Shown in pieces: positions 1-64,000 of a DNA stretch of 64,000 nt. The DNA is taken from contig WTGC01000004.1 in the NCBI GenBank assembly GCA_011523705.1, positions 229,974 to 293,973 on the forward strand, read 5' to 3'. Position 1 is the first letter of the stretch, and every line of letters begins with the position of its first letter. Position numbers and translations under genes: made by a program. The stretch comes from Chloroflexota bacterium (GTDB taxonomy: Bacteria; Chloroflexota; Anaerolineae; Aggregatilineales; Phototrophicaceae). The notes under the pieces were generated by a model, which worked only from the letters and a program-made list of their open reading frames with translations, was not told where the DNA came from and ran no database searches.

Positions 1-1157
1 CGATAATCGCTGGCGCCCCAGTGTATGCCGTCGGTGATGAATGCCAGCGCATTCAGGGGCTGCGAGAGCGAGGCGATAATCCAGGCGGCATGAAAGACGG
101 AGACGGCGGCGGCCGGCACGAAGGCAGAAAGCACGATCGGCGTCGCCGCCAACAGCAGGACCAGCATGGCGAATCCGGCCGCCAAGCTCCAGAGCGTCGT
201 CGATATCGCCACGCGTCTGGCGTATTCTCGGCGGCCTGCGCCAATGAAATAACCGACCAGACTCTGAGCTGTTGTGGCGAGCGCCTCCGTGACCAGAGCC
301 GTAAAAAACCAGACTTGTCGGATCACCTGATGAGCCGCGCCGGCCTCGGCGCCCATCTGGGTCGCGACGCGCGTGGCGAAGAGCACGAATATCGTCAGCG
401 ATGCCGAGCGAATGAAGAGATCCCCGCCGACGCGAAGCAACTTGAATCCATCGCGCCAGCTTACATGGCGGCTCAATCCAATCCGCCGTTTCAACTCGCG
501 CAACATCCAGATAGCGCCTAGCCATTGACTGGCTGAGCTCGCCAAGCCAGCGCCGGCGACGCCCAGCGCCGGAACCGCGCCCCAGCCAAATATGAAGAGA
601 TAATCCAGAACGATATTCGCCAGATTGATGACCAACGCAATCCAGAGCGGCGTAATCATGTCTTGTACGCCGCGCAGCGCGCCGAAGCCAACAATAACGA
701 CGATGACGGCCGGCGCGCCCAGCGCCCGCAGCCGGATATACTCAGTCGCCAGGTCATGCACAGCGCCGTCGGCCCCCAGGGCGCTTGCCATGACAGGCGC
801 TCCCGCATAAAGCAAGCCGCCAAGCACCAGGCTAATAGCGATGCCGATCAAAAGCGCCAGGCTGACTGCACGTCTGGCGCCCTCCATATCGCCGCGGCCG
901 AATGTCTGCGCCACCTCGGTCTGCGTTGCAATAGCAAGAAAGTTGAAGATCCAAAACACGGACGACAAGGCGCCGGCGCCGACGCCGAGGGCCGACAGCG
1001 GCGCCGCGCCAAGCCGCGCGACCAAGCCGGTATCGACCAGCCCGGTCAACGGCTCGGCAATTAGCGAAAGAAGAATCGGCAGCGAGAGGCAAACGATTGT
1101 TCGATTGGGACGAATCAAGTAGGGATGGCGCTCGGATTTAAGTTTCGCTTCATTCAT
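1..1157 (-). CDS. MATE family efflux transporter, C-terminus truncated by window edge
   Basis: Own reverse-strand translation from ATG at 1157: MNEAKLKSERHPYLIRPNRTIVCLSLPILLSLIAEPLTGLVDTGLVARLGAAPLSALGVG..., typical MATE N-terminus. Absent from the ORF track because it has no stop inside the window. Confidence 0.85.
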   Translation of the reverse strand, partial: MNEAKLKSERHPYLIRPNRTIVCLSLPILLSLIAEPLTGLVDTGLVARLGAAPLSALGVGAGALSSVFWIFNFLAIATQTEVAQTFGRGDMEGARRAVSLALLIGIAISLVLGGLLYAGAPVMASALGADGAVHDLATEYIRLRALGAPAVIVVIVGFGALRGVQDMITPLWIALVINLANIVLDYLFIFGWGAVPALGVAGAGLASSASQWLGAIWMLRELKRRIGLSRHVSWRDGFKLLRVGGDLFIRSASLTIFVLFATRVATQMGAEAGAAHQVIRQVWFFTALVTEALATTAQSLVGYFIGAGRREYARRVAISTTLWSLAAGFAMLVLLLAATPIVLSAFVPAAAVSVFHAAWIIASLSQPLNALAFITDGIHWGASDY

Positions 1158-1243
1158 TTATGGCATTCAAGTCCGCGTGCCGGGCCGGCTTTGACCATGA
1201 GCCGAATTGGCAAAGGATTCTCTTGATTGACCAGCAGAGATGT

Positions 1244-2167
1244 TCAACCGTCCAGAAGCGCGCCGGCGAAGTCATGGTATCCGTTGACGAAATCGGCAAC
1301 GCGCAATCGTCTCTTGCCAGGCACCTGCAGTGAAGTCGGATAATAGAGACCGTCTCCGGTTCCAATCGCGATCTTTCCATTCTTTTCAATCACACGTCCG
1401 GCTTCTGCGCGGCCAGCGCCGTGATTGCCCGCCAGAATTCGCAGCTGCGCGCCGGCCCAGCCGGTGTAGGCGCCTGGCCAGGGCGTGTGTGCGCGCACTT
1501 TGCGCTCGATCGCCTGGGCTGAGCTAGTCCAGTCTATTCTGCCCTCTTCTTTCTTGATCCGCGGCGCGTAAGTCGCCAGCGAATCATCTTGTTCGTGCGG
1601 TTCAATCTCGCCATTCAAGTAACGCGGCAGCGTCTCGACCAGCAGCTCGGCGCCGAGCTGGGACAATTTGTCGTGCAGGCTCTGGCCGGTTTCATCTGGC
1701 GCCAGCGGCAGCGCGCGCTTCGCCAGCAGCGGACCGGTGTCCAGCCCGGCATCCAGGAGCATGATGGTCGCGCCGCTTTCGCGATCGCCCGCCTTGATTG
1801 CCGCTTGAATCGGCGCCGCGCCCCGCCAGCGAGGCAGCAGCGAAGCATGTACATTGACCGTGCCAAATCGAGGCAAGTCCAAAAGCGGCTGCGGAAGAAT
1901 CTGCCCATAGGCGACGACCACATGCAGATCCGCGTCCCAGGCTCGCAGCGTCTCGATTGCCGCCTCCTCGCGGATGCGTTCTGGCTGCATCAGCGTAAGG
2001 CCGGCTTCGCGCGCGAGCACTTTTACGGGGGACTCGCGCAGGCGCTTGCGGCGGCCCGCCCGTCGATCAGGCTGCGTGACCACGCCGACGACTCGATGCG
2101 ACTCCATCAAAGCGATCAGGCTTGGCAGGGCGAAGGCCGGCGTACCCATGAAGACTATCTTTGCCAT
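1244..2167 (-). CDS. fmt: methionyl-tRNA formyltransferase
   Basis: 307 aa; MAKIVFMGTPAFALPSL..., NVHASLLPRWRGAAPIQAAI signature. Confidence 0.97.
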   Translation of the reverse strand: MAKIVFMGTPAFALPSLIALMESHRVVGVVTQPDRRAGRRKRLRESPVKVLAREAGLTLMQPERIREEAAIETLRAWDADLHVVVAYGQILPQPLLDLPRFGTVNVHASLLPRWRGAAPIQAAIKAGDRESGATIMLLDAGLDTGPLLAKRALPLAPDETGQSLHDKLSQLGAELLVETLPRYLNGEIEPHEQDDSLATYAPRIKKEEGRIDWTSSAQAIERKVRAHTPWPGAYTGWAGAQLRILAGNHGAGRAEAGRVIEKNGKIAIGTGDGLYYPTSLQVPGKRRLRVADFVNGYHDFAGALLDG

Positions 2168-2232
2168 AGCGCCTCACATGGCGGAATGGTAGTATCGAGC
2201 AGTTATTCTATGGGACAATCCGGTCGCAGTCT

Positions 2233-3942
2233 ATGTTGCAAAAGGAATGGGTACTGGCGCAGCGGGCGCCGGCCGAGCACCTTGAACGCTATCATGAATG
2301 CAGCCCTATCCTCGCGCAGTTGCTCTTCAACCGCGGCTTTGAAGATCCACATGCCGCGCAGGAATTTGTGAACGGAAAAGCCCTGAGCGAAGACCCTTTT
2401 GAACTGAAAGACGTGGACGCCGCGGTAACCCGGATTAACGACGCCGTTGCCGAGCGAGAGCCGATTGCCGTTTATGGCGATTTTGACGCCGACGGCATCT
2501 GCGCGACCGCGCTAATGACGCAGACGCTGAGGGCGCTGGGCGGCGATGTCACGCCATATATACCGGACCGCGCCGACGAAGGCTACGGGCTGAACGCGCC
2601 CGCGCTGGAGAAGCTGGCGCGGCGCGGCATCAAGCTGCTTGTCACCGTCGACTGCGGCATACGGTCTGTCGCGGAAGTCGCCGCCGGCATACGCGCGGGC
2701 TTGGATATCATCGTCACCGATCACCACTCCATTGGTCCTGATTTGCCGGCGGCTCTGGCGGTGATCAACCCGCGGCAAGAAGATTGCGCCGGCGAAGCGC
2801 GTCTGGCCGGCGTGGGCGTCGCCTTTATGCTCGCGAAAGCGCTGCTGCTTCACCGCTGGGGGACCAAAAGGGACCATTACCCCGCCGATTTTCGATTATC
2901 GGACCTGCTGGATCTGGTCGCTCTCGGCACGGTCGCTGATGTGGTTCCGCTCAATGTCGGCTTGAATCGGCGGCTGGTGAAACACGGATTAGCCACGATC
3001 AACGAAGTGCGGCGTCCGGGAATCGCCGCGCTGGCGCAGGTGGCGGGATTGAAGCCAGGCAGCATTCGAGCCAGCGATATCGGCTTCGGCTTGGGACCGC
3101 GCATCAACGCGGCGGGCCGCCTGCATACCGCGATGGCGGCCTACGACTTGCTCTGCTCGGCATCATTCGAAGATGCGATGCCGCGCGCCCAGGTTTTGCA
3201 GTCGCTGAATGCGCAGCGGCAACAATTGACGCGCCGCGCCCAAGCCGTCATCAGCGAGCAAGTCGGCGAGGTACCAGACCTGCCCTTAATCTTCGCCGGC
3301 GATGAAGACATTCAGCCAGGCATCGTCGGGCTGGTCGCTGGCAGGCTCGCCGAAGCATTCTATCGGCCAGCCGTGATTCTCGAGATCGGCGAAGACGAGA
3401 GCCGCGCCTCCTGCCGCAGCATCCCCGAATTCAACATTACGAGCGCCTTGGACGAATGCGCCGACCTGCTCGTGCGGCACGGCGGGCACGCCATGGCGGC
3501 TGGCTTCACCGTGAGGAACAGCAATATAGAGGCATTAAGAAGTGCGCTGGAGCAAAAGGCGGAAGCCGCTCTGCGCGGGCGAGCGTTGGCGCCAAAACTG
3601 CAAATTGACAGCGAAGTCCAGCTTGAAGATTTGAACGAGATTCTCCTGCATGAGCTCGATTTGCTTGAGCCGACCGGTCACGAAAACGGGAAGGCGGCCT
3701 TCCTGACGCGAGAGCTCGGTGTACTGCACTGTCGGCGCGTTGGCGAGGACGGGCGCCATCTCAAGCTTCGCGTCGCGAATCACAAAGGCGGGCAAGCTGA
3801 CGCGATTGGATTCGGCTTGGGCGAATGGGCGAGACGAATGCCGCGCAGAATTGATGCCGTTTATCATGCCGAAATCAACGCATGGGGCGGAAGGCGCAAT
3901 CTGCAGCTTCAATTGCTGGATATTTGCCCCGCCGCCGTCTAG
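2233..3942 (+). CDS. recJ: single-stranded-DNA-specific exonuclease RecJ
   Basis: 569 aa; DHH phosphoesterase motifs GDFDADGICATA, VTVDCG, VTDHH. Confidence 0.96.
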   Translation: MLQKEWVLAQRAPAEHLERYHECSPILAQLLFNRGFEDPHAAQEFVNGKALSEDPFELKDVDAAVTRINDAVAEREPIAVYGDFDADGICATALMTQTLRALGGDVTPYIPDRADEGYGLNAPALEKLARRGIKLLVTVDCGIRSVAEVAAGIRAGLDIIVTDHHSIGPDLPAALAVINPRQEDCAGEARLAGVGVAFMLAKALLLHRWGTKRDHYPADFRLSDLLDLVALGTVADVVPLNVGLNRRLVKHGLATINEVRRPGIAALAQVAGLKPGSIRASDIGFGLGPRINAAGRLHTAMAAYDLLCSASFEDAMPRAQVLQSLNAQRQQLTRRAQAVISEQVGEVPDLPLIFAGDEDIQPGIVGLVAGRLAEAFYRPAVILEIGEDESRASCRSIPEFNITSALDECADLLVRHGGHAMAAGFTVRNSNIEALRSALEQKAEAALRGRALAPKLQIDSEVQLEDLNEILLHELDLLEPTGHENGKAAFLTRELGVLHCRRVGEDGRHLKLRVANHKGGQADAIGFGLGEWARRMPRRIDAVYHAEINAWGGRRNLQLQLLDICPAAV

Positions 3943-4018
3943 CGCGACCGTGTTTCAGCTTGACCCGCGCGCGCCAGCGGCGTATATTGGGCGAGTTTGA
4001 AGGCTTTAGGGGGAAACG

Positions 4019-5095
4019 TTGCCGAGGACAAACCAGCGAGAAGCGGGCGAATTGAAATTCTCATACGGCGGCCAAGCCGTCATTGAGGGCGTGATGATGC
4101 GAGGGGCGCACTCGATGGCGGTCGCTGTGCGAAATCCCAAAGGCGAAATCGTCATCCATGAGCAGCCGTTGAGCGCGCGCCTCTACCGCGGGCGCATCGC
4201 CAAGACTCCTTTTCTTCGCGGACTCATTGGCTTGTGGGACGCCTTGGGGCTCGGCATCCGCGCCTTGATGTGGTCAGCCGATGTCGCTCTTGATGAAGAA
4301 GAAGACATCAGCTTCAACGGTCCGATCGGCTGGGCGACGATCGCCGTCTCAATGTTGATCGGCGTCGGCATATTTTTCCTGCTGCCTACCGCCGCCGCGA
4401 CCGGCATCGGCAACTTGCTGGGTTTGAGCACCGTGGCGCATGAAGTTGTCGTTGACGCCGAAGGCAATGAAATCGCTGTCGAACCCCAAAGGAGCAACTT
4501 CCTCGCGTACGAGGCGCTGCCAATCGGTCTGGATGCCTTTCTCATCAACTTGATTGAAGGCGTCGTGCAGCTGTCGATCCTTGTGGTTTACATTTGGTTC
4601 GTCGGTCGGACAAATGATGGCCGGCGGATCTTTGCTTATCACGGCGCCGAACACAAGACGATCAACGCTTACGAAGCCGGCGACGATCTGCTGCCGGCAG
4701 TCGTCAGCCGCCACCCCATTGAACATCCGCGCTGCGGCACCGCCTTCCTGCTGACGGTCGTCTTCGTCAGCGTGATGCTCTTCTCGCTGATTGGGCGCCC
4801 GCCCTTCGCGCTTTTGATACTCTCACGCGTGCTCTTCATCCCCGTAATCGCCGGCGTCGCCTACGAGTTTCTGAAATACACCGCGTCCAACCTCGACAAA
4901 GCCTGGATTCGCGTCATGATTCAGCCCAATCTGGCTCTGCAGCATTTGACAACCAACGAGCCCAGCCTCGACATGATTGAAGTGGCAATCGTTTCCTTCA
5001 AGCGGGTTCTGCTTTCCGAGGGGATCTTGCGCGAAGAGGAAGCGGAGATTTCTGTTCCGCATCCGGACGAGGCGCCGTCCCAGGAAAATGCATAA
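4019..5095 (+). CDS. DUF1385 family (YqhQ-like) membrane protein
   Basis: 358 aa; YGGQAVIEGVMMRGAHSMAVAVRNPKGEI and YHGAEHKTINAYEAG...HPRCGTAFLL are characteristic of DUF1385; TTG start. Confidence 0.9.
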   Translation: MPRTNQREAGELKFSYGGQAVIEGVMMRGAHSMAVAVRNPKGEIVIHEQPLSARLYRGRIAKTPFLRGLIGLWDALGLGIRALMWSADVALDEEEDISFNGPIGWATIAVSMLIGVGIFFLLPTAAATGIGNLLGLSTVAHEVVVDAEGNEIAVEPQRSNFLAYEALPIGLDAFLINLIEGVVQLSILVVYIWFVGRTNDGRRIFAYHGAEHKTINAYEAGDDLLPAVVSRHPIEHPRCGTAFLLTVVFVSVMLFSLIGRPPFALLILSRVLFIPVIAGVAYEFLKYTASNLDKAWIRVMIQPNLALQHLTTNEPSLDMIEVAIVSFKRVLLSEGILREEEAEISVPHPDEAPSQENA

Positions 5096-6443
5096 GCTAT
5101 CCCCTGTCGGTCGAGCAGCCAAGCTGCTGTTGGTCTTCGCTACCGTTGGCTTTTCGCTTGCGCTGTACCTTCGCATCACTGAAATACAGCGTGACGCTAA
5201 CGTCAACATGGGATCGATGGATCAATTCGCTTATATGGTTTTCGCCAAGAAAGCCTACGAGTCTGGATACTCGTATACGGGCGGTCGCGCCCGCATGCCA
5301 TTGTTCCCCTGGATTCAGGCTCTGTTTTATTCGCCGGAAATGAGCGACGAGGCCTTCTTCGAACAGGGAAAACAGATCAACGTTCTGATTTCAGTCGCCG
5401 GCATCGCTGCAATCGGCGCCGCATTCGTCTCAAAATTTTCCAAATTGTACGCCTCCTATGCCATCGCGTTAATCGCCTTCCTGTGCTTCGCCATTAAGGC
5501 GCCGTGGTTTCAAGCGGAGATTCTCTTTTATGTTCTTTTCGCCTTTGCCTTTATGCTTGCCGTCGAATCCATCCGCTGGCCCAAGTGGTACAAATCTATC
5601 GGCGTGGGACTACTCTTTGCACTGGCGCACTTTACCAAAGCCAGCGGACTGCTGGGAATTGCGATGTACGCCGGCAGTTTCTCTGTTCCCCTCTTGGCGG
5701 AGATCTACAGGCGCCGCCCGAACCGGCAGGGACTGACCCGCATCATCTTGCTCGCCATTGCGCCGCTGGTTATCTTCGCCGCCGCGCTATTTCCCTATTT
5801 CAACGAAAGCAAACACCGTTACGGACATTATCTGTACAATGTCAGCACGACCTTCTATATGTGGTACGACTATTGGGCAGAAGCGAAGGAGGGTACAAAG
5901 GCGGCCGGCGATCGCGAGGGCTGGCCCGACATGCCTGACGAAGAAATACCGAGCTTGACCAAATACCTCGCAGAGCACACATCGGCACAGATTGCGCAGC
6001 GATTTGTTAAGGGCGCGGCGCAAATGTACAAAAACGCCTGCGGCAGCGCCGACGGTCCGAGCCAATTCGGTTTATGTGTCCACGTCGGCATAGGCCTATT
6101 GATCATCTTGAGCTGTGTATACGGCAAATTGGTGGATGCCCGCCACCGACCAACTTTGAAAGACGCGCAGATTTTCGTGTTCGTCGCATCGCTCTTGTCG
6201 GTGTACAGCGTTTCGTTTATGTGGTTTGCCTCGATTAGCTCCGGGCCGCGTTTCATGCTGATGCTTTTGATACCGCTGTTGTGGTCGGTTGGATTGGCGC
6301 TGGAGGCGGCGCCCGCTTCCAGCACAAGCGGGTTAAAGGCAAGCCATTACCGGGCAGTCATCGCAGTGATGCTGGTTATTCTGCTTTCCCAACTATACCA
6401 CCTCGTTGTAGAACGCGCGGCTCAGCTCTTTGGCGGCTTCTAG
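5088..6443 (+). CDS. polytopic membrane protein, glycosyltransferase-39-like
   Basis: Start chosen at ATG 5088 (MHKLSPVGRAAK), overlapping the DUF1385 stop; many hydrophobic segments. Confidence 0.7.
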   Translation: MHKLSPVGRAAKLLLVFATVGFSLALYLRITEIQRDANVNMGSMDQFAYMVFAKKAYESGYSYTGGRARMPLFPWIQALFYSPEMSDEAFFEQGKQINVLISVAGIAAIGAAFVSKFSKLYASYAIALIAFLCFAIKAPWFQAEILFYVLFAFAFMLAVESIRWPKWYKSIGVGLLFALAHFTKASGLLGIAMYAGSFSVPLLAEIYRRRPNRQGLTRIILLAIAPLVIFAAALFPYFNESKHRYGHYLYNVSTTFYMWYDYWAEAKEGTKAAGDREGWPDMPDEEIPSLTKYLAEHTSAQIAQRFVKGAAQMYKNACGSADGPSQFGLCVHVGIGLLIILSCVYGKLVDARHRPTLKDAQIFVFVASLLSVYSVSFMWFASISSGPRFMLMLLIPLLWSVGLALEAAPASSTSGLKASHYRAVIAVMLVILLSQLYHLVVERAAQLFGGF

Positions 6444-6449
6444 TTGAAG

Positions 6450-7241
6450 TCAACGCGCGTAACCCAATCGCTGCATCGCTTCCCCTGCCTCTCGCGCGAA
6501 GAAGTCGCGGTCGTGTTTGTCAAACAGCTTCCGCCAGTCGCCACTTTTGCCCAGGCGCGCTTGTTCGGAATAGGCGCCCCGCCGGCGCCTGAATCCCAAT
6601 CTTCCCAAGACATTGTCAAGCATGGGTTCGCTGTTCTGTGGACCGGGGATGGCGAGGGGCCGCAAGCAGTCGTTGAGGCTGATTTGAAGGAAGGCGGACA
6701 GCTTCCGCAGGGTCGATTCAAATTCGGTCTCGAGCTCGCTATAAGAGACGGCCAGCAAGCTGTCCCTTTGCAGCCAGGAATCAACGTGCCGCGCCCAAAA
6801 GGCGGGGCGGCTCAAAGCCGATTCTTCGCCGTCTGTCGTCGCTTCACTGCGCAAAAATTGCGCGAATGTCTGGTTGCGCACGGTCTCGCTGAACGACTGC
6901 ATATAATAATAGAGCGAAACCATAACATCACGACCATCCCGGTGCACGTAAATCGTCGGCGAATGCTGTAATACAGCGCGTACGAATAGGCGCTCGTCCA
7001 AACCTTTCCAGGAATCGGCGGAGGGCAGATCGTGTAAGTTAATCAGAACGCGCCCGTCCATATTGAGCAGTTGCCGGCGAAACTTGGCCAAGGGAATTGC
7101 GGCGTCGTGTTCCGCTTCCATCTGCTCCAGAGACATGTACGAATCGTTGATGTCCGGGCTGTTGTTCCGCAGCGCGTCAATCGTCCACTGCATGCCGGAT
7201 CGGCGATGGCTGGCGACCACAATCGTATTGGCGAAAAACAC
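6450..7241 (-). CDS. sulfotransferase domain protein
   Basis: 263 aa; PAPS-binding-like SHRRSGMQWTIDALRNN and 3'-phosphate motif YVHRDGRDVMVSLYYYM. Confidence 0.85.
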   Translation of the reverse strand: MFFANTIVVASHRRSGMQWTIDALRNNSPDINDSYMSLEQMEAEHDAAIPLAKFRRQLLNMDGRVLINLHDLPSADSWKGLDERLFVRAVLQHSPTIYVHRDGRDVMVSLYYYMQSFSETVRNQTFAQFLRSEATTDGEESALSRPAFWARHVDSWLQRDSLLAVSYSELETEFESTLRKLSAFLQISLNDCLRPLAIPGPQNSEPMLDNVLGRLGFRRRRGAYSEQARLGKSGDWRKLFDKHDRDFFAREAGEAMQRLGYAR

Positions 7242-9845
7242 CTATGCCTCCGCCACCATCCGCTTGAGTTCGTACAATTTTGTCAATGCTTCCAAGGGGC
7301 TAAGCCCATCCACCTCCATTGAGCGCAAGGCGCCCAGCACCGGATTTTCCGGCGTATCGAAGAAACTGAGCTGCTGATGCTGCGGCGCTGGTTTAAGGAG
7401 CGAGAAATCGCTGCCGCCCTCCTCCAACTGAAATAGCAGTTCCTTGGCCCGGTCCACCACCGAGCGCGGCATGCCGGCCAGCTGCGCCACATGGACGCCA
7501 TAACTTTGGTCGGCGCCGCCCGGCAACAGACGATGCAGGAAGACGACTTCATCGCCTTGTTCCGCGACGGCCACATTGAAGTTGGCGCTGCGCGGCAGGA
7601 TATTGGGCAATTCGGTCAGCTCGTGATAATGAGTCGCAAACAGCGTCCGGCAATTGAGCCGCGGGTTGTTGTGGATAAACTCAATGACGGAACGCGCTAT
7701 CGCCAAGCCGTCGTAGGTGGAGGTGCCACGGCCGATCTCATCCAAAATGAGCAGGCTGCGCGGGCTGCTGCCGGAGAGCAAGCGAGCGGTTTCGACCATT
7801 TCTACCATGAAGGTGCTCTGCCCGGCGTGGATTTCGTCCTGGGCGCCGATTCGCGCAAATATGCGATCGACCAATCCGATGGTCGCCGAGTCCGCCGGTA
7901 CAAAGCTGCCAATCTGGGCCATTAGCGTGATGATCGCCACTTGCCGAATATAGGTGGATTTGCCCGACATGTTGGGTCCAGTGATGATATGAATCCGCGA
8001 TGTCAAATCGAGATGGCTGTCATTCGGCACATATCGGGTCGAGCTCTCGAGCAGTTTCTCCACCACGGGATGACGGCCCGCCTGAATATCGAGCACGGTA
8101 TCTTCGGTCAATTGCGGACGCGTGTAGCCCTCCCGCACCGCCACCGTCGCCAGTGACAGGAAGGCATCCAGATGGGCGACGGCGCGCGCGGTCCTTTGCA
8201 AACTCTTCTGTTCCGCGCCAATCTGCCGACAGATATCGGCGAAAAGTTCACGCTCGGTCGCCAGGATCTCTTCCTCGGCGTTAAGCACGCGCGATTCATA
8301 ATCTTTCAATTCTGGCGTGATGTATCGTTCGGCATTCACCAGCGTCTGTTTGCGCAAATAATCATCAGGCACTTTGTCGGCATGCGCATTCGTCACTTCT
8401 ATATAATAGCCGAAGACCTTGTTGTAACTCACTTTGATGCTGGCAATCCCGGTGCGGCGCCGTTCATGAGACTCCAGGTTGGCGATCCAATCGCGGGCGT
8501 CTTGCGACGACCTCATCATGTCGTCCAACTCCGTTGAGTAACCGGGGCGTATCGAGCCGATCGTATTCAAGGTCGCCGGCGGATCATCATTGATGGCGAT
8601 CCCAATCAAATTATAGACTTCCTCGCAGGGATCAAGATGTTCCACAATCGCGGCCAGGCTGCTCTGCTCGCCAATTAATTCGCGCAGCCGCGGCACAACA
8701 GCCAAGGCATGCTTCAAGCCGATCAAATCGCGAGGCCCGACTTTGCCCAGGGCAATGCGCTTTGTGAGCCGTTCGATATCGCCGACTCCCTTCAGCGCCT
8801 CCATCAGTTCCTCGCGCAGAATGTCGCCCGCCACCAATGCTTCGACCGCGTTCAACCGCGCGTTCAAGCGACCGATTTCAAGCAGCGGCTGGCTCAGCCA
8901 ATCGCGCAGCAGCCGCGCGCCCATGGGGGTCACGGTCCGGTCCAGAATGCCAAGCAAGCTGCCCTTGGTCTTACCCTGGCGGATCGTCGATACCAGCTCG
9001 AGGTTGCGCCGCGTGAATGGATCCAACACCATGAAAGCGTCGGTCGAATAGGAACGAATCGTCGTCAGCTGCTCGAGCGATTGCTTTTGAGACGCGCGCA
9101 AATACTGAAGTACGCCGCCGGCGGCCGAAACCGCGTCGCCGCTGTCTTTCAAGCCGAAGCCATCAAGCGTCCCAACTCGAAAGTGATCACAAAGGAGTTG
9201 CTCAGCGCCGGCGTATTCAAAGGTCCAATCCTGGGCCGCGCTCAGATGGATGCCTTCGGGCAGGGTGACTCCGCGCTCCACCCAGCTCTCCGGCAGAATG
9301 ACTTCGCGCGGTTCCAGCCGGGATAGCTCTTCAAAGACGCGAATGCCGACATCGGCGCCGCTGAATTGCGTCGCGCTGAACTCGCCGGTGGAAATGTCGG
9401 CGAAGGCAATGCCTGCTCGATGCCACTCGCCCGATTCGGCATCGCCGATCGGCAAGATGCCCATCAGATAATTGGCGCGGCCCTCTTCCAGCAATGCCGG
9501 CTCGACGACGGTGCCCGGCGTCATGACGCGCGTCACCTCGCGCTCAACGATGCCGCGGCCCGTCGGTTCCGTCACTTGATCGCAAACGGCGACATGAAAA
9601 CCCTTCTCGATCAATTTGGCGATATAGCCATCGACGGAATGAAAGGGCACGCCCGCCATCGGGATCTTCTCGCCGCCCTTGCGATGCGCGCGCGATGTCA
9701 GCGTAATATCCAGCTCGCGCGCGGCTATTTCCGCATCGTCGTCAAACATCTCGTAGAAGTCCCCCATGCGGAACATCAGGATACAATCGGGATATTGACT
9801 CTTGATTTCCAGATACTGCCGCCGCATGGGCGTTACACGAGCCAT
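7242..9845 (-). CDS. mutS: DNA mismatch repair protein MutS
   Basis: 867 aa; TGPNMSGKSTYIRQVA Walker A, DEIGRGTSTYDGLAIA, N-terminal MRRQYLEIKSQYPDCILMFRMGDFYEMF. Confidence 0.98.
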   Translation of the reverse strand: MARVTPMRRQYLEIKSQYPDCILMFRMGDFYEMFDDDAEIAARELDITLTSRAHRKGGEKIPMAGVPFHSVDGYIAKLIEKGFHVAVCDQVTEPTGRGIVEREVTRVMTPGTVVEPALLEEGRANYLMGILPIGDAESGEWHRAGIAFADISTGEFSATQFSGADVGIRVFEELSRLEPREVILPESWVERGVTLPEGIHLSAAQDWTFEYAGAEQLLCDHFRVGTLDGFGLKDSGDAVSAAGGVLQYLRASQKQSLEQLTTIRSYSTDAFMVLDPFTRRNLELVSTIRQGKTKGSLLGILDRTVTPMGARLLRDWLSQPLLEIGRLNARLNAVEALVAGDILREELMEALKGVGDIERLTKRIALGKVGPRDLIGLKHALAVVPRLRELIGEQSSLAAIVEHLDPCEEVYNLIGIAINDDPPATLNTIGSIRPGYSTELDDMMRSSQDARDWIANLESHERRRTGIASIKVSYNKVFGYYIEVTNAHADKVPDDYLRKQTLVNAERYITPELKDYESRVLNAEEEILATERELFADICRQIGAEQKSLQRTARAVAHLDAFLSLATVAVREGYTRPQLTEDTVLDIQAGRHPVVEKLLESSTRYVPNDSHLDLTSRIHIITGPNMSGKSTYIRQVAIITLMAQIGSFVPADSATIGLVDRIFARIGAQDEIHAGQSTFMVEMVETARLLSGSSPRSLLILDEIGRGTSTYDGLAIARSVIEFIHNNPRLNCRTLFATHYHELTELPNILPRSANFNVAVAEQGDEVVFLHRLLPGGADQSYGVHVAQLAGMPRSVVDRAKELLFQLEEGGSDFSLLKPAPQHQQLSFFDTPENPVLGALRSMEVDGLSPLEALTKLYELKRMVAEA

Positions 9846-10033
9846 CTCAAGACCCCGTCAGCGCTGTCAACGAGCTTACTTTTCAACGCATTCCATGCTA
9901 TTGTAGCAACGTCAATTATCACCTACAAGTTGGCGAGTTGCGCTTTGCGGTTCAGCGCGAAATTGTAACGTTTCGCAACCTGACCGCGCGCTTGCAGCGG
10001 ACCTGTAATACGCCGAAATCTGGAATAAGCACG

Positions 10034-11011
10034 GTGGGAAACCAGATCATCGCCGTCGATCTGGGCGGCACCCAAATTCGTACCGCCCGCTATGACCTTG
10101 AGCTCAATTTGCTGCAGCGCGAGAACACGCTGACAGAGGCTTACTTGGGCTTGCAATCCACAATTGAGCGCATGAAGGTTTATATCCGCAAGGCGATGCC
10201 GGCAAGCGCGGAGGATGTATTGGGCATCGGCATTTCGTCGCCGGGTCCGCTGAACCCCTTCGCAGGCGTCATCGTCGCGCCGCCGAATTTGCCCGGCTGG
10301 CTGGATGTGCCGCTGCGCGACATCATGGAGTCCGAATTCAGTTTGCCCGTGCATATCGGCAATGACGCCAACGTGGCCGCCCTGGCGGAAGCCTCCAAGG
10401 GCGCCGCGCAAGGCTGCCGACATGTGGTCTATATCACCGTCAGTACCGGCATCGGCGCGGGCATCATCTGTGACGGCAAGCTGCTGTTGGGGCGTGACGG
10501 ACTGGCGGCTGAATTCGGGCATATTCCCATCGTGCTCGAAAACGGGACGGTGTCCTCGGTTGAGTTGGAAGCGGCAGGACCCGCGATTGCGCGCCGCGTC
10601 AAACGTTCGATTGAGGAAGGCGCCAAATCCAAGGTAATGGACATCGTCGACGGCGATCTGAAGCGCATCGACGCCAGAGCGGTCGGGATGGCGGCCGCCG
10701 CTGGCGACGAACTGGGGATCGCGCAGCTGGCTTACGCGGGCCGCATCATCGGCTTGGGCATCGTTTCCATTATGCACCTGTTCAATCCCGAGGTGATCGT
10801 CATCGGCGGCGGCGTCAGCAAAACCGGAGACCTGCTTTTCGCGCCGATGCGAGAGGCAGTGCGGGCGCAGGTGATGGACGAAGCCTACACCGAAAACTTG
10901 CGCATTGAGCAATCGGCTTTGGGCGATGACGTGGCTCTCATCGGGGCGGCCGCCCTCGTCGCGACCGACGGCGGCAACCTCGACATCAGCGAGCTGGACC
11001 GGCGATTCTAA
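10034..11011 (+). CDS. ROK family protein, glucokinase-like
   Basis: IIAVDLGGTQIRTARYD phosphate motif, GIGISSPGPLNP, GNDANVAALAE, ITVSTGIGAGII. Likely GTG start at 10034; the ORF extends to 9938. Confidence 0.88.
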   Translation: MGNQIIAVDLGGTQIRTARYDLELNLLQRENTLTEAYLGLQSTIERMKVYIRKAMPASAEDVLGIGISSPGPLNPFAGVIVAPPNLPGWLDVPLRDIMESEFSLPVHIGNDANVAALAEASKGAAQGCRHVVYITVSTGIGAGIICDGKLLLGRDGLAAEFGHIPIVLENGTVSSVELEAAGPAIARRVKRSIEEGAKSKVMDIVDGDLKRIDARAVGMAAAAGDELGIAQLAYAGRIIGLGIVSIMHLFNPEVIVIGGGVSKTGDLLFAPMREAVRAQVMDEAYTENLRIEQSALGDDVALIGAAALVATDGGNLDISELDRRF

Positions 11012-11078
11012 GCCGATGCCGGGGGCAGGTCGACCGCGCAAAAACTATGCCCATTCGCTGGCGTGATACAATCGAATT

Positions 11079-12674
11079 ATGTTGATGCGACCGGACCTTC
11101 GTACGCAGCAGCGCGACTTTCTGCTGGAGATTACGCGCGCCATCACCGCGCAGCTCGACCTGGACGAAGTGCTGCGGCGCGTGCTTCACGCCTCGCTGGT
11201 CATGCTGGCCGGCCGCGTCGGCGTCGTCGCGCTAAGCGATAAACATGACGGTCAGTTTTCCGTGCGCGCTTACAGTGGCATCGCGGCCGCTGATGTGGCG
11301 CAGCTCAATGACAAGCTGCAAGAATTGATGAACCCGCATGAGCACGGCGGTTTCAGCCGCGAGTTTCTGAATAGCAAACTGCGCGAAATGGCCGATGTTA
11401 TTGACCCACGCCTCGCGCAGTCGATCGCGATGCCGCTGGTCTTCGCCCAGAATCCCCTGGGCTTGCTCATCGTTTTTCGCTCGTATCAGACCAGCATCAC
11501 ACCAGAAGACTTGATTACGCTGCAGAGCTTCGCCGATCAAGCCGCCATCGCCGTCAACAACGCGCAGTTATATGGCGCAATCAATCAGGAACGTCAACGG
11601 CTGGCAGCGATCCTCAACAACAGCGGCGACGGCGTCTTCATTCTGAATCCCGATCTCACGATCCAGCAGGTGAACCTCGCCTTCGAGCGCATGACCGGCT
11701 GGCGCCCGCAGGATGCGGTGGACCGCCCCAAAGGCGATGTCATCGTTTGGGATGCTTTGGAAGGTCCCGATATTGAAGACGCGCTGAACGCCGGTTGGGC
11801 GCAGACGAGTTCGGCCGGCGAGCGCGCCGATACCGTCACCGTCGAAGGCGACCTGCGGCGGCGCGACGGCATGACGATCAGCATCGGGATCACCTATGCC
11901 CCGCTGTTGACCGCCGACGGACGACTGGAAAGCATCATCGCGAACGTCCGCGATATCACCAATTTCCGCAAAGCGCAGGAGATGCAATCCGTATTCGTCT
12001 CCACCGTGCATCACGAGTTGCGCACGCCGATCGCCATCATCAAGGGTTACGCCAGCACGCTCGGCCGCGACGATGTGGAATGGGACAGCAGTGTCATCCG
12101 CGAGAACGTGGCGATCATCGAAGACGAAGCCGACCGACTGACCGATCTGGTTGAAGACTTGCTGACCGCCAGCAAGATTCAAGCGGCGCGCGAGCTGCGG
12201 CTGAACCTGGCCGATACCGATCTCGAATCCGTCGTCGCGCGTTCCGTCGCCCGCTTGGAGAGCCAAACCAATCATCGGTTCGCGCTCAGCTTCTCGGATA
12301 ATTTCCCCCTGATACCCGGCGACGAAATGCGCTTGCGGCAGGTCATAGAGAATCTATTGACCAACGCCATCAAGTACTCGCCCGAAGACAGCACCATTAC
12401 GGTGGGCGGGCGCTTCACCGAAAAGAGCGTGACCGTCTTTGTGCGCGACGAAGGCGCTGGCATCGCAAAAGACCAGATCGAGAAAGTCTTTGAGCGCTTC
12501 TATCGCGTCGACGACAGGCTGACGAGCCGAACCCACGGCACCGGCTTGGGTCTCTACCTGGTCAAAGCAATTGTGGAAGCGCACGGCGGCGAAATCTCGG
12601 TGAAGAGCCAGGTCGGCGGCGGTTCGACATTTTTCTTCACGCTGCCTCGCGATGAAGCGGCTGCCGCAGTGTAG
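11079..12674 (+). CDS. sensor histidine kinase with GAF and PAS domains
   Basis: 531 aa; HHELRTPIAIIKGYAS H-box, NLLTNAIKYSPEDS N-box, DEGAGIAKD and GTGLGLYLVKAIVEAHGG. Confidence 0.94.
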   Translation: MLMRPDLRTQQRDFLLEITRAITAQLDLDEVLRRVLHASLVMLAGRVGVVALSDKHDGQFSVRAYSGIAAADVAQLNDKLQELMNPHEHGGFSREFLNSKLREMADVIDPRLAQSIAMPLVFAQNPLGLLIVFRSYQTSITPEDLITLQSFADQAAIAVNNAQLYGAINQERQRLAAILNNSGDGVFILNPDLTIQQVNLAFERMTGWRPQDAVDRPKGDVIVWDALEGPDIEDALNAGWAQTSSAGERADTVTVEGDLRRRDGMTISIGITYAPLLTADGRLESIIANVRDITNFRKAQEMQSVFVSTVHHELRTPIAIIKGYASTLGRDDVEWDSSVIRENVAIIEDEADRLTDLVEDLLTASKIQAARELRLNLADTDLESVVARSVARLESQTNHRFALSFSDNFPLIPGDEMRLRQVIENLLTNAIKYSPEDSTITVGGRFTEKSVTVFVRDEGAGIAKDQIEKVFERFYRVDDRLTSRTHGTGLGLYLVKAIVEAHGGEISVKSQVGGGSTFFFTLPRDEAAAAV

Positions 12675-12791
12675 TTTTTCACAGCCACATTGGCTGACGG
12701 ATTGCCTACGCTGGGTAACGAGCTATGGTAAACTGCGTTTAGTTCGCTATGCTTTTGGCAAACGTTCGAGTTTAGATTAAAGAGGAAACCT

Positions 12792-14258
12792 ATGCGGCTG
12801 CAAGATGCTGGGGTGAATGCCGGTCGGATCTTGACAATTCTTTTGCTTTTAATGGCCATGCTGTTGGTCGCCTCGTCGGCGCTGACGCAAGACAGCCCGG
12901 TCATGCAGGGACTGGCGGTCGCCAGAGATCTCATCGAAGAAGAGCGTGGCGAGCCGCTGAGGATGGTTCGCTGGCGCTTTTACGAAGACAATTGGAGCAG
13001 CGAGGCGAGCGCGCGGCTGTATGGCGCTTTCGGCATCGACAGCTGCGCCTCCAGTATTCCTTTTGCGCGCAAACGCGCCACGATTCTCTTTGGCTGGACC
13101 TACAGCTTGTTAGATTCATCCGGCAAAGAATACCAAGCGCGCGTCAGCTATGACCTGGCGCATTCGGTGCTCTGCGACGAAGTCATCGTCCCACCACAGT
13201 ATGCGCCGCCGCCGACGCCGGTGCCTCCGCCGGCGCCTGAGCCCGCGCCAGAAGCGGCTCCAGAATCGGCGCCGCAACCGGCCGAGAGCCAGGCGGTCGC
13301 CGTCGTGCCGATCGCCAGCACGGCGAATGTCGGCGGCTTTGAGTTAGGAGGCCATATCGCCGGCTTCGGTGGCGCGGCAGTCAATGCCATGAGACAATCG
13401 CGCATGACCTGGGTCAAGAAGCAGGTGACGCACGGCATTTCTGACGGGGCTGGCATCATTGGCGCAGCGCGCGCCCAAGGGTTCAAGGTGCTGCTGGGCG
13501 CCCTCGGCAGCAAAGACCGGCTGCGCGATAACTTTGACGGATATGTGGCCGAGTTTGCGCAATACGTCGGCTTCCTGGCGAGTCAAGGCGCCGATGCCAT
13601 CGAGGTTTGGAACGAGCCAAATATCGACCGCGAATGGCCGATCGGCCAAGTCAACGGTGGCAGATACGTCCAGCTGCTCGCCGCCGCTTACAACGCGATC
13701 AAAGCAGCCAACCCGAATACGATCGTCATTAGCGGCGCGCCCGCCCCGACCGGCTACTTCGGCGCTGCCGGCTGCACTGGCAACGGATGCAACGACGATG
13801 TCTTCATGCAACAAATGGCGCAAGCCGGCGGCGCGCAATATATGGATTGCCTTGGCTTGCACTACAATGAAGGTGTGCTCAGTCCGACGCAGAGCGGCGG
13901 CGATCCGCGCGGTCACTATCCAACCTATTTCTTCCAGTCCATGCTGAACCGCGGCCTGCAATACTTCCCCAATACCCAGGTCTGCTGGACGGAACTGGGT
14001 TACCTCAGCGGCGATGGCATGCCTGGCCCGATTCCCAGTCACTTCGGCTGGGCGAGCAATGTTACCGTTGGTCAGCAGGCTCAATGGCTGGGTGACGCCG
14101 TACGTCTGTCACGGAATTCTGGCCGCGTGCGTTTGATGATCGTCTGGAATGTCGACTTCACCCATTGGGGCGCCGATCCTCAGGCGGGCTATGCGATCAT
14201 TCGACCCGGCGGCGGCTGCCCGGCTTGTGGCTCGCTGGCTGCGGCAATGGGCGGCTAG
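12792..14258 (+). CDS. secreted glycoside hydrolase-like (GH39/cellulase superfamily) protein with Pro/Ala-rich linker
   Basis: 488 aa; N-terminal hydrophobic signal, PPPTPVPPPAPEPAPEAAPESAPQPAE linker, EVWNEPNIDREW and CWTELGYLSGDG as candidate catalytic Glu motifs. Confidence 0.78.
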   Translation: MRLQDAGVNAGRILTILLLLMAMLLVASSALTQDSPVMQGLAVARDLIEEERGEPLRMVRWRFYEDNWSSEASARLYGAFGIDSCASSIPFARKRATILFGWTYSLLDSSGKEYQARVSYDLAHSVLCDEVIVPPQYAPPPTPVPPPAPEPAPEAAPESAPQPAESQAVAVVPIASTANVGGFELGGHIAGFGGAAVNAMRQSRMTWVKKQVTHGISDGAGIIGAARAQGFKVLLGALGSKDRLRDNFDGYVAEFAQYVGFLASQGADAIEVWNEPNIDREWPIGQVNGGRYVQLLAAAYNAIKAANPNTIVISGAPAPTGYFGAAGCTGNGCNDDVFMQQMAQAGGAQYMDCLGLHYNEGVLSPTQSGGDPRGHYPTYFFQSMLNRGLQYFPNTQVCWTELGYLSGDGMPGPIPSHFGWASNVTVGQQAQWLGDAVRLSRNSGRVRLMIVWNVDFTHWGADPQAGYAIIRPGGGCPACGSLAAAMGG

Positions 14259-14284
14259 CAGCCTTCAACCCATCAAGATCGGTA

Positions 14285-14314
14285 GGGGCGAGACGGTGAC
14301 TCGCCCCTTTTTGT
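14285..14314 (+). terminator. Rho-independent terminator-like hairpin downstream of the GH-like gene
   Basis: GGGGCGAG-ACGGTGA-CTCGCCCC stem-loop followed by TTTTTGTTTT. Confidence 0.7.
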
Positions 14315-14462
14315 TTTGGCTTTGCCACCGTCGAAAATGAAATGCCCATCTCCCACTGCGATTGCTGCCGCAATCAAACAGAAACATTATCGAACCAAAA
14401 CAGAAGCGGGGGTCAATCCTTGCGAAAGTCAACGACTTCTACGATCTACGCCGAGTTTAGCT

Positions 14463-14510
14463 CCCCCTCTCCCCTTGTGGGAGAGGGGGCCGGGGGGTGA
14501 GGGGTGAAAC
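14463..14510. repeat. REP-like palindromic intergenic element
   Basis: CCCCCTCTCCC-CTTGT-GGGAGAGGGGG, a perfect 11-bp stem, followed by CCGGGGGGTGAGGGGTGA. A partial inverted relative lies at the window end. Confidence 0.65.
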
Positions 14511-14544
14511 TGAGTGATTTACGCTCAATCGCGAACGCGGGTCG

Positions 14545-16068
14545 TCAATCATCCAGACTCAGCAGCCAGAGATCGTTGAACAGGCAGCCGGTTCTCACCT
14601 CATCGTAATTCACCGCGGCGATGCCGACGCCGCCGATCCGCGGAATGCTGTCCAAGCTGCCGACATAGCGCTCGTCGAGGAAATAGTGGATAGTCTCGTC
14701 GCCGACGATGACCAGCAATTCATGCTCTGTCGCAGCGGCCACGCCCTGGTTTCCGTATATGCCGAGCTCAAATCCAGCGACAGTGCGCCGAGAAACGCCA
14801 TAATCGCCGTGGCTGGTGACATAAGCCAGGGTGTAATTGTCATCATCGTTGTAATGGAAATACAATCCGCAGCCGCCGTTCTGCGCCGAGCGTACATCGA
14901 GCGTCAGCGACGCGCCTATCGCAAACTGCGCGAAGCTGAAATCGGAGGCGATTGGCAATCGCGAAATGCCAGCGCGCGCGCGCACGACCGAGCTCTCCGG
15001 CACGGCCAGTTTGATTTCGCCTCCGACCGGGACGAGCTGCTGACGCGCCAGCGTATTCGCCATGGCGTAGTAACCCCGCGCCACCAAACGAGGCGGGAAG
15101 AGCAAGCGCTCGTCGACGAGAGTCGGCGCAGTCACCAGGATCTCCGCCACGACAAATGACATTGCGCCGCCGATGCGCTCGTCGGTCATCAAGGCGACGC
15201 CCAAGCTGCCGGGCCGCTCTGGCGCATGATCACCGGCCGAGCCCACGACCTGGCCGTTGTAGACGACGTCAACGTGCCCGCCGCTGACCAGGACACCCAG
15301 CCGGAAATCCCCCTCCCCCGGGCGGATCGCTGGATGAGCGGTCCACTTCCGCAATGGCGTGATTTCAGCGCCGTCAACGCGATCCACGCGCCAAAAGCCG
15401 CGCTTGCTCAGCAGAAGGCGATGGTACTTCGTCGGCGACAGATAGCGGAAAAGCAGACCGACCTGCCAAACCGCCGGCGAACTCACCTGCCCGAAAGCGA
15501 CTTCGACATACAACTCGTTTGCAATCGGGAGATGCAAGCCGACCAAACCCGCCGATTGCGCCAGCCCCCGCAGGTCCAAGGCGAAGGCGCTGGAATCAGA
15601 AACGTTGACCGCCCGGTCGCTGTATACGACTTCCCAATTCGCGCTGTCGACCGGCGCCTCGCGCAGTATCAGACGATCGTATCCGGGCAGCACATGCAGC
15701 CGATAGGCGCCCGCACTTTCGCCTACGGCGCGCACCGCAATCGTATAAGTGGACGTTATCGGCATCACGAAGGCTTGAATCGCCGCGTCGCGCTCGGCGG
15801 GATAATCGTAATCGTCGTTGGATACCACCAGCTTTCCCGCGTGATCGTAGATCTCAAGCAGCGGGTCGAGCTCTTCACTCAGCGCTTCGACGCGGAAGGA
15901 AAGCAGCGAAAGCTCAAGCGCAGTCAGCGAATAACGGTGGGTTTCGCCCGCGGCCAGCTCGCCATCGACGGCGCTGCCGACCCGCAGGGCAGTGTCTTGC
16001 GCGGCTAATGTGGAGAGGGACCCCAGCAGGCAAGCGATGCAGAAAATGATTCTGCCCGGCGCGGTCAT
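14545..16068 (-). CDS. exported protein with pre-peptidase C-terminal-like domain and beta-sandwich domains
   Basis: 507 aa; signal peptide MTAPGRIIFCIACLLGSLSTLAAQ; PPC-like GELAAGETHRYSLTALELSLLSFRVE...DPLLEIYDHAGKLVVSNDDYDYPAERDAAIQAFVMPITSTYTIAVRA. Confidence 0.7.
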   Translation of the reverse strand: MTAPGRIIFCIACLLGSLSTLAAQDTALRVGSAVDGELAAGETHRYSLTALELSLLSFRVEALSEELDPLLEIYDHAGKLVVSNDDYDYPAERDAAIQAFVMPITSTYTIAVRAVGESAGAYRLHVLPGYDRLILREAPVDSANWEVVYSDRAVNVSDSSAFALDLRGLAQSAGLVGLHLPIANELYVEVAFGQVSSPAVWQVGLLFRYLSPTKYHRLLLSKRGFWRVDRVDGAEITPLRKWTAHPAIRPGEGDFRLGVLVSGGHVDVVYNGQVVGSAGDHAPERPGSLGVALMTDERIGGAMSFVVAEILVTAPTLVDERLLFPPRLVARGYYAMANTLARQQLVPVGGEIKLAVPESSVVRARAGISRLPIASDFSFAQFAIGASLTLDVRSAQNGGCGLYFHYNDDDNYTLAYVTSHGDYGVSRRTVAGFELGIYGNQGVAAATEHELLVIVGDETIHYFLDERYVGSLDSIPRIGGVGIAAVNYDEVRTGCLFNDLWLLSLDD

Positions 16069-16742
16069 TTGTCTTTCGGCATCCAGGAGGTATAGGTATC
16101 GGCCAGATAATCCAGATAGGCGTGGTAATCTTCTTGCGACATCTCCGCGCCCAGCTCGCCCCGATGAAATTCGGCCTGGGCGAGGCGGCGGTAGTTGCCG
16201 GCTTCGCGCAAATCGCGCCCGTCTTCATTCTTTCGTTTTTTCTTGCGCTGATACTGGAGCGAAAGTCGCGAAAGGGGCAGCGCCTCGAAATCCGTTGGCG
16301 AGACGATGCTGTAGGTGACGATATACTCGCCGTCCTGCTCCAGCGCGTTCGCCACCACATACCAGCCCTTGGGCACGCGCGGATGGCGCTTCGCTTCAAA
16401 ATGCCACATGAGCAAGTTGACGTTTTGCGCCGCGTCGATGGCGCCTTGTACTTTGCTGCCGCTGACCAGCCTGATCATATCGCCGGCAAACTGAATAGCG
16501 CGATTGCTCGGCCAATAGGTTTTGGTCAAGTAATCAGCGCCGTAAGTCAAGAAAACCGCCACGATGAGCGCGGCGCCGATTGTGATCAAGCCGCCCTGGG
16601 GAAAAATGCTGCTGATTAGCAAATAGCTGGCGAGCGCGCCGACGATGAAGGTGACACAGCCGACCATGCGAACGCCCGAATGCTCCCGGTCCACCTCAAA
16701 CTCGATATTGGGGACCTTGTCTGGCGCGTTTAACATGGGCAT
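16065..16742 (-). CDS. hypothetical protein with two transmembrane segments
   Basis: 225 aa; hydrophobic VTFIVGALASYLLISSIF and GGLITIGAALIVAVFLTYGA; 4-bp overlap with the downstream CDS suggests co-transcription. Confidence 0.65.
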   Translation of the reverse strand: MPMLNAPDKVPNIEFEVDREHSGVRMVGCVTFIVGALASYLLISSIFPQGGLITIGAALIVAVFLTYGADYLTKTYWPSNRAIQFAGDMIRLVSGSKVQGAIDAAQNVNLLMWHFEAKRHPRVPKGWYVVANALEQDGEYIVTYSIVSPTDFEALPLSRLSLQYQRKKKRKNEDGRDLREAGNYRRLAQAEFHRGELGAEMSQEDYHAYLDYLADTYTSWMPKDK

Positions 16743-17098
16743 TCTGCTTCTCTATTTCTGCGTATCCACAGGGGGAAACGGCGGATCTTATCAGGACATC
16801 ATAACGCAATTCATCCATGTTGCAATAGGGCCGCGCCCCGCCCTTGCGCCAAAATGCCGGCGGACTGCGCTTTGAGCCCAACATCGCCCTGCATTCATGC
16901 TGTGCAGTTCTCCCGTGCAGGTTGATGGCAGGCGCTTTCATTATGGTGACGGCACTTTGCTTTGGCTCGAATTTCGGCGCCCCCTTCATCGGCGGGGGCC
17001 TTATTCTCATCGTCGATCGCGACCGAAGCTGGGGGTGAAAATTGCAGCGCTGTCTTGATGAATCGCCGCCGGCGCCCTTTTGAGATTTGGCCCAACTA

Positions 17099-17815
17099 TC
17101 AGCCGTCGAACTGCTTCCACCAGATGCCGGTGCACTCCGGCACGATCACCGTATCGCCGTCCAGGCACTCGTCCGCCACGTCATCGCCGAAGAAAAAGCG
17201 CATGAGCTCGTCGGCTTCTTTCGGCGAGGCAAATTGAAAATCCGTGCGGATCCAGCGGTAGGAGAAGCCATGTTCTCGCTCCCAGTAACGGTACAACTCT
17301 GCCAGCTTGCCCGATGGCGCGAGCGGTTGTCGACTGCCTGTACCCATCGTCTCAATGAGAATGGCGACGCCGCCCGGTTTCAGGATCCGCTCCATCTCGG
17401 CAAGCATCTTGTCCGTTCGCGCAGGCCAATCTTGCGGATGCCAGCCAACGACGTGCGCGAAGCTCCAGCCTTCAATGACCAGATCGGCGCAGCGCGAGAC
17501 GACCGGCATGCGACCATTGTCGCCCTGCGCGAGGCGCCAATTGGTCGTGCCAGTCGCGCGCATGGCGCTGTCGGCTTGTCGTAGCATTGGCGCTTCAATG
17601 TCAAAGGCGAAGACCTGTTCCACCAAGACGGAGAGCAGCCGCGTTATTCGACCCGTGCCCGCGCCGAATTCGACAATTCGTAAGCCGCCCAGGGGACGGA
17701 TATCGTGCAGCGCGGCAAAGAGATTGCCGTGTCGGTCTTCACGCGCAACGAGCCGGTCAAACTGCTCGGCTCGCTGGTGATAGATATTCTGGAAGAAGTC
17801 TCGCCGCGAAGACAC
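17099..17815 (-). CDS. class I SAM-dependent methyltransferase
   Basis: 238 aa; RIVEFGAGTGRITRLLS motif I, GWSFAHVVGWHP, ERILKPGGVAILIET. Confidence 0.88.
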   Translation of the reverse strand: MSSRRDFFQNIYHQRAEQFDRLVAREDRHGNLFAALHDIRPLGGLRIVEFGAGTGRITRLLSVLVEQVFAFDIEAPMLRQADSAMRATGTTNWRLAQGDNGRMPVVSRCADLVIEGWSFAHVVGWHPQDWPARTDKMLAEMERILKPGGVAILIETMGTGSRQPLAPSGKLAELYRYWEREHGFSYRWIRTDFQFASPKEADELMRFFFGDDVADECLDGDTVIVPECTGIWWKQFDG

Positions 17816-17842
17816 TGTGGAACTTGTGGACCTTAGATTCGC

Positions 17843-19261
17843 TCAGGCGCTGAACTGATCGAGAAGCTCTTCAAATCGCTCTCGGTTGATTTGAGGATAC
17901 TTGACCAGTTGCGCCTTGAAGACCGTCATATACTGCGCGATCTGCGGGCGGGTATAAGCCTCGAAGCGAAGCGTGACGGCCGGTTGCGTATTGCTCGCCC
18001 GCACCAGCCCCCAGCCGGCGTCGAAGTTCACGCGCGCCCCGTCGACCGTCACCACTTCGTATTCGCTCTGCAAGTTTGCTGTCATCTCGTCGATCATCTT
18101 GAATTTCAAATCGTCCGGCGCCGACAGCACAATCTCCGGCGTCGCCACCAGTTTGGGAATCTCCTCGAAAATCTCGGCGACCGTCAAATCGCTATTGCTT
18201 ATGATTTCCAGCGTCTTCAGCGCGACGAGGGGCGCGTCATCGAATCCGTAATAGTCTTCGCCGATGAAGAGATGCCCGCTGACCTCGCCGCCCAGCAAGG
18301 AGCCGATTTCATTCATCTTTTGTTTCATCAAGCTGTGGCCCGATTTCCACATGACGGGCAGGCCGCCGTATTTGCTAATCTCATCGGGCAAAGCTTGCGA
18401 CGCCTTGACATCAAAAACGATCGGCGTATTAGGGTGACGGCTGAGCAGGTCGCGCGCCAACAGCGCCAGCAGTCGATCAGCGGCGATATGATGCCCATGA
18501 TTGTCGATGAAGCCGCAGCGGTCGCTGTCGCCATCAAATGCCAGACCCAGATCGGCGCCCAGCGCGACAACCTTGGCTTCCAATTCGCGCGTCATCTCCG
18601 GATCTTCCGGATTCGGGAGATGATTCGGGAAGGTCCCGTCCGGCTCGCAATAGAGGCATTCCACATCCAAGCCCAGGGCGGCAAGCACCGGTGGCAGATA
18701 GGCGCCGGACAGTCCATTGCCAGCGTCCAAAACGACTTTCATTCGCTTGGCCATCGTCACCTTGCTCTGAATCGTCGCCATATGCCGCTGGATCATATCG
18801 AAGTCTTCAGCAATATCCGGCTCACCGACCGTGAACGATTCGTCATGGATGATGCCGAGCAGGTCCTGAATCTGCTCGTCCGCGAGCGCCAGCTTGCCGT
18901 AAGCCATCTTGATCCCGTTGTAGCGCGTATCGAGATGACTGCCGGTGATCATGACGCCAGCGCCGATGCCGTCGTACGATGCCGAGGCAAAGTAGACGGT
19001 CGGCGTGAGCACCTCGCCGATATCGGTTACCGGCAGGCCGGTGGACGCCAAGCCCTCGATGACGGCCGCTTTGAGCGGTACGGAGGTCACGCGATTGTCC
19101 GAGCCGACGAATACGCGCTGCGACCGAAAGTGACGGGGCAAATAAGTGCCCAGCGCCTTGCCAACCAGCAGGGCGACAGCCGGCGTCAACTGCGGAGAGT
19201 CGCCAGCCGCGATTCCGCGGATATCGTATTTGCGAAAAATCGAAGGATCGATTGTTGTCAT
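17843..19261 (-). CDS. phosphomannomutase/phosphoglucomutase
   Basis: 472 aa; FRKYDIRGIA, GVMITGSHLDTRYNGIK (the usual Ser active site is present as TGSH), AFDGDSDRCGFID metal loop, GEVSGHLF. Confidence 0.93.
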   Translation of the reverse strand: MTTIDPSIFRKYDIRGIAAGDSPQLTPAVALLVGKALGTYLPRHFRSQRVFVGSDNRVTSVPLKAAVIEGLASTGLPVTDIGEVLTPTVYFASASYDGIGAGVMITGSHLDTRYNGIKMAYGKLALADEQIQDLLGIIHDESFTVGEPDIAEDFDMIQRHMATIQSKVTMAKRMKVVLDAGNGLSGAYLPPVLAALGLDVECLYCEPDGTFPNHLPNPEDPEMTRELEAKVVALGADLGLAFDGDSDRCGFIDNHGHHIAADRLLALLARDLLSRHPNTPIVFDVKASQALPDEISKYGGLPVMWKSGHSLMKQKMNEIGSLLGGEVSGHLFIGEDYYGFDDAPLVALKTLEIISNSDLTVAEIFEEIPKLVATPEIVLSAPDDLKFKMIDEMTANLQSEYEVVTVDGARVNFDAGWGLVRASNTQPAVTLRFEAYTRPQIAQYMTVFKAQLVKYPQINRERFEELLDQFSA

Positions 19262-19407
19262 CGGTCTTTCTTGCTCCTCAAATTGGAATTTCCAGCCGCG
19301 CGCCCGTCCATACTGTTTTCTAAACGATCGCGCGCCATTTTCAAAATACGAGGCAGGCCCATTGTCGGCTCTGCCTCATGAAATCATGCGTGCCGCCCTC
19401 ACAGATC

Positions 19408-21693
19408 TCAGGAATCAAGCACGAACTCCTCACCGTCGACATTGGCGGAAAACTTCAAGCCGCCGCCGCGCCTGCGGCTGGAGCTGATGCGCACCTCCGT
19501 GCCTTCCGGCGGATTGGCGCGCAGCAGAAAGTCGGCCAAGGGTTCGCGCAGATTGCGGCGCAGGATCCGGCGCAGAGGACGCGCGCCGAATTCGGGCTCG
19601 TCATTTTGCGCCAGCAGCCAGTTCTTGGCGCCTTGCGTAAAGGTCAGGGTTAATCCGCGCTCAATCGCCAGCTTGTTCTCCTTCTCGATCAACAAGTCCA
19701 GAATGAGCACAAAGTCATCGTCGCTCAGCGCATTGAAGAGGATCACTTCATCCAGCCGGTTGATGAACTCCGGTCGCAGGAATTCCAGCACTTCCTCCAT
19801 GATCATCTCGCGCAAGTCTTCGGTGATATGGCGCACCATCAAATGCTCGGAGCCGATATTACTGGTCAGAATCACCACCGCCTCGCTGAATCGCGCGATA
19901 TTGCCGCGGCCATCGGTAAGGCGGCCCTCTTCCATCACTTGCAGGAGCACATCCATGATGCGCGGGTGCGCCTTTTCGATCTCATCCAGCAAGACAATTG
20001 TGTAGGGCTGCTGCCTTATGCGCTCGGTGAGCTGCCCGCCTTCATCGCTGCCGACATAACCGACCGCCGAGCCAATCAGGCGGTTGATGCTGCTTTCGTC
20101 TTTGTATTCGCTCATATCGAGCGGGAAGAGATTCTCTTCGCTGCCGAACATGAAGTCGGCTAACACGCGCGCCAGCTCGGTTTTGCCGATGCCGGTAGGA
20201 CCCAAAAACAGGAAGGCGCCGATGGGACGACGCGGATCCTTGAGCCCGACGCGGGCGGTCTTGATGGCGCGGCTGACGGATTGCACCGCTTCTTCTTGCC
20301 CAATCAAGCGCAGACGCAGGTGGTCTTCCATATTGGCATAGCGCAGCCTCTCGTCCGCGCCCAGCTTGGCGACCGGGATGCCGGTCATTTGGCTCGTCAC
20401 TACGGCGACATCTTCAACATCAAGCGAGGCGTCATTGTTTTCCGGCTTGAAAGCCAAGTCGTCCTGTTTGCCCATGTTCACCATCGCCGCTGTGCGATGC
20501 AGCAACTGTTCCGCGCTCAATGGCAGCGGGCGGATGGTGAGAAAACGCTGCGCCATGCGCGCCGCCATCTTCAGCGCGTCGTGATCCACAGCGATTTCAT
20601 AATCCGATTCCAAATGGGGCGCGATCGTTTCCAGAATGCATACGGTCTCTTCAAGCGACGGTTCGTCCACGCGGATGACCTGGCTGTTTTCCATGATGGC
20701 GCTGACGCCTTGAATCCGCTCTTCGAATTCCTGCACGCTGGTTGTGCAGATGATGACAGGGTCATCACTCAGGAAAGCCTTCTGCACCAGCGATGTCGCT
20801 TTGTTGAAGTCGGCTTTGATCGGACCGCCGAAGAAACGATGAATCAGCGGCAGGAACAAGATGCCGCGCCGCGCCGCGCTCATACCCGCGCGAAATGCCT
20901 CCTGGTCGCCATCAAGCAGCGCCGTCTCACTGATCTGCACCAGATTCGAAAGCCCGGCCGGTCCCTTCTCTTCCGCCATTAAGAGCGCCAGGCTGTAAGC
21001 CAGCGTGCGCTTGCCGACGCCATCGGGACCGACCAGAACGATGTGGCGGTTGACCGACTGCGTCAAGACGTTGATCACGTTGCGAAGCAAATCTTCGCGA
21101 AAATGAACCGCGCGCAGCAAGCCGCGTTTCGCCCGCTTGACGAAGTCCACCGTCGTGCTGTCTTCGCGCGCCGGGATGATTTTGCTGGCGTCGCTGTAGG
21201 CGTCCTGTATCGCCTTGGGCGTGATGCTGAATTGGCGCAGGATGCCGCCCGTGCTCACCGATGACTCCGCCAGAACCGCCAGGGCGTGGTCGGTGTCGAT
21301 TTTCTGCTCGTTCATCGAGTTGGCGATCGTGAGCCCGTCATCCAATAAGACGATGCACTGTCGGCTGAGCGAAATCTTGCGGTTGCCGATGGCGACGAAG
21401 TCGAGACTGCCATCAGGATCCCGCCGCGATTGCGCAGCGACTTTGACTTGCCGCTCGAGGCGCTCGAGATCGACGCCGCGCGAGGTCTCGAACATCTTCA
21501 GCATGCGCCAAGCCGCCGTGTTCTCTCGCCGCAGCAGCGCCAGCAACACCATCTCCGGCATGATCGACGACTTGCGGAAGTCTTTCAACATCGGCGCCGC
21601 GTCGTTCAGGACGGCGTCCATGTCCTTCGAAATCAGATCGGGATTCAGCGTAGACATTGGCCAGCGAAATCCTCTGCCTTGCTCGTCACTCAA
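19408..21693 (-). CDS. Clp-family AAA+ ATPase (ClpA/B/C-like), atypical first AAA module
   Basis: 761 aa; second module intact (GPTGIGKTELARVLA, IVLLDEIEKAHP, FINRLDEVILF, GARPLRR); first module has Walker A GPDGVGKRT but no clear Walker B. Confidence 0.9.
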   Translation of the reverse strand: MSDEQGRGFRWPMSTLNPDLISKDMDAVLNDAAPMLKDFRKSSIMPEMVLLALLRRENTAAWRMLKMFETSRGVDLERLERQVKVAAQSRRDPDGSLDFVAIGNRKISLSRQCIVLLDDGLTIANSMNEQKIDTDHALAVLAESSVSTGGILRQFSITPKAIQDAYSDASKIIPAREDSTTVDFVKRAKRGLLRAVHFREDLLRNVINVLTQSVNRHIVLVGPDGVGKRTLAYSLALLMAEEKGPAGLSNLVQISETALLDGDQEAFRAGMSAARRGILFLPLIHRFFGGPIKADFNKATSLVQKAFLSDDPVIICTTSVQEFEERIQGVSAIMENSQVIRVDEPSLEETVCILETIAPHLESDYEIAVDHDALKMAARMAQRFLTIRPLPLSAEQLLHRTAAMVNMGKQDDLAFKPENNDASLDVEDVAVVTSQMTGIPVAKLGADERLRYANMEDHLRLRLIGQEEAVQSVSRAIKTARVGLKDPRRPIGAFLFLGPTGIGKTELARVLADFMFGSEENLFPLDMSEYKDESSINRLIGSAVGYVGSDEGGQLTERIRQQPYTIVLLDEIEKAHPRIMDVLLQVMEEGRLTDGRGNIARFSEAVVILTSNIGSEHLMVRHITEDLREMIMEEVLEFLRPEFINRLDEVILFNALSDDDFVLILDLLIEKENKLAIERGLTLTFTQGAKNWLLAQNDEPEFGARPLRRILRRNLREPLADFLLRANPPEGTEVRISSSRRRGGGLKFSANVDGEEFVLDS

Positions 21694-21862
21694 ACTCGCC
21701 CTGGGCGCATGGTCATTATAGCTTAGGATGCCGCGCCCCGAACAGATTATCTCGCATCCGACGTATGAATATCGTCAGAATTTGAATGGCGCCAGCAGGG
21801 TATCTGATAGCTCTCCCCTGTTTACGTTGCACGTTACAAGAAGGCGTTACAGCGCCGCGCGT

Positions 21863-21981
21863 AGGTCGCGTAGACACTGACCGCCGACACTGCGGTTCAA
21901 ACGCCCCTACACGTTTGCGTTTTGATTAAGATTCGTAGGGGCGAGGTCGCGTAGACACTGACCGCCGGCGGTGACTCGCCC
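21863..21981. repeat. tandem intergenic repeat pair with GTAGGGGCGA-type palindromic arms
   Basis: AGGTCGCGTAGACACTGACCGCCG occurs at 21863-21886 and again at 21944-21967; GTAGGGGCGAG (21935-21945) faces CTCGCCC (21975-21981). Confidence 0.75.
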
Positions 21982-22118
21982 ACTGTATTCCGTCTGCACA
22001 ACAGCATTCAACGCATCTTGCGTGGGCGGCGGCATTGTCGCGCGTGTGTCCGCATCGGTTCGTGCTGCGCGGTTCACGTCAACGTCAGCGTGTCAAGCCT
22101 GCTAGAGCCCGTTTGACA

Positions 22119-24257
22119 CTAGAACTCGTTTTTCTGTACGAACATGAAGTGCAGAAAGTTGTACAAATCCTCACCGGCGAGCAGCCGCGGCCGCGCGCGG
22201 TCGTCAATGATGCCAGGGAAAAGCTCGACCGCTAGCAGGTTGCCATCATAGATATACAGCGTGTCGAGGAAAAAGCGCCGATTGCCCCAAGGCAGCTGAT
22301 CGAAGAACAGATTGCCCAAACCGTAATGGATGAAGGCGGTCTCGCCCCGTCGCGTCTGATAAAACTCGAAAGTCATCGGTTTATGTTCGGCTGTGCCGAT
22401 CACGATGTCTGCGCCCCATTCGGCATAGGTCTGATAATCGAGACGCTGCTGATGCATCGGCTGGAATGCTTCAAATTCCCGGTACTGAACCGTCATCAAA
22501 ACGAGATCAACCTCAGCCGCCAGCTGCGGCAAGGTTTCGCGCAGCCAGCCGCCGCGGCAATAGGCGTTGCCGGGCCGCCGTCCCCCGAGCGCATCGGAGT
22601 CGTCATTGGCGAAGGCGTAGTAAGGACCGATATTGTTGCAAGCCAGCCAGCCGATTCTCGAGCCATTGTGCTCCAGGATCAGCGGCTGCCGCGCACCCTC
22701 AAGATCTCGTCCGCCGCCGACCAGGGCGAATCCCTGTTCCTCAAAGTAATCTAAGGTATCCTCGAAGGTCTGGTATCCAAAATCGTTGATGTGGTTGCCG
22801 CTGAGATCGACGACGTCCACATCCAGGATATCGAATATCCGCGCGTGGTCGCGCAGCATACACAGGCTGTTCACACCACCCAGCTCAACGCCGGTATGCC
22901 GAGGGCAAGCCGGCGCGATGGAAGCTTCGTGCGTGATATGAAAATAATCCGCCCGGCGCGCGTAGTCGCGTATGCCGCTGGCCGCCCGCTCCACACCGAT
23001 GGCTTCGACCGCCGGCAGCGTGTGGCGGGCGATGGCTGTCGTGCCCGAAAGCGTGATGCGCGTCAAGCTTTCGCTTCTGAAGTTGGGCGCCTCGCTTTGG
23101 AAGACGAGCGGATAACGCGCCAACTGATCGACGACCGGAACATCATCCAGCCACAATGGGCGAAGACGCAAGTGAAGCTGGTCAAAAGGCAAAAGCGTGT
23201 AGCTCTGCTTATCGCGCCAGAGAGCCGGAAACAATCTAGTATCGGGCACGATCTGAATATGCGGATGCAGAATGATGCCGTGCCGGCGCAATCGGTCTCC
23301 GTTGGATTCGCTGAGAATCAGCCGCTCATCAAGCCCGCCCACAAGCAGATCCGTCAGTTCTACTGAGTCAATCGATGTGCGCAAGGCGCCGAAGCCGGCC
23401 GCCGGCAGCCACAATTCCAGACCGTCTTCCGTCGCTTGCTCAAGCGCCGCTTCAGGCGCTGCGGAGCCGTCAAGCGCACTCGCATAAAAGTTTAGGTAGG
23501 CGTCGATGTATCGCCGCCAGGACGCTTCGCTGTGATCGCCGCCGGGCTGCACGACATAGTGGTGCGAGACGCCGCCATTGCGCAAGATCACGTGCATGCG
23601 GTCGATGCCGTCAGCGGCATGATCGTTCGTGCCCCGGTCGATCCACAACTGCAAATGCGTGTCGGATCTCAGGCTCTGCGCCAGATTGAGCGGGTTGTCT
23701 GCTGGCTCGGCGTGCTCGCGGTCAAAATAGGGACTGTGCCCGCCGATGGCGACGAACTCGCCCGGGAATCGCAAACCGAGATGGAAAGCCCAGAAGCCCC
23801 CGCGCGAAATGCCGCCGATCGCGCGCGTGCCGTTGATGCGATAACGCCCCTCCGCCTGACTCAACAGGTCGAGCAAGATCCTGTCGTAGCTGATGCCGTT
23901 AAAGTGGTTCTTGTTCGCGATGGATCCGCCATAGGGCATCAGGACGATCATGGGCGGCGCATTCTTTTGCTGAATTGCTGTTTCCAGCGCGTTCAAGAAG
24001 CCCAAGCGCGTCCATTGACTGTCGTCGGCGTCCGAGCCGTGCAAGAGCAGCAGCAGCGGATAAGACTCATCAGTCGCCTGATAACAGGGCGGCAGATAAA
24101 CGGTGTATTTCCGCTCATGGCTGGAGATTGCGCTGAGATAGGTCTCCCGCGAGAGTGTTCCGGCTTCCGCACAGTCCTCGTTTTGCGCTTGAAGGCCAGA
24201 CGTGATCGCCAGCCACGCGATCGCAACGATGAAAGTTGCAAAGATTGACCGATGCAA
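22119..24257 (-). CDS. exported two-domain protein: N-terminal alpha/beta-hydrolase esterase plus C-terminal CapA (PGA-capsule metallophosphatase)-like domain
   Basis: 712 aa; signal peptide, esterase YPLLLLLHGSDADDSQW, GGISRGGFWAFHLGLRFP, GGDHSEASWRRYIDAYLNFYA; CapA-like VDVVDLSGNHINDFGYQTFEDTLDYFEEQGFALVGGGRDLEGARQPL, IHYGLGNLFFDQ. Confidence 0.85.
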   Translation of the reverse strand: MHRSIFATFIVAIAWLAITSGLQAQNEDCAEAGTLSRETYLSAISSHERKYTVYLPPCYQATDESYPLLLLLHGSDADDSQWTRLGFLNALETAIQQKNAPPMIVLMPYGGSIANKNHFNGISYDRILLDLLSQAEGRYRINGTRAIGGISRGGFWAFHLGLRFPGEFVAIGGHSPYFDREHAEPADNPLNLAQSLRSDTHLQLWIDRGTNDHAADGIDRMHVILRNGGVSHHYVVQPGGDHSEASWRRYIDAYLNFYASALDGSAAPEAALEQATEDGLELWLPAAGFGALRTSIDSVELTDLLVGGLDERLILSESNGDRLRRHGIILHPHIQIVPDTRLFPALWRDKQSYTLLPFDQLHLRLRPLWLDDVPVVDQLARYPLVFQSEAPNFRSESLTRITLSGTTAIARHTLPAVEAIGVERAASGIRDYARRADYFHITHEASIAPACPRHTGVELGGVNSLCMLRDHARIFDILDVDVVDLSGNHINDFGYQTFEDTLDYFEEQGFALVGGGRDLEGARQPLILEHNGSRIGWLACNNIGPYYAFANDDSDALGGRRPGNAYCRGGWLRETLPQLAAEVDLVLMTVQYREFEAFQPMHQQRLDYQTYAEWGADIVIGTAEHKPMTFEFYQTRRGETAFIHYGLGNLFFDQLPWGNRRFFLDTLYIYDGNLLAVELFPGIIDDRARPRLLAGEDLYNFLHFMFVQKNEF

Positions 24258-24335
24258 AATAACTCCGTCAAATGAAATGACGAATGAATGATGGGGGTAA
24301 GGATATCAAATGGCGCCGGGAATGGCAGAGGCGGT

Positions 24336-25160
24336 TCAGCCCTCTTCCGAGATTTCGCCCAGTCGATAGCCGATGCCGCGCACGTTGACGATCAGGTCGA
24401 TGTCCCCAAGGCGCCTTAGCTTTCGCCTCAGGTTGCTCACGTGCGGACGAATGACTTCGCGCGCTTCCGTTTCTTCCGCATGATATCCACGCACTTCGCG
24501 CACCAATTCGTGGCAGGATACGACGCGGCTGCGATGCGCCGCAAGATACAGCAGCAGGTCAAACTCCGTCGGCGTCAAACCGACCGACCCGGCGTCGGAC
24601 TCGATCTGATATTTGCCGGGCAAGATGGAGAGCGGACCGAGACAGATGGCGTTGCCGCGCAGGGGCATGCGTTCACGAATCTCCGCCGCGCCCCTTTCCA
24701 TATCGCGCGTGGCGGCGGCGCCAGTGTCCGAGACTTCACGCGCCAATTCCGAGACCGTTCGTTCGATGGTATCCAGCAGGCGGCGGCGGCGCGTCAGGCT
24801 GCGCGCGTTTGCAATGCCACGTTCTACGCTCTCGCGGATATCATCGCTGGAGCAGGGCTTGATCAAGAAATCGTGGGCGCCGTGCCGCAGCGCCTGAATC
24901 GCCGTTTCGACATTCGCCTGCGCGGTCATTAACACAACCATGGCATCCGGCGCTGCATGTTTGATGCCTTGCAACACTCTTATGCCATCCATTCCGGGCA
25001 GGTCAATTTCACAGAGGACGAGATCAAAGTCTGTCTTGTCGTAACGTTCGAGCGCCGCTTCGCCGCTGCTCTCTTCCGAAACCAGGTAGCCAACGCGCTG
25101 CAACGCTTTGCTCACGGTATAGCGATTGACGCCATCGGCGTCCACGAGCAGAAGTCGCAT
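24336..25160 (-). CDS. response regulator with OmpR-type winged-helix DNA-binding domain
   Basis: MRLLLVDADGVNRYTVSKAL, receiver LVLCEIDLPGMDGIRVL, C-terminal LTPTEFDLLLYLAAHRSRVVS...VNVRGIGYRLG. ORF extends to 25259; start uncertain. Confidence 0.9.
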   Translation of the reverse strand: MRLLLVDADGVNRYTVSKALQRVGYLVSEESSGEAALERYDKTDFDLVLCEIDLPGMDGIRVLQGIKHAAPDAMVVLMTAQANVETAIQALRHGAHDFLIKPCSSDDIRESVERGIANARSLTRRRRLLDTIERTVSELAREVSDTGAAATRDMERGAAEIRERMPLRGNAICLGPLSILPGKYQIESDAGSVGLTPTEFDLLLYLAAHRSRVVSCHELVREVRGYHAEETEAREVIRPHVSNLRRKLRRLGDIDLIVNVRGIGYRLGEISEEG

Positions 25161-25280
25161 GAGCTGTCTCTCAGCCATTGTGGCCACCAGGCCCGATACC
25201 CTTGGATACCAGGAATTATATAGGATGTCGGCAGTGCGGGAAAACGTATTGACCGTCAAATCCTGTGCAGAAACAGGCGC

Positions 25281-26684
25281 TCAAGCCAGCGTCAGCGTTA
25301 TGACATCGGCCTCGCGCAGACCCTCACTGGCGACATCGGCCAGATGCCAGGTATCGCCCAGGCAGATGGCAATGATTTGGTCGTCAGCGCAAATCAAAGG
25401 AATCCGATCACGGATGTCGCGCCGGATCTTGCGGTCAATCATCCAAGCCTTGATTTTGCGCGATCGCCCGCCCATCCCTTTTGGTTTGAAGCGGTCGCCC
25501 GGGCGCCGAGTGCGCAGCCGAAGCTCAAGACCGGCCGGCAGCCGCAGCCTGACGCCTTCGCCTTCCAAATGCCCACCGGGAGACAGACAGATCGTCAATC
25601 CCTGAAACAGAAGCGGGGCGCCAAGCCGCAGCGGCTTATCAGTCGCAATCGGGATCAAGCGATACCGCTCATGCTCGACACCGGCTTCCTTCCGCTCGAT
25701 ACTGATATCGTCATATCCCTTTCGCATCTGAAGACCGCCGCTGATATCGCGGCGAGAACCGGTGAGAGGCTCGCCCGACCAAGCGATTAAATCCAGGGTG
25801 AGCGCGTGCGACAGAGAAGCGGAATCGCCTGACAATTGGCGACAGGCGGTCTGGATGAAGCGCCGCTGCAGCGCCGGATGCAGGGCGGCGAATTCGGCTG
25901 CATTTATCTGCCAGCGGTCCGCATGGACCCTAACTGACGGCATGACGGTCCTGTCAACTTGCGCGGCGATGAAGTCCTCATCGACGCCGGCGGACTCGGC
26001 CAAGCGCTCAAACGCAGCCAGCAGATCGGGATTCAAACGCCTCAGTGTGGGGATCACCTCATGGCGCAAGTAATTCCTGCGAAATCTTGTATCGGCATTG
26101 CTCTCATCAACGCGAAAAGGCAGCTCGTGCTCGCGGCAATAGGCTTCCAGTTCATGCTTTGCGATGCGCAGCAGGGGCCGGACCAGGCGAATGCCGGCAT
26201 GGTCAGGCATATCCGATACGACCTGCATGCCGCGCAATCCGCGCGCGCCGCTGCCGCGAATAATGTTCATGAGAATGGTCTCGGCCTGGTCCTGCGCATG
26301 GTGCCCGACGGCGACGCAGCATCCGCCCTGGTCGCGCGCGACTTGGGCAAGAAAGTCATAGCGGGCGCGCCGCGCCGCCGCCTCAATGCCAACTCCCCAA
26401 TTTGCCGACAGCGCAGGGACGTCAGCCTGACCCAGGGTGCAGGGAAGGCGCCAGCTAGACGCCAGACCAGCGACGAATTCCAGGTCCTGCTGCCCGGCTT
26501 TGGCTCGAAGGCCGTGATCGAGCGAAGCGACATGGAGCTCAATACCAAGCGCGCCCTTGGAGCGCTTCAAGAGATGGAGCAGCGCCACCGAGTCGCTGCC
26601 GCCGGAAACGGCGACGACTGCCAAGTCCCCTCTGAAAATCGCGTCATGCCGTCTGAGCGTATTCAAAACCCGGTCAAGAATCAT
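25281..26684 (-). CDS. tilS: tRNA(Ile)-lysidine synthase
   Basis: AVVAVSGGSDSVALLHLL PP-loop, AVGHHAQDQAETILMNIIRGSGARGL, NYLRHEVIPTLRRLNP. Start chosen at MILDRVLNTL; ORF extends to 26810. Confidence 0.95.
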   Translation of the reverse strand: MILDRVLNTLRRHDAIFRGDLAVVAVSGGSDSVALLHLLKRSKGALGIELHVASLDHGLRAKAGQQDLEFVAGLASSWRLPCTLGQADVPALSANWGVGIEAAARRARYDFLAQVARDQGGCCVAVGHHAQDQAETILMNIIRGSGARGLRGMQVVSDMPDHAGIRLVRPLLRIAKHELEAYCREHELPFRVDESNADTRFRRNYLRHEVIPTLRRLNPDLLAAFERLAESAGVDEDFIAAQVDRTVMPSVRVHADRWQINAAEFAALHPALQRRFIQTACRQLSGDSASLSHALTLDLIAWSGEPLTGSRRDISGGLQMRKGYDDISIERKEAGVEHERYRLIPIATDKPLRLGAPLLFQGLTICLSPGGHLEGEGVRLRLPAGLELRLRTRRPGDRFKPKGMGGRSRKIKAWMIDRKIRRDIRDRIPLICADDQIIAICLGDTWHLADVASEGLREADVITLTLA

Positions 26685-26805
26685 TGCGTATAAAGTTACG
26701 AATCGCCTTAGCTCACCGAATGCAACTCCATCATAACCTCGCGCGGTCATCTTGTGAACAATGCGTGAATCGGTGCTATATTTGATTGAAGCGAATGAAC
26801 GAAAT

Positions 26806-26817
26806 GCCAACGTTGGC
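26806..26817. promoter_or_regulatory. perfect 12-bp palindrome GCCAACGTTGGC upstream of mreB, possible operator
   Basis: Sequence read directly; lies 44 bp upstream of the -10 element. Confidence 0.3.
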
Positions 26818-26857
26818 GTAACGTTGAGCGTGGCAAATATTCGTTAATGTTGAACTA

Positions 26858-26866
26858 TGATATAAT
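26858..26866 (+). promoter_or_regulatory. extended -10 promoter of mreB
   Basis: TGATATAAT matches TGnTATAAT, 33 bp upstream of the start codon at 26900; weak -35. Confidence 0.5.
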
Positions 26867-26899
26867 GCGCGGCGTACGCGTTTCGTCGAGGTTTCATTA

Positions 26900-27961
26900 G
26901 TGCTTAGTCCCCTGGACTTCCTCTTCGGGCTGTTTTCGCTCGACATTGGCATTGACTTGGGTACCGCGTATACCTTGGTGTATGTACGCGGCAAGGGCAT
27001 CGTCATCAATGAGCCCTCCTTCGTCGCGATTGACCGCAAGACCAGAGCGCCGATTGAAGTTGGCGCGCGCGCCAAAGAAATGTGGAGCAAGAATCCGAAA
27101 GATATTTTGATCGTCCGACCGCTGCGGGACGGCGTCATCAGCGAGTACGAAATCACCGCTCGCATGTTGGATTATCTAATCAAGAAAGCGCATGAGCAGA
27201 GCTGGGTGCCGGTGCCCCGGCCGCGCGTCGTGGTCGGCATACCGAGTGGGGTCACCGAGGTCGAAAAGCGCGCGGTCATTGAAGCGACGCTGGACGCCGG
27301 CGCCCGCGAAGCCCACCTCATTGAAGAACCGGTGGCGGCCGCCATCGGCGCCAACCTGCCGGTGCTGGAGACACGCGGTAGCATGGTGGTGGACATCGGC
27401 GGCGGCACGACCGAAGTCGCGCTTTTTTCCCTGGGCGGCATCGTCATCAGCCGCTCAATTCGCGTGGCCGGCGACGAAATGGACGAAGACATTGTGCAGC
27501 ACCTGCGCAACAAGCACAATTTGCTTATTGGAGAGCCGACAGCGGAAAAGGCGAAGATCGATATCGGCTCGGCTTATCCCTTGCCGCAAGAGCGCACCTA
27601 TATGGTCAAAGGCAGAAACCTGAATACCGGCTTGCCTGATTCCGTCGAGGTCAGTTCCATCGAAATTCGGGAAGCGATCGGCGGCTCCGTCAGCATCATC
27701 ATCGACACGGTGAAGGACGCGCTTGACGATACGCCGCCTGAATTGGTCGCCGACCTGATGGAAAGCGGGATCACGATTGCCGGCGGCGGCGGGCAACTGC
27801 GCGGTCTGGACGAACGCTTGCGCGAGGAAGTCAATATCCGTTCCTGGCTCGCCGATGACGCGATGACCTGCGTCGCCCGCGGCGCGGGCCGCGTTCTGGA
27901 AGACTACAACAACCTGCGCCGTCTGCTCACTGGACCCGAACGCGGCAGCACGCGACATTAG
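26900..27961 (+). CDS. mreB: rod shape-determining protein MreB
   Basis: 353 aa; DIGIDLGTAYTLVYVRGKGIVINEPS, MVVDIGGGTTEVALFSLGGI, ITIAGGGGQLRGLDERL. GTG start. Confidence 0.97.
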   Translation: MLSPLDFLFGLFSLDIGIDLGTAYTLVYVRGKGIVINEPSFVAIDRKTRAPIEVGARAKEMWSKNPKDILIVRPLRDGVISEYEITARMLDYLIKKAHEQSWVPVPRPRVVVGIPSGVTEVEKRAVIEATLDAGAREAHLIEEPVAAAIGANLPVLETRGSMVVDIGGGTTEVALFSLGGIVISRSIRVAGDEMDEDIVQHLRNKHNLLIGEPTAEKAKIDIGSAYPLPQERTYMVKGRNLNTGLPDSVEVSSIEIREAIGGSVSIIIDTVKDALDDTPPELVADLMESGITIAGGGGQLRGLDERLREEVNIRSWLADDAMTCVARGAGRVLEDYNNLRRLLTGPERGSTRH

Positions 27962-28164
27962 CCTTGAACTATAGGTTGCGTTCTAGTCCTACAGCCAGCC
28001 GCGCTTTCCCGTCTCAATCAGCCCGTTTTGCCACAACTCAGGCGTAAACCAGTCCAGAGATCCGCGCTGAAGACGATGGTTTCGTGATTCTGTGCGCGCC
28101 AAGTTCTTTCAAGCGAGGGCTTGTGCTAACATAGGGCTAACTGCGCTGGCGGGAGATCTTTAGA

Positions 28165-29016
28165 TTGAGAACAATTCGCCAATCCGGCCGAATACTGGCG
28201 CTGATTCTGATGCTCAGCTTGTGCGGCGGCTTGGTTCTGCTGAGCCTCGCTGGCATATTGGCGCCGGCCGAAACGGTGGTTGCCGCGCCTCTGAACGGGC
28301 TCTCGGGCCTGTTTAACCGCGTCTCGCTCTCGATCAATGCCGCCTTTGAAGAGCTGAACAGCCTGGGGCAGCTGCGGGAACGGATCGCCGCGCTGGAAGA
28401 ACAACTCGCCCGCCGTCAAGTCGAACTGATCGAATTGCGCGAGGCGGCCAGTGATTACGTTCGGCTGCGGGATCTGCTCGCTTATACAGCGCCTTTGGAA
28501 GATCAGGAATTCCTGCCCGCGGACGTCATCGCCATTGAACAGACCGGGATCGCGCGCAGCATCATCATCAACCGCGGCACCCGCGATGGCATTGCTCGCG
28601 GCATGCCGGTCACCACTGAATTGGGGCTGGTGGGCAGAATCATTGACGTCAGCGCGAACGCGGCGCAGGTGCAGTTGATCAACGACGAGAACAGCGCTGT
28701 GAGCTCCCGCCTGCAGACGACCCGCGCGCATGGCAGCATCATTGGACAAGCCTCCGGCGTGCTGCGGCTCACAATGGTCGACCTGGACGAGCTGATTGAG
28801 CAAGGCGACCTCGTCATCACCTCGGGGCTAGGCGGCAACTTCCCGCCCGATATCGTGGTCGGCCAGGTGACCAGCGTCCGCCAATTCGAGTTCGAGCTAT
28901 TTCAGGAAGCCGAGGTTCGCAGCCTCTTTGACTTTGACACGCTGGAATTGGTGCTGGTCATCACCAGTTTTGAGCCGATCGACCTGATGATCTTCGAGGA
29001 GACGGGCGGAAATTGA
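28165..29016 (+). CDS. mreC: rod shape-determining protein MreC
   Basis: 283 aa; N-terminal TM plus coiled coil, RSIIINRGTRDGIARGMPVTTELGLVGRIIDVS, LVITSGLGGNFPPDIVVGQV. Confidence 0.95.
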   Translation: MRTIRQSGRILALILMLSLCGGLVLLSLAGILAPAETVVAAPLNGLSGLFNRVSLSINAAFEELNSLGQLRERIAALEEQLARRQVELIELREAASDYVRLRDLLAYTAPLEDQEFLPADVIAIEQTGIARSIIINRGTRDGIARGMPVTTELGLVGRIIDVSANAAQVQLINDENSAVSSRLQTTRAHGSIIGQASGVLRLTMVDLDELIEQGDLVITSGLGGNFPPDIVVGQVTSVRQFEFELFQEAEVRSLFDFDTLELVLVITSFEPIDLMIFEETGGN

Positions 29017-29017
29017 T

Positions 29018-29605
29018 ATGGGCCGTTACCTGTCCATAGCGGTATTGGGCTTGGCGGCGGCGCTTTCCGCCAGTTTTGTTCCGCAATTTATCGCCTTCGT
29101 CGTCGCCTTGCTCAGCAACTTCACGCCTGTGCTGAACGAGTCGCGCGGTCATCCGAGCCTGGTCATGCTATTGGTGATCTGCTGGTCCCTGCGATCCAGC
29201 TTGGCGGAAGGCTTCGTCTGGGCGCTTGTCGGCGGCATCATGCTTGACCTGCTGTCGATTTTGCCAATAGGCACATCGTCGGCCGCGCTGGTCATGATCG
29301 TCTTCGTCGTCAATGGCGTTGCGCAACAGCTGCTGCGCCTTCGCTCTGTCTTTTTGCTGGCGATTACGGCGATCGCGACTGTCTTTTTGACAGCCTATAC
29401 CATCATTGCTCTGTTTCTGCTTGGCTATTCCTACGATATCCCGTCACTAATCCGTTTGATGCTCTTGCCGACAATGATTTCTAATCTCGTCGCTGTATTG
29501 CCCTTGTACGCCATCGTACGTATAGCACAGCGCCGGCTCGAAGGCGGCTTGCAGATTGCGCCGCACAGCTTGACCTTGGGCACGGAAATGGGCGGTCGCG
29601 AATGA
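29018..29605 (+). CDS. mreD: rod shape-determining protein MreD
   Basis: 195 aa polytopic membrane protein between mreC and mrdA; GFVWALVGGIMLDLLS. Confidence 0.9.
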   Translation: MGRYLSIAVLGLAAALSASFVPQFIAFVVALLSNFTPVLNESRGHPSLVMLLVICWSLRSSLAEGFVWALVGGIMLDLLSILPIGTSSAALVMIVFVVNGVAQQLLRLRSVFLLAITAIATVFLTAYTIIALFLLGYSYDIPSLIRLMLLPTMISNLVAVLPLYAIVRIAQRRLEGGLQIAPHSLTLGTEMGGRE

Positions 29606-31908
29606 AATCCAACCGAATTGTTCCATTTCAGACTTGGCGCTTGACCTTTTTTCAAGCGGTCATTCTTGCCGTTTTCCTGATATTCGGCATCCGCATGTAC
29701 GAATTTCAGGTGATACGGCATGACGAGTTCGAGATTGAGGCGAACGATCTTCGATTCAAACGGCTGCCGATTCCAGCCAGGCGCGGCGCGATATTTGACC
29801 GCAACGACAGACGTCTCGCCTTTAATGTGCCAGCCTACAATGTGACCATTATTCCGGCTCAACTGCCCGGCGACGTAGAAGCGGAACTCGATGTTTACAA
29901 CCGCTTGTCGGCATTGGTTGGCGTCCCACCGACGCGCGAAATCGCCGAACAATCGGGTCAATTTGTCCGCAGTATTCAAGACTTGGTCGAAGAAGGCGAA
30001 GGCATTGAGCCATTTAGACCGGTCATCGTCGCTCTTGATGTCCCGCAGTTAACCGCGATGCAAATCTTGGAAGAACGCATCTATATGCCCGGCGTCGATG
30101 TGGAGCCGATCGCGGTTCGGGAATATCCAACTGGCGCCTTAACTACGCATATCATCGGATACATGGGTCCGATCCCGGCGGAAGAAGCGGAAGAACTGAT
30201 AGCGCTGGGATATAATCCCGCCTTCGACCGTATCGGATATGAAGGCATAGAGCGGTACTTGGAAGCGCGCCTGGCGGGCCAGCGCGGTTCTATCCTCCGC
30301 GAGGTTGATGTCGCGGGAGAAGTAGTCAAAGTCGTCGGTCAAGTCGATCCGGCGCCCGGGCAGAATGTGCGGCTGACGATTGACAGTGATTTGCAAGCAT
30401 TTGCCCGCCAAGCGCTCATTGATCAGTTGGAGGAACTGAACCGGACGGCGGGGCGCGCCGTTTCTCAGCAAGGCGTGGTCATCGCCATGGATCCGCGCAC
30501 CGGCGAGGTTTTGGCGCTGGTCAGCTATCCCAGTTACGACAATTCCCGCTTCGCCCGCGCGATTGATGTCGACTACTTTCTGGAAATCGTCGCCGATCCG
30601 CTCTTTCCCCTCCTGGACAAGACGATCAAGGGCCAGTATCCGCCGGGCTCGGTCTGGAAAGTGATCACCGCCGCCGCCGTCTTGGAAGAGAAAGTCATTG
30701 ATCCCGATACCCTGCTGCTTGACGAGGGTCAGCTTTTGGTGGAGAACCGTTATGCCCCGCTGGATCGCGCGGCCGCGCAGCGATTCGTTTGCTGGCTTCG
30801 CAGCGGGCATGGGCGCGTCGACATGATCCGCGGCATCGCCTGGAGCTGCGATGTCTACTTCTATCAGATCGGCGGCGGCAATCCCAATCTCTCTTCACAA
30901 GCCATTCGCCCCGGCGGCCTGGGCATCGACGACTTATTCCGCTATGGCACCGCCTTCGGCATTGGCAGTGAATTGGGCATTGAGCTCCCGTTTGAGAATC
31001 CCAATCGCATGCCCGATCCGGATTGGAAGCGCCGCAATCAGGGCGAGAGCTGGTCGACGGGCGATACCTACAACGCGGCATTCGGTCAAGGCTACGTCAA
31101 CGTAACGCCGCTGCAGCTGATAGCATCCGTCGCCGCCACCATCAACGGAGGCGTTCTCTATCAGCCGACAATAATCCGCGAATTTCTCGATGAAGAGCGC
31201 CAGATTATTGAAGGATTCCAGCCAAAAGTATTGCGCACGATCAATCGCGAAATGATGACTGCCGGCGACGAACTGACCTTGCTGCTGCTTGAGGATATGC
31301 TGATGAAGGGCGAAGCGAGCCTGGCCTGCGTCTGTGAACCAAATTCGACCTGGTATGATCCGTTTCGCTGCGACCCGGAAGGTTATCGCAATACAGTCGA
31401 CCTGAATCCTGACCCAGGCATTGAAGACTTGCAGACCTACCGCATTCACATCCCGCTGAACTACAGCTTTAACGGCTCGGTTTGCCAGCAAGTGAGATTT
31501 CGCACAGTAAACACGCCTTACATTCCGCCCTTTGTCACCGCGGGAACGCTCGACCTGGTGCGCGAAGGCATGCGCGAGGCGGTCATCGGCGAGGGCGGCA
31601 CGGCGCAGCCAGCGACGCTGCCATTTGTCGAGGTCGCCGGCAAGACGGGCACGGCCGAATATTGCGACGACAATGCTTGGGCGCTCAACCTTTGCGTCCC
31701 GGGTCAATGGCCCGCGCACGCCTGGTACACCGGTTACGCGCCCTACGATAATCCAGAGGTCATCATCTTGGCCTTTGTCTACAACGGTGGCGAGGGGTCG
31801 CAGGTCGCCCTGCCGATAGTGCGCCGCACCATGGCCGAGTATTTCCGGTTAAAGGTCGAGCGCAATGGAATGCCCTTGAACGCGTCGGCCGCGACAAGCG
31901 AGGCTTAG
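29602..31908 (+). CDS. mrdA: penicillin-binding protein 2
   Basis: 768 aa; RRGAIFDRNDRRLAFN, PPGSVWKVITAAAVLEE (SxxK), SCDVYFYQIGGG, GKTGTAEY. Confidence 0.96.
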   Translation: MKSNRIVPFQTWRLTFFQAVILAVFLIFGIRMYEFQVIRHDEFEIEANDLRFKRLPIPARRGAIFDRNDRRLAFNVPAYNVTIIPAQLPGDVEAELDVYNRLSALVGVPPTREIAEQSGQFVRSIQDLVEEGEGIEPFRPVIVALDVPQLTAMQILEERIYMPGVDVEPIAVREYPTGALTTHIIGYMGPIPAEEAEELIALGYNPAFDRIGYEGIERYLEARLAGQRGSILREVDVAGEVVKVVGQVDPAPGQNVRLTIDSDLQAFARQALIDQLEELNRTAGRAVSQQGVVIAMDPRTGEVLALVSYPSYDNSRFARAIDVDYFLEIVADPLFPLLDKTIKGQYPPGSVWKVITAAAVLEEKVIDPDTLLLDEGQLLVENRYAPLDRAAAQRFVCWLRSGHGRVDMIRGIAWSCDVYFYQIGGGNPNLSSQAIRPGGLGIDDLFRYGTAFGIGSELGIELPFENPNRMPDPDWKRRNQGESWSTGDTYNAAFGQGYVNVTPLQLIASVAATINGGVLYQPTIIREFLDEERQIIEGFQPKVLRTINREMMTAGDELTLLLLEDMLMKGEASLACVCEPNSTWYDPFRCDPEGYRNTVDLNPDPGIEDLQTYRIHIPLNYSFNGSVCQQVRFRTVNTPYIPPFVTAGTLDLVREGMREAVIGEGGTAQPATLPFVEVAGKTGTAEYCDDNAWALNLCVPGQWPAHAWYTGYAPYDNPEVIILAFVYNGGEGSQVALPIVRRTMAEYFRLKVERNGMPLNASAATSEA

Positions 31909-31909
31909 C

Positions 31910-33007
31910 GTGCGGCGGCTCTCAACCGAGCAGCTGCTGCTGCTTCGAAAGTGGATGCCGGCGGGTTTTACCGCCGCGATCGCCTGGCTGCTGATGCTCA
32001 TCGCAGGCGAAACGCCCATCGCGCGCGCTTCGGGCTTGGCTCTCGCCATCTTTGGCGTAACGGCAAGCATGCGTCAGATGGGATTCGTCGCCTCCATCGC
32101 CGGTGGTTTGACGCTTGCGCTCTGCCCGGTCTTCTGGTCGCAAACGGGCGGCGGCCAGTCGCAGCCGTCGACGCTTTTCCTGGCCGCCGGCGCTGCCGGA
32201 ATGGCGATGCTGGGGGCGTCTCGTTTGCTCAAGCGCAGCGACCTGGGAATTGCTTCGGGCGTGCTCTTCTTCCTGGTGATATTCTGGAGCCAGGTGGGCG
32301 CCGCCCAAAGTCTGCGGCTCAACGGCTTGGTAACCGCCTGGCTGCTATATTTGATGGTCGACATGATTCTGCTTACTAATCCGCGCCCGGGCATTCAACC
32401 AGCGCAAAAGCCAAAGTCTTGGCATACCGCTGGACTTCTGTTTCTGTTCGCCCTCGGCGCCATCAACGATCCTCTGGTCACTTTGCTCGCGCCGGCGCTG
32501 CTGCTCACCCTGTTTCTATCCTATGCCAGGTTGCCCGCGCTCTATTGGCTTGGCATTCTTGCCATCATCGCCTTTGGAAGTCTTTGGCTTGCGCGCGCCT
32601 ATGTATTGCCGGTGCCGACACCGCTCGATGTTTGGGGCTGGCGGGACGCGGCGCGCTGGATTGAACTGGGACAACTGGTGATTGCGCAGTTCAGCGTCTT
32701 CGGCATTGTGCTGGGCGTTATCGGTGTGGCGCGCCTGTCTCGCTGGTATCCGCCGCTCGGCACCGTAACCATGATCGCGTACGCCGCCTACATTTGCTTC
32801 GGCTTGACTTATCGTGGCAGCCATCGTGAAGTGCTGCTCATTCCGCTCTTCATCATCCAGGTCATGTGGATGACCTACGCCGTCAACACCATCGGCCAAT
32901 GGGTGAACAAATCGCTCGCGGATGAAACGGGCCGCTGGATTCATATCGTCTCGGCGCTCTACTTTGCGCTGCCGGCATTTCTGTTCCTGGAAATCTTGCG
33001 AAGTTGA
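31910..33007 (+). CDS. polytopic membrane protein of unknown function
   Basis: 365 aa; GTG start 1 nt after the mrdA stop; about ten hydrophobic segments by eye; no family recognised. Confidence 0.8.
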   Translation: MRRLSTEQLLLLRKWMPAGFTAAIAWLLMLIAGETPIARASGLALAIFGVTASMRQMGFVASIAGGLTLALCPVFWSQTGGGQSQPSTLFLAAGAAGMAMLGASRLLKRSDLGIASGVLFFLVIFWSQVGAAQSLRLNGLVTAWLLYLMVDMILLTNPRPGIQPAQKPKSWHTAGLLFLFALGAINDPLVTLLAPALLLTLFLSYARLPALYWLGILAIIAFGSLWLARAYVLPVPTPLDVWGWRDAARWIELGQLVIAQFSVFGIVLGVIGVARLSRWYPPLGTVTMIAYAAYICFGLTYRGSHREVLLIPLFIIQVMWMTYAVNTIGQWVNKSLADETGRWIHIVSALYFALPAFLFLEILRS

Positions 33008-33176
33008 ATCAGCCGATGCGCATTGGCCGCGCGCCTCAAACCGGCTGAACAAATCCCATTCCGTAGGACTTTAGTGGGTTTTTCCTTGTCTCTGCCGCAA
33101 GCGCGGATTCCAAAAGCGAGTATATTAAAGTAGGCGCAGTTTGCGCCGCAATTCGCCCTAGCGGACACGACCCAAC

Positions 33177-33866
33177 ATGCATGAAGAGCTCGTTGCCATC
33201 AAAGGCGTTAACGACGGCTTGTTGATTTCGCTCAGCACCACTGAGAGTTGGCAATCCGTTACTGATCAGCTTGCCGCGCGAATCGATGAGAAGGCGCAGT
33301 TCTACGCCGGCGCCAACATCACCGTCGAGCTGGGCGAGCGGCCGGTGCCCAAGTATGAGCTGAGTTCCTTGAAAGCGCTGCTTGAGCGCCGCGGCTTGAC
33401 CCTGTCGCTGGTGCGCAGCGAGAGCGACACGACGAGGAATTCGGCCGTTTCGCTGGATGTGCCGACTGATAATCACGTTGCCCCGAAAGCGCCCGATCCA
33501 GCGCCGCTGGAGACCGCACCGGTGAATCCCGAAGAAAAGGGAACGCAGGGCGTTCTGTTCCGCCGCACTTTGCGCTCGGGCCGCACAATCCACAGCGAAG
33601 GCCACGTCATTGTCTTCGGCGATGTGAATCCGGGCGCGAAAGTGATCGCGGTTGGCGACATCGTCGTCTGGGGAAAACTGCGCGGCTACGTTCACGCAGG
33701 CGTGGGCGGCGATGAATCCGCCATCGTCTGCGCCTTGGAGATGAGCCCCAGCCAACTGCGAATTGCGGAATACGTCGTCACGTCGCCGGCGGGCAAGCGC
33801 AGGAAAATCAAGCCGGAAGTCGCTCTCGTGCGCGATAATCAGATCATCGTGGAATCGCGAGAGTAG
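33177..33866 (+). CDS. minC: septum site-determining protein MinC
   Basis: 229 aa; C-terminal TLRSGRTIHSEGHVIVFGDVNPGAKVIAVGDIVVWGKLRGYVHAG. Confidence 0.95.
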   Translation: MHEELVAIKGVNDGLLISLSTTESWQSVTDQLAARIDEKAQFYAGANITVELGERPVPKYELSSLKALLERRGLTLSLVRSESDTTRNSAVSLDVPTDNHVAPKAPDPAPLETAPVNPEEKGTQGVLFRRTLRSGRTIHSEGHVIVFGDVNPGAKVIAVGDIVVWGKLRGYVHAGVGGDESAIVCALEMSPSQLRIAEYVVTSPAGKRRKIKPEVALVRDNQIIVESRE

Positions 33867-33884
33867 ACCGAGAAAGGACGCCGA

Positions 33885-34682
33885 ATGAGTGGCAAAGTCG
33901 TAACGATTTCGTCGGGGAAGGGCGGCGTTGGCAAGACGACCGCCACCGCCAACCTTGGGATATCCCTGGCGAGCCTGGGCAAGAAAGTTGTCGTCATAGA
34001 CGCCGATATCGGTCTGCGCAATCTTGATGTCATCATGGGTTTGGAAAACCGCATCGTCTACGACCTCGTCGATATCGTCGAGGGCCGGAGCAAACTGCGA
34101 CAGGCGATGATCAAGCACAAGAAGTTCGATGACCTCTTCCTCATCCCGGCCGCGCAGACGCGAGACAAGATGGCGGTCAGCCCGGCGGACATGGTGAAAC
34201 TGACTGACGAGCTTCGCGAAGAATTCGACTACGTCTTGATTGATTCCCCGGCCGGCATTGAGCGCGGCTTTCGCAACGCCCTCGAGCCAGCCGACGAGGT
34301 TCTCATTGTGACCAATCCGGAAGTCTCCGCCGTGCGCGATGCCGATCGCATCATTGGCTTGATCGAGGCGGCTGACAAGGGACCTGGCAAGCTGATTATC
34401 AACCGCCTGAAAGCCGATATGGTCAAGAAAGGCGAAATGCTCTCCTCAGAAGACGTATTCGACATCCTCGGCTTGACGATTATCGGCATCATCCCCGAAG
34501 ACGAGTTGGTCTTGTCCGCATCCAACAGCGGCGTCCCGGTTACGCTCAACATGCAATCCAAAGCCGGCATGGCTTTCAACAATGTCGCCAGGCGCGTCAT
34601 CGGTGAAGATGTGCCCTTTATGAATCTGGATGATAGCCCCGGCATCTTGCAAAGACTCGTCGGGCTTCTCAATGGTCGGTAG
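33885..34682 (+). CDS. minD: septum site-determining protein MinD
   Basis: 265 aa; ITISSGKGGVGKTTATANLG deviant Walker A, VVIDADIGLRNLDVIMGLENRIVYDLVD, C-terminal amphipathic GILQRLVGLLNGR. Confidence 0.97.
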   Translation: MSGKVVTISSGKGGVGKTTATANLGISLASLGKKVVVIDADIGLRNLDVIMGLENRIVYDLVDIVEGRSKLRQAMIKHKKFDDLFLIPAAQTRDKMAVSPADMVKLTDELREEFDYVLIDSPAGIERGFRNALEPADEVLIVTNPEVSAVRDADRIIGLIEAADKGPGKLIINRLKADMVKKGEMLSSEDVFDILGLTIIGIIPEDELVLSASNSGVPVTLNMQSKAGMAFNNVARRVIGEDVPFMNLDDSPGILQRLVGLLNGR

Positions 34683-34736
34683 GCGCCGCAGCCAGAACGG
34701 AATCGTCGCCATCGTTTACCAGCAAAGGAATCTCTC

Positions 34737-35201
34737 ATGACCAACCTACTGAGCCGTCTGTTCGGGCGAACGAGAAAAGGCAGTGGCGCCACTGCCAAGG
34801 ACAGGCTGCGTTTCGTCCTGCAGCACGATCGCATCAATCTGCCGCCCGAACGCATGGAAGAGATGAAACGAGAGATCCTGGCCGTGATCGTCAAGTATCT
34901 CGTCGTCGACCAGGACCGGGTGGAGATTGACCTGGAACAGCGAGATCGAACGCATAGCAAACTGACGGCTGAGATCCCAGTCGCCATTCATACGCCGGGA
35001 TTAGCGAAAAAGGCGGTCGAGAGCACAGGGGCGACGGCCGAAAGCGCGGGCGCCAATGGCGCGAACAACGGCGCCGATGCCGACGCGGCGGAAGATGAGC
35101 AAGACACTAAACCTGAAGAGGGGGAAGCGCCGGACGCAGCAAAAAATCAGAAAGACGACGATAGCGACATCGATAAGTCAGAAGCGGACCGAAAATCATA
35201 A
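34737..35201 (+). CDS. minE: cell division topological specificity factor MinE with acidic C-terminal extension
   Basis: 154 aa; AKDRLRFVLQHDRINLPPERMEEMKREILAVIVKYLVVDQDRVEIDLEQR is a clear MinE core; directly after minD. Confidence 0.93.
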   Translation: MTNLLSRLFGRTRKGSGATAKDRLRFVLQHDRINLPPERMEEMKREILAVIVKYLVVDQDRVEIDLEQRDRTHSKLTAEIPVAIHTPGLAKKAVESTGATAESAGANGANNGADADAAEDEQDTKPEEGEAPDAAKNQKDDDSDIDKSEADRKS

Positions 35202-35313
35202 CTTTGTGATGGCGGTCAGGCGACCGTTTACGCGCCTCGCGGCCCGCGAGCCAATATGTCGCCAATGTGCCTATACACAGAGGTAGGCAGGCCTCCACGT
35301 ATTACATCAAGCC

Positions 35314-35343
35314 TTGTCTTGGCAATTCCCTTCCAAATATAAT
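35314..35343 (+). promoter_or_regulatory. sigma70-like promoter upstream of rodA
   Basis: TTGTCT, 18 bp, TATAAT; 32 bp upstream of the ATG at 35376. Confidence 0.5.
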
Positions 35344-35375
35344 GTGCTTGTGATTGGCTGCAAAAAGCGAAACGC

Positions 35376-36479
35376 ATGATGGAGAGCGTCAGCGTCTGGC
35401 GTCGATTTGACTATATTTTGTTCGCCGCCACCTTGGTGCTGGTCGTATTCGGCATCTTGATGATCGCGAGCGCGACGCAGGACGCCATCGACGATGACAT
35501 CATCAGGCGCGTCCCCGATCAGATTAATTTCGCGATCATCGGCGTTATCGTCGCCATCATCATGGCGACCATTGATTATCGCCTGCTGGGCAGCTTGAGC
35601 CCCTGGCTTTATGCCGGCATTGTGGCGATCCTGGCTGTTGTGGTCGCTTTTGGCGTAGAAGGGGCGGGCGGCGCCAAGCGCTGGCTGAATATCGGCATCC
35701 GAATCCAGCCCTCCGAAATCGGCAAGATTATCCTGATTATCACGCTGTCGCAGTACATCGCCGAGCGCTACCTCGACTTGGGCAAGCTCTCCACCGTGTT
35801 CCGCACAATCATTCACGTGGCGATTCCGGCTGCGCTGATCTTGTTCCAGCCGGACTTGGGCACCACCCTCGTATTTCTGTTCATCTGGGCCGTGATCGTT
35901 TGGTCAGCCGGCTTGAGGCTGCGGCATATTGCCTTTTTCCTGCTCGCGCTGATGGTGGCTCTGCCCATCATCTTCCCTCTAATGAGACCGTATCAGCGCG
36001 CGCGTATAGAAACCTTTATCAATCCTGATCTGGATCCCGACGGCGCCTACAATATCAATCAGGCGCGCATCAGCATCGGCTCCGGCGGCCTCCTGGGCAA
36101 AGGCTACGCGGTCGGTCCCCAGAATACAGGTCGCTTCTTGCGCGTGCGCCACACCGACTTCATCTTCAGTGTCATCGCTCACGAATTCGGCATGGTCGGG
36201 GGAATCGCGGTTCTGGCGATGTTCGCCTTGGTATTGTCGCGCATCTTGAAGGGCGCGCGCGAAGCCAGCGATCCCCTCGGCAGTATGATCTGTTACGGCG
36301 TCGCCGCCATGATTTTCTTCCAAACGACTGTGTCTATCGGCATGAATCTCAATCTGATGCCCGTCACCGGTTTGACCCTGCCCTTTGTCAGCTCCGGCGG
36401 CACGTCGCTGCTGTTCACTATGGTGGGCATTGGCCTCGTCGAGAGCGTGATTGTTCGCCGCCGCCGAATCATCATTTGA
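35376..36479 (+). CDS. rodA: rod shape-determining protein RodA (FtsW/RodA/SpoVE family)
   Basis: 367 aa; QPSEIGKIILIITLSQYIA, FQPDLGTTLVFLFIW, FVSSGGTSLLFTMVGIGLV. Confidence 0.94.
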   Translation: MMESVSVWRRFDYILFAATLVLVVFGILMIASATQDAIDDDIIRRVPDQINFAIIGVIVAIIMATIDYRLLGSLSPWLYAGIVAILAVVVAFGVEGAGGAKRWLNIGIRIQPSEIGKIILIITLSQYIAERYLDLGKLSTVFRTIIHVAIPAALILFQPDLGTTLVFLFIWAVIVWSAGLRLRHIAFFLLALMVALPIIFPLMRPYQRARIETFINPDLDPDGAYNINQARISIGSGGLLGKGYAVGPQNTGRFLRVRHTDFIFSVIAHEFGMVGGIAVLAMFALVLSRILKGAREASDPLGSMICYGVAAMIFFQTTVSIGMNLNLMPVTGLTLPFVSSGGTSLLFTMVGIGLVESVIVRRRRIII

Positions 36480-38035
36480 CCGCGGCGGATGCGGCAAAAG
36501 CGAGCAAATCGGACCAGCCAGTCATTGGAGAATGCAAATTGAACCAGCCTTCCGCCCGACCGGTGCGCACGCGCTACGCCCCCAGCCCCACGGGACCCCA
36601 GCATATCGGCGGCATCCGCTCGGCCTTGTTCGCCTGGCTTTACGCCCGTCGCCATGGCGGACAATTCATCCTGCGGATTGAAGATACCGACCGCAAGCGT
36701 ACCGTTCCCGGGTCGGTCGAGATGATCCTGGAAGCATTTGACTGGCTGGGCATCGACATCGACGAAGGTCCGCGCGAGGGCGGCGCGTTCGGACCCTATG
36801 TGCAGTCGGAGCGCCTTGAACTGTATCAGACCTGGGCGAAGTGGCTGGTCGAAAATGGCTGCGCGTACAAATGCTTCGCCACGGCGGAGGAACTCGCCGA
36901 AATGCGCAAAGTGGGCGGCGGCTACGATCGACGATATCGTGATATATCTGCCGCTGCGACGGCCGACCTGGAAGCGCAAGGGCTGCCCTATGTCATTCGC
37001 TTCAAGATGCCGCTGACCGGCGTGACCGTAGGCGAAGACCTGATCCGCGGCGAAGTGGAATTCGCCAACGAGCAATTGCAAGATGCCGTTCTGCTGAAAT
37101 CGGACGGCTACCCGACGTATCATCTCGCGCATATCGTTGACGATTATCACATGCGGATAACGCATGTCACGCGCGCGATCGAATGGCTGCCATCCTTCCC
37201 GCTGCATATCCAAATCTGGAATGCGCTCGGCTGGGAGAAGCCGCAATTCGCCCACTTGCCGGTGCTGCTGAATCCAAATGGCAAGGGCAAGCTCAGCAAA
37301 CGCAAAGAACAGTTCGCCGATGCCGATGGCAAAAGCGTGCCCGTTCTCGTGCACGAATTCATGGAGGCCGGTTATCTGCCGGCCGCCGTTCTCAACTTTC
37401 TAACCAATATCGGTTGGAATTACGGCGACAATGAGGAGATCTTCTCGACCGCCCAAGCCATCGAGCGATTTGAACTCAAGGACGTCAACCCGGCCAACAG
37501 CGCCTACCCGATCGCCAAACTGGATTGGCTGAACAGCCAGTACATCCAGCGCGCCGATGTGGCGGCCCTATGCCAACTGCTGAAGCCCATTCTTGAGCAG
37601 GCCGGCTTTAGCGTTGACGGAGCGCGCTTGCGGCGCGTCGTCCCTTTGCTGCAGGTGCGCCTGAAGTCGTTGCATGACGTCGTGCCGATGGCCGGTTTCT
37701 TCTTCGCCGACTGGGCCGCCTTTGAAGCGCCGTCGCCTGAGATACTGATCCAGCGAAAGATGGACCGAGAGGGCACTGCTGACATCCTGCGCGGCTCAAT
37801 TCCGCTTTTGCGGCAGCTTGAATCATTCGAAGCCGAGATTCAGCATGCGGCGATGAGCGAATACGCCAAGGCGACCGGCTACAAAAACGGCCAGGTTTTT
37901 GGCTCGCTCAGAGCCGCCGTCACCGGGCAGAAGGTCTCCCCGCCCACCTTCGAAACGATGGAAGTGCTGGGCAAGGAGGAATCCATCCGCCGTATTGAAC
38001 TCGCCTTGCGGTCTTTAGGCAATGACTGCGCATGA
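36476..38035 (+). CDS. gltX: glutamyl-tRNA synthetase
   Basis: RTRYAPSPTGPQHIGGIRSALFAWLYAR (HIGH-type) and GKLSKRKEQF (KMSKS-type). TTG start overlaps the rodA stop; exact start uncertain. Confidence 0.95.
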   Translation: MTAADAAKASKSDQPVIGECKLNQPSARPVRTRYAPSPTGPQHIGGIRSALFAWLYARRHGGQFILRIEDTDRKRTVPGSVEMILEAFDWLGIDIDEGPREGGAFGPYVQSERLELYQTWAKWLVENGCAYKCFATAEELAEMRKVGGGYDRRYRDISAAATADLEAQGLPYVIRFKMPLTGVTVGEDLIRGEVEFANEQLQDAVLLKSDGYPTYHLAHIVDDYHMRITHVTRAIEWLPSFPLHIQIWNALGWEKPQFAHLPVLLNPNGKGKLSKRKEQFADADGKSVPVLVHEFMEAGYLPAAVLNFLTNIGWNYGDNEEIFSTAQAIERFELKDVNPANSAYPIAKLDWLNSQYIQRADVAALCQLLKPILEQAGFSVDGARLRRVVPLLQVRLKSLHDVVPMAGFFFADWAAFEAPSPEILIQRKMDREGTADILRGSIPLLRQLESFEAEIQHAAMSEYAKATGYKNGQVFGSLRAAVTGQKVSPPTFETMEVLGKEESIRRIELALRSLGNDCA

Positions 38036-38085
38036 TGGCTATGGCTTCGGACTTGCTTCTCGGCTTGCGCGGCGCCGCGCGAGAC

Positions 38086-38114
38086 TTGTAATCCGACGCG
38101 GCGCGTGATACGAT
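38086..38114 (+). promoter_or_regulatory. putative promoter of tRNA-Gln
   Basis: TTGTAA, 17 bp, TACGAT, just upstream of the tRNA 5' end. Confidence 0.4.
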
Positions 38115-38127
38115 ACTGTCGCAGAAT

Positions 38128-38199
38128 TGGGAGATAGTTTAATCGGCAAAACAGCGGACTCTGGATCCGCCATTCCTGGTTCGAGTCCAGGTCTCCCAG
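38128..38199 (+). tRNA. tRNA-Gln (anticodon CTG)
   Basis: Acceptor TGGGAGA/TCTCCCA; anticodon arm GCGGA-CTCTGGA-TCCGC gives anticodon CTG; T arm CCTGG-TTCGAGT-CCAGG. Confidence 0.95.
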
Positions 38200-38207
38200 A
38201 AAGAAGA

Positions 38208-38232
38208 AGAGCCAGCCTTTTTTGCTGGCTCT
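38208..38232 (+). terminator. hairpin immediately downstream of tRNA-Gln
   Basis: AGAGCCAGC-CTTTTTT-GCTGGCTCT stem-loop; the T run lies in the loop rather than after the stem. Confidence 0.5.
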
Positions 38233-38272
38233 TGCTCGTTTGAAGACTTGCGTATAAATGGTTGCCCGCGCC

Positions 38273-38743
38273 TCAAGAGACTGACAGAACCACCAACTCG
38301 ACCCATTTGCGAAACTCTTCGTGCTGCGCGTTGTAGAGCAAACGCGTTCTCAGCGGCAGCGCCAGCCACATATACGAAAGTTTTCGTCTTTCTTCGCGCG
38401 TCGTGCGATCGACAATTTCGCGATACCAATAGGGAAAGCGCAAGAATATTTGCGGATGGTTCAGAATGCTGTCTTTGACGCGCCAGTAGAGCATCACGAA
38501 AAGGACAAAACAGAAGACGCCGATCAATATGAGGAAGGAGGACGGCACCAAAGCGATGAACAAAAGATAAGCCAGGACGCCGCCCCAGGCGCAAGATTCA
38601 AAGAGCGGACTAAATCCCACCTCGTCGCCATAGCGCTGAAAAGCCGAAAGGATAGGCTCTTTATAGAAACCCAGCGTTACCAGACAGGCGCGCAGAAACA
38701 ATACCGTGGCTGCCAACATAAACACTGGCAATAGCGTAGCCAT
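38273..38743 (-). CDS. hypothetical membrane protein
   Basis: 156 aa with several hydrophobic segments. Confidence 0.6.
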   Translation of the reverse strand: MATLLPVFMLAATVLFLRACLVTLGFYKEPILSAFQRYGDEVGFSPLFESCAWGGVLAYLLFIALVPSSFLILIGVFCFVLFVMLYWRVKDSILNHPQIFLRFPYWYREIVDRTTREERRKLSYMWLALPLRTRLLYNAQHEEFRKWVELVVLSVS

Positions 38744-38808
38744 CGCCCTATCCCGTTGGTCTGCTGACGCAAAGCGGCTCGAGCTTCAATTTACGCTTTT
38801 CCATCGGT

Positions 38809-40611
38809 CTAGCCCGCCTCCTGATTTGCTGCGATCTGGAATCCATGTCTTAGGGCGTCCGAGACGCGCACCGAAACGGCGGAATCGGGATATGGCGTGC
38901 ATGGCAGCGGGATGGTCCAGCACTGATTCATGCCAATCGGGACATGGAGAATTAAGCCGTCCTCAGTCTCAAATCGCTTGTATTCCGGCTGGAAGGGAGC
39001 GTGGAAACCGTCATTAGCTCCCGCTGGCACAAGGATTTCTTCGTGCCTGAAAATTAGAAACACCACATAAGCCAGACTGATCAGAATGAAGGCAAATACA
39101 GCAAGAACCCGTCGCCGCCATTCAATCCAGCGCCAAGCCAGCGTCGCCATCGTGATTGACAATGCGGCAGTACTCCAGAGAATGTATCGCACATACTTGT
39201 CTTCCGGCACCGTGAAAAACCAGAATACCAACATGATCAGCAGCGGGAGCAGCGCCCACCAGCGAAGGACTGGCGCTCGGCGCTCTGGCCGATGCTTCCG
39301 ACTTCCAAAGAAATACAGGGCGAGCGCCATGACGGACACAACCGTCGGCATGGCGGTGGGGAAAATATTGCGCGCGAATTCATGCAGCCAGGGACCCAGC
39401 CATTCCCAGGATGACAACACGGCAGCGGGATCGCCGCCTCTGAGGCGCGTGTTGGTGGCGAGAGTGCGCTGCCGGTCTTCGACCCGATCCGCGGGTATCG
39501 CCCAGTCGACCTCGAAGCGGCCAATCGATAGCGGGTAGGCGACATAGCCACTAGTAACGACTCCCCGCGCCAACCAGGGGAGCAGCAGCGTCAATCCGAC
39601 CAAAGATATCAGCGCGACATTGCGTTGAATACGCCGCGCGGCGATACGCAATCCGCCGCGCCGCCACCAAACGACGATCGCTAGCATGGCGGTTGCGAAT
39701 CCGAACACAATGAAACTCTGCTTGACTGTGAAGCCGGTCAAAATAATGATCGCCAGGCGATAAACAAGATAATCGCGCGAGCCCCTATTCGGTCGCCAAT
39801 ACTGCAGAAAATCGAGCAGATAGATCAAGGTCAAGAAGCCGATCAGATCGACCACAGTATCAGTCAAGAAGTGCGTGATGCCGCCCCAGCGTACGGTCTG
39901 AAACAAGATGAAGGGGATTGTCGCCGACGCGAACATGCTCGACCAACGCGCCTCCTTCGCAGCCCGCGACCGCAGGAGCTGGATCGCCGTGCCAAGGGCA
40001 TAGGCCAGGTAAACCGTCAGCAACAGTCCCCTTGCAATGTATACCGATCGGCCGGACCAAATCGACGTATCTAACAGGGCGTCATAAAGGTAGACCGAAT
40101 GATTAAAAGCCAAGGACGAAAAGAGGTTTCCCAGGCCCGGTATGACGGGGAAGGCGTCAATCCAAATAACGGCCTGAATATCGCGGAAACCGGTGTCGTA
40201 GGCAATCGGCATGCCCAGCGCTCGATTGGACATCCAAAGCGCCAATAGACCAAAGGGAAGCAGAAACATCTTGTTGCGCGACAGTCTTCCGACCTGGTCC
40301 ATGATGCTCCTGCGCCGCATCATGAGCAGGAGCGCCGCGATAATAGCAAGCAGCAGCGCGAGCATGTCATTCACCGGAAAGGCAAAATGCCAGATTTGCA
40401 TGATGGCCAGCGAGAGCGCCCAGCCCAACCAGAAGCTATCCAACCAGACCCAGCCGGATACCAATGGCTTGCCCAGCGCCTGCATGGCAGCCAAACCCAG
40501 GCCGCTGAAGAGTAGAAAGAGCAGCAGCCAGGTCAGCAAGACGCTGCCCATAGGCGCTATGAGATCCAGCATTTGCACGCACCCTGCATATCTGACAGAA
40601 TAACCCAGCAT
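38809..40611 (-). CDS. polytopic membrane protein, possible glycosyltransferase
   Basis: 600 aa with many TM segments; GT-C-like architecture by inspection only. Confidence 0.7.
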   Translation of the reverse strand: MLGYSVRYAGCVQMLDLIAPMGSVLLTWLLLFLLFSGLGLAAMQALGKPLVSGWVWLDSFWLGWALSLAIMQIWHFAFPVNDMLALLLAIIAALLLMMRRRSIMDQVGRLSRNKMFLLPFGLLALWMSNRALGMPIAYDTGFRDIQAVIWIDAFPVIPGLGNLFSSLAFNHSVYLYDALLDTSIWSGRSVYIARGLLLTVYLAYALGTAIQLLRSRAAKEARWSSMFASATIPFILFQTVRWGGITHFLTDTVVDLIGFLTLIYLLDFLQYWRPNRGSRDYLVYRLAIIILTGFTVKQSFIVFGFATAMLAIVVWWRRGGLRIAARRIQRNVALISLVGLTLLLPWLARGVVTSGYVAYPLSIGRFEVDWAIPADRVEDRQRTLATNTRLRGGDPAAVLSSWEWLGPWLHEFARNIFPTAMPTVVSVMALALYFFGSRKHRPERRAPVLRWWALLPLLIMLVFWFFTVPEDKYVRYILWSTAALSITMATLAWRWIEWRRRVLAVFAFILISLAYVVFLIFRHEEILVPAGANDGFHAPFQPEYKRFETEDGLILHVPIGMNQCWTIPLPCTPYPDSAVSVRVSDALRHGFQIAANQEAG

Positions 40612-40630
40612 CGACCCGCGGAAACTCCAT

Positions 40631-40636
40631 TATAAT
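40631..40636 (+). promoter_or_regulatory. -10 element TATAAT upstream of AlbA_2-type regulator
   Basis: TATAAT with a poor -35; predicted TSS about 40643. Confidence 0.35.
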
Positions 40637-40714
40637 GACAGATATGCCATCACGCGATTACCATATTGACCCGCGGCAATGATAATCGCCGCCGTACGAT
40701 TAGATAAATTCATC

Positions 40715-42163
40715 ATGCCCACAGCCCCCTTTATTGAGTCAGGCGAAGGACCAAGGCTCGCGTATGTCAACCGCGCTGACGCCGATCTCATCGCCGAGAC
40801 TATGGTCGCCTTCGCCAATACCGAAGGCGGGATGATCATCATTGAGCTTCAAGAGGACGGCGAGGTCGCGTCAGCAGCGTCTGAAATCCACGACATTAGC
40901 CGCCTGCTGCGGCTCGCTGATGATCTCTACAATCCGCCGGTCGTCACTGAAGATTGGGAAGAGATTGACCTCGCGGCGCCGAATCAACTGATGCAGATGC
41001 CAGCCGCCGATGGCAACGGCGGCAGCGCCGGCGCGGACCTTCGCGGCAAGACAACAGTCTACGCCCTTCGCGTTCCGCGCAGCACCGAGCTGCACGCCCT
41101 CGCCGATGGTCGCGTTCTGATACGCAGCGGCAAGGTCAATCGGCCGCTGGGCGGGCAAGAGATTCAGCGGCTGGCCAGCGCGAAGAACACCGGCGATTTC
41201 GAAAGCGAGGCCGTCCCGGGGGCGACCATTGACGACTTCAGCCGCGCGATGATTGACGAATACCTGGAGAAGCGCGCCGAACGCACCAAACGTCCCTACA
41301 GCGGCGAGGTCAATTCTCTGCTGGCCGAAGTCGGCGCGATCACCGCGAATGGCAAACCGACAGTCGGCGGGCTCTTGCTCTTCAGCGAATATCCGCAGCG
41401 TTGGCTGCCACAAAGCGGCGTCGTATTCGCCAAGTTCGTGGGCAAGACCCCGCGCGGTGAAAGCGGCCTGGCTGGTTACTCACGCCGCGAAGAGCTGATC
41501 GGTCCCGTTCCGCGCCTGATCGAAGCCACCTGGAATCTGGTTTGGAGCGAAATGGCGATCAGCGCCGTGGTCAAGGGGCTCGAGCGCGAGGAAACCTTCG
41601 AATATCCGCAATTCGCCGTGCGCGAGGCGCTGGTCAACGCGATCTGCCATCGTGATTATCGACTGCGCGGTCGCCGCATCGAAGTGCGCATGTTTTCCGA
41701 CCGACTGGAAGTGATTTCGCCCGGCGGCTTGCCCGGCTTCATCACGGTCGAAAATATCAAAGACGAACACTTTTCGCGCAATCCGCGCTTGGTCGGCGGG
41801 TTATTCCATTGGGGCTACATTGAAGAGCTCGGACTCGGCATTGACCGAATGATGGAAGTGATGGAGCAAGCCGGTCATTCACCGCCCAAGTTCGACGCCC
41901 GCCCTTATAGCTTCGCCGTCGCCTTGCACAATGAACGCGCGCAGCCGGAATTGCCCGAATGGTCGCGCGATACAAATCACCGGCAGGCGCGCGCCCTGCA
42001 ATATATCCGCGAATCCGGCTCGATTACGAATCGGGAATATCGCGGCTTGATTCAGTCAGTCTCGGCCGAGACCCTGCGCCTGGATCTTGTCGATCTGGTG
42101 GAAAAAGGGATCCTCACCCGTATCGGCGCCAAGAAGGGCACCTATTACGTGCTCAGAGAATAA
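40715..42163 (+). CDS. AlbA_2/Schlafen-type putative DNA-binding transcriptional regulator with C-terminal ATP-binding (RecG-like) region
   Basis: AETMVAFANTEGGMIIIEL, YPQFAVREALVNAICHRDYRLRGRRIEVRMFSDRLEVISPGGLPGFITVENIKDEHFSRNPRLV. ORF extends to 40679. Confidence 0.88.
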   Translation: MPTAPFIESGEGPRLAYVNRADADLIAETMVAFANTEGGMIIIELQEDGEVASAASEIHDISRLLRLADDLYNPPVVTEDWEEIDLAAPNQLMQMPAADGNGGSAGADLRGKTTVYALRVPRSTELHALADGRVLIRSGKVNRPLGGQEIQRLASAKNTGDFESEAVPGATIDDFSRAMIDEYLEKRAERTKRPYSGEVNSLLAEVGAITANGKPTVGGLLLFSEYPQRWLPQSGVVFAKFVGKTPRGESGLAGYSRREELIGPVPRLIEATWNLVWSEMAISAVVKGLEREETFEYPQFAVREALVNAICHRDYRLRGRRIEVRMFSDRLEVISPGGLPGFITVENIKDEHFSRNPRLVGGLFHWGYIEELGLGIDRMMEVMEQAGHSPPKFDARPYSFAVALHNERAQPELPEWSRDTNHRQARALQYIRESGSITNREYRGLIQSVSAETLRLDLVDLVEKGILTRIGAKKGTYYVLRE

Positions 42164-42229
42164 GTCCGCTGGAACAGCAAAGAGCGCCCGACTTGGCGCC
42201 AAATTGCTGAATTGTCCGCATATCGCGCT

Positions 42230-42577
42230 CTAGCGACGCCGTTCCTTGAGCCGAGCGGATTTCCCCCGACGATCGCGAAGATAGTAGAGTTGGGCGCGCC
42301 GCACTTTCGCCCGCCGCAGAATCTCAACCTTTTCGACGCGCGGACTGCGCAGGAGGAAAGTCCGCTCGACGCCGACGCCGTGGCTGGCGATCCGGCGGAC
42401 GGTGAAATTCGCTTCATTCCCGCCCTTGCGCGCCCGAATCACAACTCCCTGGAACACCTGAACGCGTTCGCGCACGCCTTCCACGATTCGCACATGAACC
42501 TTGACAGTATCGCCGGATTCAATTTCCGGATGCATATGATTCTCGGCGACCAGCGCCCGCACCAAGTCCTGGCTCAT
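42230..42577 (-). CDS. rplS: 50S ribosomal protein L19
   Basis: [31 protein letters not shown]...[41 protein letters not shown]. Start MSQDLVRAL chosen. Confidence 0.97.
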
Positions 42578-42738
42578 GGCTGCATTCCTTCCACAAAAAT
42601 ACGCCCGAAGGCGTACGATGTCTTCCTGAATGGCGAGCATTCTAGCATAGAACCAGGGCGGCTTACAAGGGTGTTCGCGTGACTTTCCCGCCGGGCAGGC
42701 GCTTCCGCGCGGCGAGATTATGAACCGGTAATCTGCTG

Positions 42739-43599
42739 CTAAGGGGTTTGCAGCACTTGGCCCGCGTCCAACGTATCCACGTCGGTGATATCGTTGAGCT
42801 CGGCCAAAATGTCAACCGTGGTGCCGAGCGCGATGGCGATTCCAAAGAGCGTATCATTCTGCTGCACCGTGTAGGAACCGCCGGACGCCGATGGAGGCGC
42901 CGACTGAACGCTGAATTCGGTTCCCGCATCCGCTTGCGCGTTGTCCAGAAGCGTCGTCTGCGCCTGCTCAACCAGCGTGTCACGCGCGTCGGCTTCCGCC
43001 AGTTCAAGCTCGGCTGTCGCCGGTATCAATGCCGGGGCTTGCGCCGGCGCGGGAATGGAGGTCGGCGGCGGTATGAAGCCGGTGGTCCCACATTTGGGTA
43101 TTGTAATATGTTGACCAACGGCAATCCGATCTGGATTGTCAATGGCGCTCGCTTTCGCAATGTCATCAACGGTCACGCCATAAGCCAGCGACAATTGATA
43201 CAAGGTATCGCCGGCGCGAATCTCATGCACACAGTCTGCGCCTGGCGGAATGGTGGCTCGCGCAGCCGGAATCGCCGTCGATTGAATCGCCGCGCCCGCG
43301 ACATCCTGGGCGCCAGTCGACGTTCCTGCAAGGGCGGCCGGCTGCGTCTGCAAGGCAATCAGTGCGGTTGCCGTGAGCGCGAATTCGTCGGCTTCTTGTT
43401 CCGCCGTCTCCGGTTCCTCTGTGGCTGTTGGCGGCGCGGGACTTGGCTCCGCTTCTTCGGCCGGCGTCGGCGAGGAAACCTGTCGCGCGACCGGCTGCTG
43501 CTGAATCACTTCGGATGTATCGCGAAAACATGCTGTCAGCATCAGCGACATCAAGGCAAGCAAAGCAACCAGCAGATCGCGTTGATGGCGCTCAATCAT
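42739..43599 (-). CDS. LysM-domain lipoprotein
   Basis: 286 aa; lipobox-like LMLTAC; two LysM repeats [31 protein letters not shown]...GQHITIP and [29 protein letters not shown]...GQVL. Confidence 0.88.
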
Positions 43600-43813
43600 C
43601 GGTCGGCAACTCCCTATCGCAAGCCGGTCGGTGCATCGACATGTCGATTCTGGCTGGCGATCCGCCGCCAGTCTTCAGTGTTTCAAATGCCCAATACGAC
43701 TCGCGCCAGCTTTCGATGTTCATTATAGGTAGAGTGGAGATTATGGACAAACGAGTTTGCGACAGGCTTTGCCACATTCCGGAAGTCAAGGGCGCAGTGA
43801 GGGGTGTCAGTTC

Positions 43814-44638
43814 TTAGGATATCATGCCGGATGCTAATCCTAGCAGGATGAGCGCGCCGGCAGCGATGCGATAATAGCCGAAGGCGACGAAACTGCGCCG
43901 AGAAATGTATTTCAACAACAAGTCGATAGCCAGCCAACTGAAAAGGCCGGATAAGGCCGCGCCTAAGAGCAGCAACAGCAGCTGTTCCGAGCCCAGCGAA
44001 TCGGCGGTGGTGACGAACTTGTAGAGCGTCGCGCTGCCCAGGAGCGGTATCGCCAGGAAAAACGAAAACTCAGTCGCGGCCCGGCGGCGCAAACCCGCTA
44101 ACATGCCGCCGACGATCGAGCTGCCCGAGCGCGACATGCCCGGAATCAGCGCGAGCACTTGCACCAAACCGATAAGCGCCGCCTGACGCAAGCTTACCTT
44201 GCCAAGGTCAATCGGCTCCACGGCGAAGCTGTCTTGGAATCGGGGCAGCCGCTCGACGAACAGGATTGCGATTCCGCCGAATATCAGCGAGGCCGCCACC
44301 ACGTGCGGAGAGAAAAACAGAGCCTCGATTTCCTGTTGATATATGATTCCAAGCGCGGCCACGGGTGCGCTTGCCAGTGCGATCATCAGCCAGAATCGAC
44401 GCGCTTCCGCCGACGATCGCAGGGGCAGAATCCGCTCGCCCAATAGTCGTCTATAGTAAACAAGCACGGCCGCCACCGCGCCAATTTGAATGAAGATCTC
44501 GAAAACCGGAGGCAATAAGGCATCAAACTGGAGCACGGCCGCGCCGACGATCAGGTGCCCGGTCGATGAAACAGGCAGAAACTCGGTGACGCCTTGAATC
44601 AGCGACAGTATGGCAACTTTGAAAATGTCATCCATCAT
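43814..44638 (-). CDS. uppP: undecaprenyl-diphosphatase
   Basis: 274 aa; LIQGVTEFLPVSSTGHLIVG, LALIPGMSRSGSSIVGGMLAGL. Confidence 0.96.
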   Translation of the reverse strand: MMDDIFKVAILSLIQGVTEFLPVSSTGHLIVGAAVLQFDALLPPVFEIFIQIGAVAAVLVYYRRLLGERILPLRSSAEARRFWLMIALASAPVAALGIIYQQEIEALFFSPHVVAASLIFGGIAILFVERLPRFQDSFAVEPIDLGKVSLRQAALIGLVQVLALIPGMSRSGSSIVGGMLAGLRRRAATEFSFFLAIPLLGSATLYKFVTTADSLGSEQLLLLLLGAALSGLFSWLAIDLLLKYISRRSFVAFGYYRIAAGALILLGLASGMIS

Positions 44639-44682
44639 GCATTCATCATTCTAGCGCGCGGCATTTTGGATTGCCTGATCGA

Positions 44683-45078
44683 TTACACGATGGCGAAAAG
44701 TCGCTGGCCCAGGAAGAGGCCAATGACGACGCCGAGCAAACAGCCAACATTGTTCAACAGCAGATTGATCACGAGCAAGGTCCAGTCGCCGCGCTGCATC
44801 AAGGCGACGCTTTCGTTCGCGAATGCTGAGAAAGTTGTGAACGCGCCGAAGAATCCAGCGCCGACCAGCAGGCGCAGCGGCGGCGACAGCCCGGTTCTTG
44901 CGCTCAACCAGGCGCCGAATATTGCAAGGCCAAATGATCCAATCACATTTACCAGAAATGTCCCATAGGGGAAAGCACCCCAGCGCGGCGCCAGATAGTC
45001 GTTGACCCAAAGTGACAGCGCGTAACGCGCGTTGGCGCCGAAAAACCCGCCAATGCCGACATATATCAGATTCTCCAT
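44683..45078 (-). CDS. crcB: fluoride efflux channel CrcB/Fluc
   Basis: MENLIYVGIGGFFGANARYALSLWV, GTFLVNVIGSFGLAIF, GFFGAFTTFSAFANES. Confidence 0.94.
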   Translation of the reverse strand: MENLIYVGIGGFFGANARYALSLWVNDYLAPRWGAFPYGTFLVNVIGSFGLAIFGAWLSARTGLSPPLRLLVGAGFFGAFTTFSAFANESVALMQRGDWTLLVINLLLNNVGCLLGVVIGLFLGQRLFAIV

Positions 45079-45327
45079 CGCTGGCTCCCGCAACTGTTTC
45101 TGCTGATTCTCGATTCTTCTCAGATCGACTCGCTCAAATGAAGACCTGCTTGCTCGCGCGATGAGAGGGCTTGCTATCATGCGCGACAGCGGTTAGATCT
45201 TTTCGCTGCCGCCAAGCGACCGCGTGTAGGCCGCGCCGGCGGGCAGTCCGCGATTACCGTCCAGCGGTTCTATCGTGCATCGTCTCCTGTTCTACAGTAC
45301 ACTACCGTTTCGCGACAGGAACCAGCC

Positions 45328-46626
45328 ATGGAATACGTCAAGCTCATCAGCAGCAACCGCGATTTCGCCAAATTGTGGGGGGCGCAGCTCGTCAGCCTTC
45401 TCGGCGATTGGTTCAGTACGATAGTCATATCCGCGCTCATCGTATCTTACACGGAAGGGACCGGTTACCAGGGCCTTGCCGTCAGCGCTTTCCTCATCGC
45501 CCGCTTGGTCCCGCCCCTGTTGATGCGTCCACTGGCGGGCGTGCTTGCCGATCGTTTTGACCGCAAACGATTGTTGATCGCCAGTGATATTTTACGCGCG
45601 CTCGCCGTTCTTGGCTTGCTGTTCACCACGCAAGGTCCGCAATACTTGCCGCTCGTCTATGTTTTCATCGTCATTCAGTTTCTGGTATCGTCCATCTTTG
45701 AACCAGCCCGAAACGCCATCATGCCGAGTATCCTCTATCGCCATCAGCTCGTTATCGGAAACACGCTCAGCAGCGTGACCTGGTCGGCAATGCTGGCGAT
45801 CGGGGCGATCACCGGCGGTATCGTCGCCGAGCTCCTGGGAATACAAGCCGCCCTGCTGATTGACGCGCTGACCTTTGTTGTCTCGGCTTTGCTGGTGGTC
45901 ACGATCGTGATCCCGGAGACGCCCCGTTCCGAGCTTGGGCGGGAGCTTCGCAAGGTCAAAGACAAGTCACAGCGGACCTTTGTTGACGGGATCCGTTATC
46001 TGCTAAGTCATCGCAGCGCCGCTGCGCCCCTTTTGGTCAAGATGGGATTGAGCATCACCAGCTCCGACACCGTGCTGATCATCTATGGCACACAGGTCTT
46101 CGTTCTGGGCGAGCAGGGCATCACCTCAATGGCGATTCTTTGGGCTGCCTTTGGCTTCGGCGCTATCATTGGCCCCTTCATTACCAACCATTTCAGCGAT
46201 GGTTCGGTCCGCGCCTTGCGCCGGCTGATCATCATCGGCTTCATCTTTATGGCGCTTGGCTGGCTGCTTTGGGGATTGGCGCCTTCGCTGGAGTTCCTGG
46301 TGTTTGCCGTTGTCGTGCGCGCCATGGGCGGCTCGATCAATTGGACATACAGCTCGGTCATCATTCAACAGGTTGTGTCCGACGAATATCTGGGGCGCGC
46401 ATTCTCGCTGGACTTTGCCGGATTTGAATTGGTGCAAAGCATCGGCATTGTTGTTATCGGGCTCTTGATCGACGCGGCCGGTCACCAAAGCATTCAGGCG
46501 ATTGTGTTTGGCGCGGCTTTGGTGTCGCTCGCGCCGCTGCTAATCTGGGCGCGGATTGTGCAATTGCTGGAAAAACGGGAGTCGCATACGCTATCCGTCT
46601 CACCCGAACTGGCGGCAGGAGGTTGA
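45328..46626 (+). CDS. MFS transporter
   Basis: 432 aa; FAKLWGAQLVSLLGDWFSTIVI, RPLAGVLADRFDRKRLLIASDILRA. Confidence 0.9.
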   Translation: MEYVKLISSNRDFAKLWGAQLVSLLGDWFSTIVISALIVSYTEGTGYQGLAVSAFLIARLVPPLLMRPLAGVLADRFDRKRLLIASDILRALAVLGLLFTTQGPQYLPLVYVFIVIQFLVSSIFEPARNAIMPSILYRHQLVIGNTLSSVTWSAMLAIGAITGGIVAELLGIQAALLIDALTFVVSALLVVTIVIPETPRSELGRELRKVKDKSQRTFVDGIRYLLSHRSAAAPLLVKMGLSITSSDTVLIIYGTQVFVLGEQGITSMAILWAAFGFGAIIGPFITNHFSDGSVRALRRLIIIGFIFMALGWLLWGLAPSLEFLVFAVVVRAMGGSINWTYSSVIIQQVVSDEYLGRAFSLDFAGFELVQSIGIVVIGLLIDAAGHQSIQAIVFGAALVSLAPLLIWARIVQLLEKRESHTLSVSPELAAGG

Positions 46627-46627
46627 T

Positions 46628-47329
46628 ATGACAAGCTTTCAATACGATTCCGGGATCATTGAGAATTATCCCAATTTGGCTGCCGGCGTCATTGTCGCGC
46701 AGGGCATGACCAATGACCGGTCGCCAGATGCGCTGCGCGAGCGCTATATGGCGGAGCAAGCGGCGGTGAAAGCGCGCATCGGCTCGACGCCATTGAGCGA
46801 GCAGCCGACTCTTGGCGCCTGGCGGCGGGCGATCAGCGCTTTCGGCGTCTCCCCAACCAAATACCGCAGCGCGGCCGAATCGCTGCTGCGCCGCTTGACC
46901 AAGAAAGGCGATATCCCCTTCATCAACACGCTGGTTGATATCGGCAATCTGGTTAGCATCCGCTATGGTTTGCCGGTCGCCATCTTTGATACGCGTCAAA
47001 TCGAGCTGCCAATCACCGTGCGCTATGCCGATGGCGGCGAAGACTTCACCGACCTAGGCAGCAATACGATCGTCCACCCCGAGCCGGGTGAAGTGATCTT
47101 CTCTGACAAGAAGCGCATGGTGGTGGCGCGGAGATGGTGTTGGCGCCAAAGCGCGACCAGCGCCTCCAGCGAATCCACGACCGACGCCGTCATCACGGTC
47201 GAAGCGCATCACGAAAAGGGAGCGGTCGATATTGAAAGCGCCCTCGCCGATCTGCAGCAGCTGCTGGCTGAATATGCCGGAGGAAGCCTCGACGCCGCCG
47301 TTCTCAATGGCGACAATCCAGCGATCTAG
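46628..47329 (+). CDS. standalone B3/B4 tRNA-binding domain protein (PheRS beta editing-domain-like)
   Basis: MTSFQYDSGIIENYPNLAAGVIVAQGM...AWRRAISAFGVSPTKYRSAAESLLRRLTKKGDIPFINTLVDIGNLVSIRYGLPVAIFD. Confidence 0.85.
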   Translation: MTSFQYDSGIIENYPNLAAGVIVAQGMTNDRSPDALRERYMAEQAAVKARIGSTPLSEQPTLGAWRRAISAFGVSPTKYRSAAESLLRRLTKKGDIPFINTLVDIGNLVSIRYGLPVAIFDTRQIELPITVRYADGGEDFTDLGSNTIVHPEPGEVIFSDKKRMVVARRWCWRQSATSASSESTTDAVITVEAHHEKGAVDIESALADLQQLLAEYAGGSLDAAVLNGDNPAI

Positions 47330-48156
47330 GCGAGGCGCAAACGACCGCTGAGCACGGGCGGGATTTGCGTTAGATTCTGCCAGTTCAATCCTTGGGCTGC
47401 GGCACCGTCATCCGCGGTGAAAGCCGGCTCCAGCAAGCCATCCAGCATGAAACCGGCGGCGAAGGCGGCCTCGAGCAGTTCGCTCAAGGTCCGATGATAA
47501 TAGTAGTGAGGCGCTGGCTCGCCGGGCGCGCCGGAACCCTTGACTGGCGGCAAATCAAGATAGGCGCGAATCTTGACCGCATAGTGATCGCTGACGACGC
47601 CGTCGCGATCTTCTTTCTCTTGCACGAAGATCGGATTGTTGGAGTTGAATGCCGGATGCTGCGTGGCAAAGACGAAGCGCCCGCCCTTCCCCAGCAAGCG
47701 AGCCGCCGCGCGAAACAGCGGATCAATCGTCGGGATATCCATCAGCGTCATCGTACAGGTGATTGCATCGAACCGGCCAGCGCCCAGCGTCAGCATTGCC
47801 GCTTCGTCGGTGGCGTCTAACGTGTGATATGCGACCATTGGCAAGTTAGTGCGGCGCCGCGCTTTCGCCAGCCGTATCAGTTCTTCGCTGAAATCGAAAG
47901 CCGTGACGCGCGCGCCCAAGCCCGCCAGCCGCCGCGCCAGCGCGCCATTGCCGCAGCCGATATCCAGCACGGCTTCGCCCGCCTGCAAGTCTAGCAATTG
48001 CAGCACGGTCGGTTCAATCAGGCGCCGATGAAATTGATTGCCGAAATCGCCGTGCAGTTTGTCCCAGAATTGCGCCTTCCGGTTCCACAATGCGCGACCC
48101 TCTTGGTTGAGACGCTCAATGTCCAATTCCGCCGTCCTTTGCTCGCGAGCCACCAT
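47326..48156 (-). CDS. class I SAM-dependent methyltransferase
   Basis: 276 aa; AVLDIGCGNGALARRLAGLGARVTAFDFSEELIRLA. Confidence 0.9.
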   Translation of the reverse strand: MVAREQRTAELDIERLNQEGRALWNRKAQFWDKLHGDFGNQFHRRLIEPTVLQLLDLQAGEAVLDIGCGNGALARRLAGLGARVTAFDFSEELIRLAKARRRTNLPMVAYHTLDATDEAAMLTLGAGRFDAITCTMTLMDIPTIDPLFRAAARLLGKGGRFVFATQHPAFNSNNPIFVQEKEDRDGVVSDHYAVKIRAYLDLPPVKGSGAPGEPAPHYYYHRTLSELLEAAFAAGFMLDGLLEPAFTADDGAAAQGLNWQNLTQIPPVLSGRLRLA

Positions 48157-48203
48157 CCGCTACCATATAATCTAACTCGTCGAAATTGCCGGACAGCGAT
48201 GAT

Positions 48204-48947
48204 ATGCTTAGCGCGGAAGAAATCTTCTTGTATGCGATTGTCGGTATACTGGTCGGCTTGTCCAAGGGCGGGCTTGGCGGACCGGTTCCGGTCGCCCTGA
48301 CCGTGCCGCTGATGACCTTGATCATCGACCCGCAGATCGCCGTCGCGCTTGTCCTGCCACTGCTCATTTTCGCCGATATCTTCGCTCTCTATTTCTATTG
48401 GCGGCGATGGGATCGCCATTACATCGCCTTGATGATGGCGCCCGGATTGATCGGCGTTTTGCTGGGCGCGCTCGTGCTAGACGCCATCGACGCCGCGACG
48501 CTCAAGCGCGTCATCGGCTGTCTGACCCTGCTGGCTTTAGCCTTCAAGATCGCCAGCGACCGCCTGGCCGCGCTGGCTTATCAACCGCGGACCTGGCATG
48601 GTTATTTGGCCGGCTGGGCATCCGGCTTCGGCTCCACGCTGGCAAACGTTGGCGCGCCGCCCTTCACCGCTTATCTGCTGCTGCAGCCCAAGATGACGCC
48701 GCGCCGCTTCGTCGGTACGACTACGCTCTTCTTCGCCGTGATGAACTTGACCAAAGTACCGAGCTTCATCGCGTTGGAACTCTTCGAATACGATCGTCTC
48801 CTGAGCATAGCCTGGGTTTTCCTGCTGATTCCACCGGCAGTGCTGGTCGCTCGCCGCCTGATCGACCGCATTAATCAGCAGATCTTTGAATTGATGATGA
48901 TGATCCCGCTTGCCGTGCTCAGCGTGTATCTGCTGCTTTCCGGCTAG
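48204..48947 (+). CDS. TauE/SafE family (sulfite exporter-type) permease
   Basis: GLSKGGLGGPVPVALTVPLMTLII, GWASGFGSTLANVGAPPFTAYLL. Start chosen at ATG 48204. Confidence 0.88.
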   Translation: MLSAEEIFLYAIVGILVGLSKGGLGGPVPVALTVPLMTLIIDPQIAVALVLPLLIFADIFALYFYWRRWDRHYIALMMAPGLIGVLLGALVLDAIDAATLKRVIGCLTLLALAFKIASDRLAALAYQPRTWHGYLAGWASGFGSTLANVGAPPFTAYLLLQPKMTPRRFVGTTTLFFAVMNLTKVPSFIALELFEYDRLLSIAWVFLLIPPAVLVARRLIDRINQQIFELMMMIPLAVLSVYLLLSG

Positions 48948-50188
48948 CACAGCCATTCGCGCAGGGCGGCTAAGCCTTCGAGCATTTTGGCCGCGTGTTC
49001 GGTCACGTTCGCTTCAATCCGGTCCACATCCCGAAGCGCGGCGTCGCCATCAAAGTCAACATAAGCCAGGCGCGCCGTAAATGATAGGGCTGGCATGCCA
49101 AATGCCCCGCCTGGTAATAGAGCTACACCGGTTTCTGCCAGCAGCCGGTCGCAAAGCTGGCTGTCACTGCGAATCCCGCGCTCCACAAGCCGATCTGAAA
49201 AGGGACTGAAGTCCAGCAGCAGGTAGAAACCGCCTTGCGGAGCATGCACGCAAATGCCAGCCTTGAGCAAGGCACGGTGTACAGCCGAGCCGATGGCGCG
49301 CAATATCCGCCGCTGCGCCGCCAGAAAGCCATGCAGCTCAGCATCGAGTTCGTAGGCAGCGAGCGCGGCGACTTGAATAGGCGCCGGGGCGCAGGAATAG
49401 GTCTCTGAGCCGAGGCCAATCAGCGCGTCGCGCAGAGCGGTCGGCGCGTCAGGCGGCAGGATCAAAGCGCCCAATCGCCAGCCACCGGCGCCACACCACT
49501 TGGACAAACCGGTCGTCACCAGCGTTCGCTCCGGATAGAGGCGCGCCAGGGAAACATGCTGCCCGCGGTGATCCAGCAGCCCGTAGATCTCGTCGGCAAT
49601 TACCCAGACGCCATGCCGGCGCAGAACGGCTGTCAATGCCTCCAGCTCCTCAGTGCTGTAGGTCAAGCCGTCGGGATTGCCCGGATAGTTCAGTACCATC
49701 AATTTGTGGCAATCCGCCCCGCGGTGGCGCAGCATGACGTGCTCGAGGTCTTCTGGCGCTACCCGCCAGCGCCCGTCGAATGAAGTCGGAATGCCGACGG
49801 TCTTGTGACCGGCTAGGCGAGCTTGGGGCGCATAGGACACCCAAGACGGTCCCGGAATGGTTACTTCCGCTGGTTGGAAGGCGCGCATGATGTTGTGCAG
49901 CAGGGGCTTGCTGCCCGGCGCGATGAGAACTTGATTAGGCTGAATCGGATAGCCATCGACCTCATGATGAAAAGCGGCGACTTTCTCGCGCAGCTCCGGC
50001 ATTCCCGCTACCGCGGTGTAATCTGTGCGATGGGCGGCATGGCGCAAAGCCTCGTGCACACGGCGCGGCGGTGGGAAGGGCGACTCGCCAAAGCCAAAGC
50101 GGTACACGCGGCGCCCGGCAGCGGCCAGGGCGCTAGACTTTTCATTCAGGGAAAGCGTTCCCGATTTGGCGACCTTGACAAATGCCAT
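48944..50188 (-). CDS. pyridoxal-phosphate aminotransferase class I/II
   Basis: 414 aa; NYPGNPDGLTYS, VIADEIYGLLDH, VTTGLSKWCGAGGWRLGALI (PLP Lys). Confidence 0.93.
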   Translation of the reverse strand: MAFVKVAKSGTLSLNEKSSALAAAGRRVYRFGFGESPFPPPRRVHEALRHAAHRTDYTAVAGMPELREKVAAFHHEVDGYPIQPNQVLIAPGSKPLLHNIMRAFQPAEVTIPGPSWVSYAPQARLAGHKTVGIPTSFDGRWRVAPEDLEHVMLRHRGADCHKLMVLNYPGNPDGLTYSTEELEALTAVLRRHGVWVIADEIYGLLDHRGQHVSLARLYPERTLVTTGLSKWCGAGGWRLGALILPPDAPTALRDALIGLGSETYSCAPAPIQVAALAAYELDAELHGFLAAQRRILRAIGSAVHRALLKAGICVHAPQGGFYLLLDFSPFSDRLVERGIRSDSQLCDRLLAETGVALLPGGAFGMPALSFTARLAYVDFDGDAALRDVDRIEANVTEHAAKMLEGLAALREWLC

Positions 50189-50290
50189 GGCACCCCCCAG
50201 TCGTCACCAATTGACTCCGCTGCCTATGGCGCTGAATTGTACCCGGTCCGCAGCGCCTTTGACAGAAGCGCGCCAAGCTGCATAATCACA

Positions 50291-51916
50291 ATGCGCCGAA
50301 ATGACATAGGAATGCCGATGACGATGACAGTGGCGGATTTCTTTGCCAACCAACTCGCCAAAGCGGGCGTCGTTCGCGTCTATGGCTTGCCGGGCGGCGA
50401 AAATGTCGAAATCCTGGACGCGATCCGCCACCGGGCGATCGACTTCATCCTGGTCAAGAATGAGAGCAGCGCTTGCTTCATGGCCGCCACTGAAGCGCGC
50501 CTGACCGGGGTCATCGGCGTCGCGCTGACCACGCTCGGTCCCGGCGCAGCCAATGCTTACGCCGGGCTGGCGCACGCCTATCTTGACCGAGCGCCTGTAC
50601 TGCTCATCACCGCGGCGAACGATCCAGAGGTGATCGGCAAGCACAGCCACCAAGTCATCGATTTGAGCGCCGTCTTTAAGCCAGTCTGCAAGCTCAGCGC
50701 CGAGCTGACTGTCAACAACGCCGCCGGCACGATAAGGCGAGCGCTGGCGCTGGCAAAGGCAGAACGCCCGGGACCCGCGCACATCAGCATCCACAATCGC
50801 ATCGCCGCGCAAGCTATCGCCGCTGGAAGTCCGGTTCAAGCGCCCCAGCACGAAAGCTTGGTAGATGCAACCGACATAAATTTGGCGCGCAACCTGCTCG
50901 CGGACAAAGCGAAACCAGTCATTATCGTCGGGCTGGGCTTGGCGCCGAGCCGCCCCTACCAGCAGATCCGCCATCTCGCCGAGTCGCTGGGCGCGCCAGT
51001 GATTGACACGCCGAAGAGCAAAGGCGCGCTATCATCCGATCACCCGCTCTTCGCCTGCACCATCGGCTTGACTCGCGACGATCCGGTCTACCAGCTCCTC
51101 GACGAAGCTGACTCCATAGTCGCCATCGGCTTTGACGTGGTTGAGTTGGTCAAGCCCTGGGAATACGCGAAGCCACTCATCTGGATCGGGGAATGGCCGA
51201 ATCATGATCCGCAGATCGCCTGCGAGCTGGAGCTGGTCGGGAATGTCGCTGAAATCCTGGATGAAATTGGATCAACAGAAGCGAACGCGGCGCCCGATTG
51301 GGGCGCTGCAAGGGTGAGGCGCTTCCGCGCGGAGCTCGCCGGGCGTCCGCTGCCGACGCCCGCGGAAGGCCGTATTCTCCCGCAAACTTTTTTGGAATCC
51401 CTGCGAGATAACAGCCCGGACGATATCATACTGACCACTGATGTGGGCTCGCACAAGATATTCGCCGCCCTGGAATGGGCTGCGCGCGTTCCGAATCGCT
51501 ACTTCGTGTCCAACGGGCTGTCGGCGATGGGCTTCGGCTTGAGCAGCGCGATCGCCGCGGCTGAGATCAGCGGAGAGCCGGTCGTCTGCGTCACCGGCGA
51601 CGCCGGGCTGGCCATGGCGCTGGGCGAGCTGGGATTGCTGGCCGAGCGGCAGCTGCCGGTGCTGATCGCGCTGATGAATGACGCGGCGCTGGATCTGATT
51701 CGCTCGGCTCAAGTTCGGCGGGGACGCCCAGTCTTCGGTACCGTATTTGCCAACCCCGACTACGAATACATCGCGAGAGCTTATGGCAATGGGTATCACA
51801 AAGTCACGTCTCGCGAGGAGTGTGACGCGGCCATCCGCGCTGGACTTGCCTCCAAATCGCCGATGATCATCGATGTGATGATTGATCCGATTGGTTATCC
51901 GACTACGGCGCGCTAG
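50291..51916 (+). CDS. thiamine-pyrophosphate enzyme (acetolactate synthase large-subunit-like)
   Basis: MTVADFFANQLAKAGVVRVYGLPGGENVEILDA, TTLGPGAANAYAGLAHAYLDRAPVLLITA, FGLSSAIAAAEISGEPVVCVTGDAGLAMALGELGLLAERQLPVLIALMND. Exact substrate not assignable. Confidence 0.88.
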   Translation: MRRNDIGMPMTMTVADFFANQLAKAGVVRVYGLPGGENVEILDAIRHRAIDFILVKNESSACFMAATEARLTGVIGVALTTLGPGAANAYAGLAHAYLDRAPVLLITAANDPEVIGKHSHQVIDLSAVFKPVCKLSAELTVNNAAGTIRRALALAKAERPGPAHISIHNRIAAQAIAAGSPVQAPQHESLVDATDINLARNLLADKAKPVIIVGLGLAPSRPYQQIRHLAESLGAPVIDTPKSKGALSSDHPLFACTIGLTRDDPVYQLLDEADSIVAIGFDVVELVKPWEYAKPLIWIGEWPNHDPQIACELELVGNVAEILDEIGSTEANAAPDWGAARVRRFRAELAGRPLPTPAEGRILPQTFLESLRDNSPDDIILTTDVGSHKIFAALEWAARVPNRYFVSNGLSAMGFGLSSAIAAAEISGEPVVCVTGDAGLAMALGELGLLAERQLPVLIALMNDAALDLIRSAQVRRGRPVFGTVFANPDYEYIARAYGNGYHKVTSREECDAAIRAGLASKSPMIIDVMIDPIGYPTTAR

Positions 51917-51984
51917 CCAAGGCGGCGTTTCAGGTCCAGCGCTCCAACTTATTATTGCCACAGAAAGCGCCAAGTTGGAGGATG

Positions 51985-52042
51985 GTAGGGGGCGAGGTTG
52001 GGATTTGCGGGCGGAAACGGGCGACCAAAGACTCGCCTCTAC
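51985..52042. repeat. GTAGGGGCGA-family imperfect palindromic element
   Basis: GTAGGGGGCGAG ... ACTCGCCTCTAC arms. Confidence 0.55.
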
Positions 52043-53607
52043 AGATCCCAGAATGCCAGGCGCGCGAATGTGAACAGCGCGACGAAGAGCACCGGTATCA
52101 ATCCCAGCAACAGCATGCGCCGAATGACCGGACCCTCCTGCCCGCCCAGCCCGACCGTGCTGCAGCCGACGATGATCTTGGCGGGCGCCAGAACGCTGCC
52201 TAGCGAGGCGCCCGCCGTCTGCCCGGCGAGAATGACGGGTACGCTCAAAGCCAAGAGCGTCGCCGTTTCCTGCTGCAAGGCGCCAAAGACCACATTGGAA
52301 TTGGCGTTGCTGCCGGTCATGAATGCGCCCAGCGTCCCGATGAAGGGCGCGAACAAGGGATAGATGTCGGCGTCGAAAGTCTCGCTGATGCCGCGCGCGA
52401 TGATCTGGGTCATGCCGGTGTGCGTCATTAGCGACGCCATCGCCACCAGAGCCAGTATCGATATGGTCGATTTCAGCGCTGACTGCCGCACCTTGGTCCA
52501 GATGTCGCGCCATACCGTCGGACTGTGGTACGAGCCGGCGGCGCGATAAAGGAGAAAAGCGAGCAAGCCGGCATAAAACAGAATAGCGCCCGCGTGGCCA
52601 AACACACTGATCGCGCGGCCCGTCTCGGCCGGTACAGTCCAGCCAAGTCTGGTCGCGACGGCCGGAAACTCGAGCCGAATGATGACGCCGTCCATCAACT
52701 GTTCAATCGGCTCAATCAGGTTGACCGAAAATGCCAACAGCAGCAAGATGACATACGCCGCCAGCGCCAGGACGAGGCTGCGTCCGCTGTCGTCACTCGC
52801 AGCATTTTCGCGCTTGACGCCCCCCTGGTGAAGCGGCGACAACACATAAATCACGCCGACGAGAGCGCCAGCCAGCGCGCCCGATGTCGAGCCCAGGGTC
52901 CAGATGCCATTGGTGGCGATCCACCACTGCGTCAATCCCATCGCCGCGCCAACGATGAGCAGCATGGGTATCGAGCGCAGGAATCCCATCCAACCGGCGC
53001 TGACAAAAGCGACCAGCGCGCCGCTGATCAAGCAGGAAAAACCAAGAATCAAAGCGGCGTCGTGCGCCAGCGCTTCGCCCGGCAGGCCGGTGACGGCGGT
53101 TAAGGCGACGAATGATGTGCCCAGTGAGCCGAATGTCACCGCCCAGCCGTGGCCGAGCGAAGCCATGATCACTGATTGAGTCGCCGTGTAGCCCAAGCCT
53201 ACGAGCAACGGCGCGACCACCGCTATCGGTACGCCAAAGCCGCCGACCCCTTGAATCAGCGATACGAAGATCCAGCTGATGAGCAAGCTCTGCGCGGCGC
53301 GGTCGGCTGTGAGGCGCTGCAGGTTGCGGCCGATCAAGCCCACGGCGCCCGATTCATTGGTAACGTTGTAAAAGAAAAGCGCCATCCAAACGATGTAGAG
53401 CACGTCAATCGCCAGCAGCACCGACTTGCCAATTGCCACCAGCGCCAGATTCGCGTCGCCGCCAAATGCCGTCAGCGCCAGCGCCAGCGCCATCAGAAAG
53501 CCGGCGGTACCGGCTTTGCCGCCGCCCCAGCCCGCGCCCACCATCAGAACCAGCACAGTCAGCACGGGAGATAGCGCCAAAAGCCAATTGACGAGATTCA
53601 AGTCCAA
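52039..53607 (-). CDS. L-lactate permease family transporter
   Basis: 522 aa; SWIFVSLIQGVGGFGVPIAVVAPLLVGLGY, HGWAVTFGSLGTSF, TGSNANSNVVFGALQQETA. Confidence 0.92.
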   Translation of the reverse strand: MDLNLVNWLLALSPVLTVLVLMVGAGWGGGKAGTAGFLMALALALTAFGGDANLALVAIGKSVLLAIDVLYIVWMALFFYNVTNESGAVGLIGRNLQRLTADRAAQSLLISWIFVSLIQGVGGFGVPIAVVAPLLVGLGYTATQSVIMASLGHGWAVTFGSLGTSFVALTAVTGLPGEALAHDAALILGFSCLISGALVAFVSAGWMGFLRSIPMLLIVGAAMGLTQWWIATNGIWTLGSTSGALAGALVGVIYVLSPLHQGGVKRENAASDDSGRSLVLALAAYVILLLLAFSVNLIEPIEQLMDGVIIRLEFPAVATRLGWTVPAETGRAISVFGHAGAILFYAGLLAFLLYRAAGSYHSPTVWRDIWTKVRQSALKSTISILALVAMASLMTHTGMTQIIARGISETFDADIYPLFAPFIGTLGAFMTGSNANSNVVFGALQQETATLLALSVPVILAGQTAGASLGSVLAPAKIIVGCSTVGLGGQEGPVIRRMLLLGLIPVLFVALFTFARLAFWDL

Positions 53608-53678
53608 GTCAATTCTCCCGCGCCATGGCCTGTGGTGGCGAGACTTGTCGCGCCATTACAGTTTTTGCCCAGATCGAC

Positions 53679-53742
53679 GGGCGACCCAAGGGTCGCCCCT
53701 ACAGAAATCGTCTAGTTAGGCGGGCGACTCGCCAAGTCGCCC
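53679..53742. repeat. two adjacent palindromic hairpins of the GTAGGGGCGA family
   Basis: GGGCGACCC-AA-GGGTCGCCC (53679-53698) and GGGCGACT-CGCCA-AGTCGCCC (53722-53742). Confidence 0.7.
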
Positions 53743-55161
53743 CTATGGAATACAAATTGGAGGTTTCTTCTGATAAAAGCGCGTCGCTTCCTGGAAGGCG
53801 TAAGCCAGCTGAAGCACGGCGAAATCGCTGCGCGGTCGCCCCACAATCTGCAAGCCCACTGGCAAGCCATCGTCCGTGAAGCCGCAAGGCACTGAAATTG
53901 CCGGCAATTCGGTCACCGTGATGAAGGCGCAGCTCATCATCCAGTCAATATAGGTCTCCATCGCTACGCCGTTGATCTGCGTCGGATATTCCCACTCCAG
54001 GAGGAATGGCGGCACCTGCACCGTCGGCAGCAGCAGGAATTCGTACGAATCGAGAAACTCACGCACTCGATGAAAGAGTTCCGTTCGCTTGACTTCAATT
54101 CGGCTGATGTCTGCGCCAGACAAGCCCCGGCCCCGCGCCACATTCCAGCGGATCGTCTCTTTGAACTGCTCCTCGCCGAATTCAGCGAAGCGCTCGGCAA
54201 AGCTTAACTCAAAGGACCAGGCGCGCAGCGTTTGGAAAATGTCATAGGCATCGCGGAATTCCGGCGCCGCCCCTTCTAGCTGACAGCCAAGGTCGCTGAA
54301 TACCGGCAACTGTTTATCAATCGTCTCGGTAACCTGCGGGTCGACCGGCAGCTCGCCCAAGTCGGGGCTGTAGGCAATCTTCACATTCGTGAAGTCTCGT
54401 CCCAGGTCATCGGCAAAGAGAGAGGGCGACGCTTCCAGCGAGATTGGCGCGCGCGGGTCGTAGCCGGCGATCGCCTGCAGCATGAGCCCCACATCTTGCA
54501 CCGTACGCCCCATCGGTCCGTCGACGCTGAGGCGCGCCCAAGCCATCGACGCGGGATATTTTGGCACGCGACCTGGCGATGGCCGAAAACCGACCACATT
54601 GCAGAAACTGGCGGGATTACGCAGCGAGCCACCTAAATCGCTGCCATCGGCAATTGGTATCATGCCAGCGGCTAGCGCCACCGCTGCCCCGCCGCTGCTG
54701 CCGCCGCAAGTTCGGCTCAAGTCATAAGGATTGCGCGTGGCGCCAAAGACGCGATTGAAAGTATGAGAGCCGGCGCCAAACTCCGGCACATTGGTTTTGC
54801 CCAGCGTGATGCAGCCAGCCGCCTTCAAACGCGCGATGATGAGATCATCCGACTCCGGAATATAATCGCGGTACACGGGCGAACCCATCGTCGTGCGGAT
54901 GCCTTTGGTTTCGTTGGCATCCTTGTGCGCGATCGGCAAACCATGCAAGAGGCCCAGTTCTTCGCCGCGCGCCTGCTTGTCGTCGGCTTTGCGCGCCAGC
55001 TCCAGCGCCATCTCCGGCAGGTAGGTAACGATGGCGTTCAACTCCGGGTTTACCGCGTCGATTTGCTCCAGGTGCGCGCGCAGCACTTCCGTCGCGGAGA
55101 CCTCACCGCGCTTGATCAGCGCCGCCAGTTCAACCGCGGTCTTCCATACGAGATCGCTCAT
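53743..55161 (-). CDS. amidase (amidase signature family)
   Basis: 472 aa; GLPIAHKDANETKGIRTTMGS, CGGSSGGAAVALAAGMIPIADGSDLGGSLRNPASFCNVVG. Confidence 0.94.
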   Translation of the reverse strand: MSDLVWKTAVELAALIKRGEVSATEVLRAHLEQIDAVNPELNAIVTYLPEMALELARKADDKQARGEELGLLHGLPIAHKDANETKGIRTTMGSPVYRDYIPESDDLIIARLKAAGCITLGKTNVPEFGAGSHTFNRVFGATRNPYDLSRTCGGSSGGAAVALAAGMIPIADGSDLGGSLRNPASFCNVVGFRPSPGRVPKYPASMAWARLSVDGPMGRTVQDVGLMLQAIAGYDPRAPISLEASPSLFADDLGRDFTNVKIAYSPDLGELPVDPQVTETIDKQLPVFSDLGCQLEGAAPEFRDAYDIFQTLRAWSFELSFAERFAEFGEEQFKETIRWNVARGRGLSGADISRIEVKRTELFHRVREFLDSYEFLLLPTVQVPPFLLEWEYPTQINGVAMETYIDWMMSCAFITVTELPAISVPCGFTDDGLPVGLQIVGRPRSDFAVLQLAYAFQEATRFYQKKPPICIP

Positions 55162-55167
55162 ATTGCT

Positions 55168-55920
55168 TTAGCCTCGCCCGATATACGGCATGCCGTTCGC
55201 CATGACGGTAATGAAGGGCACGTTGACCGTGACCGGCAGATTCGCCATATACACCACGGCGTCGGCCACGTGGCACGCGTCGATTTGCGGTTCGACGGCG
55301 GCTGCGCCTTTCGTTCGCTCAAGCTTGCTTTGCATGCGCTCTGACATTTCTGTTCGCGCGTTTCCGATGTCTATCTGACCGCAAGCGATATTAAAAGCGC
55401 GCCCATCAAGCGATGCGGATTTGGTCAATCCACTCATTGCGTGTTTGGACGCGGTGTAGGCGACTGAATTCGGTCTGGGCACATGTGCCGATATCGACCC
55501 GTTGTTGATGATGCGTCCGCCCTGTGGGTCTTGCGATTTCATCATTCGGAAGGCTTCTTGCAGGCACCAGAAGGCGCCCGTCAGATTCACATCAATCACG
55601 CTCTTCCATTGCTCCGCCGTCAAATCTTCGAGCGAGATCGCCGGCGCGTTCATGCCCGCATTGTTGAAGAGCAGATCCAGCCGCCCAAAACGGCTCTTGA
55701 CCGCGGCGAAAAGTGACGAGACCGCCAACCGATCGCTGACATCAGTGGGCAAGACCAGCGCGCGATCATCGCTGACATTGGCCATGTCGACTGTCTCATG
55801 CAGCGCCTCTTCACGTCGCCCAGCCAGCGCCAGCGAATAGCCGGCCTCCCAAAGGGCCAGCGCCGATACGCGCCCAATGCCGGAACCCGCTCCTGTGATC
55901 AGTCCAATCCGCCGCGCCAT
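55168..55920 (-). CDS. short-chain dehydrogenase/reductase
   Basis: [46 protein letters not shown] (YxxxK). Start MARRIGLI chosen. Confidence 0.92.
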
Positions 55921-56035
55921 CGCATCTCCTCGCCAATCCAAGCCGCGCCAAGTGTACGCCCCTTGTCAATTCGTGACAAGTCGAATTCGATGCGCTACCA
56001 TTTGTCTCGCTGAAGTCAGCGAAGGGACAAAAGAC

Positions 56036-56827
56036 ATGAGAATCGCTTGCTGCATTTGGGCGCTGAGCGATTCCGAAACCGATGTGCTGCGCCAGGTTCG
56101 TGATATCGGCTTCGACACGATCGACATCCAGCCGACGCAGCAGCGGTCGCTGGAAAGCCGTCTCCTGGCGCAAGAGCTTGGCTTGCGCGTCTCCTGCGTC
56201 GGCGCTTCCTTCGGCACACCGGACGGCGCCGCCCTAGATCATGCTGAACCAGGCGGCTTCCAAAGCGCAATCGACCACGCCATCTCGGCGATTCAGCACG
56301 GCGCCGAGATCGGCGCTGATACCGTTTATGTCATACCAAGCGCCAACGATGATCCCGCTGCCCTTTCGCGCTATCGCCGTTCAATCTCGCTACTGGCGGA
56401 TGCAGCAGCTGAACGGGAAATCAAACTAGCTGTCGAGCACTTTCCCGGAACTGCGCTGCCCACCGCTCAAGACACATTGGCATTCATCCGCCAGGTGAAT
56501 CACGAGAATCTATACCTGCTCTACGACAGCGGGCATATTCAGATGTCGGGCGAAGATCCGGCAGCGGTCATCGCCAATGCGGGCGACAGGCTGGGATATA
56601 TTCACCTCGACGACAACGATGGCATCAACGACCTGCATTGGCCGCTGCTCGAGGGCGTGATGACCGACGAATCGTTACTCGCGACCTTGCGCGCGCTCGA
56701 TGCGGTTGGCTACGAAGGGGCATTGAGCCTGGAATTGAGCTCGGCGCTGGCGAATCCAGCACGAGCGCTGCGAGAAAGCCGCGATGTATTGCTGCGCGCC
56801 ACCCATCACGCCTGGCTGGCGCCCTAG
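56036..56827 (+). CDS. sugar phosphate isomerase/epimerase (xylose isomerase-like TIM barrel)
   Basis: MRIACCIWALSDSETDVLRQVRDIGFDTIDIQP, LYDSGHIQMSGEDPAAVIANAGDRLGYIHLDDNDG. Confidence 0.85.
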   Translation: MRIACCIWALSDSETDVLRQVRDIGFDTIDIQPTQQRSLESRLLAQELGLRVSCVGASFGTPDGAALDHAEPGGFQSAIDHAISAIQHGAEIGADTVYVIPSANDDPAALSRYRRSISLLADAAAEREIKLAVEHFPGTALPTAQDTLAFIRQVNHENLYLLYDSGHIQMSGEDPAAVIANAGDRLGYIHLDDNDGINDLHWPLLEGVMTDESLLATLRALDAVGYEGALSLELSSALANPARALRESRDVLLRATHHAWLAP

Positions 56828-57100
56828 GCAGTTAGTTCTTTGTTGCAGACGCGGCAAAAAATCATTATATTAGGCGCTGGTTTTTTCGGCGGCGGCTCAA
56901 TTGCTCGTCTTTGCACAAGCCTAAATCGCCGTCCGCCGCAGATTATCAGCGTTGATCTTGCCTTTTCTGACAATCAATGGCGAGGAGCTTCAGGGTGTAG
57001 CCAAGTCTGCAATCATCGGTCTCACCAGCCTGATGGCAAACGGCATCTCTTGCATATGACAATCTCTTTTGACCGATTCCGCTAATGAAAGGACAATCTC

Positions 57101-58429
57101 GTGTTTAGGAAACGCACACTTCTTCTGGCAATTTTGGCAGTCGTCCTTGCGCTTGTGCCGCTCTCCCTGACGGCGACGGCGCAGAACCCGGACTGTGAAG
57201 GCGATGTGACGCTGACTTATTGGCATCACTGGGGCGGCAACCGCATCCCGCTGCAAGAACATCAAGTCGCCGCTTTTGAAGATGCCCACCCCGGCATCTG
57301 CGTCGACAACGTCTTCTTGCCTTGGGACAACCGCCTTCAGAATCTGCTGGCCGCCATTGCCGCCGGCAACCCGCCCGATGTAACCATGTTTGGGCGGCAA
57401 GACCTGCCCTTCTTCGCCGCGACCGAATCCATCATTCCGCTGGACGATTACATGGCTGCCGATGGCGTCGACCCGGCCATTTTCCACTCTTCGGAATTTG
57501 CCGGCACCCAGTTCAATGGCAAGACCTGGCTGCTGCCGCTGCCCGGCGGTGGCGCTTACAACATCGTCTGGTACAACACCGACCACTTCGCCGAAGCTGG
57601 CATCGAGAGCTTCCCCCAAACCTGGGACGAAATGCTTGATGTGGCGGAGAAGCTGCGCGTAGGCGATGGCGAATTCCTGGAGCGCATCGGCTTGAACGCG
57701 CAATCGACCAGTGGCGCTGGCGCATTCTTGACCTGGCTGAATGCCAATGGCGGCGACTGGATCACACCGGACCTGCGCACCATCACCATCAACAACGAGC
57801 AGGGCGCGCAAGCCCTCGAGTTCATGCAGGCGATGGCCGAGATCAATTACGGCATCGAAGAAGTGAACGCCTTCTGGGAGATGGCGGGCGAATTTGACCA
57901 GGGTCCGCTGATCCATGGTCTGGTGTCGATGGAGATCAACGGCTCCTGGACGCTGTTCCAGGTGGAAGCGCACGCCGAGAATCTCAACTACGATGTCGCG
58001 CCGATTCCCTACGGACCAAATGGCAGCGCCGACCGCCGCGGCAACGCCCATGGCGGCTGGGGTTACATGGTGCCGAAGAACGCCGCGCACCCGGATGAAG
58101 CCTGGAAGCTGGTCAAGTGGCTGACGACCGAGGTCGAAGGCGACGGCGCTTGCTGGTTCATCCAGCAGCAGCAGCGCCCCTCGCCGCTGGTCGAGTGCAA
58201 CGGTTACGAAAAGGATGGCCTAGTGCATCCGCGGGCGGAAGCGCTGCTGGGCGTTGCCGCGCTGGATTACCTGGTGCCCGTCTCGCCAGTGCAGCCCGAA
58301 GCGACGCAAATCATCAACCGCATGGTGGAAGACGTGCTTTTCGGCGACAGTTCAATCGAAGACGCCTTGGCCAGCGCCGAGGCGGAAATCCAGGAGCTGC
58401 TCGACGCGTTCTGGGAAGAATACGGCTAG
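57101..58429 (+). CDS. ABC transporter sugar-binding protein (family 1)
   Basis: 442 aa; signal peptide, VTLTYWHHWGGNRIPLQEHQVAAFEDAHPGICVDNVFLPWDNRLQNLLAAIAAGNPPDV; GTG start with AAAGGA upstream. Confidence 0.93.
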   Translation: MFRKRTLLLAILAVVLALVPLSLTATAQNPDCEGDVTLTYWHHWGGNRIPLQEHQVAAFEDAHPGICVDNVFLPWDNRLQNLLAAIAAGNPPDVTMFGRQDLPFFAATESIIPLDDYMAADGVDPAIFHSSEFAGTQFNGKTWLLPLPGGGAYNIVWYNTDHFAEAGIESFPQTWDEMLDVAEKLRVGDGEFLERIGLNAQSTSGAGAFLTWLNANGGDWITPDLRTITINNEQGAQALEFMQAMAEINYGIEEVNAFWEMAGEFDQGPLIHGLVSMEINGSWTLFQVEAHAENLNYDVAPIPYGPNGSADRRGNAHGGWGYMVPKNAAHPDEAWKLVKWLTTEVEGDGACWFIQQQQRPSPLVECNGYEKDGLVHPRAEALLGVAALDYLVPVSPVQPEATQIINRMVEDVLFGDSSIEDALASAEAEIQELLDAFWEEYG

Positions 58430-58508
58430 AGCTATCTGAATTTGAAATTGGGGCATCCTCCGGTGCCCCAACCTACCTTCCCCAAAATTTCGGTCCGAGA
58501 GCGAAATA

Positions 58509-59471
58509 ATGGCAACAGCATTTGGCTCGCAATTCAGCGCCTTGCGCGGGCGAAGACGAGAACGCTGGAGCGATTTCTCGCCCATGCGGAAGCGCGAAGC
58601 CAAGTTCGGCTTTCTCTTCATCGCCCCATGGTTCATCGGCGTGCTGCTTTTTGCGCTCTTTCCCTTTATCGCCTCCTTTGTATTGAGCTTCACCAAATAC
58701 AATATCGTTGCGCCGCCGGAATGGGTCGGCATTGAGCATTATGAGCACATCTTCACCGATGACCCGCTCTTTCTTAAGTCGCTTAAAAACACCGCCGTCT
58801 ACGTTGGAGGCTCGGTCGCGATCCGCATTGTGTTGGGCTTTGGGCTGGCGCTACTGCTGAACACCAAGGTTCGTTTTCTCGGCTTATGGCGTACGCTCTT
58901 CTACGTGCCTTCGGTCGTGCCAATCGTCGCGCTGTCGATTGTCTGGCTTTACGTGCTGAACGCCCGCGCCGGCTTGCTCAACTGGTTCCTGGGATTCTTC
59001 GGCATATCGCGCATCCGCTGGTTCGCCGACCCCGATTTCGCCATGCTCGCCTTTCTGATCATGAGCACGACCTGGGTCGGTGTGACGATGGTGATCTTCC
59101 TGGCTGGCTTGCAGGGCATCCCGGAGGAGTACTACGACGCGGCAAAGATTGACGGCGCCAACATGGCGCAGCGCTTATGGCGCGTCACCATTCCATTGAT
59201 GACGCCCACGATTTATCTCAACGTCCTCATCAATATCATCGGGGCGTTTCAAGTCTTCACGCAGGTCTTCATTATGACCGGCGGCGCCCCGCGCGATGCG
59301 ACGCGAACTTATGTCTTGCATCTCTTTGACCACGCATTCCAATACCTCCCGCCACAGATGGGGTATTCTTCGGCGCTCGCCTGGATCCTTTTCATGATCA
59401 TTTTCGCCTTCACCGCGGTCATCGTCGCCTCATCGCAGCGCTGGGTCTTTTATCAAGGCGGGGAGGAATAG
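58509..59471 (+). CDS. sugar ABC transporter permease (MalF-type)
   Basis: 320 aa; EEYYDAAKIDGANMAQRLWRVTIPLMTPTIYLNVLI EAA loop. Confidence 0.95.
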   Translation: MATAFGSQFSALRGRRRERWSDFSPMRKREAKFGFLFIAPWFIGVLLFALFPFIASFVLSFTKYNIVAPPEWVGIEHYEHIFTDDPLFLKSLKNTAVYVGGSVAIRIVLGFGLALLLNTKVRFLGLWRTLFYVPSVVPIVALSIVWLYVLNARAGLLNWFLGFFGISRIRWFADPDFAMLAFLIMSTTWVGVTMVIFLAGLQGIPEEYYDAAKIDGANMAQRLWRVTIPLMTPTIYLNVLINIIGAFQVFTQVFIMTGGAPRDATRTYVLHLFDHAFQYLPPQMGYSSALAWILFMIIFAFTAVIVASSQRWVFYQGGEE

Positions 59472-59476
59472 CAGCG

Positions 59477-60361
59477 ATGTCCGCAATAGAGACGCAATCC
59501 GCCAAACTCCGCAGCGAAGCGCTCACCCGCGCGACCCAAATCATCGGGCGCATTGCGCTTTACGGCATACTTATTTTCATGAGCCTGTGGTTCATCGCGC
59601 CCCTGTTTTGGATGTTCATGTCTTCATTCATGCCGCTAGAGCAGGTTGGCGTCTTCCCGGTCGAATGGATACCACGCGTATGGCAGCCGGAAAACTACAC
59701 GGACGCCCTGAAATTCTGGAAGTTCGGCACCACCTTCCGCAACACCATGATCATCACTATCTTCTCGCTCTTCGGCGATATTGGATCTTGTACGCTGGTG
59801 GCCTATGGTTTCGCCCGCTTCCGCTTTCCCTTTCGAGATACGCTCTTCTTGATTTTGCTGGCGACGCTGATGCTGCCCTTCGCCGTCCGTCTGATACCGG
59901 TTTACGCCGCCTATGACGCCATCGGCTGGATCGATACCTTTTATCCCTTGATCGTGCCGAACTTTTTTGGCAACGCCTTTTACATCTTTATCTGCCGCCA
60001 GTTCTTCCTCGGCATTCCACAGGATCTGCTGGACGCGGCAAAGATTGACGGCGCCAGCGAGTTTCGCATTTTTACCCAGGTAATGATCCCGCTCGCGAAG
60101 CCCGCCATCGTCGTCATCGCAATCCTCAGCTTCCAAAACAGCTGGAATGATTTTCTCGGTCCCTTGATTTACTTGAAAGACCCGGACCTGCATACGCTGG
60201 CAATCGGTCTATACAAGTTCACCTCGCTGCCCGGTCAGGGCGGCATCTACAACCAGCAGATGGCGGCGTCCGTGCTAATGGTCATGCCAGTTCTAATCGT
60301 CTTCTTCTTGTTTCAAAAGCAATTTATCCAGGGCGCCAATCTCTCCGGCATGAAAGGCTGA
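59477..60361 (+). CDS. carbohydrate ABC transporter permease (MalG-type)
   Basis: 294 aa; PQDLLDAAKIDGASEFRIFTQVMIPLAKPAIVVIAI EAA loop. Confidence 0.95.
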   Translation: MSAIETQSAKLRSEALTRATQIIGRIALYGILIFMSLWFIAPLFWMFMSSFMPLEQVGVFPVEWIPRVWQPENYTDALKFWKFGTTFRNTMIITIFSLFGDIGSCTLVAYGFARFRFPFRDTLFLILLATLMLPFAVRLIPVYAAYDAIGWIDTFYPLIVPNFFGNAFYIFICRQFFLGIPQDLLDAAKIDGASEFRIFTQVMIPLAKPAIVVIAILSFQNSWNDFLGPLIYLKDPDLHTLAIGLYKFTSLPGQGGIYNQQMAASVLMVMPVLIVFFLFQKQFIQGANLSGMKG

Positions 60362-60372
60362 GTCTCGCGGCG

Positions 60373-61665
60373 ATGGCTTCGCGACCGAACATCCTCTTTG
60401 TGCTGGTCGATCAATTGGGCGCGCGTTGGCTGCCGATACATGGGCAGGTCCAGGTGTCCACGCCGCATCTGGAATCCTTCGCCGCTGAAAGCACCGTATT
60501 CGAACGCGCCATAAGCACTTCGCCCGTTTGCACGCCATATCGCGGCTGCCTGCTCAGCGGCATGTATCCATCACAGACGGGCATCCGCCAGAATGGCCAA
60601 GCATTTCCCAACGATACGCCCAGCCTGGCCGACCATCTCACCGCGGCCGGCTACGCGACGCATTATGTTGGGAAATGGCATCTGAGCGGCGCCCCGCAAG
60701 AGAACCGTTGGGTGCCGCCGGAGAAGCGCGCTGGCTTCCAGCATTTCATTGGTTGGGAAAGTCATCATGTTGATCATCATGCCGGCTTGATCTGGCGCGA
60801 TGATCCTAACGGTCCTAAAGAAATGCCCGGTCATGAGACCGATGCCCTGACTGATATCGCCCTGAATCAACTGGAGCAGGCAGCCCGCGCCAGGAATCCT
60901 TTCTTCATGGTCCTGTCTTATCAAGCGCCGCACCCGCCCTGCTCGCCACCGCGCGAATTTCTCGATCTCTACCGCGGCCAAGATCTGCTTACCGAAGCAA
61001 ACGCCGATGCTGCCGCTTGGTATGACATGCCGCACTGGAATGCCAATTACGACGCGGCGACCTTCCGTCAACTGTACTTTGGCGAAATCAGCCAGCTCGA
61101 TGCCGCCTTCGGCCGATTGCTGAGCGGGCTGGATGAACTGGGCTTGCGCGAGAATACGCTGGTGCTATTCACATCGGATCATGGCGAGATGGCGGGCGCG
61201 CACGGGCTGTTTGGCAAGGGCCTGATGTTCGAAGAATCTCTGCACGTGCCACTGATTGCGCGTGCGCCAAGCCATGCATGCCGACATAGAACCAGCCAGC
61301 TTGCGGCGACGATAGACTTGATGCCAACCCTGCTCGATTACGCCGGCGTCGATCGGCCACTAACGGCTGAAGGTATCTCGCTGCGCGCGCAGATTGAGGG
61401 CGGAACTGCTGATGAAGACCGGATAATGATAAGCGAATTCCAGAATTTCTGCGCCACTGCGCAATCTTGGAAACTCGAAACCAAGGACCGCTCGCTGTTG
61501 CCGGCGGCGCTCTACCACATTGGCGACGATCCCAGCGAACTGGAGAATCGCCTCCATGATCCCGATTGCGCCGGCATCCAGTCAATATTGCAGTCTGCTT
61601 TGACCCGCTGGCACAATCGCATTGTCGCGAACGTCGCTGCAGAACCGACTGAATTGACATCGTAG
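60373..61665 (+). CDS. type I sulfatase (formylglycine-dependent)
   Basis: 430 aa; RPNILFVLVDQLGARWLP, STSPVCTPYRGCLLSGMYPSQTG (CxPxR), YVGKWHLSG, LVLFTSDHGEMAGAHGLFGKG. Confidence 0.95.
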   Translation: MASRPNILFVLVDQLGARWLPIHGQVQVSTPHLESFAAESTVFERAISTSPVCTPYRGCLLSGMYPSQTGIRQNGQAFPNDTPSLADHLTAAGYATHYVGKWHLSGAPQENRWVPPEKRAGFQHFIGWESHHVDHHAGLIWRDDPNGPKEMPGHETDALTDIALNQLEQAARARNPFFMVLSYQAPHPPCSPPREFLDLYRGQDLLTEANADAAAWYDMPHWNANYDAATFRQLYFGEISQLDAAFGRLLSGLDELGLRENTLVLFTSDHGEMAGAHGLFGKGLMFEESLHVPLIARAPSHACRHRTSQLAATIDLMPTLLDYAGVDRPLTAEGISLRAQIEGGTADEDRIMISEFQNFCATAQSWKLETKDRSLLPAALYHIGDDPSELENRLHDPDCAGIQSILQSALTRWHNRIVANVAAEPTELTS

Positions 61666-61673
61666 AAAGGCGA

Positions 61674-63065
61674 ATGACAATGGCGTCCAGCCAATACCAG
61701 AACGTGAGCGGCGTCTATCCGCATCTGGCGCTGAGTGCCGAGCTGGGTCCGCCGCGCACAGAATGCGGCGTCGGCGCCATGATTGCTTGGGCAGGGAAAC
61801 TCTGGCTGGTTACCTATGTCTCGCATAAGTCGGCCAGTGGCGTCGGCACCGGGCTCTACAGCATCAACGAGCGGCTGGAGATGGCTAAACATCCCGATAG
61901 TTACGTCGGCACCTATACCAACCGCATGGTGCATTGGGAATCCAACCAGCTCTTCATCGGTCCACACGTTATCGATTCCGCTGGCAAGGTCCGCACGATT
62001 GAAGATCTGCTGGAAGTGCGGATCTGCTCCACCATGCGCCACCTGAGCGACCAGCAGAATCTGGTCTACATGCTGGGCATGGAAGGCGAATTCTATGAGC
62101 TGAATGTTCATACGCTGGAGACGCGCTTCCTGGCTGACCTCACGGTCGAACTCGGCGTGCCTGACCACCAGTATGCGCATTTCAAAGCCGCCTACAGCAA
62201 CTTTGGCCGCGTTGTCGTGGCCAACAACAGTTATGACGAGCGCGATTTCAGCGGCGTCGAAGCGGCCGGGCGACTGGCGGAGTGGGACGGCGAAAGCTGG
62301 ACCATCATTGAGCGCAATCCTTTCATTGAAGTGAATGGCCGCGGGAACTTCGCCGGCACGATCTTCGCCATGGGTTGGGACAAGCGCTCGGCGATTCTCC
62401 AAGTCTACACGGACGACAATGGCGAATGGAAGCGCTACCGCCTGCCCAAAGCCAGCCACTGTTTCGATCACATGTGGCAGACCGAGTGGCCTCGTATCCG
62501 CGAGGTCGATCATGAGCGCTTCATCATGGATTGCCACGGCATTTTCTACGAGCTTTCCACCTGGGCCTACGAGAATCATATCTGGGGCGTGCGACCGATA
62601 TCGACCCACCTCTGGGTGCACGGCGATTTTTGCACGTATAGAGGAATGCTCGTGCTCGGCGCGGACAACGCCAGCCCGCACAATGGCGCCAATCACCTGG
62701 CGGGCGAGCCACAGTCGGGCTTGTATTTCGGCAAGACGGATGACCTCTGGCAGTTTGGAAAACCGGCCGGTTGGGGCGGCGTTTGGTGGGAGGACGAGGT
62801 CGCGGCCGGTGAAACCTCGGACCCCTATCTGATGACCGGCTTTGACAAGAAAGCGCTGCATCTGACCAACGACGGCGGTTCGCCGGCTCAATTCGTGTTA
62901 GAAGTCGATTTCCTCGGCAACGGCAAGTGGCGAACTTACGACAAATTTGAAGTTCCAGCGGGCGGCTATGTCCATCATGCCTTTCCCGCCGGTTACAGCG
63001 CCCATTGGGTTCGCCTGCGCTGCGAGAATGATAGTGTGGCAACGGCATATTTCACCTATACTTGA
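61674..63065 (+). CDS. hypothetical protein, possibly beta-propeller-like, in the sulfatase cluster
   Basis: 463 aa; 8 bp after the sulfatase stop; repeated WD/WES/FxG blocks; no recognised family. No signal peptide evident. Confidence 0.75.
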   Translation: MTMASSQYQNVSGVYPHLALSAELGPPRTECGVGAMIAWAGKLWLVTYVSHKSASGVGTGLYSINERLEMAKHPDSYVGTYTNRMVHWESNQLFIGPHVIDSAGKVRTIEDLLEVRICSTMRHLSDQQNLVYMLGMEGEFYELNVHTLETRFLADLTVELGVPDHQYAHFKAAYSNFGRVVVANNSYDERDFSGVEAAGRLAEWDGESWTIIERNPFIEVNGRGNFAGTIFAMGWDKRSAILQVYTDDNGEWKRYRLPKASHCFDHMWQTEWPRIREVDHERFIMDCHGIFYELSTWAYENHIWGVRPISTHLWVHGDFCTYRGMLVLGADNASPHNGANHLAGEPQSGLYFGKTDDLWQFGKPAGWGGVWWEDEVAAGETSDPYLMTGFDKKALHLTNDGGSPAQFVLEVDFLGNGKWRTYDKFEVPAGGYVHHAFPAGYSAHWVRLRCENDSVATAYFTYT

Positions 63066-63100
63066 ATGAATCGGACAGATACAGATCGGGATGGCGGACG

Positions 63101-63952
63101 ATGATCAATGGATTTACCAAACTGACAGATGAAGAGCGACAGCAATTCCGCGATGAGGGCTACCTGATCGTACAGAATGCCCTTGATGACAATATGATCA
63201 GCCGTCTCATTGAAGCGGGCGACCGACTCATCGCCACCGACGAGCGGTTCAATCGTTACCAGACCAGCGAATTCTACGATGGCTTTCGCAATTGCATCGT
63301 GATGGACGATGCCTTCATCCCGCTGTTGACGAACGACGTGACCCTGCCGCTGGTGATTCAATTGCTGGGCGCCAACCTGCAGCTTTCGACCAGCCACCTC
63401 ATTTATCGACATCCGGACCCACCGGGTACGCCCTATACGATAAGGCGGCCCGGCTGGCATCGCGATGGCGGCCGCACGCAGCTTGATTTGGGCCAGGACA
63501 ATTATCCGCGATTGGGATTGAAATGCGCCTTTTATCTCACCGACCTCAGCGAGCCGAATTCCGGCGTTACCATGCTGGCGCCGGGCAGCAATCAACTGAC
63601 GGAGCGAATCGAGATTGCCGATGGCGCGACTGACCCGGCCAATGCGCTGGAACCCTTGCTGAATCCAGGGGATTGCGTCATCTTCGAGTATCGCACTTGG
63701 CACGCCGGTGCGCCCAACTTCACCGACGTCACGCGCAAATGCGTCATGATTGGCTACTGCTACCGTTGGCTCAAGCCAATGGATTACGTCAAACAGGATG
63801 CGGCATTCGTGGACAAGCTCAGCGACATCGAGCGCTACCTGGTGGGCGAAGAGGTCGACGATACGGTCGAGTTTCAGCCGCAAGGTGGCGCCAATCCACT
63901 GCATGCATGGTGTGAAGAGCACGGCGTTCAGCAGGATCGGCTCGGGCAGTAA
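63101..63952 (+). CDS. phytanoyl-CoA dioxygenase (PhyH) family protein
   Basis: MINGFTKLTDEERQQFRDEGYLIVQNAL, RPGWHRDGGRTQLD (HxD), EYRTWHAGAPNFTDVTRKCVMIGY distal His. Start chosen at 63101. Confidence 0.92.
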   Translation: MINGFTKLTDEERQQFRDEGYLIVQNALDDNMISRLIEAGDRLIATDERFNRYQTSEFYDGFRNCIVMDDAFIPLLTNDVTLPLVIQLLGANLQLSTSHLIYRHPDPPGTPYTIRRPGWHRDGGRTQLDLGQDNYPRLGLKCAFYLTDLSEPNSGVTMLAPGSNQLTERIEIADGATDPANALEPLLNPGDCVIFEYRTWHAGAPNFTDVTRKCVMIGYCYRWLKPMDYVKQDAAFVDKLSDIERYLVGEEVDDTVEFQPQGGANPLHAWCEEHGVQQDRLGQ

Positions 63953-63976
63953 ACCCATAGGAGGAGTCGCTTCTTC

Positions 63977-64000
63977 TAACCCCATCCCCCGGCCCCTTCC
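63977..64000. repeat. truncated, inverted relative of the 14.46 kb REP-like element
   Basis: TAACCCCATCCCCCGGCCCCTTCC; its reverse complement GGAAGGGGCCGGGGGATGGGGTTA resembles GGGGGCCGGGGGGTGAGGGGTG at 14485. Cut by the window end. Confidence 0.5.

Follow-up and report, generated by a model that had tools for sequence, protein, structure and literature searches.

The 64,000-nucleotide stretch of DNA analyzed here (the window) carries a block of genes that is a conserved sugar uptake and breakdown locus of a sponge-associated Chloroflexota genus. The core of the locus consists of an importer, a 463-amino-acid (463-aa) protein of an undescribed family, an FAD oxidoreductase, and PhyH, and it probably feeds a sugar-acid pathway. 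We defined this core without the sulfatase encoded in the same block, because the sulfatase has been lost from 11 of 33 loci, whereas every one of the 37 family genomes with the 463-aa gene has the FAD oxidoreductase.

Layout and recurrence of the locus

A preliminary description of this DNA had reported seven co-directional genes at positions 56036 to 63952, with short gaps (5 to 79 bp) from the sugar-binding protein gene onward. Open reading frames and Pfam matches placed all seven on one strand at those positions, with the matches running, in gene order, AP_endonuc_2, SBP_bac_1, BPD_transp_1 twice, Sulfatase, none, and PhyH. The short gaps were borne out at 79, 5, 11, and 8 bp, followed by 35 to 41 bp between the 463-aa gene and the first PhyH gene, a value that varies with the PhyH start chosen; we took the ATG that agrees with the orthologues. 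The spacing between the TIM-barrel gene and the binding protein gene is 273 bp. The genes of the block, their divergent upstream neighbors, and the end of the contig are as follows.

52039..53607, − strand: lactate-permease-family transporter (Pfam PF02652, E 2.2e-65; 26 loci)
53743..55161, − strand: amidase-signature protein (Pfam PF01425; above the cut-off of NCBIfam NF005686 "amidase"; 28 loci)
55168..55941, − strand: short-chain dehydrogenase (Pfam PF00106; conserved neighbor in 28 loci)
56036..56827, + strand: TIM-barrel sugar isomerase/epimerase-like protein, 263 aa (Pfam PF01261, E 2.9e-31)
57101..58429, + strand: extracellular sugar-binding protein of a CUT1-type importer (Pfam PF01547, E 2.6e-44; signal-sequence-like N terminus)
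58509..59471, + strand: importer permease 1 (Pfam PF00528; median identity 87% across related loci)
59477..60361, + strand: importer permease 2 (Pfam PF00528; median identity 88% across related loci)
60373..61665, + strand: S1-type sulfatase with CTPYR motif, probably cytoplasmic (Pfam PF00884, E 3.4e-55)
61674..63065, + strand: undescribed-family protein, 463 aa, with a predicted all-beta fold (unmatched in Pfam, NCBIfam, and the PDB)
63101..63952, + strand: PhyH-family Fe(II)/2-oxoglutarate dioxygenase, PhyH 1 (Pfam PF05721, E 3.6e-14)
63953..64000, no strand: end of contig C67; contig C16 (locus L123) begins with the identical bases GCCCCTTCC

Because the same gene order was found again in about 30 other genomes, its recurrence is more than chance. 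Of 38 loci with the 463-aa gene, 33 had permease 2 and 33 the FAD oxidoreductase; PhyH 1 was present in 32, the enolase-superfamily and binding protein genes in 31 each, and a DHDPS-family gene in 26, whereas the sulfatase of the window was present in 21 (one further sulfatase copy was split in that gene call and is included in the 33-locus count below). An orthologue of the TIM-barrel gene occurred in about 27 related loci, and a glycogen phosphorylase gene was equally syntenic (24 loci). Among the divergent neighbors, the short-chain dehydrogenase may have a role in the pathway, and the lactate-permease-family transporter scored below the NCBIfam LctP family cut-off. An acetolactate-synthase-like thiamine diphosphate enzyme (50321 to 51916), below all equivalog cut-offs, is encoded beside the latter gene, upstream of the locus.

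The window and its contig, C67, end at the same point, and roughly half of the locus is found beyond the window, on contig C16 (L123).

C16 98-2383, + strand: FAD oxidoreductase (PF12831; single close match in this genome)
C16 2411-3247, + strand: PhyH 2
C16 3241-4392, − strand: enolase-superfamily, sugar-acid-dehydratase-like protein
C16 4632-5531, + strand: DHDPS-family protein (aldolase)
C16 5546-7072, − strand: another sulfatase
C16 from 7158, + strand: glycogen phosphorylase

The gene order on C16 matches that of intact relatives such as L004, and from this order and the common bases GCCCCTTCC we infer that C67 and C16 are joined. The contig break separates PhyH 1 from the FAD oxidoreductase and falls within a short inverted repeat (CCCCTTCCCCC...GGGAAGGGG). 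This repeat, at 63953 to 64000 and the start of L123, may be a dispersed repeat or a terminator; a terminator-like repeat at the joint could possibly divide the locus into two transcripts.

The FAD oxidoreductase is the closest partner of the 463-aa gene

Beyond the 37 family genomes that have both genes, two have the FAD oxidoreductase without the 463-aa gene, and G473 (of the same genus) and G448 have neither. Fisher's test for this co-occurrence gave a P value of 5e-25, inflated by the relatedness of the genomes. The FAD oxidoreductase is the closest partner of the 463-aa gene. In L042 the 463-aa, FAD oxidoreductase, DHDPS-family, and enolase-superfamily genes lie head to tail, separated by 18 to 22 bp, and in L087 and L088 the 463-aa gene and the FAD oxidoreductase are grouped with a LacI regulator and a more distant importer, with the sulfatase absent. 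Adjacency of the 463-aa and FAD oxidoreductase genes was also found in other genera and in a separate lineage, at 62 to 69% identity.

The 463-aa protein: family, spread, and predicted fold

A single-sequence search with the 463-aa protein gave no match in Pfam, NCBIfam, or the PDB, profile searches of the PDB with short and long forms of the family likewise gave none, and known propeller glycoside hydrolases (GH43 and others) matched it neither by sequence nor by profile. Relatives were recovered in 40 loci by sequence search, mostly from Chloroflexota metagenome-assembled genomes (MAGs) at 67 to 94% identity; the others included one from Phycisphaerales (63%) and three from Alphaproteobacteria (51%). 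The gene was present in 33 of the 34 genomes of the window's genus, in 37 of 98 genomes of its family, and in 4 of 400 genomes drawn from its phylum, the window's own genome included. It also occurred in 40 of 392 genomes sampled from Planctomycetota (the phylum of L035, which is a Phycisphaerales MAG) and, among 385 genomes of the class of Paracoccus, in Paracoccus alone. Viral contigs and phage records contained no relative, and we therefore rejected a viral or phage origin. A bridge to propeller lyases through BNR_4 (PF15892) was also rejected, as no member of that family was found in the window's own genome or in 20 relatives.

In Planctomycetota the family occurs as a short form and as a secreted long form (about 830 aa). 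The long form, with a repeat of the unit's C-terminal half, was seen in L101 to L115 and L043 (Planctomycetota and Spirosoma). By eye, signal peptides could be seen in the long forms and in none of the Chloroflexota forms. On a Spirosoma plasmid, a long relative directly follows SusC and SusD. In Paracoccus, the gene is flanked by an IclR-lactonase fusion on one side and a sugar importer on the other, so that adjacency of importer and 463-aa gene is found again in Alphaproteobacteria, with an unrelated importer. The fusion protein in L036 to L038 is a divergently encoded IclR regulator joined to an SMP-30/gluconolactonase-like domain. Neighbors in Planctomycetota were heterogeneous, comprising single GH101, PL8, GH2, and sulfatase genes and two for 3-keto-disaccharide hydrolases; one FAD oxidoreductase in that tally stems from L087, a Chloroflexota locus.

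An AlphaFold2 model of the 463-aa protein built from 20 sequences was all-beta (pLDDT 68, pTM 0.73), with four-stranded groups predicted with good confidence to about residue 260, a poorly modeled stretch from 261 to 365, and a confident C-terminal sandwich. A second model, of the Paracoccus relative, was weaker (pLDDT 63) and had the same layout. Foldseek matched these low-confidence models, always at low TM scores, to GH43-type five-bladed propellers with sandwiches (TM 0.2 to 0.3), to WD40 and receptor propellers, and to phage tail proteins. As modeled, the fold is probably propeller-like to about residue 390, followed by a C-terminal beta sandwich. Invariant or near-invariant residues in both short and long forms include E30, R84, H87, H123, E137, H169, K171, N185, D236, E271, R274, and R276 (window numbering).

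A tentative and, in our estimation, somewhat doubtful proposal is that the 463-aa protein founds a new family of carbohydrate-active enzymes, beta-propeller glycosidases or lyases, spread across Chloroflexota, Planctomycetota, Alphaproteobacteria, and Bacteroidota, and that in sponge symbionts it partners the FAD oxidoreductase and PhyH in an undescribed oxidative sugar route. The protein could also bind sugar rather than cut it.

The sulfatase is the part of the locus most often lost

The sulfatase scored 187.9 bits against a Pfam PF00884 cut-off of 25, and the sequence SPVCTPYRG at residue 53 contains the CxPxR motif. CTPYR, DQ, GKWH, and SDHG were kept in 22 sulfatase sequences. The score against the choline-sulfatase equivalog (TIGR03417) was 209 bits, below the cut-off of 433, and the best PDB relatives belong to several sulfatase subfamilies. 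As had been proposed, the protein has no signal peptide: the frame 5′ of 60373 lacks a start codon and shares bases with the permease gene. The trio of sulfatase, 463-aa protein, and PhyH, whose co-occurrence elsewhere the preliminary description had made a test of its reading, as it had the lack of an upstream signal peptide, recurs in relatives.

Nevertheless, in 11 of the 33 loci that have both permease 2 and the 463-aa gene, no full sulfatase lies between these two genes. Nearly all of these 11 retain recognizable pieces, mostly of its first 16 to 47 codons, in remaining gaps of 127 to 284 bp. The remnants in L010, L014, L015, L017, L020, L021, L025, L026, and L040 break off at differing points, which shows that a single operon gene has decayed repeatedly and independently. 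On a tree of the 463-aa protein, permease 2, and PhyH 1, sulfatase presence and absence needed at least eight changes, or 10 losses on the assumption of an ancestral sulfatase. Two complete-looking loci, L027 and L039, lack a sulfatase altogether; none was scored in L020 and L024 either, and these two were excluded, L020 because it ends early and L024 because it had a full-length match in the 33-locus gap survey. The related loci of other Chloroflexota (L087 and L088), of the Alphaproteobacteria, and for the most part of the Planctomycetota have the 463-aa gene without this sulfatase. From importer to PhyH, the sulfatase is the least conserved gene (median identity, 67% versus 80 to 88%). It is an accessory gene, and the most often lost part of the locus.

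Most loci carry one or two further sulfatases (SULF2 in 10, SULF3 in 24). The window's own genome (G000, 4.7 Mb) has 28 sulfatase and 42 PhyH domain matches, a strong paralogue expansion, and for this reason the presence of a sulfatase or a PhyH protein tells little about the substrate. Two matches to the FGE domain (PF03781) in the same genome could provide formylglycine maturation of the sulfatase. Sulfatase counts are a poor guide to the substrate, since here the pathway persists whether or not the sulfatase is present.

The importer and the candidate catabolic enzymes

An SBP_bac_1 binding protein with two BPD_transp_1 permeases makes the importer CUT1-type. Neither the window nor the first genes of C16 encode a MalK-type ABC ATPase. 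The binding protein's best PDB relatives, all distant, bind mannan, trehalose/maltose, and arabino-oligosaccharides. Upstream of its gene we looked for a LacI operator; the consensus was absent from the window, and there was no conserved palindrome. A promoter scan found eight candidates versus 3.6 expected.

Neither the TIM-barrel protein nor the enolase- and DHDPS-family proteins reached an equivalog cut-off. All NCBIfam matches of the TIM-barrel protein were far below their cut-offs, the best against the myo-inositol, psicose, and hydroxypyruvate isomerase equivalogs being 55 bits versus 290. The enolase-superfamily protein, assessed through its L004 orthologue, was nearest to galactonate and arabinonate dehydratases (206 versus 311 bits and 200 versus 650 bits). 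The DHDPS-family protein resembles 2-keto-3-deoxy-sugar-acid aldolases. Both of the latter two genes are conserved neighbors within the genus, but neither was found beside the 463-aa gene in L030 (immediately downstream), L034, L087, or L088.

PhyH 1 retains the HxD/E...H triad (HRD at 118 to 120, and H199) and the distal R. PhyH 2 lacks the triad and has in its place HSG, invariant in 30 of 30 sequences, its own C16 copy being identical. HxG or HxA at the iron-binding site is known from 2-oxoglutarate halogenases, and it is equally possible that the following HE/HD of PhyH 2 supplies an alternative iron ligand. Orthologues of PhyH 2 with HSG number 29 to 30 (for example, L004 12964 to 13800). 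PHYHD1 and bacterial relatives strip 2′-O-methyl groups from ribose, so PhyH enzymes can act on sugar rings (PMC12709175). By analogy, demethylation of a methylated sugar may be one concrete reading of the PhyH proteins.

A proposed pathway and its alternatives

We favor, as moderately probable, the reading that this is an oligosaccharide or glycoside utilization locus of the ABC-importer type, native to the sponge-associated genus, in which the 463-aa protein acts on the sugar, PhyH and the FAD oxidoreductase oxidize it, the sugar acid is dehydrated and cleaved by an aldolase, and the sulfatase is accessory. The binding protein and two permeases would import the substrate whole, powered by an ATPase presumably encoded elsewhere. 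In the cytoplasm the 463-aa protein, a putative beta-propeller-like enzyme, would act on the sugar, and PhyH 1 and the FAD oxidoreductase, judging from their families, would oxidize it. The enolase-superfamily dehydratase and the DHDPS-family aldolase would then yield pyruvate and an aldehyde from the sugar acid in a nonphosphorylative route. The cytoplasmic sulfatase, repeatedly lost, would take sulfate off a sulfated version of the substrate.

The preliminary description had instead read the block as a sulfated-carbohydrate uptake and catabolism cluster in which an imported sulfated sugar is desulfated in the cytoplasm. Part of this is supported, namely the conserved carbohydrate locus, the protein of an undescribed family, and the probable placement of the sulfatase in the cytoplasm; sulfate as the central, defining chemistry is not. 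A dedicated sulfated-oligosaccharide or sulfo-sugar pathway with the 60373-61665 enzyme at its center seems to us rather unlikely. The sulfatase gene does lie 11 bp past the permease gene and 8 bp ahead of the 463-aa gene, the additional sulfatases in most loci and the two FGE-domain matches would fit such a pathway, and the sponge matrix is rich in sulfated polysaccharides, for which such guilds have been proposed (PMC5649159). Against it are the loss of the gene from a third of the loci, mostly with remnants, the absence of any sulfatase from L027 and L039, the low conservation, and the 28 matches in the genome, with which sulfatase neighbors are to be expected often. We also set aside sulfoquinovose-type sulfo-sugar breakdown, since S1 sulfatases act on sulfate esters and not on carbon-sulfur bonds.

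A second alternative is that the 463-aa protein is no enzyme but serves the pathway enzymes as a beta-propeller scaffold or sensor in the cytoplasm. Propellers are often noncatalytic, and WD40 and receptor propellers are among the best Foldseek matches, but the many invariant polar residues (the E30 to R276 set) shared by short and long forms speak against it, and the secreted forms with signal peptides, one of them beside SusC/SusD, better fit enzymes or glycan binders; we judge this alternative unlikely. Distinctly improbable is a loose neighborhood in which an importer and independent oxidative genes, not forming one pathway, have been kept together by common descent in one genus. Most loci are indeed from one genus, in which gene order can last without functional linkage, the unrelated glycogen phosphorylase is just as syntenic, and the Planctomycetota neighbors are varied. 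Such a neighborhood accords poorly, however, with the pairing of the 463-aa and FAD oxidoreductase genes beyond the genus, with the adjacency to an unrelated importer in Alphaproteobacteria, and with the operon-like gaps. The locus is nearly universal in the sponge-associated genus and therefore probably underpins a main food source of the sponge-Chloroflexota symbiosis. The 463-aa family, unnamed in Pfam and NCBIfam, now has defined partners to test with.

Comparison with known systems

Clusters of sulfatase and ABC transporter genes for sulfated polysaccharides are already published for sponge symbionts. According to Slaby et al. 2017 (PMC5649159), arylsulfatase genes of sponge symbiont "group II" repeatedly cluster with ABC transporters and a dehydrogenase, and such clusters are proposed to serve the use of sulfated sponge polysaccharides. 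The genomes are of the same kind as ours: bin20 (MPMG) of that Aplysina aerophoba study is locus L021 here, in which the sulfatase between the permease and the 463-aa gene is absent. For the MAGs other than L021, we infer a sponge origin from relatedness and isolate codes. The available portion of that paper has no mention of the 463-aa family, the PhyH pair, or the FAD oxidoreductase, and in the available parts of the related literature we found no earlier account of what is new here, the undescribed 463-aa family and the dispensable sulfatase.

Marine SAR202 Chloroflexota have nonphosphorylative enolase-superfamily pathways, for which growth on fucose and rhamnose was tested (PMC10444878), and enolase expansions (PMC6946804). 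The locus described here resembles them in its enolase-superfamily dehydratase and short-chain dehydrogenase partners, the SAR202 products being lactate or lactaldehyde and pyruvate, but it belongs to a different clade and includes an importer, PhyH enzymes, an FAD oxidoreductase, and the 463-aa protein. Poribacteria, also sponge symbionts, likewise have very many diverse PhyH genes per genome (compare the 42 matches here), most without an assigned function (PMC3909097), whereas here two PhyH genes are fixed in one locus. Finally, the Spirosoma plasmid links the 463-aa family to the SusC/SusD loci of Bacteroidota; the Chloroflexota locus, with no SusC/SusD, has an ABC importer.
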